Assembly: GCF_014695915.1 (NCBI RefSeq)
Contig: NZ_JACJPF010000044.1
Span: 62,001 to 126,000, forward strand
Source: Trichocoleus sp. FACHB-40
GTDB taxonomy: Bacteria; Cyanobacteriota; Cyanobacteriia; Cyanobacteriales; FACHB-T130
Direction of reading: 5' to 3'
Length of the DNA stretch: 64,000 nt
The notes under the pieces are model-generated. The model worked only from the letters and a program-made list of their open reading frames with translations, searched no databases and was not told the DNA's origin. A program made the translations under genes and the position numbers. Shown here piece after piece: positions 1-64,000 of the stretch (position 1 is the stretch's first letter; each line of letters starts with the position of its first letter).

Positions 1-992
1 GGCTAGTTAGCATTTGTAATGATATCACCAAACGCAAGCACGCAGAGTCCCAATTAAAACAACAAGCGACTCAGTTGGAACAAACCGTGCGGGAACTTCA
101 GCAGACACAATCCCAGCTGATTCAAACCGAAAAATTGTCTAGTTTAGGGCAGCTAGTTGCTGGTGTCGCCCATGAAATCAATAACCCCGTTAGCTTTATT
201 CACGGCAATCTACCCCATGTTTGGGATTACGCCGAAGATTTACTGGGTTTAGTAACGCTTTATCAGCAAGAATACCCCAATCCCACACCAGAAATTTTGG
301 ATGAAATAGAAGCCATTGACCTCAATTTTATTAGGTCAGATTTGCCCAAAATGCTATCTTCAATAAAAGTGGGAACGCAACGCATTTGTGAAATTGTGCG
401 TAGCTTGCGAAACTTTTCTCGCCTCGACGAAGCGATGATGAAAGGTGTTGATCTGCACGAAGGTATCGACAGCACTCTGATGATTTTGCATAACCGTCTA
501 AGAGCAAGTCCAGATCATCCAGGTATTCAGGTAATCAAAGAATATGGAAAGTTACCCCTTGTTGAGTGCTACGCCGGGCCACTTAATCAGGTGTTCATGA
601 ATCTCATTGGCAATGCAATTGATGCTTTGGAAGAGTTAGTAGCCAGCCGTCAGTTGTCAATTGTAAATGGAAAAATTGCTGACAATCCCCAGATTCGTAT
701 TCACACTGAAGTTATAGAAAAAGACAAAGTTTCAATCCGAATTTATGATAATGGCTCAGGAATGCCAGAATCGGTAAGGAAGCGGCTATTTGACCCCTTC
801 TTTACGACAAAAGCAGTAGGCAAAGGTACAGGTTTAGGCTTATCAATTTCGCACTCAATTATTGTACAAAAACACGGCGGAAATTTAAGATGTATTTCTG
901 CACCAGGAGAGGGCACCGAGTTTATCATCGAAATTCCAATTTACCAACCAAATCAGGAACCGCCCCATGTGTTAGATGAAACTGAAATTTAA
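1..992 (+). CDS. Sensor histidine kinase, 3' part (5' end outside window)
   Basis: The reading frame is open from base 3, where it encodes the end of a PAS/PAC domain (NDITKRKHAE), so the gene starts left of the window. A short coiled coil (QLEQTVRELQQTQSQLIQ) leads into an H-box with phospho-accepting His in GVAHEINNPV, then the N-box (NLIGNAIDAL), G1 (DNGSGMP) and G2 (GKGTGLGLS) of the HATPase_c domain. A TTG at 75 is an in-frame internal codon and is unlikely to be the true start. This is a cytoplasmic kinase module of the cyanobacterial class with an extended dimerisation domain. No response regulator follows, so the partner is unknown. The kinase at the right edge of the window is a close paralogue. 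Confidence 0.93.
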   Translation, partial: LVSICNDITKRKHAESQLKQQATQLEQTVRELQQTQSQLIQTEKLSSLGQLVAGVAHEINNPVSFIHGNLPHVWDYAEDLLGLVTLYQQEYPNPTPEILDEIEAIDLNFIRSDLPKMLSSIKVGTQRICEIVRSLRNFSRLDEAMMKGVDLHEGIDSTLMILHNRLRASPDHPGIQVIKEYGKLPLVECYAGPLNQVFMNLIGNAIDALEELVASRQLSIVNGKIADNPQIRIHTEVIEKDKVSIRIYDNGSGMPESVRKRLFDPFFTTKAVGKGTGLGLSISHSIIVQKHGGNLRCISAPGEGTEFIIEIPIYQPNQEPPHVLDETEI

Positions 993-1128
993 GTACAAAG
1001 GTTCACCAAGAAAATCGCAGTTAGTAGTAGCGCGTAAGGGCTGAAATGCTGGATTGATAAAATTCTCAAAATCCAAATTTCCAAGATTATAGGCTTGCTT
1101 TACCCAACAAATTAGGATAGACGCGCTA

Positions 1129-1208
1129 GTAGATTAGGGTTGAGGTGAGCATTACCCAACACAACATGATCATTTGTTAGGTTTCGCTGTGGCTCAACCC
1201 AACTTACT
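1129..1208. repeat. Degenerate copy of dispersed GTTGGGTT inverted-repeat family
   Basis: Inverted arms GGGTTGAG (1137-1144) and CTCAACCC (1193-1200) enclose ACCCAACACAAC and TTGTTAGGTTTCGC. The same vocabulary (GTAGGTTGGGTT, AACCCAAC, GTTGGGTTTCG) recurs at 21.95, 27.41, 35.27, 38.39, 47.05, 53.19 and 58.99 kb. It is non-coding. Confidence 0.55.
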
Positions 1209-1256
1209 AGCGATCAGCACTATAAGGGGAAGCACTTTCAAAAAAGAGAGGCAACA

Positions 1257-2762
1257 ATGCAGGAAGAACAAAGTCAACGGGCAATTATAGCTTTTCAAGC
1301 ATTCCTAAATACACCCTTTCAGGAGTTACTTGAAGAGCATTGCAATTCTTCTCCAGAAGCTGCTGCTAGGCAATTATTTCAGGATGTTGCTGCTAGTATA
1401 CCCGCTTACAAAGCTTTTCTGAAAGAACAGGGTGTCAATCCTTCATCTATTCAAAGTTACCAGGATTTTCAAAAGCTTCCCCTGATTACTAAAGAGAATT
1501 ACCTGTCGCGTCACTCACTCCCAGACTTGTGCCGGAATGGGCAATTAGAAAGCTGCGACATAATTGCTGTTTCATCAGGTTCTACTGGCAAGCCTACATT
1601 TTGTCCTCGCTTTTTGAGTGATGAATTTCAGATTGCTACACGTTTTGAGCAAATTTTTTACGATAGCTTTTATGCTGACACGCGCCGCACCTTAGCTGTA
1701 ATTTGCTTTGCTTTGGGAACTTGGGTGGGGGGAATGTACACAACAAATTGCTGTCGCTATCTTGCCAGTAAAGGCTACCCCATTACTGTTATTACTCCCG
1801 GAAATAACAAAGAAGAAATATTCCGAGTTGTGCAGGAACTTGGTTCAGCATTTGAGCAAGTTGTACTGTTGGGATACCCGCCGTTTATTAAGGATGTTAT
1901 TGATAGCGGCATTGCACGGGGTGTAGAGTGGCAAAAATATCAAATAAAAATGGTTTTTACTGGAGAAGTTTTTAGTGAAGAATGGCGTAGTCTTGTAGGT
2001 GAACGAGTTGGTTCCCGTAATCCCTGCTATGACTCAGCTTCGCTGTATGGAACAGCAGATGCAGGCGTTTTAGGAAACGAAACACCTCTTAGTATTTGCA
2101 TTCGCAGGTTTTTAGCAAATAATCCAGATGCGTCTCGTACTTTGTTCGGTGAATCGCGCTTACCTACCTTGGTACAGTATGACCCTTTGAGCCGCTTTTT
2201 CGAGGTTATTGATAGCACGTTGCTGTTTTCTGGCGATAACGGTATTCCCTTGGTGCGCTATAACATTTTGGATACGGGGGGTTTAATCTCTTATGATGCG
2301 ATGCTCCAGTTCTTGGCAGAGTGGGGATTCAATCCTGTAGAAATATTGCAGCTACAAGGTGGGAGAGGAATTCATCCTCTACCTTTTGTCTATGTTTTCG
2401 GGCGCTCCAATTTTACAGTTTCTTACTTCGGCGCGAATATTTACCCGGAAAATGTGACGGTGGGATTGGAACAGCCAATTATTCGAGAGTGGGTGACAGG
2501 TAAATTCGTATTGCAAGTTAAGGAAGATGCAGATAAGAATTGGTTTTTGTCGGTTGTGGTGGAGTTAGCGCCTGGGGTGGAACAAAGTCAACAGAAGCAA
2601 GATGCGATCGCATCCTCCATTCTCAAACAGTTACTACGGCTTAACAGCGAATTTGCTAACTACGTCCCCGTAGAATACCAAATGCCGCAAGTTACACTAA
2701 CTCTAACTGGCGATCCTGAGTATTTTCCCATCGGAGTTAAGCACCGCTACACCCGCAAGTAA
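1257..2762 (+). CDS. PaaK-like adenylate-forming enzyme (AMP-binding family)
   Basis: A 501-residue protein of the phenylacetate-CoA ligase/coenzyme F390 synthetase branch of the ANL adenylating superfamily. It carries the Ser/Thr/Gly-rich phosphate loop SSGSTGKPT (residues 106-114) and a later segment with a YGTADAG-type A5-like motif. The family activates a carboxylic acid as an acyl-adenylate, often then making a thioester; the substrate cannot be inferred here. The ATG at 1257 is preceded by a purine-rich AGAGAGG Shine-Dalgarno. No carrier protein or thioesterase lies nearby, so it does not look like part of a nonribosomal assembly line. It ends two bases before the end of the convergent HxlR gene. 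Confidence 0.85.
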   Translation: MQEEQSQRAIIAFQAFLNTPFQELLEEHCNSSPEAAARQLFQDVAASIPAYKAFLKEQGVNPSSIQSYQDFQKLPLITKENYLSRHSLPDLCRNGQLESCDIIAVSSGSTGKPTFCPRFLSDEFQIATRFEQIFYDSFYADTRRTLAVICFALGTWVGGMYTTNCCRYLASKGYPITVITPGNNKEEIFRVVQELGSAFEQVVLLGYPPFIKDVIDSGIARGVEWQKYQIKMVFTGEVFSEEWRSLVGERVGSRNPCYDSASLYGTADAGVLGNETPLSICIRRFLANNPDASRTLFGESRLPTLVQYDPLSRFFEVIDSTLLFSGDNGIPLVRYNILDTGGLISYDAMLQFLAEWGFNPVEILQLQGGRGIHPLPFVYVFGRSNFTVSYFGANIYPENVTVGLEQPIIREWVTGKFVLQVKEDADKNWFLSVVVELAPGVEQSQQKQDAIASSILKQLLRLNSEFANYVPVEYQMPQVTLTLTGDPEYFPIGVKHRYTRK

Positions 2763-2764
2763 TT

Positions 2765-3085
2765 TCACAACTGGGTTCCGAATTCGTGCATAGCATCGAT
2801 AATCGGTTTCAAACTTTCCCCTAAAGGTGTTAGGGAATATTCCACTTTGGGGGGGATTTGCAGATAAACCTCCCGATGGATAATTCCGTCTTCCTCCATT
2901 TCTCTAAGCTGCTGCGTGAGCATCTTTTGGGTGATTCCATCCAATGCTCGTTGCAGTTCACCAAACCGTTTAACTCCTGTCAGTAGTTCTCCCCAAATAA
3001 AAAGCTTCCAGCGTCCGCTAATCGCTTTTAAAGCGGTTTCCGCCGGACAAGTCTTTCTCTCGTGACTCTGGCTTTTGGCTTCCAT
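2765..3085 (-). CDS. HxlR-type winged-helix transcriptional regulator
   Basis: A 106-residue HxlR/DUF24 protein. The N-terminal CPAETALKAISGRWK segment with its conserved Cys is followed by a winged helix (RFGELQRALDGITQKMLTQQL) and the wing EYSLTPLGESL. HxlR proteins act as dimers and often respond to reactive electrophiles or redox stress through the N-terminal Cys. The gene is divergent from a VOC/glyoxalase-fold gene with 133 bp between them, so control of that gene and of itself is a reasonable inference. It converges tightly on the adenylating enzyme, leaving no room for a separate terminator. Confidence 0.93.
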   Translation of the reverse strand: MEAKSQSHERKTCPAETALKAISGRWKLFIWGELLTGVKRFGELQRALDGITQKMLTQQLREMEEDGIIHREVYLQIPPKVEYSLTPLGESLKPIIDAMHEFGTQL

Positions 3086-3108
3086 AGTATCTTTTTGGGT
3101 ACTAGCTT

Positions 3109-3118
3109 ACTTTAAAGT
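3109..3118. promoter_or_regulatory. Candidate HxlR operator between divergent genes
   Basis: ACTTTAAAGT is a perfect 10-bp palindrome in the HxlR/VOC intergenic region. It is followed at once by two more TACTTTA/TACTATC-like words (3122-3138). Symmetry and position suggest an operator; the assignment is inferred. Confidence 0.35.
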
Positions 3119-3218
3119 GCATACTTTACATACTATCTTTACTGTTCTTAAAATTTAAGTATCCAAATACATCCAAAAATCGTTAGTCAAGATTTTACGT
3201 TTCAATGAGGTTAATTTT

Positions 3219-3707
3219 ATGATTCCTGTCACAGGTTTAAACCATGCAGTCCTTTATGTTCGCGAACTTGAGCGTTCAGTTGAGTTTTATCAATCAGTTT
3301 TTGGTTTTGAAGAAGTATCTCGTCTACACGGAATGATGGCTTTTCTGCGAGTAAAAGGCTCAACAAATCATCACGATTTGGGATTAATAGCCTTGGGTTC
3401 TAATGCTCCATCTCCACCAAAGGGAACAATTGGACTTTATCATCTAGCGTGGGAAGTAAAGACAATTGAAGATTTAGCAAACTCTGCTCAAATTCTCAAA
3501 AATAACGGTTATTTTCGAGGCGCTAGCGATCACGGTGCCAGCAAATCAGTCTATGGTCAAGATCCTGATGGCTTAGAGTTTGAAATTACCTGGCATATCC
3601 CCCGCGAAGATTGGGGAAACTTTGAAAATCAGGCAATAGTTGCGCCGCTGAATTTGCAAAGCGAAATCGAGCGTTACGGTATAGAAAAATTAACAAGTAA
3701 AAATTGA
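3219..3707 (+). CDS. VOC superfamily (glyoxalase/dioxygenase fold) protein
   Basis: A 162-residue vicinal-oxygen-chelate protein with the paired beta-alpha-beta-beta-beta modules of the fold. Likely metal ligands are His9 (GLNHAVLYV), His75 (YHLAWEV) and Glu122 (DPDGLEFE). It resembles catechol-2,3-dioxygenase-like and fosfomycin/glyoxalase relatives, but the substrate is not predictable. Divergence from an HxlR regulator suggests an inducible detoxification role. A strong intrinsic terminator follows about 40 bp after the stop, so it is probably monocistronic. Confidence 0.88.
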   Translation: MIPVTGLNHAVLYVRELERSVEFYQSVFGFEEVSRLHGMMAFLRVKGSTNHHDLGLIALGSNAPSPPKGTIGLYHLAWEVKTIEDLANSAQILKNNGYFRGASDHGASKSVYGQDPDGLEFEITWHIPREDWGNFENQAIVAPLNLQSEIERYGIEKLTSKN

Positions 3708-3745
3708 TAATTTCTTGCTCCTAAGTTCAGTCTATTAACGCTTTT

Positions 3746-3772
3746 AGCGAGGCTTAAGCCTCGCTTTTTTTC
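3746..3772 (+). terminator. Intrinsic terminator after the VOC gene
   Basis: The arms AGCGAGGC and GCCTCGCT flank a TTAA centre and are followed by an uninterrupted T run. It lies 39 bp past the stop codon of the VOC gene. Confidence 0.88.
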
Positions 3773-3925
3773 AGTTTGTGGAGTGAGGGAGAGCCTCAGA
3801 AGAAAAGGTTGTCAGGCTCAGCAGGGAAGCGTAAATTCAGTGTTCTGAATCACCTTCTGGCAGTTCCGCTGAAGTAGCTGGCTTATATAAAATTTCGGAC
3901 TTTATAATTTTATTTGAATGCGATT

Positions 3926-4024
3926 TATAGCAATCCTATTTGAGTTGTGAGCCAGCCCTTTAGGTAGCCGACTTCTGTAATAAGTCGGCTATCTTGCCTT
4001 CATGAATCATTTAGGACTGCTATA
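3926..4024. mobile_element. MITE-like element with TATAGCAATCCTA ends
   Basis: A 99-bp non-coding unit bounded by inverted ends TATAGCAATCCTA (3926-3938) and TAGGACTGCTATA (4012-4024), matching at 12 of 13 positions. Inside is a hairpin with arms TAGCCGACTT and AAGTCGGCTA (about 3965-3991). There is no coding capacity, so any mobility would need a transposase in trans. It occupies much of the 477-bp gap between the two VOC genes. Confidence 0.7.
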
Positions 4025-4184
4025 GTTGCATCGCTATTAGTAATTTTTAGCTTATTTCTTCAAGCTAACTCTGAATGGCATTCACTGAGTTAGGCTAATT
4101 TGGATTTTCTCTGGTTTGAGAGCGATCGCGCATCCCTAACCTGCTGCATAATTAAAATTACGCCTATCTCTAACCAAACCAGCT

Positions 4185-4547
4185 ATGCAAATTATCCAAT
4201 GCCTCCACGCAGCTATTCTCGTTTCTGACTTAGAACGAGCAGAACATTTTTATGGCAAGGTACTGAGATTATCTAAAATAGATAGAACGCTTAAATTTCC
4301 GGGAGCATGGTATCAAGTCGGCGAGTTTCAAATTCACCTGATTGTCGCTGACTCTATACCATCGGATATGGTAAATTCCCAAAAGTTAGGTCGCAACCGA
4401 CACTTAGCTTTTTCTGTGGAAAATTTAGATGCTGCTAAAGAGCAGATTATAAATAACAACTGTCCCGTACAAATGAGTGCCTCTGGTAGAGCAGCTTTTT
4501 TCACCCAAGATCCAGACGGTAATATAATTGAATTGAGTCAGGTATAA
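4185..4547 (+). CDS. VOC family protein, single module
   Basis: A 120-residue VOC-fold protein, shorter than and distinct from the one at 3219. His8 (CLHAAILV), His73 (NRHLAFSV) and Glu116 (DGNIIEL) sit where metal ligands are expected. Homologous cyanobacterial proteins are usually annotated glyoxalase/bleomycin-resistance family; no substrate can be assigned. The nuclease-like gene starts 27 bp downstream on the same strand, so cotranscription is possible. Two VOC genes this close together may reflect related detoxification roles. Confidence 0.86.
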   Translation: MQIIQCLHAAILVSDLERAEHFYGKVLRLSKIDRTLKFPGAWYQVGEFQIHLIVADSIPSDMVNSQKLGRNRHLAFSVENLDAAKEQIINNNCPVQMSASGRAAFFTQDPDGNIIELSQV

Positions 4548-4574
4548 AAATGACAAATAACTACTGAAAAAAAT

Positions 4575-5198
4575 ATGGTTCAAACAATCCAAGCCAGTAA
4601 AATCACCATCGGATATCTGATAGATAAATTTGACTTGCAACGGGTGACTGATGACAAATTTTTTACCGAATGGTTAGCTGATTTGCCCGAAATATCCGAG
4701 ATAGAAAAAGAAACTTTAGACCGTATTAAAAGCAATTTTCTTCATTTGATTGAACGCCAGCAAATGATAGAAAGTATCGTCAAAATGGTGGTACTGTCTC
4801 CGCTGCTGGAATTGGCAGGTTTTTATCAGCCTCCTTTTGAAATAGACGGAGAAAAAGGAGTAGAAATCTTTGTCGAAGATGAGGATGAAGTTATTAAGGG
4901 AGATATTGATGTTCTGATTTTAGGAAACCATTTGTGGATATTCGTCATTGAGTCTAAACGTAGTAGCTTATCCCTAGACGCAGGGATACCCCAAGCTCTA
5001 GCTTATATGTTAGGCAACCCTAACCTGGAAAAACCGTGTTTTGGATTTGTCACAAATGGCAGCCATTTCATTTTTCTGAAGCTGATCAAACAAGATACAC
5101 CGCAATACGATATGTCCTATGATTTTTCAATCCGGCGAGGAAATGACTTGTATCGTGTTTTTAGTATACTAAAGCACCTTGCCGCCTTAGTGCAATGA
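4575..5198 (+). CDS. PD-(D/E)XK nuclease-like protein (HsdR N-terminal type)
   Basis: A 207-residue protein with a helical N-terminus and a PD-(D/E)XK core. The acidic GDIDVL (Asp110/Asp112) is followed by IESKR (Glu126, Lys128), then a conserved Gln140 helix and the FGFVTNGSHFIFLKL strand seen in N-terminal domains of type I restriction R subunits. There is no helicase or methyltransferase, so it is a stand-alone nuclease-like domain. The stop overlaps the next start by ATGA (5195-5198), implying translational coupling to the recombinase-like gene. A DNA-cleaving role is inferred from the intact catalytic signature only. Confidence 0.75.
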   Translation: MVQTIQASKITIGYLIDKFDLQRVTDDKFFTEWLADLPEISEIEKETLDRIKSNFLHLIERQQMIESIVKMVVLSPLLELAGFYQPPFEIDGEKGVEIFVEDEDEVIKGDIDVLILGNHLWIFVIESKRSSLSLDAGIPQALAYMLGNPNLEKPCFGFVTNGSHFIFLKLIKQDTPQYDMSYDFSIRRGNDLYRVFSILKHLAALVQ

Positions 5199-6469
5199 AT
5201 ATTATTGCGTATTTGTACAGCGATCCTTTGTTGGAATCAACACCTAATCCGAATGTGTGGGGTTGGGAGGTGGATCGGGTTTATCAAGATTTGGGAGGTC
5301 GGGATCAGCTGCAACAGTTGTTAAAAGATTGCCAAGCAGAACCTGCTGAATATCTGCTGATTCGACGCTTAGAAGAATTGGGAGACTCGGTTGATGAAGT
5401 ATGCGATCGCATCTCCAATCTTGAATCTCTCGGCATCAAACTCATTACCACTGAATCAGTAGGATATAATCAAACACCACTAGAATTATTAAAAGAAATT
5501 CAGGAAAGCCAGCGATCGCGCCGCCTCCGTAAAGGACACGCAAAGCGGCGACTCAAAGCTGCGCCGGGGCCGGGAAAAGCTCCTTACGGCTACAAGCGAG
5601 GTAAAGACCGTTACATACTTGACCGCAGTGCAGCGCCTGTGGTGAAAGATTTTTTTGAACAATATCTACTCTACGGTTCTCTGCGCGGTGCGGTGCGGTA
5701 TCTAGAAAAGAAATACGGTAAGAAAATTTCCGTATCTACCGGACAACGCTGGCTCTCTAACCCAGCTTATCGGGGTGACACAGCTTATCAAAATGGTCAG
5801 GTTCTATCGGATACTCATGTCCCCATTGTTACCAGGGAAGAAGCGGCACAGATTGACCGACTAATACGCCGTAACCGCCATTTGCCACCTCGCACAGCAA
5901 GTGCAAATCGTTCTTTGGCGGGGTTGGTTGTGTGTAGGGAGTGCCAGTTACCGATGACGATAACTCGCGTTACAACTCGTGGCAAACAGGGAGAATATCT
6001 CTATTTGCGTCCAACCAAGTGCAACAAACAGCCTAAATGTGGTGCAATTTCCTACGAGCAAGTTTTGCAAGAAACTATTGAGAGAATTTGTCAGGATTTA
6101 CCTTTTGCAGTAGCGGGGATGAATGTACCAAATATGAATGGAATTAAGAGCGCAATTACAAGTCAAATTGCTACAAAACAAGATATTTTAGCTCAATTGC
6201 CTAATTTAACTGCTAATGGCATTTTGGATTCAGAAACAGCAGATATACGCGCCTACAAACTTCGCACAGAAATATCTCAACTACAAGGAAAGTTAGCGAG
6301 TTTGCCGCCAGTAAATTTGCAAGCGATCGCGCAAGCAGTTTCCATCCCCCAATTCTGGCTAGACTTATCAGAATCAGAGCGAAGATTTTACTTTCGAGAA
6401 TTCATTCGTCAAATTGAAATTACCCGACAGGCGGAAGCGTGGCAGCTAAAGCTGGTTTTTATCTTTTAG
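5195..6469 (+). CDS. Serine-recombinase family protein (XisF-like), atypical catalytic domain
   Basis: A 424-residue protein with large serine recombinase architecture: a short N-terminal resolvase-like domain (1-90), a Recombinase domain (about 110-230; APGPGKAPYGYKR, WLSNPAYRG), a zinc-ribbon with VCRECQ and CNKQPKCG (about 245-285), and a C-terminal coiled coil. The catalytic domain is divergent. Where resolvases have Y-x-R-V-S it reads YLYSD, and where they have D-R-L-G-R it reads EELGD (residues 60-64), which would lose two arginines normally needed for strand exchange. It resembles the cyanobacterial XisF-like family. It is translationally coupled to the upstream nuclease-like gene. No att-like repeats were seen beside it. 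Confidence 0.8.
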   Translation: MNIIAYLYSDPLLESTPNPNVWGWEVDRVYQDLGGRDQLQQLLKDCQAEPAEYLLIRRLEELGDSVDEVCDRISNLESLGIKLITTESVGYNQTPLELLKEIQESQRSRRLRKGHAKRRLKAAPGPGKAPYGYKRGKDRYILDRSAAPVVKDFFEQYLLYGSLRGAVRYLEKKYGKKISVSTGQRWLSNPAYRGDTAYQNGQVLSDTHVPIVTREEAAQIDRLIRRNRHLPPRTASANRSLAGLVVCRECQLPMTITRVTTRGKQGEYLYLRPTKCNKQPKCGAISYEQVLQETIERICQDLPFAVAGMNVPNMNGIKSAITSQIATKQDILAQLPNLTANGILDSETADIRAYKLRTEISQLQGKLASLPPVNLQAIAQAVSIPQFWLDLSESERRFYFREFIRQIEITRQAEAWQLKLVFIF

Positions 6470-6622
6470 TAATTAACTCTTAGTTCAGATTGCGTCCGTT
6501 AAAGCAGTAAATCTTATATTTTTTAACTAAATAAATAATGGGACGAACCCCCGCTCAATCAGAGATTTCATCCCCAATCCCTTTATTTAATATCCCTAAT
6601 GGATTTAAAAACAATTAGCACT

Positions 6623-6901
6623 TTAGCGTCTAGAATTTTGTTGGTCGTATTCGATTCCTCTATTAACTTCTGTAATTGCCTGGTTTGTTAAACGTAGCGC
6701 TGCTGCCCGATGACCTCCTTTATCGGTAGAAGCTTTTTCCAAATCTGCTTTAGCTTCTTTCAAAGAAGCTAGTGCAGACCGCATCCGGGGTTGATATTCA
6801 CGCTGTGCAGTAGCTTGACCAGCCCAAAAGCCTCCACCCAGAGTGGTTCCCAAAACAACAGCTACCAAAGCAGCACGACCAATTGATAGTTTCGCATCCA
6901 T
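6623..6901 (-). CDS. Small membrane-anchored protein of unknown function
   Basis: A 92-residue protein from the ATG at 6901; a TTG two codons upstream is a weaker alternative. A hydrophobic segment with a Gly-rich patch (residues 8-28, ALVAVVLGTTLGGGFWAG) ends in ATAQ, so it is either a signal peptide or a single transmembrane anchor. The remainder is a charged, probably helical domain (LASLKEAKADLEKAS, ALRLTNQAITEVNRGI). I do not recognise a family with function; similar short proteins are seen in cyanobacteria. Confidence 0.72.
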   Translation of the reverse strand: MDAKLSIGRAALVAVVLGTTLGGGFWAGQATAQREYQPRMRSALASLKEAKADLEKASTDKGGHRAAALRLTNQAITEVNRGIEYDQQNSRR

Positions 6902-7087
6902 ATACAAACTTCGTAAAGTTGATTTTATTGCCTAGTTTAGACTACATTAAACATGATTTAGTTCTCCGATAGCATTTCCATACATTATTGCTGTATGCCT
7001 AACAGAAGTCTTGTCGAGCCGCTTTAAGATAGAAAATGCGGCTCTATTTATAGATTTATGCAAACTTTAATAGTAGATGGAAACTTA

Positions 7088-7208
7088 CTATAGCGTTTCT
7101 CAGTTGGGTGCAATATATCGCGGTTCTGACGTTCAGTCCATGTTGGTAGGGACATGGCAATGCTATATCCCTACAGATGTATCGCACCCAACCCTGGAAT
7201 TGCTATAG
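7088..7208 (+). mobile_element. Palindromic MITE-like element, copy A (full length)
   Basis: A 121-bp unit bounded by CTATAGC (7088-7094) and GCTATAG (7202-7208). Subterminal inverted segments TTGGGTGCAATA and TGTATCGCACCCAA lie inside, followed inward by TATCGCGGTTCTGACGTT and a central dyad around TAGGGACATGGCA. Three further copies at 31.96, 55.81 and 59.03 kb share the same blocks in the opposite orientation. It is non-coding and fills the gap ahead of the glycosyltransferase. Confidence 0.82.
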
Positions 7209-7291
7209 GCGATCCTCATCAGATGATTTAAAGAGTTAGATCGCAGGAAGTTGCTTCTGATTGCCGCTAGATAGCACGAGCGTTGTTAAAT

Positions 7292-8911
7292 ATGGATCGT
7301 CAAACTTTTGCTTGGGGCCGTTCAAAAAACAAGATTATTGGGGCTGACAGATGGGTTGAGTGGCTTTGGGTTTTGGGGTTGCTCCTAGCGGCTATTGTCT
7401 TGTTTGGGATTAATTTAGGCGGACTACCTTTGCGAGATTGGGATGAGGGTACAGTTGCTCAGGTTGCGCGTGAAATTTTGCAGGCACCAGCAGGCTCATG
7501 GCGATGGCTTTATCCGACGCTATCAGGTACAGAATATCTAAATAAGCCGCCTCTGGTGCATCTGCTGATTGCCGGAGCTTACAAGGTTGGCGGTGTCAAT
7601 GAGTGGACATCGCGCTTGCCTGGGGCAATGCTAACAGCCTTCTCAGTGCCACTGCTCTATGGAATTGGTCGGGAATTATTTCGGCAACGCATTCCAGCTC
7701 TTTTCTCAGCTTTGACTTATCTAACTTTAGTGCCAGTGGTGCGTCATGGGCGACTGGTGATGTTGGATGGGGCGGTGTTGTGCTTTTTGATGTTTATGAT
7801 GTGGTGCGTGTTGCGAAGTCGTCGAGACTTGCGCTATGCACTGGGTGCCGGAGTGGGGTTTGGGCTGATTTGCCTCACTAAAGGCATTCTGGGATTATTG
7901 CTGGGCGCGATCGCATTAATATTTTTGGCTTGGGATACTCCCAGATTGCTCACCTCTCCCTATCTCTGGGGCGGTTTGCTGCTTGGCAGTGCGCCAGTTG
8001 CGGCTTGGTATGCTGCCCAGCTGTGGCGCTACCAGCAGATGTTTATCAACATCGGCATTTTCAATCAATCATTGCAGCGGATTTGGATACCAGTTGAGAA
8101 TCACGCTGGGCCTCCCTGGTACTACTTGCTGGAAATTTTAAAATACGCATGGCCTTGGTTACTCTTCTTTCCCCAAGGGGTTCGTCTCGCCTGGGAAAAT
8201 CGCACTTCAAGCTGGGCAAAATTAGCATTGGTATGGGGTGGGGTTTATTTAGTTGCCATCTCGGTGATGGGAACCAAACTTCCCTGGTATGTGTTGCCAA
8301 TTTACCCAGCATTAGCTTTATTCTGTGGTGCAAAACTAGCTGAAGTTTGGTACTGGCCCAGCAGTCAATCTTATCCCCGCTTTTGGACACCTTGTTTAAC
8401 AGTGATGGGTTTAGTTGCTATTGTTGCGAGTATTTATTTTGCGGTTTTCGCTCCCAAACTAGACTGGCATTTGTCACTGGTGCTGGCATCTGCTGCTATG
8501 ACTTTACTTGTAGCAGCATTTTTAGTGTCCCGAAAAAATCTGCAATTCATCCCAATTTTGTTTTGGGGAACCTATGTGACGCTGACAATATTTATGACAT
8601 CCTCTCACTGGGTTTGGGAGTTGGCAGAACAATATCCTGTTAAACCCGTTGCTGCCATAGTTAAGCGCGGCACTCCCATCGGTGAAAAGATTTATACATC
8701 TTTTCCCGATGAACGTCCTTCTCTGAATTTTTATAGCGATCGCCAAGTCATCCCCAATACACCCGAACAACTCAAACAACTTTGGAAAACAGCACCTTCA
8801 CCTTATTTATTAGTTGACCAACCCACCTTTGACAAGCTGAAATTCCAGGGTGTGAAATCGATTAACAAGGCAGAGGGTTGGCTGTTAATTACAAAGAAGC
8901 CTAACGACTAA
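7292..8911 (+). CDS. GT39/ArnT-like membrane glycosyltransferase
   Basis: A polytopic protein of 539 residues from the ATG at 7292; a TTG three codons upstream would add MLN. After TM1 (about 25-43), the periplasmic loop carries the GT-C acidic motif RDWDEG (Asp49, Asp51, Glu52), typical of ArnT/PMT enzymes that use polyprenyl-phosphate sugars. Roughly eleven further hydrophobic segments follow, then a soluble C-terminal domain of about 110 residues. The likely role is transfer of a sugar to a lipid, glycan or protein on the outer face of the plasma membrane; donor and acceptor are unknown. An intrinsic terminator follows directly. Confidence 0.87.
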   Translation: MDRQTFAWGRSKNKIIGADRWVEWLWVLGLLLAAIVLFGINLGGLPLRDWDEGTVAQVAREILQAPAGSWRWLYPTLSGTEYLNKPPLVHLLIAGAYKVGGVNEWTSRLPGAMLTAFSVPLLYGIGRELFRQRIPALFSALTYLTLVPVVRHGRLVMLDGAVLCFLMFMMWCVLRSRRDLRYALGAGVGFGLICLTKGILGLLLGAIALIFLAWDTPRLLTSPYLWGGLLLGSAPVAAWYAAQLWRYQQMFINIGIFNQSLQRIWIPVENHAGPPWYYLLEILKYAWPWLLFFPQGVRLAWENRTSSWAKLALVWGGVYLVAISVMGTKLPWYVLPIYPALALFCGAKLAEVWYWPSSQSYPRFWTPCLTVMGLVAIVASIYFAVFAPKLDWHLSLVLASAAMTLLVAAFLVSRKNLQFIPILFWGTYVTLTIFMTSSHWVWELAEQYPVKPVAAIVKRGTPIGEKIYTSFPDERPSLNFYSDRQVIPNTPEQLKQLWKTAPSPYLLVDQPTFDKLKFQGVKSINKAEGWLLITKKPND

Positions 8912-8926
8912 AGTCGTGGCTACACA

Positions 8927-8954
8927 AAAGAAGCCTGCGAAGGCAGGCTTCTTT
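8927..8954 (+). terminator. Hairpin terminator after glycosyltransferase, part of a dispersed repeat
   Basis: The arms AAAGAAGCCTGC and GCAGGCTTCTTT have a 4-nt GAAG loop. It is preceded by AAAGTCGTGGCTACACA, the same lead-in found before the terminator at 25140, so the terminator belongs to a repeat family. Confidence 0.8.
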
Positions 8955-9110
8955 AAGCCTGTGAGTATATTTACGCACCTTAAAATAAACCAATTCCCAT
9001 TTTCAATAAAAACCTTATAGCTTATAGCTTATAGCTGATAACTCGCGGTTAGAATGAGATTTATAAATAAAAATTAAGCTTCTTCTCATTTTTACTCCCA
9101 AACCTCCTCA

Positions 9111-11057
9111 ATGACCGCCACTACTTCGTCAGATGTCCTGCTGTCGGAATCATCCGCAGCTGCTTCCCCTGCGTCTCGCGTTACTCACGTTATCAACCAC
9201 ATCCAACCCTCACCGGAAACGGTGGTTCTCCTCCTGGCTGTCTTAATTGGCACAGGCACAGGAATGGGTGTAGTTACATTTCACTACTTAATACATCTGA
9301 TTCACAGCTTGATGCTGGAGAATTTGATGGGCTTAATCTCCGGCTGGGGTGCGTGGACTCTAGCCTGCGTTCCTACAATTGGCGGATTAATTGTTGGGTT
9401 AATGCGGCTTGCTTGGCCTGACTTTGGCCCCAACATTTCCTCACTAATTGCTGCTACACAAGGCGCGAAAGAATTGTTACCCCTGCGACCAGTTACGAAG
9501 ATGGTCGCAGCTGCTGTTTCCTTGGGTACGGGAGCCTCCTTGGGGCCGGAAGGGCCTAGCGCGGAGATTGGTGCTAATTTTGGGATGCTGTTGGGTCAAG
9601 TGCTGCAAGTTTCCAGAGAGAGGCAGCAGTTACTCTTGGGTGCAGGGGCAGCTGCTGGTGTTGCGGCTGGATTTAATGCACCGATTGCTGGGGTATTTTT
9701 TGCCTTAGAAGTGGTGCTGGGAACGACTTTCGCCACTTCAGCAGTAAGTGTGGTATTGCTAGCAGCAGTTGTGTCATCTTTGATTGCTCAGATTGGGTTG
9801 GGCGGTCAACCAGCTTTCACTCTGCCAGTATATGAAGTCCGCAGTCCCCTAGAATTACCTCTTTATATGGGACTGGGTATATTAGCGAGTTTGGTATCGC
9901 TGGGTTACACCCAGTCAATTCAACTGTCGCGGCGTTTCTTTCGCGGGCAAATTGCCGGTTTTGAATGGATGCAAAGGGTGCCGCGATCGCTTTGTCCGGT
10001 AATTGGCGGTGCAAGTCTCGGCTTAGTGGCTTTACATCTACCCCAAATTCTCGGCATCGGCTATGAAACAATTGCCGCCATGCTTCAGGATGTTGATTTT
10101 TCTTTGGGGTTACTGCTTACCCTGCTGGTCTTTAAGCTAGTGCTGACAGCAATTAGTGCGGGTAGTGGTTTGGTGGGCGGCATCTTTGCCCCGGCGATGT
10201 TCCTGGGTGCCTCGGTGGGGGCAGCTTACGGCAAAATTTTGGCAGCAGTGTTAGCGCCTGCATCCGCCCACATTGCCGCACCACCTGCTTATGCAATGGT
10301 GGGGATGGCAGCAGTCCTTGCAGGCAGTGTCAGAGCGCCCCTGACATCGATTCTGCTACTGTTTGAGCTAACGCGGGACTACCGGATTGTTTTGCCGCTG
10401 ATGGCAGCAGTCGGCTTAAGTGTCTGGTTGGTGGATCGACTCAAGCCAGCGCCAACCAAAGGTCAAAACGTCCAGCAGCTGGATATTAATGTGGAAAAAG
10501 ACCTTTCTCAACAGGAAATCTTAACTTCATTGCCAGTTGCAGAAGCAATGCAAACACCTTGTTTGATGCTGGCTGCTTCTTCTTCAGTTTTAGAGGCAGG
10601 TTTAGCTTTAACTAATAGTCGTTCTCGCAGTGCTTTAGTGATTGACGACACCCAGCAGTTAATTGGTATTGTCACTTTACAGGATATTAATCGAGCGATG
10701 TCTGTAGCGCGATCGCCTGTAATTTCCTCAGCCCAAACCAGCGTTTTAAGCAGCGCCGCTACCAACTCGACCGACAATTTGGCTTATCAGTCGCTTGCTG
10801 ATATCTGCACAACCGAAATTCTGTATGCAACTCCTGATGAACCTGTGGCTGATGCCTTAGACCGGATGGCGGCGCGGGGACTCCACCAGTTACCAGTTGT
10901 TGACCCGAATAATCCTCATCATGTATTAGGTGTCTTGGAAAAAGATGGAATTGCTTTGGCGTGCAGTGTTGCCGCTACTCGCAAAACATTGCGTCGCTAT
11001 CTCCCTGTGACACTGCCGAAAGAGTTAAATTTACCGCCGCTCAAGAAAACTGCTTAA
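9111..11057 (+). CDS. ClC-type chloride channel/transporter with CBS domain pair
   Basis: A 648-residue protein. The membrane part (about 35-450) contains the ClC filter region GTGASLGPEGPS, with the gating glutamate retained at 147 (GPEGP in place of the commoner GREGP), and the second filter motif GGIFAPAMFLGASVG. Two cytoplasmic CBS domains follow (about 480-530 and 575-630), which in other ClCs bind adenine nucleotides. A transporter exchanging chloride for protons is as likely as a channel because the gating Glu is kept. It is monocistronic by context: it has its own start after an AT-rich leader and converges with the cyAbrB gene. Confidence 0.95.
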   Translation: MTATTSSDVLLSESSAAASPASRVTHVINHIQPSPETVVLLLAVLIGTGTGMGVVTFHYLIHLIHSLMLENLMGLISGWGAWTLACVPTIGGLIVGLMRLAWPDFGPNISSLIAATQGAKELLPLRPVTKMVAAAVSLGTGASLGPEGPSAEIGANFGMLLGQVLQVSRERQQLLLGAGAAAGVAAGFNAPIAGVFFALEVVLGTTFATSAVSVVLLAAVVSSLIAQIGLGGQPAFTLPVYEVRSPLELPLYMGLGILASLVSLGYTQSIQLSRRFFRGQIAGFEWMQRVPRSLCPVIGGASLGLVALHLPQILGIGYETIAAMLQDVDFSLGLLLTLLVFKLVLTAISAGSGLVGGIFAPAMFLGASVGAAYGKILAAVLAPASAHIAAPPAYAMVGMAAVLAGSVRAPLTSILLLFELTRDYRIVLPLMAAVGLSVWLVDRLKPAPTKGQNVQQLDINVEKDLSQQEILTSLPVAEAMQTPCLMLAASSSVLEAGLALTNSRSRSALVIDDTQQLIGIVTLQDINRAMSVARSPVISSAQTSVLSSAATNSTDNLAYQSLADICTTEILYATPDEPVADALDRMAARGLHQLPVVDPNNPHHVLGVLEKDGIALACSVAATRKTLRRYLPVTLPKELNLPPLKKTA

Positions 11058-11100
11058 GTTAGTTATTAGTTATGAAGTTGCGACTGATCACTAATAACTA

Positions 11101-11139
11101 GCTTTTGCAGGTCGCTCCCACCGCATCTCCTGCAAAAGC
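11101..11139. repeat. Hairpin between convergent genes
   Basis: The inverted arms GCTTTTGCAGG (11101-11111) and CCTGCAAAAGC (11129-11139) form an 11-bp stem. It lies 44 bp past the ClC stop and has no T tract, so it is a possible RNA 3'-end stabiliser. Confidence 0.6.
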
Positions 11140-11166
11140 CAATTTACATATTGCCTTAACCGGGTA

Positions 11167-11192
11167 TAGAGACGTTGTATACAACGTCTCTA
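11167..11192. repeat. 26-bp perfect palindrome between convergent genes
   Basis: TAGAGACGTTGTA and its exact complement form a gapless palindrome centred at 11179/11180, between the 3' ends of the ClC and cyAbrB genes. It resembles a dispersed GTAGAGACGTTG palindrome known from cyanobacterial intergenic DNA. Confidence 0.7.
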
Positions 11193-11234
11193 CATTCGTC
11201 AGGCGTTTTTACTAATGACTAACGACTCCCTGAA

Positions 11235-11651
11235 TCAGGATGCCTCTTCTAATTCTTCGTCTAAGTCTCCTTCTTCCCGGTCAAGTTGTCGCAGATGAAT
11301 ATGTTTCCGTCCCAGAGATATTTCAAACTCATCCCCAGATTGGAGACCCATCTGTTTAGTATAAGCAGAGCCTATCAGCAAATTACCGTTAGACTGGACG
11401 CTAATTCTATAGCTGGCACTGCGGCCTCCTCGTCCATTGCCGTTTTGTTTGCCGTCTAACTCAATCCCTTCCGCATCAATAAGGGCATTCAAGAACTTCA
11501 TCATATTTACTCGCTCTACGCCGCTTTTTGTAACGGTGTAGTAGCCGCAGGCTCTTGCCTTTTCTTCCTTGCTGAGGTTTTCTAACTCTTTAACTTTCTT
11601 GACTAGCGTCTCACCAGTTAGAGTTTCGATTTTTTTCTTTTTATTCATCAA
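11235..11651 (-). CDS. cyAbrB-family DNA-binding regulator
   Basis: A 138-residue protein of the cyanobacterial AbrB-like (cyAbrB) family. The N-terminal part (LTGETLVKKVKELENLSKEE, CGYYTVTKSG) is followed by the C-terminal swapped-hairpin AbrB domain (NLLIGSAYTKQMGL, GDEFEISLGRKHIHL), the reverse of the order in Bacillus AbrB. An acidic tail (EEGDLDEELEEAS) closes it. cyAbrB proteins are abundant regulators of carbon/nitrogen balance, hydrogenase and stress genes. I cannot say securely whether it is the cyAbrB1 or cyAbrB2 orthologue. It is followed by convergent palindromes rather than another gene. Confidence 0.93.
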   Translation of the reverse strand: MMNKKKKIETLTGETLVKKVKELENLSKEEKARACGYYTVTKSGVERVNMMKFLNALIDAEGIELDGKQNGNGRGGRSASYRISVQSNGNLLIGSAYTKQMGLQSGDEFEISLGRKHIHLRQLDREEGDLDEELEEAS

Positions 11652-12027
11652 CTTGCAACGAGAAGTAAGTAATGGAGGGCGGGGATGGTGTTTTAGCTTG
11701 ACAGTAGCTAAGAATAAAAAACCTTAGCTTTATATCAGCTCATAAAACTATATCATACAGATATCGCTTTATTAATTCAATATATTTGTATTCTTTAAAG
11801 GAGAACTTTTTTTATCAGAGTGTTGAATAAGTATAAATATCTGTACCTTGTGAACAACTCAGGTAAGTCAATGATGGTTGTTCCTTTGAAAGCATCAATG
11901 TGAAAAAAGATTAAAGAGTGTAGGATGTAGGGGAACGGGGAATGGGGGACGGGGAATGGGGAATGGCGAGTGTTAATTTCCAAGTCATTATCCCCAATCA
12001 TTTTTTCCCAATACCCTTTTTACCAGT
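11652..12027. other. AT-rich gap with short G-rich repeat, no gene found
   Basis: This is the divergent region between cyAbrB and the Rrf2 gene. It is strongly AT-rich, and around 11930-11968 it holds a purine-rich block of GGGAATGGGG-type units related to the tandem repeats elsewhere in the window. The only open frame over this block is low complexity. Confidence 0.6.
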
Positions 12028-12471
12028 ATGAAGCTGACAACTCGCGGACACTACAGTGTAAAGGCACTGCTGGATTTAAGTTTACAACCAGGGTATAGAC
12101 CGACTTCAGTAAAAGCGATCGCGCATCGGCAAGACCTCCCCGCACCCTATCTGGAAAAATTGTTGATAGAATTGCGACGAGCTGGTTTAGTCAAGTCAGT
12201 TCGAGGCGCTCATGGAGGATATCAACTGTCCCGCGAACCTGCAAAAATTTCCCTCGGACAAATATTAGAAGCAGTAGGCGAAACAATCGAACCGCTACCT
12301 CGCCACACCCCAGACGCAGAGCTTGCGGAAGATTGGGTAACATTTACTCTTTGGCACAGATTGCACCAAAAACTTAAAGAAGCGTTGTACAGTATTACAT
12401 TGGCAGACTTATACTATGACGCTCGTAGCTGGCAAGCAGCCCAAGGGGAAGAAACCAGTTTTGTTGTTTAG
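12028..12471 (+). CDS. Rrf2-family transcriptional regulator without Fe-S cysteines
   Basis: A 147-residue Rrf2 protein: MKLTTRGHYSVKALLDL at the start, helix-turn-helix with PAPYLEKLLIELRRAGLVKSVRG, wing HGGYQLSREP, then the dimerisation helix. IscR and NsrR use three cysteines in the loop after the wing to hold a cluster; this protein has no cysteine at all, so it either senses something else or acts as a constitutive repressor. Short AGTCATT tandem repeats follow its stop (12470-12496), and cobD begins 53 bp downstream on the same strand. Confidence 0.9.
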   Translation: MKLTTRGHYSVKALLDLSLQPGYRPTSVKAIAHRQDLPAPYLEKLLIELRRAGLVKSVRGAHGGYQLSREPAKISLGQILEAVGETIEPLPRHTPDAELAEDWVTFTLWHRLHQKLKEALYSITLADLYYDARSWQAAQGEETSFVV

Positions 12472-12524
12472 TCATTAGTCATTAGTCATTCTTAAATAGA
12501 TTGAAGACTAGAAACTAGGAACCA

Positions 12525-13502
12525 ATGACTGCTGACCCATCGCTGTTTGTTGTTTTAGCGATCGCTGCCAGTATTGATTACATCATCGGCGATCCTTGGG
12601 GATGGCCTCATCCAGTACGAGTCATGGGCTGGATAATTTCTCGCTATACCCAAATAGTCTTCAAAATATGGCAGCATCCCCTCGCACTGCGATGGGCGGG
12701 AATTATTCTCGCAGTTGGGCTAAACTTAGGCAGCTACTTTGTAGGGTGGTTAATTGTTCAAGCCGCCAACTCGCTACATCTTTTAATCGGAATTGCTCTA
12801 GAGAGTATTTTACTTGCCAGTTGTTTCGCTGGTCGCAGTTTGCGAGCCGCAGCTGAAGATGTATTGCAACCTCTAAATTCAGGCGATATTATCACTGCGC
12901 GTTCCAAATTGAGTCAATATGTAGGACGCGATACTGAAAATTTATCAGAATCAGAAATCCTCCGCGCTGTTTTGGAAACCGTAACAGAAAACGCCACCGA
13001 TGGAGTAATGGCACCACTTTTTTATGCCATTGTCGGAGGATTTTTACCCCATGTGGAAGCTGTTCCCCTTGCCCTTGCCTACAAAGCTGCCAGTACCCTT
13101 GATTCTATGGTTGGTTACAAGGAAGCACCCTACACAGATTTGGGCTGGTTTAGTGCCAAATTAGAAGATATTCTTACTTGGTTGCCTTGCCGATTAACTG
13201 TAATTACTTTAGCTTTAATATCCCGAAAGCCGGGGTATGTTTGGAGCGTGTGCCAGAGGGATGCTATTAAAGATCCCAGTCCTAATTCTGGTTGGAGTGA
13301 GTGCGCCTATGCCGCAGTTTTGGGAGTCCAAGTAGGAGGAACAAACTGGTATCGCGGCGTTGCTAAACACAAACCCCTACTGGGAGATGGGATTAACCCG
13401 ATTACTTCAGTAGAAATTCATCGAGCATTGCAGCTAACGCGGTATTGCTTTCTGATTTGGCTAGGAATAGCGATCGCTACCTTAATAATACTGTCCGTAT
13501 AA
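12525..13502 (+). CDS. cobD: Adenosylcobinamide-phosphate synthase CobD/CbiB
   Basis: A 325-residue integral membrane protein of the CobD/CbiB family, which joins an aminopropanol(-phosphate) arm to adenosylcobyric acid in cobalamin synthesis. Family hallmarks are DYIIGDPWGWPHPVRVMG near the N-terminus, the VGRDTENLSESEI segment, ETVTENATDGV, and AYKAASTLDSMVGYK. Several membrane helices are evident. No other cob genes lie nearby, consistent with scattered cobalamin genes in cyanobacteria. A hairpin with ATCGCCCG arms (13533-13563) follows the stop but lacks a T run. Confidence 0.95.
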   Translation: MTADPSLFVVLAIAASIDYIIGDPWGWPHPVRVMGWIISRYTQIVFKIWQHPLALRWAGIILAVGLNLGSYFVGWLIVQAANSLHLLIGIALESILLASCFAGRSLRAAAEDVLQPLNSGDIITARSKLSQYVGRDTENLSESEILRAVLETVTENATDGVMAPLFYAIVGGFLPHVEAVPLALAYKAASTLDSMVGYKEAPYTDLGWFSAKLEDILTWLPCRLTVITLALISRKPGYVWSVCQRDAIKDPSPNSGWSECAYAAVLGVQVGGTNWYRGVAKHKPLLGDGINPITSVEIHRALQLTRYCFLIWLGIAIATLIILSV

Positions 13503-13736
13503 ATCACCAGGCATCATCATTATTTTTATGCGATCGCCCGTTTGGGTGAATCCATCGGGCGATGGTACTTAAGTAGGCAGTAGCATAGATTGGATATAGT
13601 TTCAAGCCCTGATATGGATTTAGATCGCCTTCCGGGTTCGTAAACCTAGAATTCCTTCTAGGGAAATGGAGCCTATTCAAAATCCAACTGGGTGTATTTA
13701 CTTTTTAAGTTCCTGTAAAAATTTTGCACTAAAACT

Positions 13737-14354
13737 ATGGAAACTCTTGCATACCTTCACCTATCCACCGCCTACGAAGATTCTCAATCTCAGGCTCGCG
13801 AAGTTAAATTATTCCCAGGACTGAATTGGAAAAACTTCCCTAAAAAAGCAAGTTTTCGCTTGCTATCCCTTGCCCTCACCTTAGCCGTTGTGGGTACAGC
13901 GGGTAATGCCCTGGCACTTGGGAGAGGCAATAGCGGCTCTCAAGTAGCCACCCTGCAAAGAAATCTCCAAATCGCAGGCTATTATAATGGCCCAGTCACT
14001 GGATATTATGGCGATCTGACTAAGGCAGCTGTGATAAGATTTCAGCGATCCAATAGATTAATAGCAGATGGCATAGCTGGCTCTAGAACTTTAGCCGCAC
14101 TAGAAGGTCGTGGTGGTGAAAGTCCTATAACTGGTGGTGGTTTTGGTCGCAGCACCTTACGACGTGGAAGCAGCGGTTCTGGTGTAACTACGCTTCAGCA
14201 AGTTTTGAGAAGCGGAGGCTACTACAACGGGCCGATTACTGGCTACTTTGGTTCGTTAACAGAATCCTCTGTGAAAAGATTTCAACAAGCCAATGGGCTA
14301 TATGCTGACGGAGTGGTAGGACAGAGTACCAAATCAGCGCTTGCAGCTGACTAA
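13737..14354 (+). CDS. Exported protein with two peptidoglycan-binding (PG_binding_1) domains
   Basis: A 205-residue protein. A polar 40-residue N-terminus precedes a hydrophobic export segment (about 44-62, LLSLALTLAVVGTAGNALA, with an ALA-type cleavage site). Two PG_binding_1 repeats follow (about 65-118 and 138-203), each with GxxGxxVxxLQ, GYYNGP(I/V)TGY and a GI(A/V)G ending. It has no catalytic domain, so it is probably a cell-wall-binding periplasmic protein. The long N-region may mean that translation starts at a later codon, but no in-frame Met lies close to the hydrophobic core. A strong hairpin terminator follows. Confidence 0.88.
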   Translation: METLAYLHLSTAYEDSQSQAREVKLFPGLNWKNFPKKASFRLLSLALTLAVVGTAGNALALGRGNSGSQVATLQRNLQIAGYYNGPVTGYYGDLTKAAVIRFQRSNRLIADGIAGSRTLAALEGRGGESPITGGGFGRSTLRRGSSGSGVTTLQQVLRSGGYYNGPITGYFGSLTESSVKRFQQANGLYADGVVGQSTKSALAAD

Positions 14355-14360
14355 TTCTTT

Positions 14361-14392
14361 AGCTGTGCGGCGACCGCCGCACAGCTAGTTTT
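14361..14392 (+). terminator. Intrinsic terminator after the PG-binding gene
   Basis: The 11-bp arms AGCTGTGCGGC and GCCGCACAGCT have a 4-nt loop and are followed by AGTTTT. It starts 6 bp past the stop codon. Confidence 0.8.
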
Positions 14393-14500
14393 AAGAAAAC
14401 GAGGCGACCGCTTCTAAACAAATAAGTTTAATAGAACGGCTTTTTCAATTAAACTACAACGATTATGATTCAGATGCCCTACTAAATCCGTAGATTTAAT

Positions 14501-15037
14501 ATGTCTTCCGAAGTTGTAGAAATTCTCTCTTGCGACGAAATCCGTCGTACCCTTAACCGCGTAGCCTCTCAGGTGGTGGAAAAGTCACGAGACTTGTCTG
14601 AGCTAGTGCTAGTAGGCATTTACACTAAAGGCGTAGCATTAGCCCAGATGTTGGCGCGTCAGATAGAAGCACTCGAACAAGTTGAAGTTCCGGTGGGGGC
14701 TTTGGATATTACCTTCTATCGGGATGACTTGGATCAAATTGGCATCCGAACGCCTGCGAAAACTGACATTCCTTTCGATCTATCTGGTAAGACGGTGGTG
14801 CTGGTAGATGATGTCATATATAAGGGGCGCACCGTCCGCGCTGCTTTGAATGCGGTTAATGATTATGGTAGACCAGCGGCGATTTGGTTAGCGGTTCTGG
14901 TGGATAGGGGACATCGGGAGTTGCCGATTCATCCGGATTTTACTGGGAAGAAACTGCCAACGTCGAAGGAAGAACAGGTTAAGGTTTACTTGCAAGATAG
15001 TGATGGACGGGATGCGGTGGAGTTAATAAAGTTTTGA
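14501..15037 (+). CDS. pyrR: PyrR bifunctional regulator / uracil phosphoribosyltransferase
   Basis: A 178-residue PRTase-fold protein. The PRPP-binding loop [18 protein letters not shown] (about 93-110), the DITFYRDDL segment and the C-terminal [13 protein letters not shown]-type motif match PyrR. It converts uracil plus PRPP to UMP; in Bacillus-type systems it also binds pyr mRNA leaders. No pyr biosynthetic gene and no obvious PyrR-binding hairpin are next to it, so only the enzymatic role is supported here. The IPP isomerase gene follows 78 bp downstream on the same strand. Confidence 0.93.
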
Positions 15038-15115
15038 GAGGTGTTTTGGGTGAGCGATCGCGTCGGTGCGACAATCGAGATTGTCGATAAACCTGCCAGT
15101 ATAGATTTTTGAGCT

Positions 15116-16144
15116 ATGAGAGAAACCCAGACGCGAAAGGCAGACCACCTGCGGATTTGTCTGGATGAAGATGTGCAATTTCATCAGACTAAAAGTGGGT
15201 TTGAGGGCTACCGCTTCACCCATTGTTGTTTGCCAGAACTAGACCGCAGTGAAGTTGATATATCAACTACGTTTCTCAGGAAACATCTGGGTGCGCCATT
15301 GCTGATTTCTTCAATGACTGGAGGAACCCAACAGGCTAGGACAATTAATTATCGTCTTGCTGAGGTGGCGCAACGCTACAAACTAGCGATGGGGGTGGGT
15401 TCCCAGCGGGTGGCGGTGGAGAATCCCCAAGTTGCCGATACTTTTGCGGTGCGATCGCTTGCTCCTGATATTCTCTTATTTGGTAACTTGGGCGCAGTAC
15501 AACTTAACTATAAATATGGCATTGATGAATGTCTGCGCGTAGTTGACTTGCTCGAAGCCGACGCGCTGATTCTGCATCTCAATCCCCTGCAAGAGTGCAT
15601 TCAACCCAGAGGCGATACTAATTTTCGGGGTTTGCTTGATAGAATAGCTGATTTGTGCAATAAGCTTTCTGTGCCAGTGATAGCAAAAGAGGTGGGCAAT
15701 GGAATTTCAGCAGCAATGGCTGTGAAGTTAATCGAGGTCGGTGTGAGCGCCATTGACGTTGCTGGGGCTGGTGGGACATCATGGGCAAAGGTGGAGAGTG
15801 AACGAGCGGAAAATGCCCAGCAGCGACGGTTGGGATTAACATTTGCTGATTGGGGGTTGCCAACAGCAGAATGTATTACAAATATTCGAGCAGTTGCCCC
15901 CGATATTCCCTTAATTGCCTCCGGAGGATTGCGGACGGGTTTGGAAGTCGCCAAAGCGATCGCGCTGGGAGCAGATTTAGCTGGTCTAGCATGGCCTTTC
16001 CTACAAGCAGCCGTTGAATCAGAAGATGCTCTCGACGCTTTAGTTGAGGTGTTGCTCGCTGAAATCACCACTGTATTATTCTGCACTGGTAACGCCACCC
16101 TGCCCGATCTGAAACATTCAAATTCTCTACAACCATTACGATGA
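15116..16144 (+). CDS. fni: Type II isopentenyl-diphosphate delta-isomerase
   Basis: A 342-residue FMN-dependent TIM-barrel enzyme that interconverts IPP and DMAPP at the end of the MEP pathway. Hallmarks are [10 protein letters not shown] at the N-terminus, [44 protein letters not shown] and ASGGLRTG (the phosphate-binding loop). Length matches the family. Directly after its stop begins a G/C-rich tandem repeat that runs up to the start codon of sppA. Confidence 0.96.
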
Positions 16145-16145
16145 A

Positions 16146-16272
16146 ATTGGGGATGGGAATTGGGAATTGGGAATTGGGAATTGGGAATTGGTAATCCCAC
16201 TTTCCCCCAGTCCCCAGTCCCCAATCCCCAGCCCCCCTTCCCCCCTTCCCCCTTCCCCCTTCCCCCTTCCCC
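16146..16272. repeat. Tandem heptamer repeat and polypyrimidine block upstream of sppA
   Basis: Five perfect GGGAATT units (16155-16189) are followed by C-rich CCCCAGT/CCCCAATC words and then CCCCCTT/CCCTTCC units (about 16235-16272), ending one base before the sppA start triplet. A GGGAATT-rich half facing a CCCC-rich half could also pair as RNA. Confidence 0.85.
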
Positions 16273-16273
16273 A

Positions 16274-18088
16274 ATGCGTAATTTTCTAAAACAAACCTTT
16301 GCCAGCACACTCGGAAGCCTATTTGGACTCCTCCTATTTTTTGGTTTGGGGACAACTGGGCTAATATTTTTGTTGGTTGCAGTTGCATCTAGAGATACAG
16401 GGCCGCAAGTTGATAATAAATCGGTGCTGGTTATTGACCAGTCTATAAATATTACCGATAGCGAACCGAGTTCCAGCACCTCAGAAGCTCTCAACGAAGC
16501 CCTATCAGGTGATAGTCCTGACACACTAACTCTGCGAACAGTTTTGGATTCTATAGAGCAGGCAACCAAGGATAAGCGAATTGTCGGTTTGTATTTAGAT
16601 GGCAGCGAGTCGTCTAGTTCTGGAACCGGGTTGGCGACGCTCAAGGAAGTGCGTTCGGCGTTGGAAAAATTCCGAGCATCTGGCAAAAAGATTATTGCCT
16701 ACAACATGGATTTGGGTAAAAAGGAGTATTACTTAAGCTCCGTAGCAGACACCATCGTGCTTAACCCATTGGGGATGATGGAAATGAACGGTCTGCGCTC
16801 GGAATCTATGTTCCTGACAGGAGCTTTTCAAAAGTACGGCGTTGGCGTTCAGGTCGTGCGAGTAGGAAAGTTTAAGTCAGCGGTAGAGCCGTATGTGTTA
16901 ACAAAATTAAGTGCGGAAAATCGACTACAAACTCAAAATTTGCTGGGTGATTTATGGGGAGAATTTCTGACGACGGTGAGCAAAAGCCGTAAATTAAACC
17001 CGAAACAGCTACAAGCGATCGCAGATACTCAAGGAGTTTTAGCAGCACCGGAAGCTAAAAAACGCGGCTTTGTCGATCGGGTTGCCTATCTGGATCAGGT
17101 GGTCGCAGAGCTGAAAAAGCTAAGTGGCAGTGATAAAGATGATAAATCGTTTCGGCAAATTAGCCTCAGTACCTACGCCAAGGTTGCCAAAAGAGAAGCA
17201 AAGGAGCGAGTTTCTGAGAATAAAGTTGCTGTAATTTACGCCGAAGGTGAGATAGTTGATGGGGAAGGCAGTTCTAGACAAGTTGGTGGCGATCGCTTCG
17301 CCAGACAATTGCGACGTTTGCGACTCGACAAAGATGTGAAAGCGGTAGTGCTACGGGTGAATAGTCCCGGCGGTAGCGCTTCGGCATCAGAAGTGATTCA
17401 GCGGGAAGTGCGGCTTATTCGTCAGGTGAAACCAATTGTCGTCTCTATGGGCGATATGGCGGCATCCGGCGGCTACTGGATTGCTACCTATGCCAACCGA
17501 ATTTATGCCCAGCCGAATACCATCACAGGTTCGATTGGTGTCTTTGGGTTGCTGCTAAATGTGCAAAAGCTTGCCAATAACAACGGCATCACCTGGGATG
17601 TGGTAAAAACCTCCAACCTGGCCGATTCTCAAACCATTTCTCGCCCGAAAACGCCGCAAGAACTGGCGATTTACCAGAAATTTGTGAACCAAATTTACGG
17701 TCAGTTTGTTACCAAAGTGGCAGAGTCCCGCAAGATACCAAGAACCAAAGTGGCAGAAATTGCCCAAGGACGGGTTTGGTCAGGTCAAGATGCCAAGCAG
17801 TTAGGTTTGGTTGATGATATTGGTGGTGTGGATAAAGCTATTGAGTATGCTGCTAAGCAAGCTAAGTTGGGGAATGATTGGCAACTGGAAGAGTATCCCA
17901 AAGCTCGCAGTTTTGAACAAAGGCTTCTCAAGCAGCTTGGTGGTGACGAAAGCACTCAAGCTAAGAAAGCGCCCGATCCGCTGACAGCAGAATTCCTAAA
18001 GTTACAAGAGGAGTTGGCGACTTTCAAGGCGATGAACGACCCCAGAGGCATTTATGCCCGCTTGCCCTATAGCCTGCGGATTGATTAA
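16274..18088 (+). CDS. sppA: Signal peptide peptidase SppA, 67K type
   Basis: A 604-residue protein from the ATG at 16274. The open frame extends further upstream only through the tandem repeat, giving a Pro-rich low-complexity run, and is rejected. An N-terminal membrane anchor (about 12-37) is followed by two tandem S49 peptidase domains. The catalytic Lys201 lies in VGKFKSAVEP and nucleophile Ser398 in DMAASGGYW, the Ser/Lys dyad split between halves as in E. coli SppA. It degrades cleaved signal peptides in the plasma or thylakoid membrane; cyanobacterial SppA is also tied to light acclimation. No Shine-Dalgarno is visible because the pyrimidine repeat abuts the start codon. Confidence 0.95.
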   Translation: MRNFLKQTFASTLGSLFGLLLFFGLGTTGLIFLLVAVASRDTGPQVDNKSVLVIDQSINITDSEPSSSTSEALNEALSGDSPDTLTLRTVLDSIEQATKDKRIVGLYLDGSESSSSGTGLATLKEVRSALEKFRASGKKIIAYNMDLGKKEYYLSSVADTIVLNPLGMMEMNGLRSESMFLTGAFQKYGVGVQVVRVGKFKSAVEPYVLTKLSAENRLQTQNLLGDLWGEFLTTVSKSRKLNPKQLQAIADTQGVLAAPEAKKRGFVDRVAYLDQVVAELKKLSGSDKDDKSFRQISLSTYAKVAKREAKERVSENKVAVIYAEGEIVDGEGSSRQVGGDRFARQLRRLRLDKDVKAVVLRVNSPGGSASASEVIQREVRLIRQVKPIVVSMGDMAASGGYWIATYANRIYAQPNTITGSIGVFGLLLNVQKLANNNGITWDVVKTSNLADSQTISRPKTPQELAIYQKFVNQIYGQFVTKVAESRKIPRTKVAEIAQGRVWSGQDAKQLGLVDDIGGVDKAIEYAAKQAKLGNDWQLEEYPKARSFEQRLLKQLGGDESTQAKKAPDPLTAEFLKLQEELATFKAMNDPRGIYARLPYSLRID

Positions 18089-18117
18089 ACTTTCTGCTTT
18101 CGGCTTGAGTGAATTCT

Positions 18118-18200
18118 CGTTCCCAGTCTCTGACTGGGAACGCCTATTGATGAGGCGACCGCCTTAGCCTGCTTTCGGCTATTCTTAAGGCGGTCGCCTC
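18118..18200. repeat. Two adjacent hairpins downstream of sppA
   Basis: The first (18118-18142) has arms CGTTCCCAGTC and GACTGGGAACG with a 3-nt loop. The second has 15-bp arms GAGGCGACCGCCTTA (18152-18166) and TAAGGCGGTCGCCTC (18186-18200). Both motifs recur elsewhere (14402, 31785-31893), so this is repeat DNA that may also stabilise the sppA mRNA end. Confidence 0.75.
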
Positions 18201-18349
18201 CCAGAGATATTTCTTAGGCTGAGCCTAAAAGGGAAAATTTTCCGGAGTACGGAAAAAAGATTCAGAATTGTGGAATTTACTGTAACACTCTGCCTAAGAG
18301 TAGAGTAGACTGAACAGTTAGTTCCTTACAAAAATTAAAACATCTATCT

Positions 18350-18586
18350 ATGGTTATAAAAACCAACCGCTTTACCGTGCTGATTGTTTCCTGTAGTGCT
18401 GCTGGGGTACTGGTGGGAGGCGTCTCGAACTGGATAGAAAGTCATCAGTGTTTGCAAGCTAAAACACCTACCACAGAGTGCCTATTGCAAGATCCCACTC
18501 TTAAAACTATTCAGGGCATGAGTATGGGTTTGATAGCAGGAGCGGGAGCGGCGCTGGGTGCCACTTTCCAACTGAAGCGGCAATAA
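18350..18586 (+). CDS. Small two-helix membrane protein, unknown function
   Basis: A 78-residue protein with two hydrophobic helices (about 8-26, FTVLIVSCSAAGVLVGGVS, and 56-73, GMSMGLIAGAGAALGATF) and a short loop containing two cysteines (CLQAKTPTTECLL) that could form a disulfide outside the membrane. The start at 18350 follows an AT-rich leader. I do not recognise the family. It is convergent with the GDYXXLXY gene, whose stop lies 30 bp away. Confidence 0.65.
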   Translation: MVIKTNRFTVLIVSCSAAGVLVGGVSNWIESHQCLQAKTPTTECLLQDPTLKTIQGMSMGLIAGAGAALGATFQLKRQ

Positions 18587-18616
18587 TATTAGGCAATTAT
18601 ACAGCATTTAGCTGTC

Positions 18617-19309
18617 TTAAAATCTATAGTTGCGATCGCTCACCCAGAAACTAATCGGTACGGCACGCCCAAGGGTATCCACCTTCACTTCCATTACTAT
18701 AGGTTGTCGTTGTTTGCCCCCACGAGCTTGACTAATATCGTTGTTAATCTCATCCCGCCGATTCTCTGGCATATAGTACGTTTCTAAGCCGTACTCGATA
18801 GAGTTTCCTGTGGACTTGCCTTTTAAGGCTATCTGATTATCAGGTAAATACGCAGGGCGATCGCTACTTACTCTCACAGGTTTCCAAGGCTTGGGAGAGC
18901 TAGATTTATTGGAAGCAGGCGCTTGTAAAATTACATAGAAGCGAGTCCCTGAAACTAAATATTCTGAAGAAGGCGCAGGCGGCGGCACATTTATCGACTT
19001 TCCACCTGCTTGTTGCTTAAGTAACTCTTTCCAGCCCGGAAGACGGCGCAGGGTGTCTAGACTGGAAATGTCATAACTCAAGGTCTGTGAGTATCCGCGT
19101 AGGAAGTCGTAAGGATCTACTGGCACAGTCTGTAAAACTATAGATTTACCAGTCATTACAGTATAAAACGGCACCGCAGGAGCTGCGAGAATCACGCTTG
19201 TCTGGAACAGCAGGGGAACCCAGAGTCTCCAAGATGGTATGCGTCCAGATAGCGATCGCTGTCCTACAAATGTAGGATTGGTTGATGAGGATTGAGAACT
19301 TTGTGTCAT
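18617..19309 (-). CDS. GDYXXLXY-domain membrane-associated protein
   Basis: A 230-residue protein with one N-terminal membrane segment (about 30-48, WVPLLFQTSVILAAPAVPFY) and the PVDPYDFLRGYSQTLSYDIS stretch that matches the GDYXXLXY family, here with RGY replacing GDY. The rest is a beta-rich soluble domain on the trans side of the membrane. It lies 83 bp downstream of, and codirectional with, a DUF2157 gene; the two families are commonly neighbours or fused, which supports both calls. The biochemical function is unknown. Confidence 0.85.
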   Translation of the reverse strand: MTQSSQSSSTNPTFVGQRSLSGRIPSWRLWVPLLFQTSVILAAPAVPFYTVMTGKSIVLQTVPVDPYDFLRGYSQTLSYDISSLDTLRRLPGWKELLKQQAGGKSINVPPPAPSSEYLVSGTRFYVILQAPASNKSSSPKPWKPVRVSSDRPAYLPDNQIALKGKSTGNSIEYGLETYYMPENRRDEINNDISQARGGKQRQPIVMEVKVDTLGRAVPISFWVSDRNYRF

Positions 19310-19392
19310 GTCGATTTTGGATTATGAATTCAAAGGCATTACATAACAATCACTAGCTTTGGTAAGCATTGCCCACCCTACTACTGACATTT

Positions 19393-20850
19393 TCAATGTT
19401 TAATTGACAGAGTGCGGACATAACGCTCAAACCAAAGCCCGACAGCAATTACAACCACGCCGCATAAAATAAATAGCAGAGACTTTAAGACTAATCCCGT
19501 CTCAATTAGCACAAACCAAGTGACAATTCGCAGGGTTACTAACACCATACCACCCCAAAAAGGTTGGCGTTCTCCTTGTGCTAATCCTGCACGCATCAAG
19601 CCACCTGCAAACAGAAACAACAGCACGTTAAAAATCAAGGTTGCCAGTTCGGGAATTGGGGTAAAGCTCAGATGCCAGATGGGTATCGCAGCTACTAAAC
19701 TGATGAAGATTCCAATGGCGATTGTGGTGATCAGACTATCGGAGCGATCGCGTATTCTTCTGGAAAGCCATGCTAGACGCAACCACTCAAAGATGGCTAA
19801 GCCGCTTAAAATTAACGCATCCACTAGGGGAAGCCAGTTTAAATTCCTTGGTTGATCTCCAGAGTAGTCTGTGGATAAAATTCTCCAGAAGAAAAATGAG
19901 GACAAGATATAAAGCACTACGCCCAAAAATGCCAGCGATAAACTGCGGGCGAGGGGCTGAAATGACCCTGTAGTTGCTAAGGGTTGGGGTTGTCGGTTTG
20001 AAGAGTAGAAGTCACCGTAAACCCACAATGAGTCATCATAAGCCCATAATAAAGCTGGTGGCAGGGCGAAGGCGATCGCCAACAGCAAACCTGTTGACCG
20101 AAAAGAAAACCATCCCCAGCTCAAAGGTTGTAAATTGGCCAGTAGGGAAGATATGACTGCGATCGCAGCTAATCCAAAAATAACGCGAGAGCGACACCAG
20201 TAGGCAAGCGGCAGAAACATCAACCCAGAAATTAGCGGCATATGTTGCCCCATCTGGGATGACCAAGAAAATTCCTCTCCAGCAAGCGTTTCTGACCAGC
20301 CTTGTCCTACGTAATCCGCCCAAAAACCCCAGTAACCCAACCCGATAATAATAATCGCGACTACACTCAAAGACGTTAAACGCAGGCTGTAAGCCATTGC
20401 CAACACGCCTATTCCCCAGGCGAGCAACAACTCGTAGAACTGACCGCTGATGTGGAACATCTGACCCATCAGCCCCATATTCGCCCCTAAAATCAGCGAT
20501 CCTAACAGGAGTAAACCATGACCGAGGCGATGTTGCGCCCCCTTGGGTTGTCGCCACAAATAAAAACCCGCCGTATTCACCCCGATAAACAAACTCAACA
20601 GTAGCGTCACCTTGCCATTGCGTGGCAACTCCTGCCAGTTCGCTGCTACAAAGGTAATTATCCCCAAACCGATGAGGACACTCCCCAAACCCAGCAAAAT
20701 CATTACGAAGCGATCGCGTGCGGCAGTATCCAGAGTATTAAACTGATAACGCTCTGATAATTGTTCGTATAGGTCAGTATCAATTAGCCCCTCAGCTTGC
20801 CAAAGTTCTGCTTCTTGGCGTAACTGGCGGCGAAACTTATCTGAAACCAT
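19393..20850 (-). CDS. DUF2157 polytopic membrane protein
   Basis: A 485-residue protein. The N-terminal soluble helical domain (FRRQLRQEAELWQAEGLIDTD, YEQLSERYQF) is the DUF2157 signature. It is followed by about twelve membrane helices beginning with FVMILLGLGSVLIGLGIITFVAANW. It forms a probable two-gene operon with the GDYXXLXY protein. The function is unknown; the topology suggests a scaffold or transporter in the plasma membrane. The upstream 150 bp are shared with the divergent RsmB-like gene. Confidence 0.88.
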   Translation of the reverse strand: MVSDKFRRQLRQEAELWQAEGLIDTDLYEQLSERYQFNTLDTAARDRFVMILLGLGSVLIGLGIITFVAANWQELPRNGKVTLLLSLFIGVNTAGFYLWRQPKGAQHRLGHGLLLLGSLILGANMGLMGQMFHISGQFYELLLAWGIGVLAMAYSLRLTSLSVVAIIIIGLGYWGFWADYVGQGWSETLAGEEFSWSSQMGQHMPLISGLMFLPLAYWCRSRVIFGLAAIAVISSLLANLQPLSWGWFSFRSTGLLLAIAFALPPALLWAYDDSLWVYGDFYSSNRQPQPLATTGSFQPLARSLSLAFLGVVLYILSSFFFWRILSTDYSGDQPRNLNWLPLVDALILSGLAIFEWLRLAWLSRRIRDRSDSLITTIAIGIFISLVAAIPIWHLSFTPIPELATLIFNVLLFLFAGGLMRAGLAQGERQPFWGGMVLVTLRIVTWFVLIETGLVLKSLLFILCGVVVIAVGLWFERYVRTLSIKH

Positions 20851-21000
20851 AATTTTATCCCAGTTTCGCTCTTATATTTTACTGGCTTCTCTTAAAATAA
20901 GTTTTAACCTGCTTACCTCATTGACTTCAAGTAGTTGTGACAGTTTAAATACTGGCAAATAAAAAAGTCTTTGAAAGTTTAAAAAATAGATTGCATACAT

Positions 21001-21945
21001 ATGGAAACCCCTTCTAAATTACTGCTTAAACTCAGTCGGCGTTTGTTCGATGATACTTCCGAACAAGAAAAATTTGTAGAGGCATTAATTAATCCTAAAT
21101 CCTTTCCCCCTTGCATCCTTTGGTGTAAAAAAGAACCTGAAGATTTGCCCTTTGTTGTCGAAACACCGACTTCTTGGCAACCAAGCTTTGTTAACCGCTT
21201 AGCCTTGAAAGAAAAACCCGGTAAACATTCACTGCACGAACAAGGATATTATTACTGTCTCGACTTTTCTTCGGTTTTTGCAGCTTCCACTCTCTTAACC
21301 ATTGGGTCGCCAGTAAATTTAATTTTTGATATGTGCGCTGCACCAGGTGGCAAAAGTGTCTTTGCGTGGAAAGCTTTGCAACCAGAGTTACTGATTTGCA
21401 ATGAAGTCATAGGTAAACGGCTGGGGATGCTTATTTCCAATTTGAAGCGGTGTAATATTCAATCTTCTGCGGTTATTAACAAAGACTCAGATATCTTGAA
21501 AACCACATTTGACCGCACCAGCAACCTTGTGATTGTTGATGCTCCTTGTACTGGACAATCTTTACTTGCCAAAGGGGAGAAAGTACCTGGATGCTTTCAC
21601 CCAATCGCCATTAATAAATGTGCCAATAGGCAAAAGAGAATCATAGCCAATTCTGCACAAATTGTAGCTCCTCAAGGATATCTTGCTTATATGACTTGTA
21701 CTTACGCACCTGAAGAAAATGAGCAGGTTTGTGAATGGCTTTTGGAGAAATTTCCTCAATTTAAAGCGATAGAAGTTTCGGGTTTATCAGCCTATCAATC
21801 TCATATTACTACTATGCCTTGTTATCGGATGTTGCCTCAAGATGGCTTAGGCGCTGGAGCGTTTACTGCCTTATTTAAGAATACGGAAGAAGGTGAGGCG
21901 AAGCAGATTGATTTAGATGTTTTACCTATAATTACTCGTTTATAG
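21001..21945 (+). CDS. RsmB/RsmF-type RNA (cytosine-5) methyltransferase
   Basis: A 314-residue member of the NOL1/NOP2/Sun family. SAM-binding motif I is DMCAAPGGKS, motif IV is DAPCTGQS (Cys183), and motif VI is TCTYAPEENE (Cys233, the nucleophile position). It methylates C5 of cytosine in rRNA or tRNA. It lacks the N-terminal NusB-like domain of classical RsmB, so it is the short form; the exact target is not predictable. The final segment GLGAGAFTALFK is the usual C-terminal strand. A remnant of the GTTGGGTT repeat and a GCAGAG-rich repeat follow. Confidence 0.9.
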   Translation: METPSKLLLKLSRRLFDDTSEQEKFVEALINPKSFPPCILWCKKEPEDLPFVVETPTSWQPSFVNRLALKEKPGKHSLHEQGYYYCLDFSSVFAASTLLTIGSPVNLIFDMCAAPGGKSVFAWKALQPELLICNEVIGKRLGMLISNLKRCNIQSSAVINKDSDILKTTFDRTSNLVIVDAPCTGQSLLAKGEKVPGCFHPIAINKCANRQKRIIANSAQIVAPQGYLAYMTCTYAPEENEQVCEWLLEKFPQFKAIEVSGLSAYQSHITTMPCYRMLPQDGLGAGAFTALFKNTEEGEAKQIDLDVLPIITRL

Positions 21946-22109
21946 GAGGTAGGTTTGGCTGAGGTGACGAAAACCAATTCAACATAAGCGTTTGTTGGGT
22001 TTCAGTGTCGTTTAACCCAGCCTAAAATTATTCTTAACTAGGCTTTCGTTTGCGTCTTTTGGGTTAAAAATTTATTGAACCGCAGAGGCGCAGAGAACGC
22101 AGAGGAATT
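21946..22109. repeat. Two small repeat remnants
   Basis: Around 21950-22028 there is a degenerate GTAGGTTTGGCT...GTTGGGTTTC...AACCCAGCC copy of the dispersed inverted-repeat family. At 22078-22108 there is a CGCAGAG-rich iteration (GAACCGCAGAGGCGCAGAG and a degenerate second unit), a word common in cyanobacterial intergenic DNA. There is no gene here. Confidence 0.55.
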
Positions 22110-22520
22110 TTAAGAAGATTTGGAGGTATTTGGGAGGATTTCTAGTTCTTGATAGCCTGTCTGTTCGTCAAGTGTTCTTAAGAAGGTAAAATTTTCACTT
22201 TCGCCTATAACTATTTCGGCGGTTGTGTAAATAATGCAACCGTTATCAAGATGTCCGCCGATGGTTTTTCCTTGTTTATCGGAGATGGCAATATGCAGAT
22301 GAATGCCAGTAGTTGCTAGGGTGCCATTCAGGGAAAGAATCTCAAACTTATCGTTTAAAACTGTACTATCATTTTGATTTGCAAAGCGAATGGTTGCTAG
22401 TTTAAGGCTACCAATTGCAGTTAAAATAAACCCGGCTTTTATCTCTTGCTGTACGGTAAATTCTTTTAAACTTTTTCTTAAGTCTTGGTTTGGTTTCAGT
22501 CGGACAGCAAATATTTTCAT
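22110..22520 (-). CDS. PPC/DUF296 domain protein
   Basis: A 136-residue single-domain PPC (plant and prokaryote conserved, DUF296) protein. It starts MKIFAVRLKPNQDL, continues with AGFILTAIGSLKLATIRF, and has the metal-binding HLHIAI...GGHL histidines. In plants the domain sits beside AT-hooks; bacterial stand-alone versions form trimers and have no proven role. It is transcribed away from the dynamin gene, with 123 bp of AT-rich DNA between their starts. Confidence 0.9.
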   Translation of the reverse strand: MKIFAVRLKPNQDLRKSLKEFTVQQEIKAGFILTAIGSLKLATIRFANQNDSTVLNDKFEILSLNGTLATTGIHLHIAISDKQGKTIGGHLDNGCIIYTTAEIVIGESENFTFLRTLDEQTGYQELEILPNTSKSS

Positions 22521-22643
22521 AAGTTACTTAAGTAGATACACTGGTATCTATTCTTAGATAATGTTTTACTCAGTAATATTACTATACCTACCATTAGATA
22601 ATATTTTTAGAATAGTGTTAATTTATATTCGCAGGATGAAACC

Positions 22644-25100
22644 GTGACTGAGTTGCCGCCTCAATGTCAAAATCTGAAAGAACAGGTTGAGTCGATACTA
22701 CAATTGTTGCATCAGGAGCCGTCGCTGCGATCGCAAGATGTTACACCCGTCCAAACTTCCCTCGGTAAAGCTATTTCTCCGAAGTTTGAAATTGTGTTTG
22801 CGGGTGCTTTTAGTGCGGGTAAATCAATGCTAATTAACGCACTGTTGGAACGGGAATTGCTTTACAGTGCAGAGGGACACGCTACAGGTACGGAATGTTA
22901 TATCGAGTATGCCGAACCCGATAAAGAACGAGTAGTGCTGACATTTCTAAGTGAGGTAGAAATTCGGGAACAGGCGGGTGCGCTGTCTCAGCTGCTGGGA
23001 TTAGGGACAGCTAGCAATATTAATCAATCTGAAGTAATTCAATTGCTAAACGATGGATGCAAAGCGATTATCGAGATCGAGGGTGGAGAAAGTAAATCAG
23101 AAAGAGCAAAACAAGCGAATGCGTTGATGTTGTTGCTAGAGGGATTTGTAGCAAACCGCGATCGCATTAACACTGTTAATAATGCTACATATTCAATGGA
23201 GCAGTTTAACTTTTCTAATCTCAAGGAAGCTGCTGGTTATGCTCGTCGTGGCAGCAATAGCGCGGTTTTGAAGCGGATTGAGTATTACTGTTATCATCCT
23301 CTGTTGCAGGATGGCAATGTGATTATTGATACGCCTGGAATAGATGCGCCAGTGGAGAAAGACGCACAACTTACCTACGCTAAGATTGAACACCCGGATA
23401 CTTCAGCGGTGGTGTGCGTTCTCAAACCCGCGTCTGCTGGCGACATGACCAAGGAAGAAACGGAACTGCTGGAGAAAATGCGCTCAAATTCGGGAATACG
23501 CGATCGCGTATTCTTTGCCTTCAACCGCATCGATGAAACTTGGTACAATAGCCAGTTAAGGCAACGTTTAGACGAGCTGATTAGCGCTCAGTTTCGGGAT
23601 ACTAGCAGAGTTTACAAAACTAGCGGTTTACTAGGATTTTACGGCAGTCAGATTAAACAGACAAGCGGACGCGATCGCTTTGGTTTAGATTCTGTCTTTG
23701 CTGAGAGTGTCAAAGGCTTGGACGGACGAGAAGAAACGCCACAGTTCGTTACATCCTTTAACAACTACTGCGCTAACTCAGGTAAACTACCCTCTAACAA
23801 ATTTCGGATTTCTGTTAATAGCTACGAAACGCCAAATGAAAATTATGTGCGTATTCTCGCTGAACAAGGAACACCCGTAATTCAGCAGCTAATTCAAGAT
23901 AGTGGTATTGAAGAATTTCGTGCTGCTATTACAGAGTATCTTACCAAAGAGAAACGTCCTCAACTGTTTAAAAGTTTGGCTGACGATCTCGAAGACGTTT
24001 GCATCAGCTTAAAGAAATATTATCAGTCCACGCTGCAAGGATTAGATAGTCAGCCTCGCGAAATTGAGGCGATGAAAGCGCAAGAATTACAACGGTTAAA
24101 TCAGGAACTACAGCAAGTTGGCGAAGAATTTCTCGAACATATCACAGAAGAACTAAAGCAGATTGTCACAGGCAAATGCGATGCTTTCGAGGCAGATTTT
24201 CGCCAGTTGCAATCTCGGATGGTTCGTCGTTTAGATGAGTTGCTGGATACTTTCTCGGTTGCAGATGCTTATCGTCGCGCCATCGGGAGTCATCGCCGCA
24301 ATTCTACCGCACCTTTGATTGCTGTTTTAGTCGAGGCACTTTATTACCTTGCCAATCAACTTGAAGATATCTTGGTAGAGTCTTCTGAACAAGTAGTTAC
24401 CAGTTTGTTTAAACGCCTCACAGAGCGAATTCGCAAGTCTGAATATTACCGACAACTCTATCGTTTGTTAGGCAATGATGGCGGAATTGAGCAACAATTG
24501 AAAGCCTTAGAGACACAGGTAACGAACGTTCTCAAAGCTGCTGCGAGTGACGAGTGTAATCGCTATGTACGGGAAAGTGCGCGGTTTTACGATGAAGGCA
24601 CGTTTTCAATTTATCAATTTCGTCAGACATTATTGCAAACTTCTCAAAGTTACGGTTGTGAAAGCATGGTGGAAGCAGAACCAGCAATTCGTCAGCTATT
24701 GAAGTTAGATTTCGAGCCAAAAGTTAAAGCTACAATCAGTCGCGATTTTCCTGCAACTGTCAATCAAGCACTTAATACCCATTTGGATCGAATGGCAACG
24801 CAGCAACGTAGCGAAATTTTGCAACAATATACTCAAGCTCGTGCTTATTTAGAGCAAACTTTAGAACAAGAAGCTGAGGAAAAAATTGCTAATAATCGCC
24901 GTTTGCAAAATGCAATTGAGCAAAAAGTAGCAGTCTATAATTCAGCCGTGACTGGGATTAATAGCTGTTTGCAGGCGATGGGTTTGTACGATCATCAATT
25001 ACCTGTAATTGGTCAATCTGATGTTATTCCAATTGTTTCTGATTTAGAGGATTCCCATGTTAGTGCGATTGCTAATGGGGTTGTTCATTCAGAAGCATAG
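22644..25100 (+). CDS. Bacterial dynamin-like GTPase
   Basis: An 818-residue dynamin-superfamily protein. The G1 P-loop is GAFSAGKS (54-61), Thr-containing switch I follows, G3 is DTPGI (from Asp229) and G4 is FNRIDE. Long coiled-coil stalk regions follow (about 440-540 and 740-790). A hydrophobic stretch near 550-580 (LIAVLVEALYYLANQL) may be the membrane-contact paddle. The start is GTG at 22644 with AGGA eight bases upstream; the ATG at 22636 is out of frame and meets a stop. Relatives such as Nostoc BDLP bind and remodel membranes. It appears singly, not as the tandem dynamin pair seen in some bacteria. Confidence 0.92.
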   Translation: MTELPPQCQNLKEQVESILQLLHQEPSLRSQDVTPVQTSLGKAISPKFEIVFAGAFSAGKSMLINALLERELLYSAEGHATGTECYIEYAEPDKERVVLTFLSEVEIREQAGALSQLLGLGTASNINQSEVIQLLNDGCKAIIEIEGGESKSERAKQANALMLLLEGFVANRDRINTVNNATYSMEQFNFSNLKEAAGYARRGSNSAVLKRIEYYCYHPLLQDGNVIIDTPGIDAPVEKDAQLTYAKIEHPDTSAVVCVLKPASAGDMTKEETELLEKMRSNSGIRDRVFFAFNRIDETWYNSQLRQRLDELISAQFRDTSRVYKTSGLLGFYGSQIKQTSGRDRFGLDSVFAESVKGLDGREETPQFVTSFNNYCANSGKLPSNKFRISVNSYETPNENYVRILAEQGTPVIQQLIQDSGIEEFRAAITEYLTKEKRPQLFKSLADDLEDVCISLKKYYQSTLQGLDSQPREIEAMKAQELQRLNQELQQVGEEFLEHITEELKQIVTGKCDAFEADFRQLQSRMVRRLDELLDTFSVADAYRRAIGSHRRNSTAPLIAVLVEALYYLANQLEDILVESSEQVVTSLFKRLTERIRKSEYYRQLYRLLGNDGGIEQQLKALETQVTNVLKAAASDECNRYVRESARFYDEGTFSIYQFRQTLLQTSQSYGCESMVEAEPAIRQLLKLDFEPKVKATISRDFPATVNQALNTHLDRMATQQRSEILQQYTQARAYLEQTLEQEAEEKIANNRRLQNAIEQKVAVYNSAVTGINSCLQAMGLYDHQLPVIGQSDVIPIVSDLEDSHVSAIANGVVHSEA

Positions 25101-25109
25101 TTTATAGCC

Positions 25110-25200
25110 TTGGCGATTGGAAATCGCGGCTACACAGACGAAACCCGCCTGCGCGGGTTTCAACTCTATTAGTTCGTGTAGGCGAACTTTGTTTATATAG
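25110..25200. repeat. Dispersed cyanobacterial repeat containing a terminator hairpin
   Basis: GGCGATTGGAAATCGCGGCTACACA leads into a hairpin with arms GAAACCCGC/GCGGGTTTC (25140-25161), then GTTCGTGTAGGCGAAC and TATATAGCCGCGA. The first and last parts echo each other in inverse orientation. The shortened relative at 8900-8954 sits in the same position after a gene. It probably terminates the dynamin transcript. Confidence 0.75.
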
Positions 25201-25251
25201 CCGCGAACTCTATTTGCTGGTTCCTGTAAAAATAAATATTTGGAGATTAGC

Positions 25252-25635
25252 ATGGAAAACTGGATAGACGTGATAGATTTCAACGAGGATGATGTTTTTT
25301 CATTTCCAGAACTCTTCAAAGTCGGTAAAGTCAGGAAAGCAGTGAATGAAGCATCCCATACTGACTCAGTAGTAGAGGCGCTAATTTATTCATTGTCATT
25401 TAAACAAGTATCAATAAATAAGATTGATAACCTTCAACCTCACAATATATTATTTAACAAAGGTATAGATTGTGAAATACTCAGAATAGGTGCTAAAGGC
25501 TGGAAAAAAGGAAGACTTAGACTCAAACTCCAAGTTAGTGTAGAGTTTTGTCCTGATGAACCTGATGCTGAAGAAACGGGAGAAATTAGCCAACCAGACT
25601 CGCCGCTTGACGATCTCCGTAAGATAATTAACTAA
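25252..25635 (+). CDS. KGK-domain protein
   Basis: A 127-residue protein from the ATG at 25252 (GGAG six to nine bases upstream). The C-terminal GWKKGRLRLKLQVSVEFCPD with FCPDEPD matches the cyanobacterial KGK family, named for this lysine-glycine-lysine region. The N-terminal 60 residues (DVIDFNEDDVFSF) are acidic. There are no membrane segments. No function is known for KGK proteins. The gene follows the dynamin but is separated from it by a terminator-bearing repeat, so it is probably independently expressed. Confidence 0.82.
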   Translation: MENWIDVIDFNEDDVFSFPELFKVGKVRKAVNEASHTDSVVEALIYSLSFKQVSINKIDNLQPHNILFNKGIDCEILRIGAKGWKKGRLRLKLQVSVEFCPDEPDAEETGEISQPDSPLDDLRKIIN

Positions 25636-25665
25636 GAAAATTAGGAGGAAAATTCCTAAATAAAT

Positions 25666-25691
25666 CCCCTGGAGTTGCATTCCTCCGGGGG
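25666..25691. terminator. Bidirectional hairpin between KGK and DUF4090-like genes
   Basis: The arms CCCC-T-GGAG and CTCC-GGGG enclose an 8-nt loop. Read on the minus strand it is followed by ATTTATTT, so it best serves the minus-strand gene that ends at 25712. Confidence 0.6.
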
Positions 25692-25711
25692 AAAAGGTAC
25701 GGTTGCTAATG

Positions 25712-25993
25712 CTATTTAGCGCCGTAGTAAAAGGCAACTTCTTTGTCTTTCAGCGGTGCAAAGTCGGCATCTAAAAGCATTTGATTGAGTTCATCTTGGG
25801 AAATATGCTTAGCACCAATGCGAACAATCCTGGAACGCATGGTATTAGATACGCCGCTGCGCTGACGACCAGCTTCCAAACCCATCACTTTTTGATATAA
25901 TTCAAGTTTGGCTGTGGGAATTGGGGAACCGTCAAAGTCAATTCCTTTAGCGATCGCTACATCAATAGCATTAGCGCCTGTAGTTTCAGTCAT
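25712..25993 (-). CDS. Small conserved cyanobacterial protein (probable DUF4090)
   Basis: A 93-residue soluble protein with recognisable conserved blocks: NAIDVAIAKGIDFDGSPIP, LYQKVMGLEAGRQRSGVSNTM and LLDADFAPLKDKEVAFYYG. I associate it with the cyanobacterial DUF4090 family from memory; the family number is less certain than the conservation. The function is unknown. It starts 33 bp from the divergent HNH nuclease gene, so the two share a very short promoter region. Confidence 0.75.
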   Translation of the reverse strand: MTETTGANAIDVAIAKGIDFDGSPIPTAKLELYQKVMGLEAGRQRSGVSNTMRSRIVRIGAKHISQDELNQMLLDADFAPLKDKEVAFYYGAK

Positions 25994-26026
25994 CTCAGCC
26001 TGGGATCGTGTTTACAGAAGTATTTT

Positions 26027-26269
26027 ATGACTAAAACGCCCAGAATTCGCATCCCCCCACAAGTGAGGAAGTATGTGTTTGAACGCGATCGCTATCAATG
26101 TCAAAGCTGCGGCAAAACTACGCTAGAAACCAACCTGACCATCGATCACATCATACCCTTGGCGCGGGGCGGTTCTAACGATATCAGCAATCTACACACC
26201 CTCTGTCTTACCTGCAACCAGCGCAAAACAGACAATTTAGATCCTCGGTTCCGGCGTTATTTCGTCTAG
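26027..26269 (+). CDS. HNH endonuclease, minimal form
   Basis: An 80-residue protein that is essentially one HNH domain: RDRYQCQSCG (first CxxC), the core LTIDHIIPLARGG (His-His), then DISNLHTLCLTCNQRK (Asn/His and second CxxC). All four zinc cysteines and the catalytic histidines are present. There is no partner methylase or mobile-element gene nearby. Stand-alone HNH proteins of this size are common in cyanobacteria; the role (repair, homing remnant or other) cannot be decided. Confidence 0.92.
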   Translation: MTKTPRIRIPPQVRKYVFERDRYQCQSCGKTTLETNLTIDHIIPLARGGSNDISNLHTLCLTCNQRKTDNLDPRFRRYFV

Positions 26270-26272
26270 ACA

Positions 26273-26308
26273 GAAAAAAACCGCCTCTAGCATGAGTAAG
26301 GGCGGTCT
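26273..26308 (-). terminator. Terminator for the DUF362 gene
   Basis: On the minus strand, ACCGCC and GGCGGT arms with a 15-nt loop are followed by seven T residues. It lies about 90 bp past the stop of the gene ending at 26396, and may also end HNH transcripts less efficiently. Confidence 0.65.
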
Positions 26309-26395
26309 TCCTAAGCAATCGGAGGGTAATATAGATTATCCTGGTAATTTTGTATCCTACTGTAACAACTTTTACAGAATACGCCTCAACTTGAC

Positions 26396-27361
26396 TTATC
26401 TGCCAGCATAAGCGTTCATGGGTTCTTTGATAAACCGGATGTAGAGATGCCTGAAAGTAGATTTAATCACGCGAGGCATGGCGAAGTCGATAGGCATCAT
26501 CTTAGTAGGCAGTTTCCAATCCAGCACCTTTAAATCTTCTGGGTGCAGTTGCACAAAGTCAATCGCCTCTAGATTTGAGCAAAGACCTAATCTCATCGAA
26601 GCTGCGACTGTGGGAACCTCAAGGGGATTTACATTGAGCATTTCGACAATGGCACGATCTAGAGCAAATACATCACTAGAAGCCGCTAGAATGCCTAAAG
26701 GGCGGGGTTCGCCACCGGAAGGGCCGTTTCCTTCGTGACCGATAATTCCATCTAAAATGGTTAAATTGGGATTAATTGCTCTGGCGGTTTCTACCAACAT
26801 TTCCCCAAAGCGATCGCTATCTTTCCCCGCCTCCATGTGCCACCACGCTTTCATTTTTCCGGGTACGCAACCAAAGAGATTTTTTACACCCATTGTCATT
26901 GTTAGTTGACAATGAGATTTTACTTTGGGCAAGTTAATTACTACATCTGCATCGAATGCTTCTTTGCACAATAGCAGATGATTGAATTCTTTGTTAGCTG
27001 TTTCGTAACGCTTGCCGTGAAATTCTACAATTGGCAGATTTAATTCTTCCATCAGGGGAAGATAACCATTAGCCTTTGCCACACCCATCGCACTACCAAA
27101 AGCGGGACTATCCCCAAAGAAAGGTTTACCGCCAGCTTCTTGCACCAGTTTGGCAACGCAGTGAACGATTTCTCGACGAGTGACGCACTCATTGCCTACA
27201 CGACCACCTGTGAGTAGATTAGGCTTAAGTAGGACGCGATCGCCTGCCTTTACAAACGCTTCTATCCCTCCTAATGGTGCCAGTAAGCTTTGCACAGATT
27301 CCCGCAATAATTGCTGTTCGTAGGAATTAGCCCGAATTAAACTAACAGAAGATTTTCTCAT
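26396..27361 (-). CDS. DUF362 family protein
   Basis: A 321-residue DUF362 protein with the family blocks GDRVLLKPNLL, FGDSPAFGSAMGVAKANGY, DVVINLPKVKSHCQLTMTMGVKNLFGCVPG and ILDGIIGHEGNGPSGGEPRPLG. Some family members carry a ferredoxin-like 4Fe-4S domain; this one does not. The role is not established. AT-rich repeat DNA (GAATTTTGGATT words) lies between it and the next minus-strand gene upstream. Confidence 0.88.
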   Translation of the reverse strand: MRKSSVSLIRANSYEQQLLRESVQSLLAPLGGIEAFVKAGDRVLLKPNLLTGGRVGNECVTRREIVHCVAKLVQEAGGKPFFGDSPAFGSAMGVAKANGYLPLMEELNLPIVEFHGKRYETANKEFNHLLLCKEAFDADVVINLPKVKSHCQLTMTMGVKNLFGCVPGKMKAWWHMEAGKDSDRFGEMLVETARAINPNLTILDGIIGHEGNGPSGGEPRPLGILAASSDVFALDRAIVEMLNVNPLEVPTVAASMRLGLCSNLEAIDFVQLHPEDLKVLDWKLPTKMMPIDFAMPRVIKSTFRHLYIRFIKEPMNAYAGR

Positions 27362-27494
27362 TTTGAATTTTGGATTGAGCTAGCCTGTATAACTTAAAAG
27401 AATGTGTAGTGCTGGGTTTCGTTCCAAAGGCCCAGCCTACTCAATTTCTGAATTTTAAATTTTGAATCAATAACTCAAAAATCAAAACTCAAAA

Positions 27495-27794
27495 CTATTT
27501 TCGGTTGCCACGAGTTAAAGCAGTCACTCTTTCGGCATTGGAGAAAACATCTTCTCCGTGGAGGTGAGGCATAGAAGGCTTTACTTCAACTTTGATAATA
27601 TTGGCTGTGTTGATAAAAACTGTTTCTTCAGCTAGATGAAGAATCCACCATGATTTATCTAAAAGACGGCGGACTTCTTGCCGCATTTCCTGCTGAGTTT
27701 CTATAGCCTCAGCAGGTTCATAGATAGTGAATGATTCTGTGTTACCGTCGATATAATGAAAGGTTAATTGTGTTGCACCTGATTGACTGTGCAT
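27495..27794 (-). CDS. Conserved hypothetical protein, 99 aa
   Basis: A small soluble protein with an alternating beta pattern (TQLTFHYIDGNTESFTIYEP), a helix (TQQEMRQEVRRLLDKSWWILH), and then VFINTANIIKVEVKP and a basic tail. The layout resembles small cyanobacterial proteins that often neighbour metabolic genes, but I do not recognise a family with function. It is preceded by AGTCATT-type tandem repeats (27815-27868) that separate it from the aspartase gene upstream on the same strand. Confidence 0.72.
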   Translation of the reverse strand: MHSQSGATQLTFHYIDGNTESFTIYEPAEAIETQQEMRQEVRRLLDKSWWILHLAEETVFINTANIIKVEVKPSMPHLHGEDVFSNAERVTALTRGNRK

Positions 27795-27873
27795 TAAAAA
27801 TACTCCTGGTTAGATAGTCATTAGTCATTAGTTATTATGGCAGCACTAAGGACTACTGACTAATGACTAAAAA

Positions 27874-29295
27874 CTAATTAATCTTGGCTTCTGGCATGGC
27901 GCTCATTTCCTCTAAGTCTAAAACTTTGGCTAGTTCTTCAGAACTCATCAAACCTCGTTCTAGTACAATTTGTCTTAGAGATTTGCCAGTTTCGAGGGAT
28001 TCTTTGGCAACCGCAGCGGCATTAAGATAGCCGATGTGAGGATTGAGGGCGGTGACGAGGGCGAGACTTCCTTCTGCGTAGGCGAGACAGCGATCGCGAT
28101 TGGCGGTAATTCCCTCTAAGCATCGTGTAGTGAGTGCTGCTAGAGTATTGCCCAAAATTTCGATACTGTGAATCAGGTTATAAGCAATCAGCGGCATCAT
28201 CACATTTAACTCTAATTGTCCGGCAGAGGCAGCAAGCGCGATCGCATTGTCATATCCCATCACCTGAAAACACACCATCGTCGTCATCTCTGCCATCACC
28301 GGGTTATACTTCCCTGGCATAATCGAAGATCCCGGTTGCACTGGCGGTAACTGAATTTCTTTTAAACCAGTTTTTGGCCCCGAATCCATTAGTCGTAAGT
28401 CGTGGGATATCTTGACGCAATCCTGCGCTAGGTTCCGCATCGCACCGGAAACGTTGACAAAAGGTGCCATACTCTGCATTGTCGCCATCAGATGCGGGGC
28501 TGGGCGCAAGGGTTGGTCGATTAATCTTGACAATAATTGGGCAACGCGATCGCAATACTGAGGATGGGTATTTAGTCCAGTTCCCGCCGCCGAGCCACCC
28601 AAACCGAGTACCATCAAATCTTCAGATGCTCGTTCTATGCGGATCAAGTGGTCTGAGAGAATTTGCGCCCAAGCGCGGAAACTTTCGCCGAGTCGCACTG
28701 GAACCGCATCTTGTAGGTGAGTTCTGCCAGATTTGACGATATCCTGAAATTCCTCAGCTTTGTTGTCTAAAGCAGCGATCGCATCCGACAATGCAGGGAA
28801 AAGCGTTTTTTCTAAAGCCACCAACGCCCCAATTCTAATCGCTGTAGGAATCACATCGTTAGTAGACTGACCGTAGTTTACGTGGTCGTTGGGGCTGACG
28901 CGCTTGTAATTGCCTTTCTCATCGCCCAGCAGTTCTAGCGCCCGATTGCTTAGCACTTCATTGACATTCATATGGTGCGACGTTCCTGCACCCGCCTGAT
29001 AGACATCCACAACAAACTGATCGCGGAACTTCCCAGCCAGGACTTCATCAGCTGCTTGGACAATTGCCTGACTGATCTCGGCGGGAATGCAGCCAAGTTC
29101 CCCATTAGCGATCGCAGTTGCTTTCTTAATCAACACGCAAGCATCGACGTAGGTAGGCAAAGGCTTCAGCCCACTTATCGGAAAATTTTCCATCGCCCGC
29201 AGTGTCTGAATGCCATAGTAAGCAGTTTCAGGAATCTGCCGCTCTCCCATTGAATCTTTTTCAATCCGGTAGGTTGAACCTGTTGTTTGAGTCAT
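27874..29295 (-). CDS. aspA: Aspartate ammonia-lyase (fumarase/aspartase superfamily)
   Basis: A 473-residue protein. The N-terminal YRIEKDSMGERQIPETAYYGIQTLRA resembles aspartases more than class II fumarases. Superfamily blocks follow: SSHMN-region TSHHMNVNEV, GQSTNDVIPTA, GRTHLQDAVP and the catalytic loop GSSIMPGKYNPV (Tyr in place of the usual Val). It interconverts aspartate with fumarate plus ammonia. Fumarase activity cannot be wholly excluded from sequence alone. An octamer tandem repeat lies upstream of its start. Confidence 0.88.
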   Translation of the reverse strand: MTQTTGSTYRIEKDSMGERQIPETAYYGIQTLRAMENFPISGLKPLPTYVDACVLIKKATAIANGELGCIPAEISQAIVQAADEVLAGKFRDQFVVDVYQAGAGTSHHMNVNEVLSNRALELLGDEKGNYKRVSPNDHVNYGQSTNDVIPTAIRIGALVALEKTLFPALSDAIAALDNKAEEFQDIVKSGRTHLQDAVPVRLGESFRAWAQILSDHLIRIERASEDLMVLGLGGSAAGTGLNTHPQYCDRVAQLLSRLIDQPLRPAPHLMATMQSMAPFVNVSGAMRNLAQDCVKISHDLRLMDSGPKTGLKEIQLPPVQPGSSIMPGKYNPVMAEMTTMVCFQVMGYDNAIALAASAGQLELNVMMPLIAYNLIHSIEILGNTLAALTTRCLEGITANRDRCLAYAEGSLALVTALNPHIGYLNAAAVAKESLETGKSLRQIVLERGLMSSEELAKVLDLEEMSAMPEAKIN

Positions 29296-29336
29296 GTCTG
29301 TTGTCTATCCCTCTTTAAGATGAAATCATCCCATGT

Positions 29337-29485
29337 CTGACCGATTTTGGATTGGGAATTGGGGAATTGGGGAATTGGGGAATTGGGGAATTGGGGAATT
29401 GGGGAATTGGGGAAGAGGAAAAAGTCTTACCTAGTCCCTAGTCCCTAGTCCCTAGTCGCCAGCCCCCAACCCCCAATCCAAAAAT
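29337..29485. repeat. AATTGGGG octamer tandem repeat with composite tail
   Basis: Seven perfect AATTGGGG units (29357-29412) are followed by GAGGAAAAAGTCTTACC, four CTAGTCC-type units and CCAGCCCCCAACCCCCAATCC. The order of blocks (G-rich unit array, AAAAAGTCTTAC, CTAGTCC array) matches the reverse complement of 48357-48510. Confidence 0.9.
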
Positions 29486-29553
29486 TTTTATCCGGAATGT
29501 TGAGTCATGGTATTGTTTTGGGAATCATAAATATGAGATCATCCTAAAGAAAG

Positions 29554-30495
29554 ATGCCATATTCTATGCAACAGACTATAAAACTCGAAGCTGAATTCTT
29601 TTTCCAGCAGGGATTGCGCCAGCTCCAGGCAGAAAAATTTGAGGCAGCAATCTCTAGTTTAGACAACGCCCTGAAGTGTAAGCCGGATTATACCGATGCC
29701 TTGTCCCAGAGGGGCTTTGCTCTAGGAAACTTAGGTCGCCACGAAGAAGCGATCGCTTCTTTTGAAAACGCTCTGGCAATTCAGCCAGATGCCTCCTGGG
29801 TTTGGTTCAACCGGGGAATTGCTCTAGGAAAATTAGGCCGCTACTACGAAGCATTAAACAGCTTTGACCGAGCCATTGAGTTCAATCCGGACGCTTCCGC
29901 CGCTTGGCACAATCGCGGCATTACACTGGTTGACTGGGGTCAGTATGAAAAAGCAGTTGCCAGCTTCGACCGTACCCTGCAACTGCGACCAGATGCTTAC
30001 TGGGCATGGTACAACCGAGGCAATGCCCTATCCAGCTTAGGAAGATACCTCGACGCGCTCAACAGCTTTGATAGAGCGATTGAGTTTAAGCCAGATTCCG
30101 CCAATGCTTGGCACAACCGGGGCATTGCCCTGAGTGACTGGGGCAACTATGAAAAGGCAATTTCCAGCTTCGAGAGAACTATCGAAATTAAACCCGACTA
30201 CTACAAAGCTTGGTTTAATAAAAGCGTTGCTCTGGGGAAATTAGGGCGCTATGCCGAAGCGATCGCCTGTTGCGATCGCGCTTTAGAACTTAAGCCGGAT
30301 TATCCCACTGCCTGGTATAACAAAGCTTGTTACAGCGCCAAGGTTAGCCAAATTGAGATAGCGATCGCTTCCTTAGAACAAGCCATAAGTCTATCTCCAG
30401 AAAAATACCGCCATCTGGCAAAACACGATTCAGATTTTGACAACATTCGAGCCTCAAAGCCGTTTGAAGCTCTTATACTCGCTGAAAGCGATTAA
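29554..30495 (+). CDS. Tetratricopeptide-repeat protein, 313 aa
   Basis: About seven consecutive 34-residue TPR units (LGRHEEAIASFENALAIQPD and variants) cover residues 15-285, ending in a capping segment (KYRHLAKHDSDFDNIRASKPFEAL) common to cyanobacterial TPR proteins. There is no signal peptide or membrane segment, so it is a cytoplasmic protein-interaction scaffold. Partners are unknown. The ATG at 29554 has AAAGAAAG upstream. A long hairpin follows the stop. A second TPR protein of the same type lies on the other side of msrP. Confidence 0.88.
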   Translation: MPYSMQQTIKLEAEFFFQQGLRQLQAEKFEAAISSLDNALKCKPDYTDALSQRGFALGNLGRHEEAIASFENALAIQPDASWVWFNRGIALGKLGRYYEALNSFDRAIEFNPDASAAWHNRGITLVDWGQYEKAVASFDRTLQLRPDAYWAWYNRGNALSSLGRYLDALNSFDRAIEFKPDSANAWHNRGIALSDWGNYEKAISSFERTIEIKPDYYKAWFNKSVALGKLGRYAEAIACCDRALELKPDYPTAWYNKACYSAKVSQIEIAIASLEQAISLSPEKYRHLAKHDSDFDNIRASKPFEALILAESD

Positions 30496-30517
30496 ACCCT
30501 TGTTTTATTTATTATTT

Positions 30518-30566
30518 CCATCTGTGGCACGGTTGAGGCTCCCAGGCTTGACCCTGCCACAGATGG
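30518..30566 (+). terminator. Long-stem hairpin after TPR gene
   Basis: The 12-bp arms CCATCTGTGGCA (30518-30529) and TGCCACAGATGG (30555-30566) are perfect. No T run follows, so it may stabilise the mRNA end rather than terminate strongly. Confidence 0.55.
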
Positions 30567-30715
30567 ATCTATATCTGGCTTAAATCCCTATTAAGGATCT
30601 ATTATTTAACTCAGTCAAGCTTCGCATTGCACAATTGCGTAAGTATATACATCTTTTTAACCAGCCCTTGTCTGCTGGGGTTAAAAGTCAAGAGTGCTGA
30701 TTAAAGCGTTAGGAT

Positions 30716-30758
30716 TTAAGAGTTAGGAGTTCAAGAATAAAGAACTCCTAACTCTTAA
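30716..30758. repeat. 17-bp perfect inverted repeat upstream of msrP
   Basis: The arms TTAAGAGTTAGGAGTTC and GAACTCCTAACTCTTAA enclose a 9-nt loop and end 33 bp before the msrP start. The AGAGTTAGGAGTT word is typical of cyanobacterial short repeats. In the 5' leader it could form a stable RNA hairpin. Confidence 0.75.
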
Positions 30759-30791
30759 CTTTAATCCTCACTACTAACTTTTACCTTTCAA

Positions 30792-31772
30792 ATGGCAATA
30801 ATTCGCATACCCGAATCCTGGGAAATTCCAGAACGAGAAGTAACATCAGAAGCCGCATTTTTTAATCGGCGTCGCTTTCTCAAATCGCTGATAGGTGCCA
30901 GCGTGGGAGCTACTATCCTGCCAATTCTCGGCTGCGATGATTCTTCTGAAAACATGGCACTAGAAAAAACATTAAATACAGCAAAATTAAAGGCAAATGT
31001 AAATCCTGCTTTTTCCGCAGTTGATCGTCCTGTCACTGACCAATCTCTAGCTGGACAATATAACAACTTTTATGAATTTGGTGGCACAAAATCGATTTGG
31101 CCCGCAGCGCAGGCATTGCCAACCGATGACTGGAAAATTGAAGTCAGCGGTTTGGTGAAAAATCCCCGCACCTACGACTTAGACGATATTAAGAAAACAT
31201 TTCCTCTAGAGGAGCGCATTTACCGCTTTCGCTGCGTGGAAGCGTGGTCAATGGTGATTCCGTGGATTGGATTTGGGATGCGCGAACTTATCGCCGCCGT
31301 CGAACCAACCAGCCAAGCCAAATTCGTTCGCTTTACCTCATATTACGACAAAAATATTACCACTGGCCCTAGCTTCCACTTAGGTAAATTACCTTGGCCT
31401 TATACTGAAGGTTTGCGCCTTGATGAAATGGCGAACAAATTAGCGTTTTTTGCAGTAGGCGTTTACGATCATATTTTGCCAAAACAGCACGGTGCGCCGC
31501 TAAGAGCCGTCTTGCCTTGGAAATATGGTTTTAAAGGCGCAAAATCTATCGCCAAAATCGAATTTCTTGACACTCAACCCGCCACATTTTGGAACACACT
31601 AGACTCGCATGAATATGACTTTGAGGCGAATGTAAACCCCACAAAACCTCATCCCCGCTGGTCACAAGCAACCGAAAAATTTGTCAGTAAAGGGCCAAAG
31701 CTGACATGGGAAAAACGCCCGACTCTCCCTTACAACGGTTATGGGGAATATGTAGCAAGTTTGTATGTTTGA
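30792..31772 (+). CDS. msrP: Protein-methionine-sulfoxide reductase catalytic subunit MsrP
   Basis: A 326-residue molybdoenzyme of the MsrP/YedY family. The twin-arginine export signal NRRRFLKSLIGAS (about 24-36) targets it to the periplasm after cofactor loading. Molybdenum ligand Cys148 lies in RFRCVEAWSM, followed by PWIGF and the C-terminal KYGFKGAKS block. It repairs oxidised methionines in envelope proteins. The haem membrane partner MsrQ is not adjacent, so electrons may come from a protein encoded elsewhere. An array of hairpins follows the stop. Confidence 0.94.
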   Translation: MAIIRIPESWEIPEREVTSEAAFFNRRRFLKSLIGASVGATILPILGCDDSSENMALEKTLNTAKLKANVNPAFSAVDRPVTDQSLAGQYNNFYEFGGTKSIWPAAQALPTDDWKIEVSGLVKNPRTYDLDDIKKTFPLEERIYRFRCVEAWSMVIPWIGFGMRELIAAVEPTSQAKFVRFTSYYDKNITTGPSFHLGKLPWPYTEGLRLDEMANKLAFFAVGVYDHILPKQHGAPLRAVLPWKYGFKGAKSIAKIEFLDTQPATFWNTLDSHEYDFEANVNPTKPHPRWSQATEKFVSKGPKLTWEKRPTLPYNGYGEYVASLYV

Positions 31773-31784
31773 ATTTTGCTTTTT

Positions 31785-31893
31785 CGTTTCTAGTCTCTGA
31801 CTAGAAACCCATTATGGGAGGCAGAGTCTCCCATAAAATAATATCAGGTAGAGCCTGATAGTAGGCATTCCCAGTCACAGGCTGGGAACGAGA
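31785..31893. repeat. Array of four consecutive short hairpins
   Basis: Four stem-loops follow one another: TTTCTAGTC/GACTAGAAA, TATGGGAG/CTCCCATA, ATCAGG/CCTGAT and TTCCCAGTC/(G)GCTGGGAA. Each has a loop of about 3-7 nt, often GCAGAGT or TCT. The first and last resemble the CGTTCCCAGTC hairpin at 18118. It is placed directly after msrP. Confidence 0.75.
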
Positions 31894-31958
31894 AAAACTA
31901 TAAAAGGGAAGTCTTCTCTTTTTAGAAAAGGAGTTTTCGATGTCCACCCTAGGATACC

Positions 31959-32071
31959 AATTCAAGGGTTGGGTGCGATACATCTGTAAGGACATGGCAT
32001 TGCCATGTCCCTACCAACGTGGATTGAACGTCAGAACCGTCATATATTCCACCCAACTGAGAAACCCTATA
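31959..32071 (-). mobile_element. Palindromic MITE-like element, copy B
   Basis: It starts AATTCAAGGGTTGGGTGCGATA, has the inner dyad GGACATGGCA/TGCCATGTCC, then AACGTCAGAACCG and ends CACCCAACTGAGAAACC. It is inverted relative to copy A at 7088. It lies ahead of the second TPR gene, 72 bp from its start. Confidence 0.8.
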
Positions 32072-32143
32072 CTGTGCTGCTACTTTTTAAGAAGCAAACG
32101 ATAGAATTTGAGATAAAAGCGTTGTGCGCGTAGGTGCCGCCAA

Positions 32144-33274
32144 ATGACAAACTACATAGAAGAAGCTAAAAATCTTTTTAGTCAAGGATTGGCTTATTTA
32201 GAGTCAAAAAACTTTGAAGTTGCGCTTACTTATTTTAACCAAGTAATTCAGCTAGTATCTTACCATGCAGATGCCTGGGCTTGTCGGGCGCTGGCATTGG
32301 GACATTTAAAACGTTATCAAGAATCAATTGATAGCTTTGACAGGGCGCTTGAGTTTAATCCAAATGATATTCGTATATGGCTAAACAGAGGTATTGCGCT
32401 GGATGAATGGGGGCAGCATGAGAAAGCGATCGCTAACTATGACAGATTACTGGAGATTCAACCAGACAATTACGAAGCTTGGGCAAATAAAGGTAATGCT
32501 CTAGCCATGTTGGGGCGAAATCCAGAAGCGATCGCTTGCTATGACAGAGCTACAAAAATCAATCCTAATTATTACAAAGCTCACAGCAATCGCGGCAATG
32601 CGCTGGTTAATTTAGGCAAACATCAACGGGCAATTTCAAGTTATAAAAGAGCGTTAAAAATTAATCCTGATGACCCGGAAGTATGGTATAATATGGGCTG
32701 CTGTTTTATGGTTTCGGGCGGCGATGAAGATGCGATCGCGGCTTATGACAAAGCCATAGAAATCAAGCCAAACCATACAAGTGCTTGGACTAACAAAGGT
32801 ACGGTAGTGTCTAAGTTAGGTCGCCAGCAAGAAGCGATCGCCTGCTACGATAAAGCCCTAGAAATAGATCCAAACGAGACTCACACCTGGAACAATCGTG
32901 GTTTAGTGCTGCGGAGATTGGGGCGAATAAAGGAAGCGATCGCCTGTTACGACAAATCTGTACAATGCGACCCAAATAATTATGAAGCTTGGGATAATCG
33001 CGGTTATGCCCTGACAAAATTGGGTAAGTATAAAGATGCGATGACAAGTATCGATAAATCATTAGAAGTTAATCCCAATCATGCTAACGGAATTTACAAC
33101 AAAGGTTACTGTTATGCTTTGCAGGGAAAAGTCACATTAGCTGTCGATTATTTGCAACAAGCAATTCAATTAAATCGTGCTAAATATCTACCTGCGGCTA
33201 AAACCGATCCTGATTTAGATTGTCTGCGTAAAAATAAGCGATTTCAGCTTTTGATTGGGGAGATTAAGGGATAA
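32144..33274 (+). CDS. Tetratricopeptide-repeat protein, 376 aa
   Basis: About nine TPR units (LGRQQEAIACYDKALEIDPN and variants, residues 10-340) are followed by the same capping segment seen in the TPR protein at 29554 (KYLPAAKTDPDLDCLRKNKRF). There are no export or membrane signals. The repeats are near-identical at DNA level in places, e.g. GCGATCGCCTGCTA-type words with HIP1 sites inside the repeats. It is likely a paralogue of the 29554 gene, with a cytoplasmic scaffold role and unknown partners. Confidence 0.88.
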   Translation: MTNYIEEAKNLFSQGLAYLESKNFEVALTYFNQVIQLVSYHADAWACRALALGHLKRYQESIDSFDRALEFNPNDIRIWLNRGIALDEWGQHEKAIANYDRLLEIQPDNYEAWANKGNALAMLGRNPEAIACYDRATKINPNYYKAHSNRGNALVNLGKHQRAISSYKRALKINPDDPEVWYNMGCCFMVSGGDEDAIAAYDKAIEIKPNHTSAWTNKGTVVSKLGRQQEAIACYDKALEIDPNETHTWNNRGLVLRRLGRIKEAIACYDKSVQCDPNNYEAWDNRGYALTKLGKYKDAMTSIDKSLEVNPNHANGIYNKGYCYALQGKVTLAVDYLQQAIQLNRAKYLPAAKTDPDLDCLRKNKRFQLLIGEIKG

Positions 33275-33742
33275 TACAGGGCTTAGGGATATCAAGCCAC
33301 AAGAAATAGAATTTTTTCTTTTTATGTGTAGGTTAGCTAAAAGATGCCTAGTCTAATTAAAAATTAAAACGCAAAGCTAAAAAAGAAACAATCCGCATTC
33401 TCTAGCTACACTACGTTTGTGGATTGTTGCTTTTTGTCTGTTGTCAGCTATAAGAAAATCCAGGTTATCTAAAACTTTTTATGATGGAAAATTAGATAGG
33501 TTATTCGTTTTTCATAAAGATGGTTTAATTAAATTTATCATAATTTATGAAAGGTAGAAAATTAAACCTTTAATGCTAAAAAATAATTTAGGAAATACTG
33601 TTGCAGCGATAATAGTGCTGTCTAACTCAGGAAAATGTGTCAAAATAGCAGTCTACAGGATAGCAACAATCGAGACGGGGTGCTGGTCTGAGCTTGGCTC
33701 TTCTGCGTCACATTATACAAAACAAGCATACCTCAGCTAATC
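33275..33742. other. AT-rich intergenic region with one terminator hairpin
   Basis: The arms AACAATCC-GCA (33387-33397) and TGT-GGATTGTT (33418-33428) form a stem followed by GCTTTTT, a plausible terminator for the TPR gene. The remainder is AT-rich with imperfect dyads (TTTCATAA/TTATGAAA near 33510-33552). No gene or tRNA is recognisable. Confidence 0.55.
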
Positions 33743-35260
33743 ATGCAAACTCTCCAAAAGACTCACCCTAAACTTCAAGAACTCAGAACCCGCCTCACGG
33801 AAATTGACGACATTTACTCAGCTGCTTCGTTACTTTACTGGGATCAAGCTACTTATATGCCTCCTGGTGGCGCAGCTGCAAGGGGTCGTCAAATGGCTAC
33901 TTTGCAACAGATTGCCCACACTAAGTTTAGCGATGCAACTATAGGGCAACTGTTGTCAGATTTGCTCTCCTACGAGGAGAGTTTGCCCTCTGATTCTGAT
34001 GAAGCTAGCCTGATTCGCATCACTAGGCGCAACTACGATCGTGCAGTGCGAGTGCCAGCTGATTTTATGGCGAAAATGTCTCTGCATAGAACCGCGTCTT
34101 ATAACGCTTGGGCGATCGCTCGTAGCGAAAATAACTTTGCCGCCGTGCAGCCTTATCTGGAAAAGACGCTGGAAATATGTCAGGAATATGCTAACTTTTT
34201 CCCAGGCTATGACCATATCGCCGATCCGCTGATTGATGGTGCTGATTACGGGATGAAAGCAACGAGTGTGCGATCGCTTTTTTCCCAATTGCGAGAAAAA
34301 CTGGTTCCTATGGTCGAGGCGATTGTTTCCCAACCTGTAGCGGATGATACTTGCTTACGCCAGAGTTTCTCGGAAGCAGAACAGCTAGATTTTAGCCTCA
34401 AGTTAATCGAACAGCTAGGCTTTGACTTTAATCGGGGGCGACAAGATAAGACGCTGCACCCGTTTATGACAAATTTCTCGATTGGAGATGTGCGAATTAC
34501 TACCCGGATCAGAGAAAACGATCTGAATGAGGGACTGTTTAGCACCATCCACGAGATGGGACACGCACTGTACGAGCAAGGTATCAACCCCAAGTATGAA
34601 GGGACACCCCTAGCTGGAGGAACCTCATCCGGTGTGCATGAGAGTCAATCTCGACTGTGGGAAAATCAGGTAGGACGCAGCCGCAACTTCTGGAAGTTCT
34701 TCTATCCGCAACTGCAAGAGGTTTTCCCCCATCAACTTGGTGATATTTCCCTAGAGACATTTTACCGGGCAATTAATAAAGTTGCGCGATCGCTTATCCG
34801 CACCGATTCTGACGAAGTAACGTATAACTTGCACGTTATGATTCGCTTCGATTTAGAACTGGAACTCTTAGAAGGTAAACTGGCAGTGCGCGACCTTCCC
34901 GAAGCTTGGAACCAGCGTTACAAATCCGACCTCGGTGTTGTTCCGAAAAACGACAGCGAAGGCGTAATGCAGGATGTCCACTGGTACACTGGCACAATCG
35001 GGGGAATGTTCCAAGGATACACCCTTGGCAACATTATGAGCGCCCAATTTTTTGCAGCCGCACTCAAAGCTAATCCAGAAATTCCCACCCAAATTGAGCA
35101 AGGAAATTGCCATACTTTGCACAATTGGCTCAAAGAAAATATCTACCAGCACGGTAGCAAATATACAGCCGCTGAACTGGTTGAGCGCGTAACTGGTAAA
35201 GAGTTGAGCATTGAACCATTTATCCAGTATATTCAGCACAAATTTAGCGATTTTTCTTGA
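33743..35260 (+). CDS. M32-family metallocarboxypeptidase (thermostable carboxypeptidase 1 type)
   Basis: A 505-residue M32 peptidase with the zinc-binding HEMGH (His270, Glu271, His274), preceded by DVRITTRI and followed by the family blocks GTSSGVHESQSRLWENQVGRS, IRTDSDEVTYNLHVMIRF and GVMQDVHWYTGTIGGMFQGYTLG. It removes C-terminal residues from peptides in the cytoplasm and has no signal peptide. Length matches the family. It is a single gene, followed by a copy of the GTTGGGTT inverted repeat before the convergent P-type ATPase. Confidence 0.95.
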   Translation: MQTLQKTHPKLQELRTRLTEIDDIYSAASLLYWDQATYMPPGGAAARGRQMATLQQIAHTKFSDATIGQLLSDLLSYEESLPSDSDEASLIRITRRNYDRAVRVPADFMAKMSLHRTASYNAWAIARSENNFAAVQPYLEKTLEICQEYANFFPGYDHIADPLIDGADYGMKATSVRSLFSQLREKLVPMVEAIVSQPVADDTCLRQSFSEAEQLDFSLKLIEQLGFDFNRGRQDKTLHPFMTNFSIGDVRITTRIRENDLNEGLFSTIHEMGHALYEQGINPKYEGTPLAGGTSSGVHESQSRLWENQVGRSRNFWKFFYPQLQEVFPHQLGDISLETFYRAINKVARSLIRTDSDEVTYNLHVMIRFDLELELLEGKLAVRDLPEAWNQRYKSDLGVVPKNDSEGVMQDVHWYTGTIGGMFQGYTLGNIMSAQFFAAALKANPEIPTQIEQGNCHTLHNWLKENIYQHGSKYTAAELVERVTGKELSIEPFIQYIQHKFSDFS

Positions 35261-35265
35261 GGATT

Positions 35266-35343
35266 GTAGGTTAGACCCGTGCGATAGCGAAACCCAACAA
35301 ACCTAATATTAGCGTTGGGTTTCGTTACCTCAATGCAACCTAC
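35266..35343. repeat. Nested inverted repeat between convergent genes
   Basis: The outer arms GTAGGTT and AACCTAC enclose inner arms CGAAACCCAAC and GTTGGGTTTCG. This is the best preserved longer copy of the dispersed GTTGGGTT family in the window, between the M32 peptidase and P-type ATPase 3' ends. Confidence 0.75.
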
Positions 35344-35422
35344 TTGCTACTACAGTTATCCAGCGTTCGGATAAGGTGAGGGGATTCCGCGTAGGTTAGC
35401 TAAGGCGCAGGATTGGGGTGAC

Positions 35423-38176
35423 TTAGTTAGGAGGGTCAAAGCGATTAACTAAGGAGGCTACTGCAATCATTGGCAAGCCCACCAACAGGCAAATTATCCA
35501 TTGATTTAAGTTCAGTGGTGCTGTATAGAATAAGTTATTCATCAGGCTCCACTGACTGAAGATTATCTGCAAAATGACAGTGCAGATAATACCAATAATA
35601 ATAGCTGGAGCAGCGCTAATTTGTTGAATTCTCCCACTGATTTTATCAATGATAGAGCTTCCGAGTTTGCTAATGCTTAATAGATAAAAGATTCTACCAG
35701 CTACTAAAGCTTGGATTGCCATCGTGCGGGCTAAAGGGAGATTTCCTGTAGTTTGTCGTATCCATTCAAATACGCCAAAAATAACAATCCAGTTAAATGC
35801 AGATATTACCAGGATTCGCTGTAATAAACGACGCGAAAGCAAGGGTTCATTGGGGTGGCGCGGGGGTTGTTGCATCACCCGCCCAGATGGAGGCTCAAAA
35901 GCTAAGGGAACAGTCATGGTGATGGAATTCACCATATTTAGCCAGAGAACTTGTAAAGATAAAATCGGCAATTCTATAGCTAATAACACGCTGAGCAAAA
36001 TCGTCATCGATTCCCCACCATTTACTGGAAGAATGAAAGCGATCGCTTTCATTAGATTGCGGTAAACTGTACGACCTTCCTCAACAGCAGCTTCTATCGA
36101 GGCAAAGTTATCATCAGTCAAGATCATATCAGCTGCTTCTTTCGCCACCTCAGTACCAGCACCCCCCATTGCAATTCCAATATCTGCTTGTTTGAGTGCG
36201 GGTGCATCGTTGACACCATCCCCCGTCATAGCGACAACTTCACCTTTGAATTGTAAGGCTTCAACGAGACGAAGTTTCTGTTCTGGGGCGACACGGGCAA
36301 ACACCGCTCCATCTTCTACCGCATTTGCCAATTCTTGTTCATTCATTTGGGTGAGTTCTTGTCCGGTGAAAGCCAGAACTTCCCCATCTTTGTTAAATCC
36401 CATGCGAGAAGCGATCGCTTGTGCGGTGACTGCATGATCGCCGGTAATCATCTTTACCTGAATACCTGCTTCTTGACAGGCTTGCACGGCTTTTATAGCT
36501 TCGCTTCGGGGCGGATCGATCATGCCTTGCAATCCGATGAAAATCAGATTTTTTTCAATATCTGTATGCTCTAAGGAATTCTGATTAACATCGACATTCT
36601 TTTTAGCAAAACCCAGCACCCGTAACCCCTCGCTTGCCATTGCATCAACTTCCTGATGCACGGTATTTTTATCAACAGGGGTAAGATTTCCTCGTCCATC
36701 CAACATCTGCCCTGAGCGATTAAGAATTGCTTCTACTGAACCTTTAACATAGACAATTTTTGATTTTTGATTTTGACTTTTGGATTGATGAACCTCTCCA
36801 GCTTCCTTATGTAAGGTTGCCATGTACTGAAACTCTGACTCAAACGGAATAACATCTAATCTGGGCATTTCCCGTTCTAAATTTTTCTCAGAAAATCCTA
36901 CTTTGTTAGCAACAGCAATTAATGCTCCCTCAGTTGGATCGCCAATAACACTCCATTGCCCATCCTTTATTTCTAGGCGCGAATCATTGCACAAAATCCC
37001 AGCCTTTAAACATTCCTGAAGCACAGGAATATTCTTTAAATTAACTGGCTTTTCATGTAAGAAAATTTCCCCTTCTGGAACATACCCACCACCGCTGACG
37101 GTATAATTTTCACCTCCTGTATAAATAGCTTGAACCGTCATTTGATTTTCAGTTAGAGTGCCAGTTTTGTCAGAACAAATGACTGTAGCACCGCCCAAAG
37201 TTTCCACCGCAGGTAACTTGCGGACGATCGCATGACGGCGAGCCATGCGGGAAACGCCAATCGCCAGCGTCACTGTCACAACTGCTGGTAATCCTTCAGG
37301 AATCGCACTCACAGCCAAGGCTACGGCAGCTTCAAACATTGCCACCCACGAGTTGCCGTACCCCAGCCCTACCACAAACGTTAGTGTAGCTATCCCCAGA
37401 ATGATGTACAGTAATTTTCGACTGAATTTATCAAATTTACGGGTTAACGGAGTTGTTAGATTCGTTCCTCGATCCATTAACTGGGAAATGCGCCCGGTTT
37501 CTGTCGCCTCTCCAATAGCAACAACAATACCGCGTCCGGTGCCAAATGTTACAAAGCTGCCAGCATAAGCCATGTTGGTTCGCTCTGCCAGAGGTGCGTC
37601 TTTCTGAATTGGTTGAGTGTCTTTTTCAACAGCAACTGACTCGCCTGTGAGGGCTGATTCATTGATTTGCAAGTTACGTGCTTGTACTAGACGCAAATCG
37701 GCTGGCACTTTGTCCCCAGAGGTGAGTAGTACAATATCGCCTGGTACTAATTCAGTAGAAGGAACTTGTACTTTTGATGAGTTGCGGATGATATTTGTGT
37801 CTGTTTTTACTGAGGAAGCTAAGGCAGCGATCGCGCTCTCGGCTTTGGATTCCTGAACAAAACCAATGATGGCGTTAATTAGCGTTACGCCCCAGATCAC
37901 CCAAGCATTTACCCACTCTCCCAAGAATGCTTTAATCGCACCAGCAATTAGCAAAATGTACAGCAGCGGTTGATTAAACTGCAAAAGAAATCGCACCAAA
38001 GGGCTTTTTCCGGCTTTACCTTTGAGTTCGTTAGAGCCAAACTGCTCCTGTCTCTTTGCTACTTCAGAAGATGTTAAACCTGTTTCTAAATTACTGTTTA
38101 ACTCACTACTAATTTCCGGCGCAGGCATATGGTGCCACTGTTGTTCCAGCCGTTTTTCTTTGGCTATTGCTGTCAT
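35423..38176 (-). CDS. P2-type cation-transporting ATPase (Ca2+-ATPase-like)
   Basis: A 917-residue P-type ATPase with an N-terminal cation ATPase domain, TGES actuator motif (177-180), M4 PEGLP (293-297), phosphorylation site DKTGTLT (Asp336), hinge TGDGVNDAPALKQ and about ten membrane helices. PEGLP and the overall layout place it with P2A Ca2+ or Na+/K+-like pumps such as cyanobacterial PacL; the ion is not certain. The nucleotide-binding domain contains a low-complexity SKSQNQKSKI insertion (about 465-474) encoded by an in-frame TTTTGATT-type DNA repeat. A leader hairpin and direct repeats lie upstream. Confidence 0.94.
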   Translation of the reverse strand: MTAIAKEKRLEQQWHHMPAPEISSELNSNLETGLTSSEVAKRQEQFGSNELKGKAGKSPLVRFLLQFNQPLLYILLIAGAIKAFLGEWVNAWVIWGVTLINAIIGFVQESKAESAIAALASSVKTDTNIIRNSSKVQVPSTELVPGDIVLLTSGDKVPADLRLVQARNLQINESALTGESVAVEKDTQPIQKDAPLAERTNMAYAGSFVTFGTGRGIVVAIGEATETGRISQLMDRGTNLTTPLTRKFDKFSRKLLYIILGIATLTFVVGLGYGNSWVAMFEAAVALAVSAIPEGLPAVVTVTLAIGVSRMARRHAIVRKLPAVETLGGATVICSDKTGTLTENQMTVQAIYTGGENYTVSGGGYVPEGEIFLHEKPVNLKNIPVLQECLKAGILCNDSRLEIKDGQWSVIGDPTEGALIAVANKVGFSEKNLEREMPRLDVIPFESEFQYMATLHKEAGEVHQSKSQNQKSKIVYVKGSVEAILNRSGQMLDGRGNLTPVDKNTVHQEVDAMASEGLRVLGFAKKNVDVNQNSLEHTDIEKNLIFIGLQGMIDPPRSEAIKAVQACQEAGIQVKMITGDHAVTAQAIASRMGFNKDGEVLAFTGQELTQMNEQELANAVEDGAVFARVAPEQKLRLVEALQFKGEVVAMTGDGVNDAPALKQADIGIAMGGAGTEVAKEAADMILTDDNFASIEAAVEEGRTVYRNLMKAIAFILPVNGGESMTILLSVLLAIELPILSLQVLWLNMVNSITMTVPLAFEPPSGRVMQQPPRHPNEPLLSRRLLQRILVISAFNWIVIFGVFEWIRQTTGNLPLARTMAIQALVAGRIFYLLSISKLGSSIIDKISGRIQQISAAPAIIIGIICTVILQIIFSQWSLMNNLFYTAPLNLNQWIICLLVGLPMIAVASLVNRFDPPN

Positions 38177-38197
38177 ATTGTTTGCTCCAAGATGCTT

Positions 38198-38234
38198 GCC
38201 CTAGCAGTTTAATTTTTAATTACACTACTAGGGC
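38198..38234 (-). promoter_or_regulatory. Leader hairpin upstream of the P-type ATPase
   Basis: The perfect arms GCCCTAG (38198-38204) and CTAGGGC (38228-38234) enclose an AT-rich 23-nt loop. They begin 22 bp before the ATPase start codon, so the structure would lie in its 5' leader or act as an operator. The role is inferred from position only. Confidence 0.35.
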
Positions 38235-38285
38235 TTAGTGCCTATTTATGAATATCCCCAGATTTTTACATCTTGGCAAACAAAT

Positions 38286-38302
38286 ATGACAACAAAATGA
38301 CA
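38286..38302. promoter_or_regulatory. Candidate response-regulator direct repeat
   Basis: ATGACA occurs at 38286-38291 and 38297-38302, an 11-bp helical-phase spacing typical of OmpR/PhoB-class binding sites, in the divergent region between the ATPase and the antiporter. It is a weak candidate. Confidence 0.25.
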
Positions 38303-38623
38303 GCAATGCTGCAAATCCAATCTAAGCAAGTTAGGGTAGAGATTAGTTCAGGTAAGTAGATGGATCTAATTATTTGTGGGCATGGGTTTGTTGGGTGCGG
38401 TTCCAATGGCCCAACCTAGAGCAGATATTTAGTTTAATTATGTCTACCTATATAGTTAATTTCTATACAATCAATCAATCTAACCTGAGATGTAAATTTC
38501 GCGGTAAGACTTTTGGTAATCTGGCTGTTTGTTGTTGCAAAAAATTAGTCCCAGAGAGATGTATAAACATCTAACTTTGTATAGATGAGAAGTGTTTGTA
38601 AGTAAAAACTAATTAGAAAAATT

Positions 38624-40693
38624 ATGGGAAATATTTTGCTCAACCTGGAAAACTGGCGGCGATCGCTTACTGAGTTTTTGACTCCCTCAGTGTTCTCTGG
38701 CCCGATCACCGATCCGGTTCCAGTTTTCCTAACCATTATGGCGATTATGCTAGTTGCACCGCTATTATTTGAGCGGATGAAACTACCAGGAATTGTCGGC
38801 TTAATCCTCGCCGGAGTGGTTGTAGGGCCGTATGGATTAGGTGTTTTAGAACGAGATAGCACCATCATTTTATTAGGCACCGTCGGATTGCTATTTCTTA
38901 TGTTTATGGCTGGACTCGAAACCAGCCTGGACGATTTGAAATACAACGCAGATAAAGCAGCCATATTTGGAATAGCAACCTTTGCTTTGCCGATGGTATT
39001 GGGTACAGTTGCCATGCTGCTTTTAGGATACAGTTTTTTAGCAGCAATATTGGTTGCTTCTTGTTTTGCTTCCCATACACTTTTGGCATTGCCAGTAGTT
39101 ACAAAATTGGGAATTATGCGAACTCAGGTTGTGACCGCAACTTTGGGAGGAACTTTAATTACTAATGTCTTAGCGCTTCTGGTTCTAGCCGTTGTTGTTA
39201 AAGCTCACCAAGGCAGCCTCAACCTTGGTTTTTGGCTATTTCTGATTCCGGCTTTAAGCATTTATACGTTTGCAACTTTATGGGGAGTTCCTAAAATTGG
39301 TCGTTGGTTTTTCCGGCGTTTTGGTAACGATGAAGGGGCAGAATTTACTTTTGTATTAGCAACTTTATTCGTGGTATCTTATGCGGCTGAATTAATTGAT
39401 ATTGAGCCGATTATTGGGGCATTTTTAGCGGGGATTGCGATTACTCAAATCATTCCCCAACTTAGTCCGCTAATGAATCGAATTCAGTTTATTGGCAATA
39501 CCTTGTTTGTGCCATTTTTTCTGATTTCGGTAGGGATGTTGATTAATCCAGGGATATTAGTTAGCGAACCGCGATCGCTCTTAGTAGCCGCAGTAATGAT
39601 TTTGGCAGAAATAGTTAGTAAATTTGCCGCAGCTTGGGGATCTGGTAAAATTTTTGGCTTCAAGTTTCCCGGAGTTATGGTAATGTTTGGTCTTTCCGTT
39701 GCCCAAGCTGCATCGACTTTAGCAGCGGTTACGGTAGCTTACCAAATTAAATTGGTGGATCAGGTCACTGTTAATGGCATTATTGCCATGATTTTGTTTA
39801 CCTGTATTGCTTCGCCTTGGGTTACTGCCCGTTGGGGGCGAGATATGAACCCAGAGGTAGCAAGTCCGGCTAGCGGAGGAAAACAGCAGTTAGGCGATCG
39901 CATTTTAGTTCCCGTAGCTAACCCCAACACTGAAGATAATCTATTGCAACTTGCTCTGATTTTGACTAAAAATGCTGGGGGAACTTTACTACCGCTTCAC
40001 ATTTTAACTGACAATCTGGGGCCAATTTCAGCTGATGCCAAGGCGCAGCAAATCCAGTTATTAGCGGCAGCAGAAACTATTGCTCATGCTTCTGTAACCT
40101 CAGTTGAGCCAATTGGCAGAGTGGATGACTCAGTTGATAAGGGAATTATACGAGCTGCCCAAGAGCGTAATGCTAATTTAATCGTTTGTGGTTGGAAAGG
40201 GTATTCTAACTATCGAGATAATTTCTTCGGCGGTGTAATTGATAATGTAGTGCGTCGAGCAACAGTGCCAGTGTTAGTCGCCCGATTTTCTCACCCAATT
40301 GAGAATACAAAACGGGTATTTTTAGCATTCACTGAAAGAGAAATATTATCCTCTCAATTTGGGCAAGCGGAGAAGCTGGCACGAACTCTTTCCGTGGAAA
40401 TAAAGGCATTACTGCAATTGTTACAGGTAACGACAACTTTTGGGCGTTCCTCAAATTCAAATTTAGAAGTAACTGGATTTGGCCCAGAAGTTCCAATTGT
40501 GCGAGTGCAGGGAAACTTTGTGGAAAAGGTTTCTCGAATGCTGGAAACGGATGATTTATTAATATTAACTGGTGGGAGCCATCCTGATAGATTTGGTTTG
40601 CCAGCCGTAGGAATTGCGCCAGAAGCGATCGCGCGTAGTCGTGGAGATATTTCTATGTTAGTTATCCACTTTCCCCGCCAGCCAATAGGATAA
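38624..40693 (+). CDS. CPA2-type cation:proton antiporter with C-terminal USP-like domain
   Basis: A 689-residue protein. About twelve membrane helices form a Na+/H+ exchanger domain (residues 30-400; LPGIVGLILAGVVVGPYGLG, FLAGIAITQIIP), followed by a cytoplasmic universal-stress-protein-like domain (about 430-560; RILVPVANPNTEDNLLQLAL, VRRATVPVLVARF) and a further C-terminal segment. It is related to KefB/NapA-type exchangers; sodium or potassium could be the ion. It is divergent from the P-type cation ATPase with 447 bp between, so joint control of ion balance is plausible but not shown. Confidence 0.92.
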   Translation: MGNILLNLENWRRSLTEFLTPSVFSGPITDPVPVFLTIMAIMLVAPLLFERMKLPGIVGLILAGVVVGPYGLGVLERDSTIILLGTVGLLFLMFMAGLETSLDDLKYNADKAAIFGIATFALPMVLGTVAMLLLGYSFLAAILVASCFASHTLLALPVVTKLGIMRTQVVTATLGGTLITNVLALLVLAVVVKAHQGSLNLGFWLFLIPALSIYTFATLWGVPKIGRWFFRRFGNDEGAEFTFVLATLFVVSYAAELIDIEPIIGAFLAGIAITQIIPQLSPLMNRIQFIGNTLFVPFFLISVGMLINPGILVSEPRSLLVAAVMILAEIVSKFAAAWGSGKIFGFKFPGVMVMFGLSVAQAASTLAAVTVAYQIKLVDQVTVNGIIAMILFTCIASPWVTARWGRDMNPEVASPASGGKQQLGDRILVPVANPNTEDNLLQLALILTKNAGGTLLPLHILTDNLGPISADAKAQQIQLLAAAETIAHASVTSVEPIGRVDDSVDKGIIRAAQERNANLIVCGWKGYSNYRDNFFGGVIDNVVRRATVPVLVARFSHPIENTKRVFLAFTEREILSSQFGQAEKLARTLSVEIKALLQLLQVTTTFGRSSNSNLEVTGFGPEVPIVRVQGNFVEKVSRMLETDDLLILTGGSHPDRFGLPAVGIAPEAIARSRGDISMLVIHFPRQPIG

Positions 40694-40851
40694 CTTTTAA
40701 GAAGGAGCATTTTGCCACTTACCGAGAATATCTAATACTCCCAAGGCTGAAAAAATAAATGCGGTAGTTGCAAAATATTATCTACCATGTAATTAAGGAG
40801 AATGCTTTCCATAAGCGCGATCGCTTATTTCAACGGTAGTTAACAAAGAGT

Positions 40852-41451
40852 ATGCCTGCCAACAGTTTGAGTGTGAAAATAATTCGTCAGCAACTAGGTT
40901 TGATATCCGGCGCGTTCATCGCTTTAATTGTGGCAGGGTGCGAACCTGTCACAGATTTTTTACCGCGCTTACCTGGGCAGGATGTACCCGAAAAACCGCA
41001 ATTACCCAACAGCGTAGCTCAATCACCTGCCACTGCACGGGATGAAGCGCAAGTCCGTCAGCGTATCAACAAAATTCGTCAGCAAAATGGCTTGAATCAA
41101 CTTAAAAATAACGAAAAATTAGCACAGGTTGCACGCAACTACAGCCAGCAAATGGCTCGTGAAAACTTCTTCAGCCACGTTAGTCCGGGGGGGAGTACCC
41201 TGTCTCAACGGGTGCGTGCTGGGGGAATTTTTTACTGGGTAGTGGGAGAGAATCTGTTTAAGAGTACCAACGCTCCCCAACCAGTGCCGTTAGCAGTGAA
41301 AGGCTGGATGGATAGCCCTGGACATCGTGCGAATATTCTGCGTTCAGAATACGCTGAGACTGGTATCGGGGTTTGGCGGGAAGGTAACACTTATTACATT
41401 ACGCAATTGTTTATGCGATCGCAGTTTTCTCCAGGAGATTTATTTAATTAG
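40852..41451 (+). CDS. CAP-domain (SCP/PR1) lipoprotein
   Basis: A 199-residue protein. The N-terminal hydrophobic segment ends in the lipobox IVAGC (Cys30), predicting lipid anchoring on the periplasmic side. A Pro/Ala-rich linker leads to a CAP domain (about 65-195) with the conserved NGLNQLKNNEKLAQVARNYS helix, FFSHVSPGG, VVGENLF and GWMDSPGHRANIL motifs. The active-site-like His and Glu residues of CAP proteins are present. The function of bacterial CAP proteins is poorly defined; envelope or cell-wall roles are suggested. Confidence 0.9.
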   Translation: MPANSLSVKIIRQQLGLISGAFIALIVAGCEPVTDFLPRLPGQDVPEKPQLPNSVAQSPATARDEAQVRQRINKIRQQNGLNQLKNNEKLAQVARNYSQQMARENFFSHVSPGGSTLSQRVRAGGIFYWVVGENLFKSTNAPQPVPLAVKGWMDSPGHRANILRSEYAETGIGVWREGNTYYITQLFMRSQFSPGDLFN

Positions 41452-41603
41452 TCCTCAAGTACGTTCAAGCAAGTATTGTGCTTTTGGAAAAAAAAATTCA
41501 CATGAACCGTCAGATTTATGTTGAATAATTCCTAAGACAGTGGAGACCGGGCAATGCCGAACTTACTGTATAGAGGAAGACAGCATTCTCATTAAAGAAT
41601 AAT

Positions 41604-42425
41604 ATGGCTGACACAGTATTGATTACAGGTGCTTCTCAAGGCATCGGCAAAGCAACAACGCTTTTGTTTGCCCGTCAAGGGTATGACATTATACTGGCGG
41701 CTCGTCAAATTGACCGTTTAGAAGCTGTCGCTTCTGAGGTGCGATCGCTTGGTCGAGAAGCGATCGCCATTTCCACGGATGTTCGATATCCCGAACAGGT
41801 GAACAATTTGGTTGAGAAAGCGATTGCTCATTTTGGTCATATTGATGTGCTGATCAACAATGCAGGTATTTTTACATTAGACCCTGTGGAGGAGTTCCTG
41901 CTTAGTGATTGGCAGCAGGTTATAGACACGAATGTTTGGGGCTATATTCACACAATTCATGCACTTTTGCCCCATTTCCTGGAGCGGCATACCGGAACAA
42001 TTATTAACGTCAGTTCTATCGGTGGGATCGTGCCGATTCCTTACCAAATACCTTACACGACTAGCAAATATGCTATTACTGGGCTGACTAAATCGCTACA
42101 CGCAGAATTATCACCCAAAGGTATTCAGGTTTGTGGAATTTATCCAAATTTTATCAGCACTCGTCTAACAGAGCGAGCAATCTTTCGCGGTAAAAATGAG
42201 GAGACTGCTAGCGCTCGTTATCAACTGGTGGATGAAGCGCTAAATAGTCCCGTGCTAGAGAATCCTGAAGATGTGGCTCAGGCAATTTGGAAGGCACTTA
42301 AGCATCAACGGTCTGATGTACTTGTTGGCACAACTAAACTATCGAAAACAGCTTATCAGTTGTTTCCCGGCTTGATGAAGTCGATATTCCGGCGCGTCTT
42401 TGGGATGAGAGAACGCCACTTTTGA
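41604..42425 (+). CDS. Short-chain dehydrogenase/reductase
   Basis: A 273-residue classical SDR. The NAD(P)-binding TGASQGIG is at 8-15, the NNAG motif follows, a catalytic Ser lies in NVSSIGG, and Tyr151/Lys155 in YTTSK. Arg residues after the second strand (ARQIDRL) favour NADP. The C-terminal extension (YQLFPGLMKSIFRRVFGMRERHF) is basic and amphipathic and may touch membranes. The substrate is unknown. It is a single gene by context. Confidence 0.92.
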   Translation: MADTVLITGASQGIGKATTLLFARQGYDIILAARQIDRLEAVASEVRSLGREAIAISTDVRYPEQVNNLVEKAIAHFGHIDVLINNAGIFTLDPVEEFLLSDWQQVIDTNVWGYIHTIHALLPHFLERHTGTIINVSSIGGIVPIPYQIPYTTSKYAITGLTKSLHAELSPKGIQVCGIYPNFISTRLTERAIFRGKNEETASARYQLVDEALNSPVLENPEDVAQAIWKALKHQRSDVLVGTTKLSKTAYQLFPGLMKSIFRRVFGMRERHF

Positions 42426-42529
42426 CCAGCCATTGCTGAATGAAGATAAAGGAGTGACAAAAAACATAGGCAAATTTTTCATCGCCTATGTTTTCTGGTG
42501 ATGCCGCTTTATATTAGCTGAAAGGTTTG

Positions 42530-42871
42530 CTATTTTGGGGAATAATCAGAGCAACCGATCGCTTTTTCAGTGAGAACAGTAGAAGGGTGTATAGCACACT
42601 TTAGATAATGGTTGTTTGAATAAAATTGACATTTCTTACACGGAGCTTGATGTAAGCGCTTTATGTTAACAGCAATTTCATCTCGTGCAGCCATCCCAAT
42701 TTTTGACAGCATAAAATAAAGAACTGCCCAGCCTACGACAAAGCCAATGGGACTCCAAAATATCAAATCCGGCGGGGAGACCACATCGGGTTGTGTCTCA
42801 TTGACTCTTTCTTCACTCAATGTTGCTTCATTAAGTGCTGCATATTCTTTTAAAAATTCATTATGATACAT
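42530..42871 (-). CDS. Membrane-anchored small protein with Cys cluster, unknown
   Basis: A 113-residue protein: an acidic N-terminus, one membrane helix (about 38-57, IFWSPIGFVVGWAVLYFML), then a cytoplasmic or periplasmic tail with cysteines in a CKKC-x9-C-x13-C pattern and two histidines (HYLKCAIHPS). The spacing suggests a zinc or Fe-S site. This tail resembles a small domain found in many cyanobacterial proteins (CxxCxxY...LxCAVHP), but I cannot name it. Its stop lies about 105 bp from that of the convergent SDR gene. Confidence 0.7.
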   Translation of the reverse strand: MYHNEFLKEYAALNEATLSEERVNETQPDVVSPPDLIFWSPIGFVVGWAVLYFMLSKIGMAARDEIAVNIKRLHQAPCKKCQFYSNNHYLKCAIHPSTVLTEKAIGCSDYSPK

Positions 42872-43229
42872 ATTTTTTACCTCTGGTAAAAAGCACCTAA
42901 CAAATGATTTATGTCCATTGAGATTTTTCCCACCCTATTCCCAGAAATCGACTTCAAATTGACGATGGGCGGAAGCTTTAGTTACACAAAATTCTTGTGC
43001 CTTCCTCAAGATTGACTACTCAGAAGGTCACTATTAGAAGTTTACCCAAATATAATTAGTGCTATCTCTATCGATAGATTGACTTAAAATTCCGAGTTAT
43101 GCGATTTTCGATTCTAGATGGGGTTTACCTAGAGACGCGATCGCGCTTGTCTATACCCTTTACCCGACATTGGGACTTATTGAAATGGGTTCAAAGTTAA
43201 ATAATATCATAATTGTGCTGACAAAAATA
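42872..43229. other. Intergenic region, no gene seen
   Basis: It separates the Cys-cluster protein start from the porin pseudogene. It contains the short palindrome CTATCGATAG (about 43071-43080) and one GCGATCGCGC site; otherwise it is unremarkable AT-rich DNA. Confidence 0.5.
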
Positions 43230-43675
43230 TCACCATTGTTTAAGAGTAGCGATGTCTTCTAAAGAAAGTTCTAAAAGCAGCCCAAGCTGTTGATTAATTG
43301 TGTTTAAGCAAGCATTTAAAGCAGCGGCCAATTCGTAGCGACTCAGCACTCGATTACCGAGGTAAGTGTTATCCGGATAACCAGCAATGCCACCCTACCG
43401 CTGATTAAAGGATTTTAAAGCTTGAAAAGCCCAATCAGCAGGTTGTAGGTCAGATAAGCTGGGAAACTGAGGTAATTGGGTCGTTAGCGTCCTGTTGCTC
43501 GTCAAAGAACGGATTTTCTGGCTCATTCATTGGGCGGCGTAGTTTCATCAACTTAGGGTTGAGCGATCGCGATCGCATCCAGAACTTCAATGACAATAAG
43601 CGAAGTAGAGACAGCTAAGGAGACACTTAGAATCGTTCCATTGATGACTGGGAAATTACCAAACGAGACAGACAT
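43230..43675 (-). pseudogene. Decayed SLH-domain porin (iron-uptake/OprB-type porin) remnant
   Basis: Reading the minus strand, an ATG at 43675 preceded by GAGGAG starts MSVSFGNFPVINGT and a hydrophobic signal-like stretch ending AIAIAQP-stop. Beyond it, other frames encode ENPFF, then DPITSVSQL, then after a one-base shift (near 43455) SDLQPADWAFQALKSF, an in-frame TAG (43395-43397), and GGIAGYPDNTYLGNRVLSRYELAAALNAC to a TGA at 43230. This is the S-layer-homology segment typical of cyanobacterial porins, where intact genes read ERYGxIAGYP across the stop. The whole C-terminal beta-barrel is absent. A pseudogene is much likelier than sequencing error because several lesions plus truncation coincide. 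Confidence 0.78.
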
Positions 43676-43906
43676 CTTTCTATTTCTCCTCACAAGGATT
43701 GTCCCAGTTTAGGACGACTCTTAACTCTAACTATTGGCATAGTTACTCGGTAACATTCAAAGCGACCGCTCCTCCATTAGCAAGATGCGATCGCCTCTTG
43801 AATGCTTTACCGTAAACTCTGATATTACGCTACAGTTGAAAGTAATAAAATTTGAACTTAAGCCTTATTTTTCAACAATAAAGAAAAGACGCATCAGAAA
43901 GATACC

Positions 43907-44098
43907 GTGAAAGCAAGAACAAACCCAGGCGGGTTATTATTGGGGTTCCTACTGGCTATAGTCCTCCCCGGCATAGCACAGCAGCCGGAGCAACAAAGGA
44001 TAGAACGAGTAAAAGGTTATCTAGCAACGCTGGAACACCTTGAATTTAGCTGTCAGGCATTTTTCCTGGGATGCTTACGGTATTGTTTTCCACAATAA
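43907..44098 (+). CDS. Possible small exported protein or gene fragment
   Basis: A 63-residue open frame from GTG at 43907. It starts with a plausible signal peptide (GGLLLGFLLAIVLPGIAQ) followed by QPEQQRIERVKGYLATLEHLEFS and a Cys-containing tail. It ends 17 bp before the invertase start. It may be the N-terminal remnant of a decayed gene, since the adjacent upstream locus is also decayed, or a real short ORF leading the invertase operon. No family recognised. Confidence 0.3.
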   Translation: MKARTNPGGLLLGFLLAIVLPGIAQQPEQQRIERVKGYLATLEHLEFSCQAFFLGCLRYCFPQ

Positions 44099-44115
44099 AA
44101 AAGGCTAAGTAATTG

Positions 44116-45495
44116 ATGAATACCAAAAGCGAACTATTGAAAGAAGCTTGGGAAAGGCTTGAAAAGTCTATTGTTTATTATGATGGTCGTCCCATTGGCA
44201 CGATAGCCGCCAACGATACTGAGTCGGAGGCGCTAAATTACGATCAGTGTTTTGTTCGGGATTTTGTCTCCTCAGCGCTGGCTTTTTTGATTGCCGGAAA
44301 GCCGGAAATTGTCCGCAATTTTTTGCTTGCAACTTTAGCTTTGCAGAGTCACGAACCGCAAATGGACTCTTTTAAACCTGGCCCCGGATTGATGCCAGCC
44401 AGCTTCAAAGTTGAGACAAGAAAAAATGGCGAATATTATTTAACTGCTGATTTTGGGGAAGATGCGATCGCTAGAGTTCCGCCTGTTGATTCCTGCTTGT
44501 GGTGGATTCTCTTATTACGTGCTTATGTGAAAGCCACAGGCGATATTTCTTTTGCTCATCAACCTGAATTCCAAGAAGGAATCAGATTGATTTTGGAACT
44601 GTGTTTAGTTCATCGATTTGCGATGTACCCAACGATGTTAGTTCCCGATGGAGCTTTTATGATTGACCGCCGTATGGGTGTCTATGAACATCCTTTAGAA
44701 ATCCAGGTGCTGTTTTATGCAGCTTTACGTGCGGCTGGTGAACTGCTCCTACCAAATGATTGCAATAATTCCTGCATCCATAGTCTCAATCAGCGGTTGC
44801 AAACCCTTACTTATCATGTTCGAGAATATTACTGGCTTGACCTCAAGCGCTTAAATGAAATTTATCGATATAAGGGCGATGAGTTCGGTAAAAAAGTAGC
44901 AAATAGATTTAATATTTATGCCCAATCTATTCCTGGCTGGTTAACTGAATGGCTACCACAAAGTGGAGGTTATCTAGCAGGTAATCTTGGGCCTGGAAGG
45001 ATGGATTTTCGTTTTTTTGCTCTGGGGAACCTGATGGCAATTGTCACCTCTCTAGCCAGCGAAAAGGAATCGCAAAGCATTATGAATTTAATCGAGCAAC
45101 GTTGGGACGATCTGGTAGGATATATGCCAATGAAAATCTGTTTCCCCGCGATTGACGGTGAGGAGTGGCGAATCATCACGGGTTGCGATCCTAAAAATAC
45201 ACCTTGGTCATATCATAATGGTGGTAATTGGCCTGTTTTACTTTGTTTCCTAACTGCGGCGGCTCTGAAAACGGGTAGGATAGAACTTGCCCAGAAAGCC
45301 TTTGATATTGCTCAGAATCGCTTAAGCGAGGATCGGTGGCCGGAATACTACGATAGCAAGAATGCTCGATTGATTGGGAAGGAATCGAAGAATTATCAAA
45401 CGTGGACTATTGCAGGTTTTTTAGTTGCGAATAACCTACTAGAAAACCCTTCTCATTTAGCCTTACTTAGTTTTGATGAATCACTTAAATCATGA
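44116..45495 (+). CDS. invA: Alkaline/neutral invertase, GH100
   Basis: A 459-residue GH100 enzyme hydrolysing sucrose to glucose and fructose in the cytoplasm. ATG at 44116 is chosen over a TTG one codon upstream. Hallmarks are [27 protein letters not shown], the catalytic acid Asp184 in MIDRRMG, ISGCDP-like [20 protein letters not shown], and nucleophile Glu410 in WPEYYD. The 226-residue spacing between Asp184 and Glu410 equals that of Asp188/Glu414 in Nostoc InvA. The stop overlaps the next gene by ATGA, so the two are translationally coupled. Sucrose synthase, the other sucrose-cleaving enzyme, lies 11 kb away. Confidence 0.95.
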
Positions 45496-46904
45496 CAACG
45501 AAATTGGCTATAACTAAGCCCAATCAAACTCGGAATCGCTGGCTGGTAAAATTAATCGCCATCATTGCCTTGGTAAACTTCTGCTTTGTCGTATTTGACC
45601 TAAGCTATGTATCTTGGCGCGATTTTTATCTTCACCACTGGGCAAGTGTTACCCAGGTTTATGACCCCATCAAAGGTATTGAACCGCACCGAGAAACACA
45701 GAACTACCTCAACAAGGTGGATGAACTTGAAACACAAGTTTTGCAAAATGGATTGCAGTCGTCTCCGGTAGAAAACTTATTACAGGAATTGCGTACCCTC
45801 AGCAATGAAATGATTGAGGATAATCCGTTTGCGGTGGCGAATAAAAGTGGCATTTTGGAAAAGATTAAAAATCAGATACGCGATCGCGTTCACATAAAGT
45901 CCTCCCATAAAGCCTTTGCCTTGTTTTGGAGTCAAGAATATCTATCTCAAGCAGGTTGGCAACAAGAGCTGAATTTTTTCAATACCAAAACTCGTCCCCT
46001 AATTCAGACTAACTACTATCGCAATATTGGAACAAATGGCAAATTTATTGATAATTTCTGGCAGATTGACTTGCCGTTTGTTATTGTATTTGCTCTAGAC
46101 TTTCTGATTCGGACTTTTTCTATCAGTCGCCGTTCTCCTGGGTTAAATTGGTTTAAAGCAATGGTGCGGCGATGGTATGATATTTTCTTCTTGCTTCCCT
46201 TTTTGCGGTGGCTACGAGTAATTCCTGTAACACTTCGCCTTCACCAAGCTGATTTATTAAACTTAGAGCTTGTAAGAAGAGAAATTAACCATGATTTGGT
46301 TGCTAATTTTGCTGAGGAAATGACTGAAATCGTAGGCATCGGATTAATAGCTCAGATGCAAGAGTCAATTGGGCAGGGTGATGTTGCACGCTGGCTATTG
46401 CATCCGGAAACTCGCCGCCCTTATATTCAGGTAAATAATACAGATGAGGTGAAAGCGATCGCTACCCGTCTAGTAAATCTCAGCGTCTATGACGTTCTAC
46501 CCCAAATCCAGCCTGACATAGAAGCATTAGTGCATCACACTCTTAAAAGTACCCTAAATCAATCCCCAGTTTACCAACAACTTCAGAATATCCCTGGTCT
46601 GAATCACCTTCCTACTCAGTTTACTGAGAGATTGGCGAAAGATTTATCTCAGTCAACATACAGTAATCTGAAAAAAGCTCTTGAAGATCCAGTTGTGGGA
46701 GAACTATCCAGCCGTCTTCTCAAAAATTTTCGAGATGCTTTAGAGAAGGAGTTACAGAAAAAGCATAACCTTCAAGAAATTCAATCCTTACTTGTAGATA
46801 TGTTAGAAGAAATCAAAATTAACTACGTTAGAGGAATTGCCGAAGCTGGAGTTGAAAAAATATTAGAAGAAGCAGATCAGCTGCATCAAATTATTCATCA
46901 TTAG
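45492..46904 (+). CDS. Conserved membrane protein coupled to invertase, unknown function
   Basis: A 470-residue protein with a membrane helix near 22-42 ([20 protein letters not shown]) and a second near 193-213 ([18 protein letters not shown]), the latter resembling the region before a voltage-sensor-like segment. The long C-terminal region (250-470) is helical and charged. Cyanobacterial homologues exist to my knowledge only as uncharacterised proteins. Overlap with the invertase stop (ATGA at 45492-45495) suggests a shared function such as sucrose- or osmotic-stress-linked membrane signalling; this is inference from the overlap alone. Confidence 0.8.
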
Positions 46905-47047
46905 GCGTGTTTAGACACAAACAAAAAAAATTGTGGGTGTATATAGCAATCCTAGCCTCTAGCTAGGAACGAGTATCCTACTAGCTATTTTTGTCTCCCT
47001 GTTGGGAAATTCACTCTTAATACAATACTTCTCGGTTAGGAAAAACT

Positions 47048-47083
47048 GTAGGTTAGGTTGAGCGATCGCTCAACCTAACCTAC
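47048..47083. repeat. 36-bp perfect palindrome between convergent genes
   Basis: The gapless 18-bp arms start GTAGGTTAGGTTGAGCGA and meet at a central HIP1 octamer GCGATCGC. It ends 5 bp from the stop of the minus-strand gene at 47089. It is the minimal perfect member of the GTTGGGTT repeat family. As RNA it would form a strong hairpin on either strand. Confidence 0.85.
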
Positions 47084-47088
47084 TTGAC

Positions 47089-47478
47089 TTAGTATTTCAC
47101 TTGATAACGCACTAGCTTCCTAACATCTTCACGAGATAATTTTAGTTCTTGAGAAATCTTCGTTTCTACCCCGCTTAGGTCTGTCACCGGAAACTCGAAT
47201 TCCAACTTTTTGAGTGCAGAATCTGTGGTTTTCACCTGTACTCTGGTAAACCCTTCACTCTTTTTAATGTCAGCTTTGATTACTAGCACTGTTACCGAAA
47301 GCTGTACCTCTAGTTGTGTATCAGCTTGCAGCTTGTCTACTGTCCCGTAGGGACGACTCAATACCTTGTCTGTCAATATCCCACCCCCAACCCAAAAGGC
47401 AATTCCCAACAAGGGTAAAGGCAACCAAAATTCTAGCCCTAAAGAATGCAATTTTTGTAACCAGGGGGGCGAGGACAT
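47089..47478 (-). CDS. Conserved membrane-anchored hypothetical protein, 129 aa
   Basis: A short Trp/Leu-rich N-terminus leads to one membrane helix (about 15-36, LEFWLPLPLLGIAFWVGGGILT). A beta-rich domain follows (QLEVQLSVTVLVIKADI, FTRVQVKTTDSALKKLEFEFPV) with a helical end (ISQELKLSREDVRKLVRYQVKY). The soluble part probably faces the periplasm or thylakoid lumen. I do not recognise a function. Its leader region (47479-47540) is purine-rich on the minus strand. Confidence 0.75.
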   Translation of the reverse strand: MSSPPWLQKLHSLGLEFWLPLPLLGIAFWVGGGILTDKVLSRPYGTVDKLQADTQLEVQLSVTVLVIKADIKKSEGFTRVQVKTTDSALKKLEFEFPVTDLSGVETKISQELKLSREDVRKLVRYQVKY

Positions 47479-47665
47479 GGGGAGAAGGGATAGGGGGCGA
47501 GAAGTGAAAAAGTAAAAGAAAAAGAATATTCACCGAAAACAGTTTGTTTTCTTGTGTGTTTGCTTAAATTATGACTGGTGGAAGACGTACTGAGGTCATA
47601 AATTTCTTTACCCTGAACAACATAGTAGGTGATTCTTTTTCACAGACTTTTCACTAAAACTCTTT

Positions 47666-48349
47666 ATGAAAATCTTATTGGTAGAAGACGACCCGGCACA
47701 ATTAGAACCGCTACACGCTGCTTTGTTGCAAGCCGGACATATTGTTGATGGTATTGAAGATGGGGAAATTGCCCAATGGCTGCTGTCTCAAAAAGACTAT
47801 GACTTGTTAATCTTAGACTGGATGTTACCGAAAGTTAGTGGGTTGAGCCTTTGTCGCCAGTATCGACGCTTAGGTAAAACCGCACCTGTACTGATGCTAA
47901 CTGCCAAAGACACCACGCCAGATAAAGTTACGGGTTTGGATGCTGGTGCCGATGACTATCTAGTTAAACCCACAGATATTGTAGAACTGTTGGCGCGGGT
48001 GCGGGCATTGGGAAGGCGCTCGCCACTTTGGCAAGGAGATATCCTTCGCATGGAAGATTTACAGCTGCACTTGAATAGCCTAAAAGTGGAACGAGAACAG
48101 ACAACTGTCCAATTATCAGCCCGCGAGTTTCAGTTGCTAGAGTACCTGCTACGTCACCCTCATCAAATCTTAACTCGCGACCAGATTGAACAAGCTTTAT
48201 GGGAGTGGGGTACAGAACCGGAAAGCAACGCTGTAACCACCCTAGTCCGCAGGCTGCGGCAACGCTTGCAGTTAGTTGGTGCAGCCGACTGGATTGAAAC
48301 AGTATATGGTATGGGCTATCGTATCAATTCTTTTGGAAGTAAAAAATGA
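47666..48349 (+). CDS. OmpR/PhoB-type response regulator (RppA-like)
   Basis: A 227-residue regulator: a receiver domain (1-118) with acidic pocket EDD (7-9), phospho-acceptor Asp51 in LILDWMLP, Thr in MLTAKD and Lys in VKP, then a winged-helix trans_reg_C domain (130-222; LSAREFQLLEYLLRHP, NAVTTLVRRLRQRL, VYGMGYRI). It resembles cyanobacterial RppA/NrsR regulators, but orthology is not proven. The cognate kinase follows on the same strand, separated by 166 bp made almost entirely of tandem repeat. Targets are unknown. Confidence 0.93.
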   Translation: MKILLVEDDPAQLEPLHAALLQAGHIVDGIEDGEIAQWLLSQKDYDLLILDWMLPKVSGLSLCRQYRRLGKTAPVLMLTAKDTTPDKVTGLDAGADDYLVKPTDIVELLARVRALGRRSPLWQGDILRMEDLQLHLNSLKVEREQTTVQLSAREFQLLEYLLRHPHQILTRDQIEQALWEWGTEPESNAVTTLVRRLRQRLQLVGAADWIETVYGMGYRINSFGSKK

Positions 48350-48356
48350 AGGGGCT

Positions 48357-48510
48357 GGGGGCTGGGGACTAGGGACTAGGGGCTGGGGACTAGGTACTAG
48401 CGACTAGGGACTAGGTAAGACTTTTTCCCAATCCCCAATCCCCAATCCCCAATCCCCAATCCCCAACCCCCAATCCCCAATCCCCAATCCCCAACCCCCA
48501 ATCCCCTCAT
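48357..48510. repeat. Composite tandem repeat between regulator and kinase
   Basis: GGGGCTGGGGACTAGGGACTAG-type units are followed by GGTAAGACTTTTTCCC and then about ten CCCCAAT heptamers (48427-48505) with two CCCCAAC variants. It is the inverse counterpart of the element at 29337-29485. It ends five bases before the kinase start codon and removes any recognisable Shine-Dalgarno. Confidence 0.9.
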
Positions 48511-48515
48511 TTTTG

Positions 48516-49799
48516 ATGTTTGGTCGTAGTCGTCGCAATTTGGCTCGTTGGTTCACCCTATCAATGGGGAGTATTTTGGTTGTCTTTGCGGGAGTGGTTT
48601 ACTATCTGGAAGTTACAGATACGCTCTTAACTCTGGATCAATTACTTTACAAACAAACTAAAGTGATGGCAGCCAGCGTGAATTATGAGCGTCGCGATGG
48701 TAAGTGGGAGGTAGATTTAGAAAATGTGCCGCTGTTGGGAAATAACCTACAGCCACAGGATAGTGAACTGGTGTATGCGCGTTGGTACGATGTTAAAGGG
48801 CAACTGGTGCAATTTTTTGGCATACCTCCCACAAAGCAGCTGACACTGACAGCTGGATTTGAAACAATCAAAATCGCCAACGACAAGACCCTGGGAATAG
48901 CTACTAAACCTGGGCTGCGTCAGGTAACGCTACCCGTTTACGAGAAAGGTGTATTAATTGGTTATCTCCAGGTTGCAACTGGGCTATTGTCCAGTCAAGC
49001 TAAGCTGGATAATTTTCGGCTATTTTTAACGCTGGCGGTTCCTGTCACTTTGGGGATAATTAGCCTTGCTGGTTGGTTTTTGGGGGGGCTGGCGATGCGA
49101 CCGATTCGCCAGACTTACGACCAACTACAACGCTTCACAGCGAATGCTTCTCATGAGTTGCGGACACCTTTGGCGGCGATTTTGACTAATGCACAAGTTG
49201 GGTTGCTGTCTGATGATAATTCACAGCAACGTCTTCGGTTAGAGAAGGTTGTTGATGTTACTAAATCAATGAGTTCTCTGGTTAGTAATCTGCTGTTTTT
49301 GGCTCGTAATGATGGGTCATTGTCCCCTGAATGCGTGAAAGAGATTAATCTAACTATTTTGCTACAGGATCTAGCAGACAACTATGCAACGCAAGCCGCA
49401 GCACAAAATCTCAGTTTCGTTACTAATTTGCTGACTAAAAGTGTGGAGGTGCGAGCCGATGCAGATTTGTTACGTCAGGCGGTGATGAACCTGCTGAGTA
49501 ATGCTTGTAAATATACTCCGGCTGGTGGTCAAGTTGAATTGCAACTGTTTACGCGATCGCGTCTGGCTATTATTCAAGTTTCCGACACTGGGATTGGAAT
49601 TTCCCCTGCGGATTTGCCCCATATTTTTGAACGGTTTTATCGGGCGGATAGCGATCGTCGCGCTAAAGGTGGTTTTGGTTTGGGGTTAGCGATCGCTCAA
49701 CAAATTGTCGCAGCACACAAGGGCAGGATCGATGTCTCCAGCGTAGTCGGGCAAGGGTCAACTTTTCAAATCGAACTGCCGCTCAAATTAAATTCCTAA
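48516..49799 (+). CDS. Membrane sensor histidine kinase paired with OmpR-type regulator
   Basis: A 427-residue kinase from the ATG at 48516 (a TTG lies one codon earlier). TM1 is at about 14-32 and TM2 at about 165-190, with an extracytoplasmic sensor domain of about 130 residues between. Then come the H-box SHELRTP (phospho-His213), N-box [12 protein letters not shown]1 DTGIGI, F-box and G2 FGLGLAIAQ. The domain order matches OmpR-coupled kinases; no clear HAMP domain is seen. The signal is unknown. The start codon directly follows a CCCCAAT tandem repeat, so translation may rely on upstream coupling or lack a Shine-Dalgarno. Confidence 0.93.
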
Positions 49800-49867
49800 T
49801 CCTCTGTCACTTTCTAGTCACATTTGTTTTTAACACTTAAAAATAGCAGGAATTGGAGATTGCCTAC

Positions 49868-49940
49868 CCAATCAGGAACGCGAGGGTGCTGGTTTCTCCA
49901 GCAATTTCCCCTCACGTTCCTGATTGGTTAAGGTCTTTTT
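49868..49940 (+). terminator. Long three-part hairpin with T run, between kinase and secreted protein
   Basis: A perfect 13-bp stem CCAATCAGGAACG / CGTTCCTGATTGG is continued by GAGGG/CCCTC and TGCTGG/CCAGCA, capped by a 5-nt loop (49868-49927), and followed by TTAAGGTCTTTTT. The structure fits a terminator for the kinase or an attenuator for the gene at 49976. Confidence 0.75.
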
Positions 49941-49975
49941 AAGACAGTTTTGTTTCCGGATTCACTAAAAATATT

Positions 49976-50863
49976 ATGTATTTCAGGCGCACTGCTTCCG
50001 TAATCAGTCTGGCAGCTCTAGCTGTTGTTGGTAGTGGTTTTGCAGCTTTAGCTGAAACTAGCGATTTCACCCCACAGACGGATGCGATCGCTACCTCATC
50101 CACTGAAAATCTAGAGGCGATCGCACCGCTCAAATCTGACCAAGATCCGAATTTTGTTGAACAAAAAGTTGATTCTGTTGCCACTCAGACAGAATTACCA
50201 GAGAATATGCAAGAATTCACTGCATCAGCAGAGTCTAACAAAGCTCAAGTTGACATTGCTCTGAATCCTGAACAAACAGCAATAAAGGCTGATAATGTTG
50301 TAAAACCAGAGCAAATTGTAGACAAAACGGTTCTGAATTCGGCATCGGCTCTTAGGGCTGAACCAACAAAGTCTCAAATCCCAGAAGCCACCAATAATAA
50401 TGAAACGGCTGCTCCTGAAGTCGCTCAACTTAATGTAACACCCGGTAGAGCTACACGCTCTGGGCCTAGTTATATCGGGGTGGCTGGTAACATCGGTTTT
50501 GGCGGCGATACTACTTTAAGTGAAGGTGCCTTTGCTGTCATTAGCAAAATTGGAATTACCAGAACTTTGTCTTTGCGTCCCGCTGCTTTGATTGGCGATG
50601 ATGTAATGTTTTTGATTCCCGTAACTGTCGATTTTCCGACTCAAGGAGTGCAAGAAACTAGATTTAGTATAGCCCCGTATGTTGGCGGCGGTGTGGCAAT
50701 TTCTACTGGTGACGATAGCACCATTGGCGCACTAATTACTGGTGGTGTAGATGTTCCGCTATCATCACAATTTACCGCGACGGCTGCCGTGAATGTCGGT
50801 TTTGTTGATGAAACAGAGGTGGGACTTTTAGTAGGAGTTGGTTACACTTTCTCCGGATTGTAA
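49976..50863 (+). CDS. Secreted or outer-membrane beta-rich protein, unknown
   Basis: A 295-residue protein. The signal peptide (about 1-26, SVISLAALAVVGSGFAALAE) is followed by a 120-residue low-complexity acidic linker (TQTDAI, ENLEAIAPL, VDKTVL). A C-terminal domain (about 155-295) has alternating Gly/aromatic beta strands (YIGVAGNIGFGG, FSIAPYVGGGVA, GVDVPLSSQFT) and ends VGVGYTFSGL, with a terminal pattern like an outer-membrane beta-barrel. Roughly eight strands can be counted. A long hairpin with T run sits just upstream and may attenuate its expression. Confidence 0.82.
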   Translation: MYFRRTASVISLAALAVVGSGFAALAETSDFTPQTDAIATSSTENLEAIAPLKSDQDPNFVEQKVDSVATQTELPENMQEFTASAESNKAQVDIALNPEQTAIKADNVVKPEQIVDKTVLNSASALRAEPTKSQIPEATNNNETAAPEVAQLNVTPGRATRSGPSYIGVAGNIGFGGDTTLSEGAFAVISKIGITRTLSLRPAALIGDDVMFLIPVTVDFPTQGVQETRFSIAPYVGGGVAISTGDDSTIGALITGGVDVPLSSQFTATAAVNVGFVDETEVGLLVGVGYTFSGL

Positions 50864-50900
50864 AGCGAGTTTCATTTGAAAAAACGATCGCTCTTTAAGG

Positions 50901-52274
50901 ATGATAGTGCCATTTATGAGCAGACGTGCGAACTATAGCTCGACAAATCAAGCCTTAGTAATGAGCAATGCAGCTTCCCCCAAGCCAACGCTGGCATTTG
51001 TAGACGCGATCGCCTTGATTGTGGGCGTTGTCATCGGTGCAGGAATTTTCGAGACACCAGCCCTTGTTGCTGCCAATGCGGGTAGTGCAGGATTCGCCCT
51101 TTTGCTTTGGTTATTGGGCGGCGGAATGTCCTTAGTCGGCGCTTTGTGCTACGCAGAGTTGGCAACGGCGTATCCGCACGCAGGTGGCAATTACTATTAT
51201 CTGATGCGTGCCTTCGGCAAAAACCTTGCCTTCCTATTTGCTTGGGCGCGGATGACAGTGATTCAAACAGGTTCAATTGCGCTTTTGGCGTTCGTGTTTG
51301 GGGATTATGCTTCCCAGTTATTTCGACTAGGCGATTATTCCCCATCACTTTACGCCGCGATCGCAGTTGTCAGTTTGACAGGTTTAAACATCATCGGCGT
51401 TCAGCAAGGAAAGTGGGCGCAGAATTTGCTTTCAGTCGCCAAAATCCTCGGCTTACTCTTAGTTATAGTCGTCGGACTCACTTCTGCTGGAAATCCCGTT
51501 ACTGAGGTTCCTGCTGCATCGACATCCCAAACAAATTGGGGCTTAGCGATGCTTTTTGTGCTGTTGTCTTATGGCGGCTGGAACGAAGCGGCTTATATTT
51601 CGGCAGAGTTGCAGAATCTCAGACGAAACATGGTGCGATCGCTACTTTGGAGTATCGGCATCATCGCGGCGATATACTTAGCGATCAACTTCGCTTACAT
51701 CAGAGGGTTAGGACTGGCGGGAATGGCAAATTCCGAAGCCGTAGCAGCAGATTTGATGCGTAATGCGGTTGGCGAACCCGGTGCTAGGTTTATCAGCTTA
51801 CTAATTGCTGTTTCTACCTTGGGTGCTATCAACGCCACGATTTTTACAGGTGCGCGTACTAACTACGCACTAGGCAAGGACTTTGGGCTGTTCGCCTTCC
51901 TGGGAACCTGGAAAAGTCGCACCAACACCCCGACTAATGCAATGTTAGTGCAGGGCGCGATCGCTTTAGCCTTAGTCTTACTTGGCACCCAGACACGCGA
52001 AGGCTTTAAGACAATGGTAGACTACACCGCCCCTGTCTTCTGGTTCTTCTTCCTGCTGACAGGTGTATCTCTGTTAGTTTTACGGGCGCGGGAACCAAGT
52101 ATAAATCGACCGTTTCACGTCCCTTTCTATCCCGTAACGCCCATACTTTTTTGCCTCATCTGCGCTTATTTACTTTATTCCAGCCTTGCCTATACAGGTA
52201 TTGGGGCGCTTGTAGGCGTAGCAGTAGTGATAGCAGGCGTACCGATGTTGCTGTGGAATCGGTGGCGGCATTAG
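50901..52274 (+). CDS. APC-family amino-acid permease
   Basis: A 457-residue transporter with about twelve membrane helices. Helix 1 contains the APC signature IVGVVIGAGIFETPALVA with the unwound GAGIF substrate-binding segment, and ELATAYPHAGGNYYYL follows helix 2. It probably imports or exchanges amino acids or amines in the plasma membrane; the substrate is not predictable. ATG at 50901 gives a 30-residue polar N-terminus; a Met at residue 21 is a possible alternative start. Confidence 0.93.
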   Translation: MIVPFMSRRANYSSTNQALVMSNAASPKPTLAFVDAIALIVGVVIGAGIFETPALVAANAGSAGFALLLWLLGGGMSLVGALCYAELATAYPHAGGNYYYLMRAFGKNLAFLFAWARMTVIQTGSIALLAFVFGDYASQLFRLGDYSPSLYAAIAVVSLTGLNIIGVQQGKWAQNLLSVAKILGLLLVIVVGLTSAGNPVTEVPAASTSQTNWGLAMLFVLLSYGGWNEAAYISAELQNLRRNMVRSLLWSIGIIAAIYLAINFAYIRGLGLAGMANSEAVAADLMRNAVGEPGARFISLLIAVSTLGAINATIFTGARTNYALGKDFGLFAFLGTWKSRTNTPTNAMLVQGAIALALVLLGTQTREGFKTMVDYTAPVFWFFFLLTGVSLLVLRAREPSINRPFHVPFYPVTPILFCLICAYLLYSSLAYTGIGALVGVAVVIAGVPMLLWNRWRH

Positions 52275-52427
52275 AACGGCAAAAATCTATTTACCCCTGT
52301 AGAAGAAACATTGAAGTTTCTCCTCCCTTGCTCTATAGCGTCTTTGCGGTTCATCCCTCCTCGAAATACTTCCCCTTTCCCCAAAATGCCAGCAGTTTTT
52401 GACATAACTTAAACGGAGAAAAATGCT

Positions 52428-53090
52428 ATGCAACTACAACAAATCACAAGGTTATTAATTGCAAGTGTGAGTATTGTCAGCTTGGGCATTGCAGGTTGTA
52501 GCCAACAACGAGAATTCGATGCACAAGCCCAACCCACTGTTCAAGCCCAACCCACTGTTCAAGCCCAAGCACCTGCTCCCAGCCCTCAAACCCAAGAACG
52601 TGCCGCAGATGTACCATTTGTACCCACGCCAAATGAAGTTGTAGCCGAAATGCTAAAAGTAGGGAAAGTCAAAGGTGATGATGTACTCTACGATCTCGGC
52701 AGTGGCGATGGGAGAATTGTCATTACCGCAGCAAAACAATTCGGCACTCGTGGCACTGGCATAGACATTAATCCAGAGCTGGTTCAGCAAAGTAAAGACA
52801 ATGCCCAAAAAGCGGGTGTAGCTGACCGCGTGCGATTTTTACAACAAGACCTTTTTCAAACTAATTTGAGCGATGCAACAGTAGTGACGCTCTATCTGCT
52901 TCCTGATATCAACGTGAAACTTCGGCCCAAGCTGTTAAAAGAACTCAAACCAGGCACTCGCATTGTTTCTCATGACTTCGACATGGGGGAATGGAAACCT
53001 GAGCGTGTGGTACAAGTGCAAGGCCCTGCTCGTCAGCACACAATTTACTACTGGACTGTACCTGAGAATATCCCGGAAAATTTGCGATGA
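52428..53090 (+). CDS. SAM-dependent methyltransferase with lipoprotein signal
   Basis: A 220-residue protein. Residues 1-24 form a lipoprotein signal with lipobox LGIAGC (Cys24). A 35-residue Gln/Pro/Ala linker contains two exact copies of QPTVQA. A class I methyltransferase domain follows (62-215) with motif I DLGSGDG (89-95), an acidic end of strand 2 (GIDINPEL), QQDLFQ and VTLYLLPD. The signature is intact, yet the protein appears to be exported, where SAM is not normally available. Either the signal acts as a membrane anchor with a cytoplasmic domain, or the domain binds something else. Confidence 0.88.
   Translation: MQLQQITRLLIASVSIVSLGIAGCSQQREFDAQAQPTVQAQPTVQAQAPAPSPQTQERAADVPFVPTPNEVVAEMLKVGKVKGDDVLYDLGSGDGRIVITAAKQFGTRGTGIDINPELVQQSKDNAQKAGVADRVRFLQQDLFQTNLSDATVVTLYLLPDINVKLRPKLLKELKPGTRIVSHDFDMGEWKPERVVQVQGPARQHTIYYWTVPENIPENLR
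52524..52559 (+). repeat. Two exact 18-bp tandem units inside a CDS
   Basis: CAAGCCCAACCCACTGTT occurs twice head to tail, with a third partial copy following. It encodes the linker of the methyltransferase. Copy number is likely to vary between strains. Confidence 0.9.
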
Positions 53091-53244
53091 GGCTGTTGCC
53101 CGCTTGGGTAACAATTTAACCATGTTTAGAAAGCCCACCATTGCTGAAATTAGCAGGCAATGGTGGGCAAAACAGAATAAGTTTAGATTAGGTGAAACCC
53201 AACCCAACATAAGCATGTGTTAGTTTCTTAATTACGCAGATGTC

Positions 53245-54015
53245 TTAATTTGATAAATTCTCAGCGAAATTCATGCGGCTCAAAAAAGTACGCAAGCGAT
53301 CGCTTTTTGGCTGAGTCAAAACTGCCCTTGCTGAACCTTGTTCGGCTACACAACCTCGATCCATAAAGAATACTCGATGCGCCACATCGCGGGCAAACTG
53401 CATCTCGTGCGTCACCACCACCATCGTCATGCCTTCTTCTGCAAGCTGCTGCATCACCACCAGCACTTCCCCGACCAATTCCGGATCGAGGGCACTAGTT
53501 GGTTCATCAAATAGCATAATCTGGGGGTTCATACACAAACTGCGAGCGATCGCTACTCGTTGCTTTTGTCCTCCAGAAAGCTGTTCTGGATAAGCCTTTG
53601 CTTTCTCCACCAAACCAACTTTCTCTAAATAAAATCGAGCCTGCTCCTCAATCTGGGAGCCAGATTTACCTAACACCAAACGCGGAGCCAGCATCAAATT
53701 TTCCAACACGCTCAAATGAGGAAACAGATTAAATTGCTGAAAAACCATCCCCACCTGTGCCCGTAGTCTCCGCAATTGCTTTTGATTGAGTTTCGGACGC
53801 GACAAATCTATCCCATTGACAACTAAACGCCCGTCGTTAATCGTCTCCAGACGGTTGAAGCAGCGCAACAGCGTACTCTTACCACAACCACTTGAGCCGA
53901 TTATCGCCACCACTTCTCCCCGGTGGATTTCACCGCTAATTCCTTGTAAGACTTTGAGAGAACCAAAGCTTTTCTCAATACCTTCAAAGATAATTGCCGG
54001 GGTGGAATCCTCCAT
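53245..54015 (-). CDS. Polar amino-acid ABC transporter ATP-binding protein
   Basis: A 256-residue GlnQ/HisP-type ATPase with Walker [11 protein letters not shown]-loop in [11 protein letters not shown], signature [15 protein letters not shown], Walker [14 protein letters not shown]-type ([14 protein letters not shown]) and H-loop VVTHEMQFA. It energises uptake of polar amino acids. It is divergent from the fused binding protein-permease gene with 114 bp between the two start codons, so the transporter is expressed from facing-away promoters, unlike the usual single operon. Confidence 0.95.
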
Positions 54016-54129
54016 GGTTTTTTCTGGTGTAATTGTAATTATTAAATTATATTAGGGTACGGAATTTTTGTAAGATTTAGCAAATCGACTTCGCGTCATT
54101 AGTAGAAATTGCACTCCCAGGTAAGGCAA

Positions 54130-55632
54130 ATGCACAAATTCATTCAGTCACGTTGGCGACGCCAAGGTTTAGTTTTTGGCTTGAGTTGTCTGCTGATTTT
54201 GGGCATTTTTGTGTTGAGTGCCAGTTTCGCCAAAGCAAAAACCACACTTAAAGTCGCAGTAGAGCCTACATATCCGCCGTTTGAGTTGCTGGGGGAAAAC
54301 AACGAGCTAGACGGTTTTGATGTAGATTTGTTTAAAGCGATCGCGCAAGCGTCTGATTTCGAGATTGCATTTGTAACGATGCAATTTGACGGGATGATTC
54401 CAGCTTTGCAGGCGAAAACCGTCGATGCAGCGATCGCAGCCATGACGATCACCGCCGAACGTCAGAAAGTGGTAGATTTTTCCCGTCCTTATTTCAGATC
54501 CGGGTTAGCGATCGCCATCAAAGCTGACAACACAGAAATTACTTCTCTAGAAAGTCTCCAAAACAAGAAGGTAGCTGTACAAATCGGCACCACTGGCGCA
54601 GCCCAAGCAGCAAAAATTCCCGGTGCCAAAATTAGCACCTTCGATTCTTCACCCCTAGTGCTTCAAGAATTAATCAACGGCAATGTAGATGCCGCCATTA
54701 ATGATGCTGCCGTAACTCTCTACGCCATCAAAGAAAACAACCTCAAGTCAATCAAAATTATCAATCAACTGCTTACAGAAGAATACTATGGCATCCCCAC
54801 CCCTAAAGGTTCTCCCTATTTAGATGACATCAACAAAGGGCTGACAACTATCTTAGGAAATGGCACCTACAATCGCCTTTATCGGAAGTGGTTTAATGCC
54901 GAAGCCCCGCCACTTCCAGAAACAATCAACTTTGATAAATCAACAACTCCCCTAAAAGCTACTAACGTCATCTTAAACGCAATGCCCTACTTATTGCAGG
55001 GAGTTTTCGTGACGCTATATCTAACAGCATTCTCCGTCTTTTTAGGAATGATTGGCGGTTCACTTTTAGGAATTGCCCGCCTCTCAACCATAGCGCCCCT
55101 GCGTTGGGCAACCAGAGCCTATATTGACTTTTTCCGGGGAACGCCTTTGCTGGTGCAGATTTTCATGATTTACTTTGGCATACCTGCCCTCATGCAAAGC
55201 TTTGGCATCAATTTCAATTTGGGAAGACTAACAGCATCAGTGATAGCACTGAGTCTCAATAGCAGCGCATATATTGCTGAAATCGTCCGCGCAGGTATCC
55301 AGTCTATTGACATCGGGCAATCAGAAGCCGCCCAGTCGCTGGGGTTGGGAAGAGTGGAAACAATGCGCTATGTCATCTTTCCCCAAGCCTTGCGGCGGAT
55401 GCTGCCCCCCTTGGGCAATGAGTTTATCACCTTACTCAAAGACACTAGCTTAGTAGCGGTGATTGGATTTGAGGAATTATTCCAACAAGGGCGATTAATT
55501 GTGGCAAATAACTATCGCGCCTTTGAAATTTACGCTGCCGTTGCTTTAATTTATTTGGCATTAACATTACTTTCCTCACGCACTTTTAGTTTCTTAGAGC
55601 GTTCGATGAATCCAGTTAAAGCGGCTAAATAG
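54130..55632 (+). CDS. Fused substrate-binding protein-permease of polar amino-acid ABC transporter
   Basis: A 500-residue protein from the ATG at 54130, which has GGTAAGG just upstream; a TTG at 54109 is rejected. A signal/anchor (about 14-35) precedes an SBP_bac_3 domain (about 38-265; VAVEPTYPPFELLGENNELDGFDVDL, KKVAVQIGTTGAA). A His/Glu/Gln/Arg/opine permease domain (about 285-490) carries the EAA loop (SEAAQSLGLGRVETMRYVIFPQALRRMLPPL). The binding domain is tethered to the outer face of its own permease. Ligand class: polar amino acids, most likely glutamine, glutamate or arginine. Confidence 0.94.
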   Translation: MHKFIQSRWRRQGLVFGLSCLLILGIFVLSASFAKAKTTLKVAVEPTYPPFELLGENNELDGFDVDLFKAIAQASDFEIAFVTMQFDGMIPALQAKTVDAAIAAMTITAERQKVVDFSRPYFRSGLAIAIKADNTEITSLESLQNKKVAVQIGTTGAAQAAKIPGAKISTFDSSPLVLQELINGNVDAAINDAAVTLYAIKENNLKSIKIINQLLTEEYYGIPTPKGSPYLDDINKGLTTILGNGTYNRLYRKWFNAEAPPLPETINFDKSTTPLKATNVILNAMPYLLQGVFVTLYLTAFSVFLGMIGGSLLGIARLSTIAPLRWATRAYIDFFRGTPLLVQIFMIYFGIPALMQSFGINFNLGRLTASVIALSLNSSAYIAEIVRAGIQSIDIGQSEAAQSLGLGRVETMRYVIFPQALRRMLPPLGNEFITLLKDTSLVAVIGFEELFQQGRLIVANNYRAFEIYAAVALIYLALTLLSSRTFSFLERSMNPVKAAK

Positions 55633-55805
55633 TTAAGCATAGTTTGGGGTTCCAATCCCCTGATACGGAACGCCCAAAGGGAAGGATTTTATCGCTATTT
55701 TGTTACTTTAGATTAGATAAAAACCGCTTTCCCATTGTTTTGCCAAACCAATATTTTTCGGATTTGCTACAAATTGATTGCCGCAATGCGAAAGGCCCTA
55801 GAAAA

Positions 55806-55898
55806 GTGCGATACCTTGGTAGGGACATGGCATGGCCCCCTACCAAGGTTGATCCAACGTCAGAACCGCGATATATTCCACCCAACTGAGAAACGCTA
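55806..55898 (-). mobile_element. Palindromic MITE-like element, copy C (one end lost)
   Basis: It retains CCTTGGTAGGGACATGGCA and TACCAAGG arms, then CAACGTCAGAACCGCGATATATT and CACCCAACTGAGAAACGCT at the right end. The left terminal AATTCAAGGGTTGGGTG block is missing. Inverted relative to copy A. Confidence 0.78.
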
Positions 55899-56478
55899 AA
55901 CTTTAGTAGAAGTGACCCAAAAACGCTAATTTGTTGGCTAAAATAATGCCTATTATAAATAATAAATTTTTATTCGGCGAATTTTAAGAACCCAGCATTT
56001 TAGAGGATGTTTTAAAAGTCTTACTGGCTGCATCAATCCGTACAAGATAACCCTAAATCCCCCTGAAAAGAGGGATTTTGAGGCTGTTTCCCCTCCAAAA
56101 GGAGGGATTACCGAGTGCGAAATATTACACGCTCCTAGCCTTTACGACGCCCTAGTAAGAGATGGTTGAACAAGGTGAAACTAAACAACACTTATAAATT
56201 CGTTGGGTTTCGTAATCACTTAACCATTTCTACGAACTAATCAGGTTTATAAAACGCCAACAGCATCCATTGTTCAAACGCCATGCTCCCGCCTACAACA
56301 GGGGTTCCCATTTCCAACGTTAACGTCGGTTTTTTGAGCTTCTAACCGAACCCTATGACCCATCCGTATGCAGAACTCTCTCCCTCACCCTATGCGAACA
56401 GTATTAGGACTGGTAGCAAAATTTACACCCTATGATAGGTGTTATAACTATATGGGTGCTGCCTACGTCCTTACTCTC

Positions 56479-56498
56479 CATCCTCCAGAGGGAGGATG
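56479..56498 (+). promoter_or_regulatory. Perfect short hairpin in the sucrose synthase leader
   Basis: The arms CATCCTCC and GGAGGATG have a 4-nt AGAG loop and end 60 bp before the sucrose synthase start. The preceding TATGATAGGTGTTATAACTA contains -10-like words, so the hairpin could lie at the 5' end of the transcript. A regulatory role is inferred. Confidence 0.4.
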
Positions 56499-56557
56499 AC
56501 TACCAATGGGATTATGTAATTTAGTCTTGTAAAACTATTCATCAATTTGGAGTTTTC

Positions 56558-58978
56558 ATGTCAGAGCTGATCCAGGCCGTTCTCGACAGTGATGAAAAAA
56601 GTGATATCCGTCAGTTTATCAGCGAGTTACGTCAACAGGAAAAGCGATACTTACTGCGTAACGATATCGTTAATGCGTTTGGGGAATATTGCACTAGGCA
56701 CCAGAAGCCGGAACATTTTTACCACTCCTCCCATTTGGGAAAACTGATTTATTACACCCAAGAAATTATTCAGGAGGATGGAAACTTTTGCCTGATTGTT
56801 CGTCCTACGATTGCTTCTCAAGAAGTGTATCGGCTGTCGGAAGATTTGAGCGTAGACCAGATGACGGTGCAGGAATTGCTGGATGTGCGCGATCGCTTCG
56901 TTAACCGCTTCCATCCCAGCGAAGGCGATATCCTCGAACTAGATTTTCAACCGTTTTACGACTACACCCCGACAATCCGCGACCCCAAAAACATTGGGAA
57001 GGGGGTGGAGTATCTCAACCGATATTTATCTAGCAAACTCTTCCAAGACCCCAAACAATGGCTGGAGAGTTTGTATGAATTTCTTAGCGTCCACTCCTAC
57101 AACGGACTGCAACTGCTGATCAACGGGCGGATTAAATCGCAGCAACAACTCTCAGATGGGATCAAGAAAGCGATCGCCTTTGTAAGCGATCGCCCACCCG
57201 AGCAACCTTACGAAGAATTCCGCTATGAGTTGCAAGTCCTGGGTTTTGAACCCGGATGGGGTAACACCGCCGGACGTGTACGGGAAACTCTAGAAATCCT
57301 CGATGAACTCATCGACTCTCCCGATCACCAAACCCTAGAAGCCTTCGTTTCCCGCATTCCGATGGTCTTTCGGATCGTCTTGGTGTCTGCTCATGGTTGG
57401 TTTGGACAAGAAGGAGTTTTGGGGCGTCCCGACACTGGCGGACAAGTAGTTTACGTCCTCGACCAAGCTAAAAGCTTAGAACAGCAACTACAGGAAGATA
57501 TCACCCTGGCTGGGTTGGATGTCCTGGGTGTAGAAGCAAAAGTAATTATTCTCAGCCGTCTGATTCCTAATAGTGATGGCACCCTGTGTAACCAACGTTT
57601 AGAAAAAGTTCACGGCACAGCAAATGCCTGGATTTTGCGGGTACCTTTGCGGGAATTTAATCCCAAGTTGACTAATAACTGGATCTCCCGGTTTGAGTTT
57701 TGGCCTTATCTGGAAACCTACGCCGTTGATTCAGAAAAAGAACTGCTGGCAGAATTTCAAGGCAAGCCAGATTTGATAGTTGGCAACTACACTGATGGAA
57801 ACATAGTTGCATTTTTGTTAGCACGTCGCTTGAAAGTAACTCAGTGTAACATTGCCCACGCACTGGAAAAATCAAAATATCTTTTCAGTAACCTTTACTG
57901 GCAAGACTTAGATGAGAAATATCATTTTTCCCTACAGTTTACCGCCGATTTGATTGCGATGAATGCGGCGAATTTTATCATCAGCAGTACCTATCAGGAA
58001 ATTGTGGGAACGCCAGATAGTGTGGGACAGTATGAGTCTTACAAGTGTTTCACCATGCCAGATTTGTATCATGTGGTGAACGGGATTGAGCTATATAGTC
58101 CTAAGTTCAACGTGGTACCGCCTGGGGTAAACGAGAGTTACTATTTTCCATACTCGCGCATGGAAGATCGGGTGATGAGCGATCGCGATCGCTTGGACGA
58201 ATTGCTCTTCACCCTTGAAGACCCAGAACAAGCCTTTGGTAAACTTGATGACCCCACCAAACGCCCTCTTTTCTCAATAGCGCGTCTCGACCGCATCAAA
58301 AACCTCACAGGTTTAGCAGAATGTTTTGGTAAAAGTGAAGCATTGCAAGAACATTGCAATTTAATTTTAGTTGCAGGTAAATTGCGCGTTGAAGATTCCA
58401 GCGACAACGAAGAACGCGACGAAATTGAAAAGCTTTACCAAATCATTGAAAAGTACAATTTGCAAGGTAAAATTCGCTGGTTAGCCGTCCGCCTATCGAA
58501 AACAGACTCTGGTGAAATTTACCGAGTAATTGCCGATCGTCAAGGTGTCTTTGTTCAACCAGCTTTGTTTGAAGCTTTTGGTTTGACAATTTTGGAAGCA
58601 ATGATTTCCGGTTTACCAACTTTTGCCACGCAATTTGGTGGGCCGTTGGAAATTATTCAGAATAAGTTTAACGGGTTCTACATTAACCCGACGAACTTAG
58701 AAGAAATGGCAGAGTTCATGCTGGAGTTTGTCTCCAAATGCGACCAGAATCCTAACTACTGGTATGAAGTTTCTACGCGGGCTATCGATCGAGTTTATAG
58801 CACCTATACGTGGAAAATTCACACCACCAAGCTGCTATCTCTAGCTCGAATCTATGGTTTCTGGAACTTTACCTCTAAGGAAAAACGGGAGGATTTGCTG
58901 CGTTATCTTGAGGCATTGTTCTATTTGATTTACAAGCCAAGAGCGCAAAAGTTGTTAGAAGCGCATATGGAACGATAA
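56558..58978 (+). CDS. sus: Sucrose synthase
   Basis: An 806-residue GT4 enzyme reversibly converting sucrose plus NDP to NDP-glucose and fructose. The N-terminal regulatory domain (1-270) is of plant/cyanobacterial type. The GT-B core begins at VLVSAHGWFGQEGVLGRPDTGGQVVY and includes the nucleotide-sugar E-x7-E pair (Glu672 and Glu680, EAFGLTILE). Length equals that of known cyanobacterial Sus proteins. ATG at 56558 is preceded by GGAG. Together with invertase at 44.1 kb it provides two routes for sucrose catabolism; the Sus route supplies sugar nucleotides for polysaccharide or glycogen synthesis. Confidence 0.96.
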   Translation: MSELIQAVLDSDEKSDIRQFISELRQQEKRYLLRNDIVNAFGEYCTRHQKPEHFYHSSHLGKLIYYTQEIIQEDGNFCLIVRPTIASQEVYRLSEDLSVDQMTVQELLDVRDRFVNRFHPSEGDILELDFQPFYDYTPTIRDPKNIGKGVEYLNRYLSSKLFQDPKQWLESLYEFLSVHSYNGLQLLINGRIKSQQQLSDGIKKAIAFVSDRPPEQPYEEFRYELQVLGFEPGWGNTAGRVRETLEILDELIDSPDHQTLEAFVSRIPMVFRIVLVSAHGWFGQEGVLGRPDTGGQVVYVLDQAKSLEQQLQEDITLAGLDVLGVEAKVIILSRLIPNSDGTLCNQRLEKVHGTANAWILRVPLREFNPKLTNNWISRFEFWPYLETYAVDSEKELLAEFQGKPDLIVGNYTDGNIVAFLLARRLKVTQCNIAHALEKSKYLFSNLYWQDLDEKYHFSLQFTADLIAMNAANFIISSTYQEIVGTPDSVGQYESYKCFTMPDLYHVVNGIELYSPKFNVVPPGVNESYYFPYSRMEDRVMSDRDRLDELLFTLEDPEQAFGKLDDPTKRPLFSIARLDRIKNLTGLAECFGKSEALQEHCNLILVAGKLRVEDSSDNEERDEIEKLYQIIEKYNLQGKIRWLAVRLSKTDSGEIYRVIADRQGVFVQPALFEAFGLTILEAMISGLPTFATQFGGPLEIIQNKFNGFYINPTNLEEMAEFMLEFVSKCDQNPNYWYEVSTRAIDRVYSTYTWKIHTTKLLSLARIYGFWNFTSKEKREDLLRYLEALFYLIYKPRAQKLLEAHMER

Positions 58979-59030
58979 AAAGCTAGTAGGCTGGCCCCTT
59001 GGAACCTTACCCAACCTACTACTACAACGG

Positions 59031-59141
59031 TTCAAGGGTTGGGTGCAATACCTTAGTAGGGACATGGCATTGCCATGTCCCTACTAAGGTATACCGAACG
59101 TCAGAACCGCGATATATTCCACCCAACTGAGAAACGCTGTA
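59031..59141 (-). mobile_element. Palindromic MITE-like element, copy D
   Basis: It starts TTCAAGGGTTGGGTGCAATA and ends CACCCAACTGAGAAACGCTG. The centre (59048-59092) has two perfect 22-bp arms beginning ATACCTTAGTAGGGACATGG and separated by one base. It lies between the 3' ends of sucrose synthase and the WD40 gene and would form a strong bidirectional hairpin. Confidence 0.83.
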
Positions 59142-59159
59142 ATTCTTCAGTTTTGCCTT

Positions 59160-60206
59160 TTAATTAATTCCCTGCGTCCGCCAAATTTTAATAGTTCTGT
59201 CATAACTACCACTGGCAAGAGACTTTCCATCCGGGCTGATAGCTACCGAATAAATCGAGCTTGTATCACCTGAGAGAGTGCTAATTTGTCTCCCTGTTTT
59301 CCAGTCCCAAATTCTGATTGTGTTGTCCTGAGAGCCACTAGCCAGTGTATCTCCATCGGGGCTGAAGGCAACAGAATAAATCATGTCTGTATGCCCCCTA
59401 ACGGTGCGAATTAGCCGACGTCTGGAAAGATCCCAAATTCTGATCGTTTTGTCAAAAGCTCCACTGGCGATGGTCTTTCCATCCGGACTGAAGGCAACAG
59501 AATTAATTGTATTTGAATGACCGCTTAGGCTGCCAACTAATTGACCAGTAGCAAGATTCCAAATTTTAATGGTTTTATCTTGAGAGCCACTGGCGAGGGT
59601 TTGTCCATCGGGACTAAAAGCAACAGCTTCAACCCAATTTATATGCCCTGTGAGACTGTAAATTTGTTCGCCAGTAGCAACATTCCAAACTTTGATTGTA
59701 TCGTCTTTACTGCCGCTGGCGATGGTTTGTCCATCGGGGCTGAAGGCAACTCCAAAAACTGAACTAGCATGACCCCTCAAGGTGCGAATTAACTCACCAG
59801 TGGCAAGATTCCAAATTTTAATTGTGTTGTCCTGAGAACCACTGGCAATTAATTGACCATTTGGGCTGATAGCGATCGCATAAACAGGTTTCGGATGTCC
59901 CCTAAAGGTACGAATTAACTGACCAGTGGAAAAATCCCACATCCTGATTGTGTTGTCGAAACTGCCACTGACTACATTATTCCCATCAGGCGTGATGACG
60001 ACGGAGTTTACCCAATCAGTATGTCCTCTGAGGGTGCGTTCTAGTTGAGCGTTTCTCCAGTAATCAGCAATTGTTGAAACAGCTGTATCAGTTGGGGCTG
60101 CTTGTGTCTTGATGTCACCAAGTTGGATGATAACGCCAGTAGCGATCGCTGTGGCAACCACACCCATAGCACTAATAATCGTTTTTGTTTTTTGAGCAGA
60201 GAACAT
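59160..60206 (-). CDS. Exported WD40-repeat beta-propeller protein
   Basis: A 348-residue protein. The N-terminal signal-like segment (about 9-36, IISAMGVVATAIATGVIIQL ending TQA-A) precedes seven WD40 repeats (about 57-347), each with GH...SVAFSPDG...LASGS.D.TI.IW. Seven repeats give a complete propeller. If exported it is periplasmic, where WD40 propellers are uncommon, though small cyanobacterial examples exist. It is a protein-interaction platform; the partner is unknown. Internal DNA repetition among the repeats is high, so repeat number may drift. Confidence 0.9.
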   Translation of the reverse strand: MFSAQKTKTIISAMGVVATAIATGVIIQLGDIKTQAAPTDTAVSTIADYWRNAQLERTLRGHTDWVNSVVITPDGNNVVSGSFDNTIRMWDFSTGQLIRTFRGHPKPVYAIAISPNGQLIASGSQDNTIKIWNLATGELIRTLRGHASSVFGVAFSPDGQTIASGSKDDTIKVWNVATGEQIYSLTGHINWVEAVAFSPDGQTLASGSQDKTIKIWNLATGQLVGSLSGHSNTINSVAFSPDGKTIASGAFDKTIRIWDLSRRRLIRTVRGHTDMIYSVAFSPDGDTLASGSQDNTIRIWDWKTGRQISTLSGDTSSIYSVAISPDGKSLASGSYDRTIKIWRTQGIN

Positions 60207-60504
60207 AAAAATTAATTACCGAGTAACGGGAAGAATTGTTAGACATCAATTCTCTGGTCGTTTCCTAATATACATGGGGAAACGCGGTCAGCAAAACTGT
60301 ACTGGAAAAATTGTGCTGATTTTATGCCCAAAGATAGATACACAAAAAGCCGATTCATAAACAAATAAAAGCGCGATCGCCCTTATAGTTATAGAGCGAT
60401 CGCTACCTGTAAAAGTTCCATATTCAGTTTTGGGTTGGAGGCGACCGGGAGACTTGGGAGAAACAATTCCGCCAATTCCCCCACTCCCCACCTCCCTAAT
60501 CCCC
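60207..60504. other. Intergenic region between WD40 and PG-binding genes
   Basis: It contains two HIP1-type GCGATCGC sites placed as an inverted pair (about 60372-60405) around CCTTATAGTTATAGA, and a C-rich TCCCCCACTCCCCACCTCCC stretch (60477-60497). No gene is supported. Confidence 0.45.
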
Positions 60505-60978
60505 TTAGTGAGGCAACTTGCTCAACTCGAACCAGGTGCGAGAACCAACAATTCCGTCAGCTACCAAGTTACGAGAAGTTTGGAAGGTTTTGATAGCATT
60601 CTGGGTAATCGGGCCAAAAATACCATCAGAATTCAACTGTAGGACTTTCTGAACAGTTTTGACAGCCTCACCACGGCTTCCCAACTGTAGAACAGGCATA
60701 TCAACGGGCGCGCCGGAGAACAGACCTTGCCACGTCTTAGCACCAACAATGCCATCCTCTACTAAGAATACGCGGTGCTGGAAAGCTTTAACGGCATTTT
60801 CTACTGGCACATCGAAGACTTCATCAAAGGGAGTGGCGTAATATCCCCAGCGTGCTAATAGTTGTTGCAATTCAAGCACTGCGGAACCGCGAGAACCCCT
60901 GCGAAGAACTGGTTTTTGGATAGCAGTAGCGGCAGCAGCTTGGGGAGTCATGGCTTCAAACTCTTTTGCAGATTGCAT
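60505..60978 (-). CDS. Peptidoglycan-binding (PG_binding_1) protein, no export signal
   Basis: A 157-residue protein with two PG_binding_1 repeats (about 27-80, RRGSRGSAVLELQQLLARWGYY, and 97-152, QLGSRGEAVKTVQKVLQL), ending VADGIVGSRTWFELS. Unlike the PG-binding protein at 13737 it has no signal peptide or membrane segment; the N-terminal 25 residues are Ala-rich and polar. It is therefore cytoplasmic by sequence, or exported by an unrecognised route. There are no catalytic residues. Repeats with this pattern are frequent in cyanobacteria. Confidence 0.87.
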   Translation of the reverse strand: MQSAKEFEAMTPQAAAATAIQKPVLRRGSRGSAVLELQQLLARWGYYATPFDEVFDVPVENAVKAFQHRVFLVEDGIVGAKTWQGLFSGAPVDMPVLQLGSRGEAVKTVQKVLQLNSDGIFGPITQNAIKTFQTSRNLVADGIVGSRTWFELSKLPH

Positions 60979-61402
60979 AATTAATGTTCCTTGAGGTGTG
61001 TTTCTACTCTTCCAATGTAGTTTTGAAAGCCAAGGTACACCTTCGCCCTGTTAGGTGTATTTAATCTCACCTTAACTACTCACCCATTAGGATGAGGTAA
61101 GAACCGTTACCTACAAGTAAGTGATTAATTGAAAATTGGAAATTTCAGTAATTTGTAGTAGTGCGTCCCGGCTAAAATGCTGGCTTAAACAAATGTGAAA
61201 CTCAGAGGATGTCTGAAAAGTCATAATCGAGACGCTTAGAGGGTGAACCCCCTTGCATCCCCCTTAAAAAGGGAGACTAAGACTTGATTCTCCCCCCTTG
61301 AAAAGTAGGGCTGGGGGGGATCAAGCCAACTTTTGACACTTGTGAGACATCCTCTGACATTTCCAGTTTTTCAGCCCCAAGGATGCCCACTAAATTAGAT
61401 GC
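60979..61402. other. Repeat-bearing intergenic region
   Basis: The TIR-bounded element at 61202-61357 takes up its centre. Upstream, near 61155-61190, TAGTAGTGCGTCCCGGCTAAAATGCTGG resembles a fragment at 1024-1055. No gene is supported. Confidence 0.5.
61202..61357. mobile_element. MITE-like element with TCAGAGGATGTCT termini
   Basis: A 156-bp non-coding unit with perfect 13-bp inverted ends TCAGAGGATGTCT (61202-61214) and AGACATCCTCTGA (61345-61357). The interior consists of CCCCC...AAAAAGGGAG and CCCCCCTTGAAAAG...GGGGGGAT dyads. A partial relative lacking a clear right end is near 56000-56115. The flanks do not show an obvious target duplication. Confidence 0.75.
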
Positions 61403-62272
61403 TTAAACGCTACTACTACTTTCTGAATCTACAAGTTGCCGAATCTGCATAGGAGTTAACTGCTGCACATTGCTGAAAATTGCCGCAGCACCAGCAGCCT
61501 TAAGAGCATCTGCATAGGCATCACTTTGTTCCTGGGTTTTTTGAACGTGTGGCGGCAAAATGCCCACGCCAATCCAACACCGCTGTGATTTAAGCGGTTT
61601 ACTAGAAGCCGCTTCGCATTTACGTGCTTGTATTACTGTGTACAAATCAGCTACCGTATCCCCCACATAAATAACTGGCGTGTCGGGGTTAACGGAAAAT
61701 TGCTGTTCCAACTGTTGTACAGCTGCCAACAGCCCTGTAGGATCGGGTTTTCCCGGAGCATCCTCCATCGCAATTAGCAATGGCGACTTCAAGCCCAAGC
61801 GTTTGCTCAAAACATAAGTCGCTGAACCACGAGTAGCACCGCTAAAAAAGCCCCAAGGTATTCCTGCTGCTGTCAGTTCCTCTAGATAACTTGGCTGCAT
61901 GAGTAGCGGTTCATCGCAGATATAACCTGTCCAATTTTCCGGATCTGTCCCTCGATACCGAGACTGGAAAAAGGCAACCAGAGTGTCGTAGTTGAGTTGG
62001 AGTTGCGATCGCGTTGCGGTATCGCTCTCTTGCGATTGCTTTGTCTCCTGAGCCTCAAAGTATCGATAAACTAGCTCTTGGGACGCTTCCCAATCATTAT
62101 TCCAAATTCCTTCCAACTTCAGCTTGTCTATATCCTCTGGAGTCGGTCGATAGGCACCGCCAGTAAAATGCTCCACCGTATCAGCAAGCGCTCTGCGGTA
62201 AGATCCCCCGACATCGCGCACTACACCGTCAATATCAAAAACAACTAAACTGGGACTGGATTGTTCCACCAC
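61403..62272 (-). CDS. HAD-superfamily IA hydrolase (TIGR01548-type)
   Basis: A 289-residue phosphatase-like protein. Motif I is FDIDGVVRDV (Asp13 nucleophile, Asp15), motif II is FFSGATRG, the motif III Lys is in GKPDPTG, and motif IV is YVGDTVADL. The long helical cap between motifs I and II is of the IA subfamily. Blocks such as GSYRRALADTVEHFTGG and LKLEGIWNNDWE match the cyanobacterial/archaeal TIGR01548 group of unknown substrate. It is divergent from the PSRP-3 gene with 102 bp between. Confidence 0.88.
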   Translation of the reverse strand: MVEQSSPSLVVFDIDGVVRDVGGSYRRALADTVEHFTGGAYRPTPEDIDKLKLEGIWNNDWEASQELVYRYFEAQETKQSQESDTATRSQLQLNYDTLVAFFQSRYRGTDPENWTGYICDEPLLMQPSYLEELTAAGIPWGFFSGATRGSATYVLSKRLGLKSPLLIAMEDAPGKPDPTGLLAAVQQLEQQFSVNPDTPVIYVGDTVADLYTVIQARKCEAASSKPLKSQRCWIGVGILPPHVQKTQEQSDAYADALKAAGAAAIFSNVQQLTPMQIRQLVDSESSSSV

Positions 62273-62374
62273 TCTTGCCGCACCTTATAATCTTTTGCTC
62301 ATGCACTATATCCAGGGTGTAGAATAGTCGTTTGTACAGTATTCAACAAGGCTGGGACTTCCCTGGAGGTGTGA

Positions 62375-62674
62375 TTGTCGAGGTTTATTTTAAAGGTTCT
62401 CTGGCTGGAAGAGAACGTTGCATTAGCCGTTGACCAAGTAGTAGGCAAAGGCACCAGCCCTCTAACATCTTACTTTTTCTGGCCTCGGAACGATGCTTGG
62501 GAACAGCTAAAAAATGAGCTGGAAGCCAAGCACTGGATTTCTGAGGTTGAGCGCGTCGAGGTTCTAAACAAAGCCACGGAAGTAATTAACTACTGGCAAG
62601 AGGAAGGCAAACGCCGTTCTATAGCTGACGCTCAGGCGAAATTTCCGGAAGTTGGCTTCACAGGTAGCGCCTAA
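62375..62674 (+). CDS. 30S ribosomal protein PSRP-3 / Ycf65
   Basis: A 99-residue protein strongly matching plastid-specific ribosomal protein 3 (Ycf65): [40 protein letters not shown], and [20 protein letters not shown]. It is a small-subunit ribosomal component conserved in cyanobacteria and plastids. The start is TTG at 62375: an in-frame stop lies immediately upstream (62372), GGAGGT sits four bases away (62365-62370), and the N-terminal MSRF matches the family's MSKF start. The GTG at 62371 is in another frame. Confidence 0.93.
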
Positions 62675-62831
62675 GAGTTAGCTAAAGGCGAATTTGCCTC
62701 TTGTTTGATACTTTTGTCGGCAGTTGCCGAAGCGCGATAAGTTGAGGAATAGGGCTAATCGGTTCTGCACAAACAGAGTTTATAAAACCTAAGAGGGTAG
62801 CAGTTTATTAAAATGCTGACCCTCTAAATTT

Positions 62832-64000
62832 TTAATTTGCTTGTTGGATGGGAATCTCAATCCAAAACTGAGTACCTTTGCCTGGTAGGGAAGAACACTG
62901 GAAGACACCGCCGTGTTTTTCCACCACAATTTGATAGCTGATGGATAGTCCCAAACCTGTTCCCTTACCAACTGGCTTAGTGGTAAAAAAGGGATTGAAG
63001 ATTTGCGATCGCACTCCTTCTGGCATTCCGGAACCATTATCGGAAATCTGAATGAGTGCGCGATCGCCATTTCGTACTTTGGTACTAATCTGTATCGTAG
63101 GGATTGCTGATTGGGCAGACTCTTCTGCCAGTCCCACATCAAGAGTCCCCATGTCCAGAGCGTCAATCGCATTGCTGATGACGTTCATAAACACTTGATT
63201 GAGCTGACCAGCATAGCACTCAACTAAGGGCAAATCGCCATAAGCTTTCACAACCTCAATACTGGGAACGTTACCCTTCCCCTTAAGTCGATGTTGCAAG
63301 ATTAACAGCGTACTGTCTAGACCCTCATGGATATCAACTAGCTTCATTTCAGCTTGGTCTAGGCGAGAGAAATTGCGTAGTGACAGCACCAGTTGCCGAA
63401 TGCGATCCGCCCCAACCTTCATCGAGGAAAGCATTTTGGGTAAATCGTCAGCCAGAAATTCTAAATCAATTTCCTCTTGCAGCTTGAGAATCTCAGAGTC
63501 AGGATGGGGATAACGCCGCTGGTAGAGATGCAGCAGATCCAGCAAATCTTGTGCGTACTCACCAACGTGAGCCAGATTCCCATAAATGAAATTGACCGGA
63601 TTGTTAACTTCGTGAGCTACACCCGCCACCAGCTGTCCCAAACTTGACATTTTTTCTGTCTGAATCAGCTGAGTTTGGGTTTGCTGTAGTTCTTTGATAG
63701 TACAAGAAAGTTGTTCTGTCTGCTCTTGGGTTTGAGTTAGGAGTTCAGCTTGCTGTATAGCTATGCCTAGTTGAGCAGCAATCTGGTTGACAAAATCAAT
63801 AGCGGAGGCATCCCAGTGCCGGGGTTCACGGCATTGATGGATACATAGCAGTCCCCACAGTAAATCCCCTTTCAAGAGCGGCACTACCAAGTTAGCTCGG
63901 ACTTGGAATTGCTCTAGAAGCTGGATATGACAATCGTTTAAGCCGGCGTTGTAGATGTCATCAACTATCTGAATCCGACCTTGTTGATAGAGGTGAGCAT
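62832..64000 (-). CDS. GAF-domain sensor histidine kinase, 3' part (5' end outside window)
   Basis: The frame stays open from 62832 through 64000 on the minus strand, so the gene begins right of the window; a TTG at 63890 is internal. Visible are a GAF/phytochrome-like domain end ([38 protein letters not shown]), a coiled coil, the H-box [11 protein letters not shown]-box [11 protein letters not shown]1 DNGSGMP and G2 GKGTGLGLS. The GAF motif [11 protein letters not shown] is of the type common in cyanobacterial phytochrome-family sensors, but a chromophore-binding Cys cannot be judged in the part seen. It is a close paralogue of the kinase at 1-992. Confidence 0.93.

What the first reader, a model, noticed from the sequence alone, without database searches (positions are those of the whole stretch)
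5195..6469. Serine-recombinase protein with an apparently degenerate catalytic domain, coupled to a nuclease-like gene
The Recombinase domain, zinc-ribbon and coiled coil are intact. The N-terminal resolvase domain has YLYSD in place of Y-x-R-V-S and EELGD in place of D-R-L-G-R, so two arginines essential in gamma-delta resolvase appear replaced by acidic residues. The upstream gene (4575-5198) keeps a PD-(D/E)XK signature and overlaps the start by ATGA. One reading is a DNA-binding recombinase scaffold that recruits a separate nuclease.
Basis: partly seen in the sequence, partly recalled or inferred. Interest (0 to 1): 0.62.

Follow-up and report, generated by a model that had tools for sequence, protein, structure and literature searches.

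The report
Ancient inactivated cyanobacterial serine recombinase
Many cyanobacteria of one large class carry, inherited from parent to offspring, a DNA-cutting recombinase whose cutting site has been dismantled and reversed in charge while its DNA-gripping parts are kept almost unchanged, so it has probably been turned into a DNA-binding protein for the cell's own use.

Summary
In detail: ORF 5195-6469 has the large-serine-recombinase domains but a dismantled active site. The defect belongs to a whole orthologous family, not to this copy. In a sample of 386 genomes of the phylum a strong match (E <= 1e-80) is in 98/105 of the same order, 20/24 further class genomes outside one small-genome family, and 0/57 of that family. 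Of 99 members read, Arg8 is kept in 0, Ser10 in 1, Arg68 in 1, Arg71 in 0. Net charge of the site is -2 or -3 in 75 of 99, against +3/+4 in five XisF-model hits. Twenty other serine recombinases from the relatives keep Y-x-R-x-S in 20 and D-R-x-x-R in 18. The gene follows the organisms' families and all domains show dN/dS below 0.5. The nuclease coupling fails: adjacent in 5 of 100 genomes; the recurrent neighbour is a VOC/glyoxalase gene, 52 of 100. Best reading: a domesticated, catalytically dead, site-specific DNA-binding pseudo-recombinase, possibly a regulator. DNA target and function are unknown; ten paper searches found no description.

The parts
5195..6469 (+). catalytically dead large-serine-recombinase-like protein, 424 aa
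   Evidence: inactivity inferred from residues
5195..5548 (+). resolvase-like N-terminal domain (residues 1-118), active site dismantled
   Evidence: Pfam Resolvase 28-119; alignment to gamma-delta and TP901-1 chains; mean pairwise identity 0.46 among a third of the members read
5210..5224 (+). Y-L-Y-S-D in place of Y-x-R-V-S (Arg8 and Ser10 lost)
   Evidence: R8 in 0 of 99 members, Ser10 in 1 of 99
5300..5302 (+). R36, equivalent of Arg45, the one active-site arginine retained
   Evidence: R in 96 of 100; register
5372..5386 (+). E-E-L-G-D in place of D-R-L-G-R (Arg68 and Arg71 lost)
   Evidence: R68 in 1 of 99, R71 in 0 of 99
5549..5914 (+). Recombinase domain (residues 119-240), the most conserved part
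   Evidence: mean pairwise identity 0.69; dN/dS 0.01-0.18 in 11 close pairs
5915..6064 (+). zinc ribbon (residues 241-290); Cys247, 250, 276, 282
   Evidence: C247, C250, C276 in 100 of 100, C282 in 98 of 100
6065..6466 (+). coiled-coil region and C-terminal tail (residues 291-424)
   Evidence: two long helices 314-340 and 346-369 in the otherwise poor model (block pLDDT 65-88 for residues 311-370); profile match to A118 integrase reaches the tail
4185..4547 (+). VOC/glyoxalase-superfamily gene, the recurrent upstream neighbour
   Evidence: Pfam Glyoxalase 2e-10; upstream on the same strand within 3 kb in 52 of 100 distinct genomes; H8, H51, E116 in 55 of 55 and H73 in 54 of 55 distinct sequences
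4575..5198 (+). HSDR_N-like PD-(D/E)XK gene lying between the VOC gene and the recombinase gene in a few genomes

Best explanation
It is a domesticated, catalytically inactive serine recombinase. SHOWN: an orthologous, usually single-copy gene across the class; the catalytic serine and three of four active-site arginines lost in nearly every member read; Recombinase domain and zinc ligands near invariant; dN/dS well below 1 in every domain of the pairs tested; a VOC gene with its likely metal ligands intact as the recurrent upstream neighbour. INFERRED: the protein binds a specific DNA sequence through its Recombinase domain, zinc ribbon and coiled coil, probably as a dimer, without cutting it. 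The N-terminal domain, now acidic where the scissile phosphate used to sit, serves as a dimerisation or partner-docking module. The bound complex regulates transcription or organises a locus, perhaps with or for the VOC protein (I put the regulator step at about 0.35 on its own).
For: Strong match (E <= 1e-80) in 98/105 same-order and 20/24 other class genomes outside f41. Catalytic residues absent in the 99 members read, apart from one Ser10 and one Arg68. Net charge at six active-site positions -3 in 51, -2 in 24, -1 in 15, 0 in 7, -4 in 2 of 99, against +3 in four and +4 in one of five XisF-model hits. Control: motif kept in 20/20 and 18/20 of other serine recombinases from the relatives (these were picked from XisF-model hits, so recognisable members are favoured). 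C247, C250, C276, T182, W186, L187, Y192, R193, G194, H208, R222 in 100/100. dN/dS 0.04-0.32 in the N-terminal and 0.01-0.18 in the Recombinase domain over 11 close pairs. Labels of taxonomic family cluster on the tree: 45 changes, least possible 40, shuffled mean 83.4. Plasmid and phage records gave only weak hits (4 and 43) and viral contigs none. VOC gene upstream in 52/100, 250 nt or less away in 45 of 51 measured.
Against: No DNA target was found: no shared word or dyad upstream rose above shuffles. No usable structure: AlphaFold with 4 sequences gave mean pLDDT 46. The gene is dispensable: not found in f41, f44, G009 and G034/G056, and decayed in several genomes. The VOC gene was not seen upstream in nearly half the genomes, and co-occurrence outside f41 is weak (99 both, 19 and 5 one only, 6 neither; Fisher p 0.007, not corrected for kinship). 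The N-terminal domain is the least conserved part. DNA binding and inactivity are not measured.
Confidence: 0.66

Rival explanations
1. A modulator of other serine recombinases: it forms mixed dimers or tetramers with active XisF-type or element-borne recombinases, or occupies their sites, and so blocks or directs their recombination.
For: The resolvase-like N-terminal domain and the coiled-coil region (which make synaptic contacts in active enzymes, by recalled knowledge) show dN/dS well below 1. 59 of 60 relatives have some XisF-model match, though many of these matches are this family itself.
Against: XisF over the curated cut-off is in only 4 of 60 relatives while this protein is in 56 of 60, so a standing partner is not evident. 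Recombinase-domain conservation across the class points to one fixed target rather than changing element sites (inference).
Confidence: 0.13
2. It is still a recombinase or nuclease with unconventional chemistry, for example an acidic, metal-using site or a displaced Ser/Thr nucleophile at position 9.
For: Acidic residues cluster where Ser10, Arg68 and Arg71 were; Arg45 is retained in 96 of 100 and position 9 is Ser or Thr in 69 of 100.
Against: No candidate nucleophile is invariant: position 9 is also I, R, C, Y, A, Q, H and others, and the acids vary in place. No good copy was found on plasmid, phage or viral records.
Confidence: 0.1
3. One reading: a DNA-binding scaffold that recruits the separate PD-(D/E)XK protein encoded just upstream.
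For: ATGA overlap in the window; nuclease family signature; five genomes with VOC-nuclease-recombinase order.
Against: 95 of 100 distinct genomes lack the pairing, including the four other same-family genomes; the nuclease family occurs in many unlinked copies.
Confidence: 0.04
4. A decaying pseudogene.
For: Broken copies or remnants exist in some genomes (G196, G041, G184, G301).
Against: Open frames over the full length in most strong matches listed and dN/dS below 0.5 in every domain of 11 close pairs.
Confidence: 0.02

Closest known systems
XisF (fdxN-element excision recombinase, NCBIfam NF041201) and phage large serine integrases such as A118 and TP901-1
   Same: Domain order resolvase - Recombinase - zinc ribbon - coiled coil; XisF model 133.6 bits over residues 36-410; family profile matches A118 integrase chains at 4e-12 and TP901-1 integrase at 2.5e-5.
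   Different: Far below the XisF cut-off of 375 bits; the five XisF-model hits form their own branch (100*); active-site residues lost; no good plasmid, phage or viral copy found.
gamma-delta / Tn3 resolvases
   Same: N-terminal domain aligns at E 5e-5 to 2e-4 for the longer chains (0.02 for a shorter one); Arg45, Leu69 and Gly70 kept.
   Different: Ser10, Arg8, Arg68, Arg71 replaced; followed by a Recombinase domain, zinc ribbon and coiled coil, where these resolvases have a short helix-turn-helix (recalled).
Vaccinia F16, listed in a table of PMC11980589 as a predicted inactive serine recombinase (one passage read)
   Same: Precedent for a conserved serine-recombinase relative predicted to be inactive.
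   Different: Viral setting; listed as targeting nucleoli; its sequence and domain layout were not compared here.

Membership tests
Large serine recombinase superfamily (by descent) | Resolvase, Recombinase and zinc-ribbon domains in order | tested here: met
   All three Pfam models above cut-off for the window protein; of 39 scanned members Recombinase matches 39, Resolvase 32, Zn ribbon 32 at E <= 0.001
Large serine recombinase superfamily (by descent) | Catalytic Ser10 and Arg8, Arg68, Arg71 | tested here: not met
   1/99, 0/99, 1/99, 0/99; control 20/20 and 18/20 motif retention
Large serine recombinase superfamily (by descent) | Arg45 | tested here: met
   96 of 100
Large serine recombinase superfamily (by descent) | Site-specific recombination activity | not testable with these tools
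   needs biochemistry
XisF equivalog (NF041201) | Score over curated cut-off 375 bits | tested here: not met
   133.6 bits
XisF equivalog (NF041201) | Resides in an excisable element | tested here: inconclusive
   VOC gene upstream in 52/100 genomes and clustering by family speak against it; element ends were not sought around the copies
Recombinase-nuclease pair | Conserved adjacency to the HSDR_N-like gene | tested here: not met
   5 of 100 distinct genomes
PD-(D/E)XK / HSDR_N protein (upstream gene) | D...ExK core | tested here: met
   D112 in 9 of 9 distinct sequences held, E126 and K128 in 8 of 9, the ninth cut short; Pfam and PADLOC matches

The most novel reading that the evidence does not exclude
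An ancient, class-wide cyanobacterial locus-marking DNA-binding protein, made by disabling a large serine recombinase before the class diversified, that recognises a chromosomal sequence kept across the class and uses its charge-inverted former active site to dock a basic partner; the VOC protein is its operon partner in a regulatory or small-molecule-sensing unit.
Probability: 0.15. Interest if true: 0.82.

Novelty: new variant of a known kind. Interest (0 to 1): 0.6.

Why it matters
Serine recombinases are textbook mobile-element enzymes. A class-wide, vertically kept, charge-inverted version would be a clear case of a recombinase turned pseudoenzyme in bacteria. It sits unexplained in most sampled genomes of the class outside one small-genome family, probably annotated simply as a recombinase (the annotation is inferred, not looked up). 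The near-invariant Recombinase domain should make its DNA target discoverable with one ChIP or DAP-seq experiment. Catalytically dead large serine recombinases are also of practical interest as DNA-binding modules.

Tried and rejected
HIP1 (GCGATCGC) as target. The gene's absence from f41 resembles that of HIP1, so I counted HIP1 per genome. Rejected as a necessary link: HIP1-rich genomes lack an intact gene (f44: G229 8811, G315 6258, G378 7470; G009 7062; G101 2216, G147 2016, G358 2015, G405 1980), and HIP1-poor genomes hold it (G213 57, G364 42, G274 52, G126 74, G188 41). The reversed-pattern control contains CTAG and is a poor control.

Shared DNA motif near the gene: 7-mers, 8-mers and 4-bp dyads in 42 upstream and 42 downstream regions, one per family or named locus. 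Upstream, none rose above the maximum of 20 shuffles; the GCGA/TCGC dyad equalled it at 250 nt. Downstream that dyad reached 6 against a shuffle maximum of 5; it is HIP1 itself.

Tandem heptamers near the gene: 1.35% of bases near against 0.23% elsewhere in 63 loci, but only 11 of 63 loci contribute and intergenic content was not controlled; not pursued.

Fusion to another domain: the long open frames of G372 and G416 proved to be open sequence upstream of the usual start, with the VOC gene separate. Other long frames were not checked.

Literature: ten searches found no description of this family. The two Synechococcus elongatus locus tags searched were guessed from recalled neighbours, so their silence means little. 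Passages of PMC8400943 concern recombinase fragments in Limnospira and did not bear on this.

Full report
What is there. ORF 5195-6469 (+, 424 aa) matches Pfam Resolvase only from residue 28 (E 3e-7), Recombinase (3e-12) and Zn_ribbon_recom (4e-7), all above cut-off. The first strand and catalytic loop fall outside the Resolvase match. The XisF model scores 133.6 bits against a cut-off of 375, so it is related to XisF but is not XisF. A profile of 39 relatives matches the A118 serine integrase (4e-12), TP901-1 integrase (2.5e-5) and gamma-delta resolvase (5e-5) in the PDB. The alignments printed for two gamma-delta chains place R36 at Arg45, E60 at Asp67, E61 at Arg68 and D64 at Arg71.

It is a family, not a damaged copy. 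Among 60 relatives, 56 have a match (E <= 0.001), usually one strong full-length one. In a sample of 386 genomes of the phylum, a strong match (E <= 1e-80) is present in 98 of 105 genomes of the same order and 20 of 24 further class genomes outside family f41. It is in 0 of 57 f41 genomes (1.6-3.7 Mb) and in none of the remaining 200 (by subtraction) outside the class, where the best E is 2e-13. These counts include four interrupted or partial cases (G196, G011, G041, G012). The tool's own tally of 193 of 386 is larger because it also counts weak hits. On a gene tree the tool's family labels cluster: 45 changes for 41 groups (XisF and the three named loci each counted as a group), least possible 40, shuffled mean 83.4, none of 200 shuffles as low. 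Three broken rows (L092, L102, L115) were left out of the tree; it was a quick search with 48 of 99 inner branches under 80 support. Plasmid records (72,556) gave 4 weak hits, none covering 80% of the query. Phage records (50,697) gave 43 weak hits, the 20 listed at 20.7-31.3% identity; one of these covers 90% of the query at 20.7%. A scan of viral contigs with two peptide patterns gave no relative.

The active site is gone and its charge is inverted. The 100 distinct members read are those fetched: the best hits of each search, plus 60 regions I chose for spread. They are therefore not a random sample and lean towards the window's relatives. Of 99 (N-terminally truncated L102 left out), Arg8 is present in 0, Ser at position 10 in 1, Arg68 in 1 (G274, a long branch) and Arg71 in 0. 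Position 8 is Tyr in 93 of 100, position 10 is Asp or Glu in 83 of 100, and Arg45 is kept in 96 of 100. Summed charge over the six positions is -3 in 51, -2 in 24, -1 in 15, 0 in 7 and -4 in 2 of 99, against +3 in four and +4 in one of five XisF-model hits, four of which pass the XisF cut-off. As a control, 20 other serine recombinases from 19 of the 60 relatives keep Y-x-R-x-S in 20 of 20 and D-R-x-x-R in 18 of 20. They were picked from XisF-model hits, which favours recognisable members.

The rest is kept. Mean pairwise identity, over every third member, is 0.69 in the Recombinase domain, 0.46 N-terminal, 0.54 zinc ribbon, 0.53 coiled coil and tail. T182, W186, L187, Y192, R193, G194, H208, R222, C247, C250 and C276 are the same in 100 of 100, and C282 in 98. 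Over 11 close pairs (one genome used twice) dN/dS is 0.04-0.32 in the N-terminal domain, 0.01-0.18 in the Recombinase domain, 0.03-0.42 in the zinc ribbon and 0.05-0.27 in the tail. So the N-terminal domain is still under selection, presumably for something other than cutting DNA.

Neighbours. Of 101 rows, one genome being in twice (G110 and L054 are the same contig by length and position), the VOC/glyoxalase gene lies upstream on the same strand within 3 kb in 53, that is 52 of 100 distinct genomes, in 21 of 39 families. Some loci had only about 1.5 kb of flank, so this is a lower bound; two had it downstream. The HSDR_N-like gene lies upstream in 5 of 100, each time between the VOC gene and this gene. 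Where measured, the VOC-to-gene distance is 250 nt or less in 45 of 51 and 60 nt or less in 31 of 51; five of the six longer distances fit the five nuclease-bearing genomes. The VOC protein keeps H8, H51 and E116 in 55 of 55 and H73 in 54 of 55 distinct sequences, a plausible metal site (the ligand roles are recalled). Outside f41, co-occurrence of the two genes is 99 both, 19 only this gene, 5 only VOC, 6 neither (Fisher p 0.007, not corrected for kinship). The nuclease-like family matches 40 of 60 relatives, often in several unlinked copies.

Mechanism. By descent and domain layout the protein should still bind DNA through its Recombinase domain and zinc ribbon, and interact through its coiled coil; without Ser10, Arg8, Arg68 and Arg71 it should not cut. 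The acidic former active site should no longer hold a DNA phosphate, so the N-terminal domain most likely serves dimerisation or docking. A regulator or locus-organising protein working with the VOC operon is the most economical use, but no target sequence was found and no usable model could be made. These functional steps are inference.

Dispensability and loss. The gene was not found in f41, f44 (three genomes), G009, G034/G056, G130 or G219 (nor in G033, a 61% complete genome). Remnants, some with stops, lie in G184, G301, G196, G101, G147 and G358. It is therefore useful but not essential across the class.

Known or new. The ten paper searches listed nothing on this family. The survey of cyanobacterial excision recombinases (PMC4874684, passages read) concerns element-borne enzymes. 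The review of recruited mobile elements (PMC8987985, passages read) describes serine recombinases exapted for DNA inversion and excision in the passages seen. A predicted inactive serine recombinase is listed for vaccinia F16 (PMC11980589, one passage). I class this as a new variant of a known kind: a pseudoenzyme branch of the large serine recombinases that meets the domain features and fails the catalytic ones.

Noticed in passing
L175/L176 (G113), L177/L178 (G190): In two of 16 genomes of one genus the first 232 bp (G113) or 138 bp (G190) of the gene, starting within 4 bases of the ATG, occurs twice at 98% identity: one copy joined to the ancestral upstream side, the other being the full gene joined to the ancestral downstream side. 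In G113 (one contig) this looks like an insertion of about 15.6 kb at the gene's start with duplication of its 5' end; in G190 the two lie on separate contigs.
   Followed up: partly
L179 (G147), L180 (G101): In two genomes of the same genus the gene body is deleted from about codon 29-35 to just past the stop codon, with nearly the same right end, next to a short hairpin-like repeat.
   Followed up: partly
window 4575-5198; G035, G006 and others: The HSDR_N-like gene belongs to a dispersed family with up to 13 matches in one genome and neighbouring copies in G006; its own mobility and role are unexplained.
   Followed up: no
upstream regions of several loci (L010, L012, L022, L023, L046, L114): Tandem heptamer-like repeats with different units lie next to the gene in several genera; not controlled for intergenic content.
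   Followed up: partly
genomes outside the class in f46, f49, f50, f51: HIP1 (GCGATCGC) counts of about 970-2800 in eight genomes outside the class, well above the reversed-pattern control; two other f46 genomes have 133 and 478.
   Followed up: no
window 3219-3707 and 2765-3085: A second VOC/glyoxalase gene and an HxlR-type regulator gene (opposite strand) lie just upstream of the VOC-nuclease-recombinase run.
   Followed up: no
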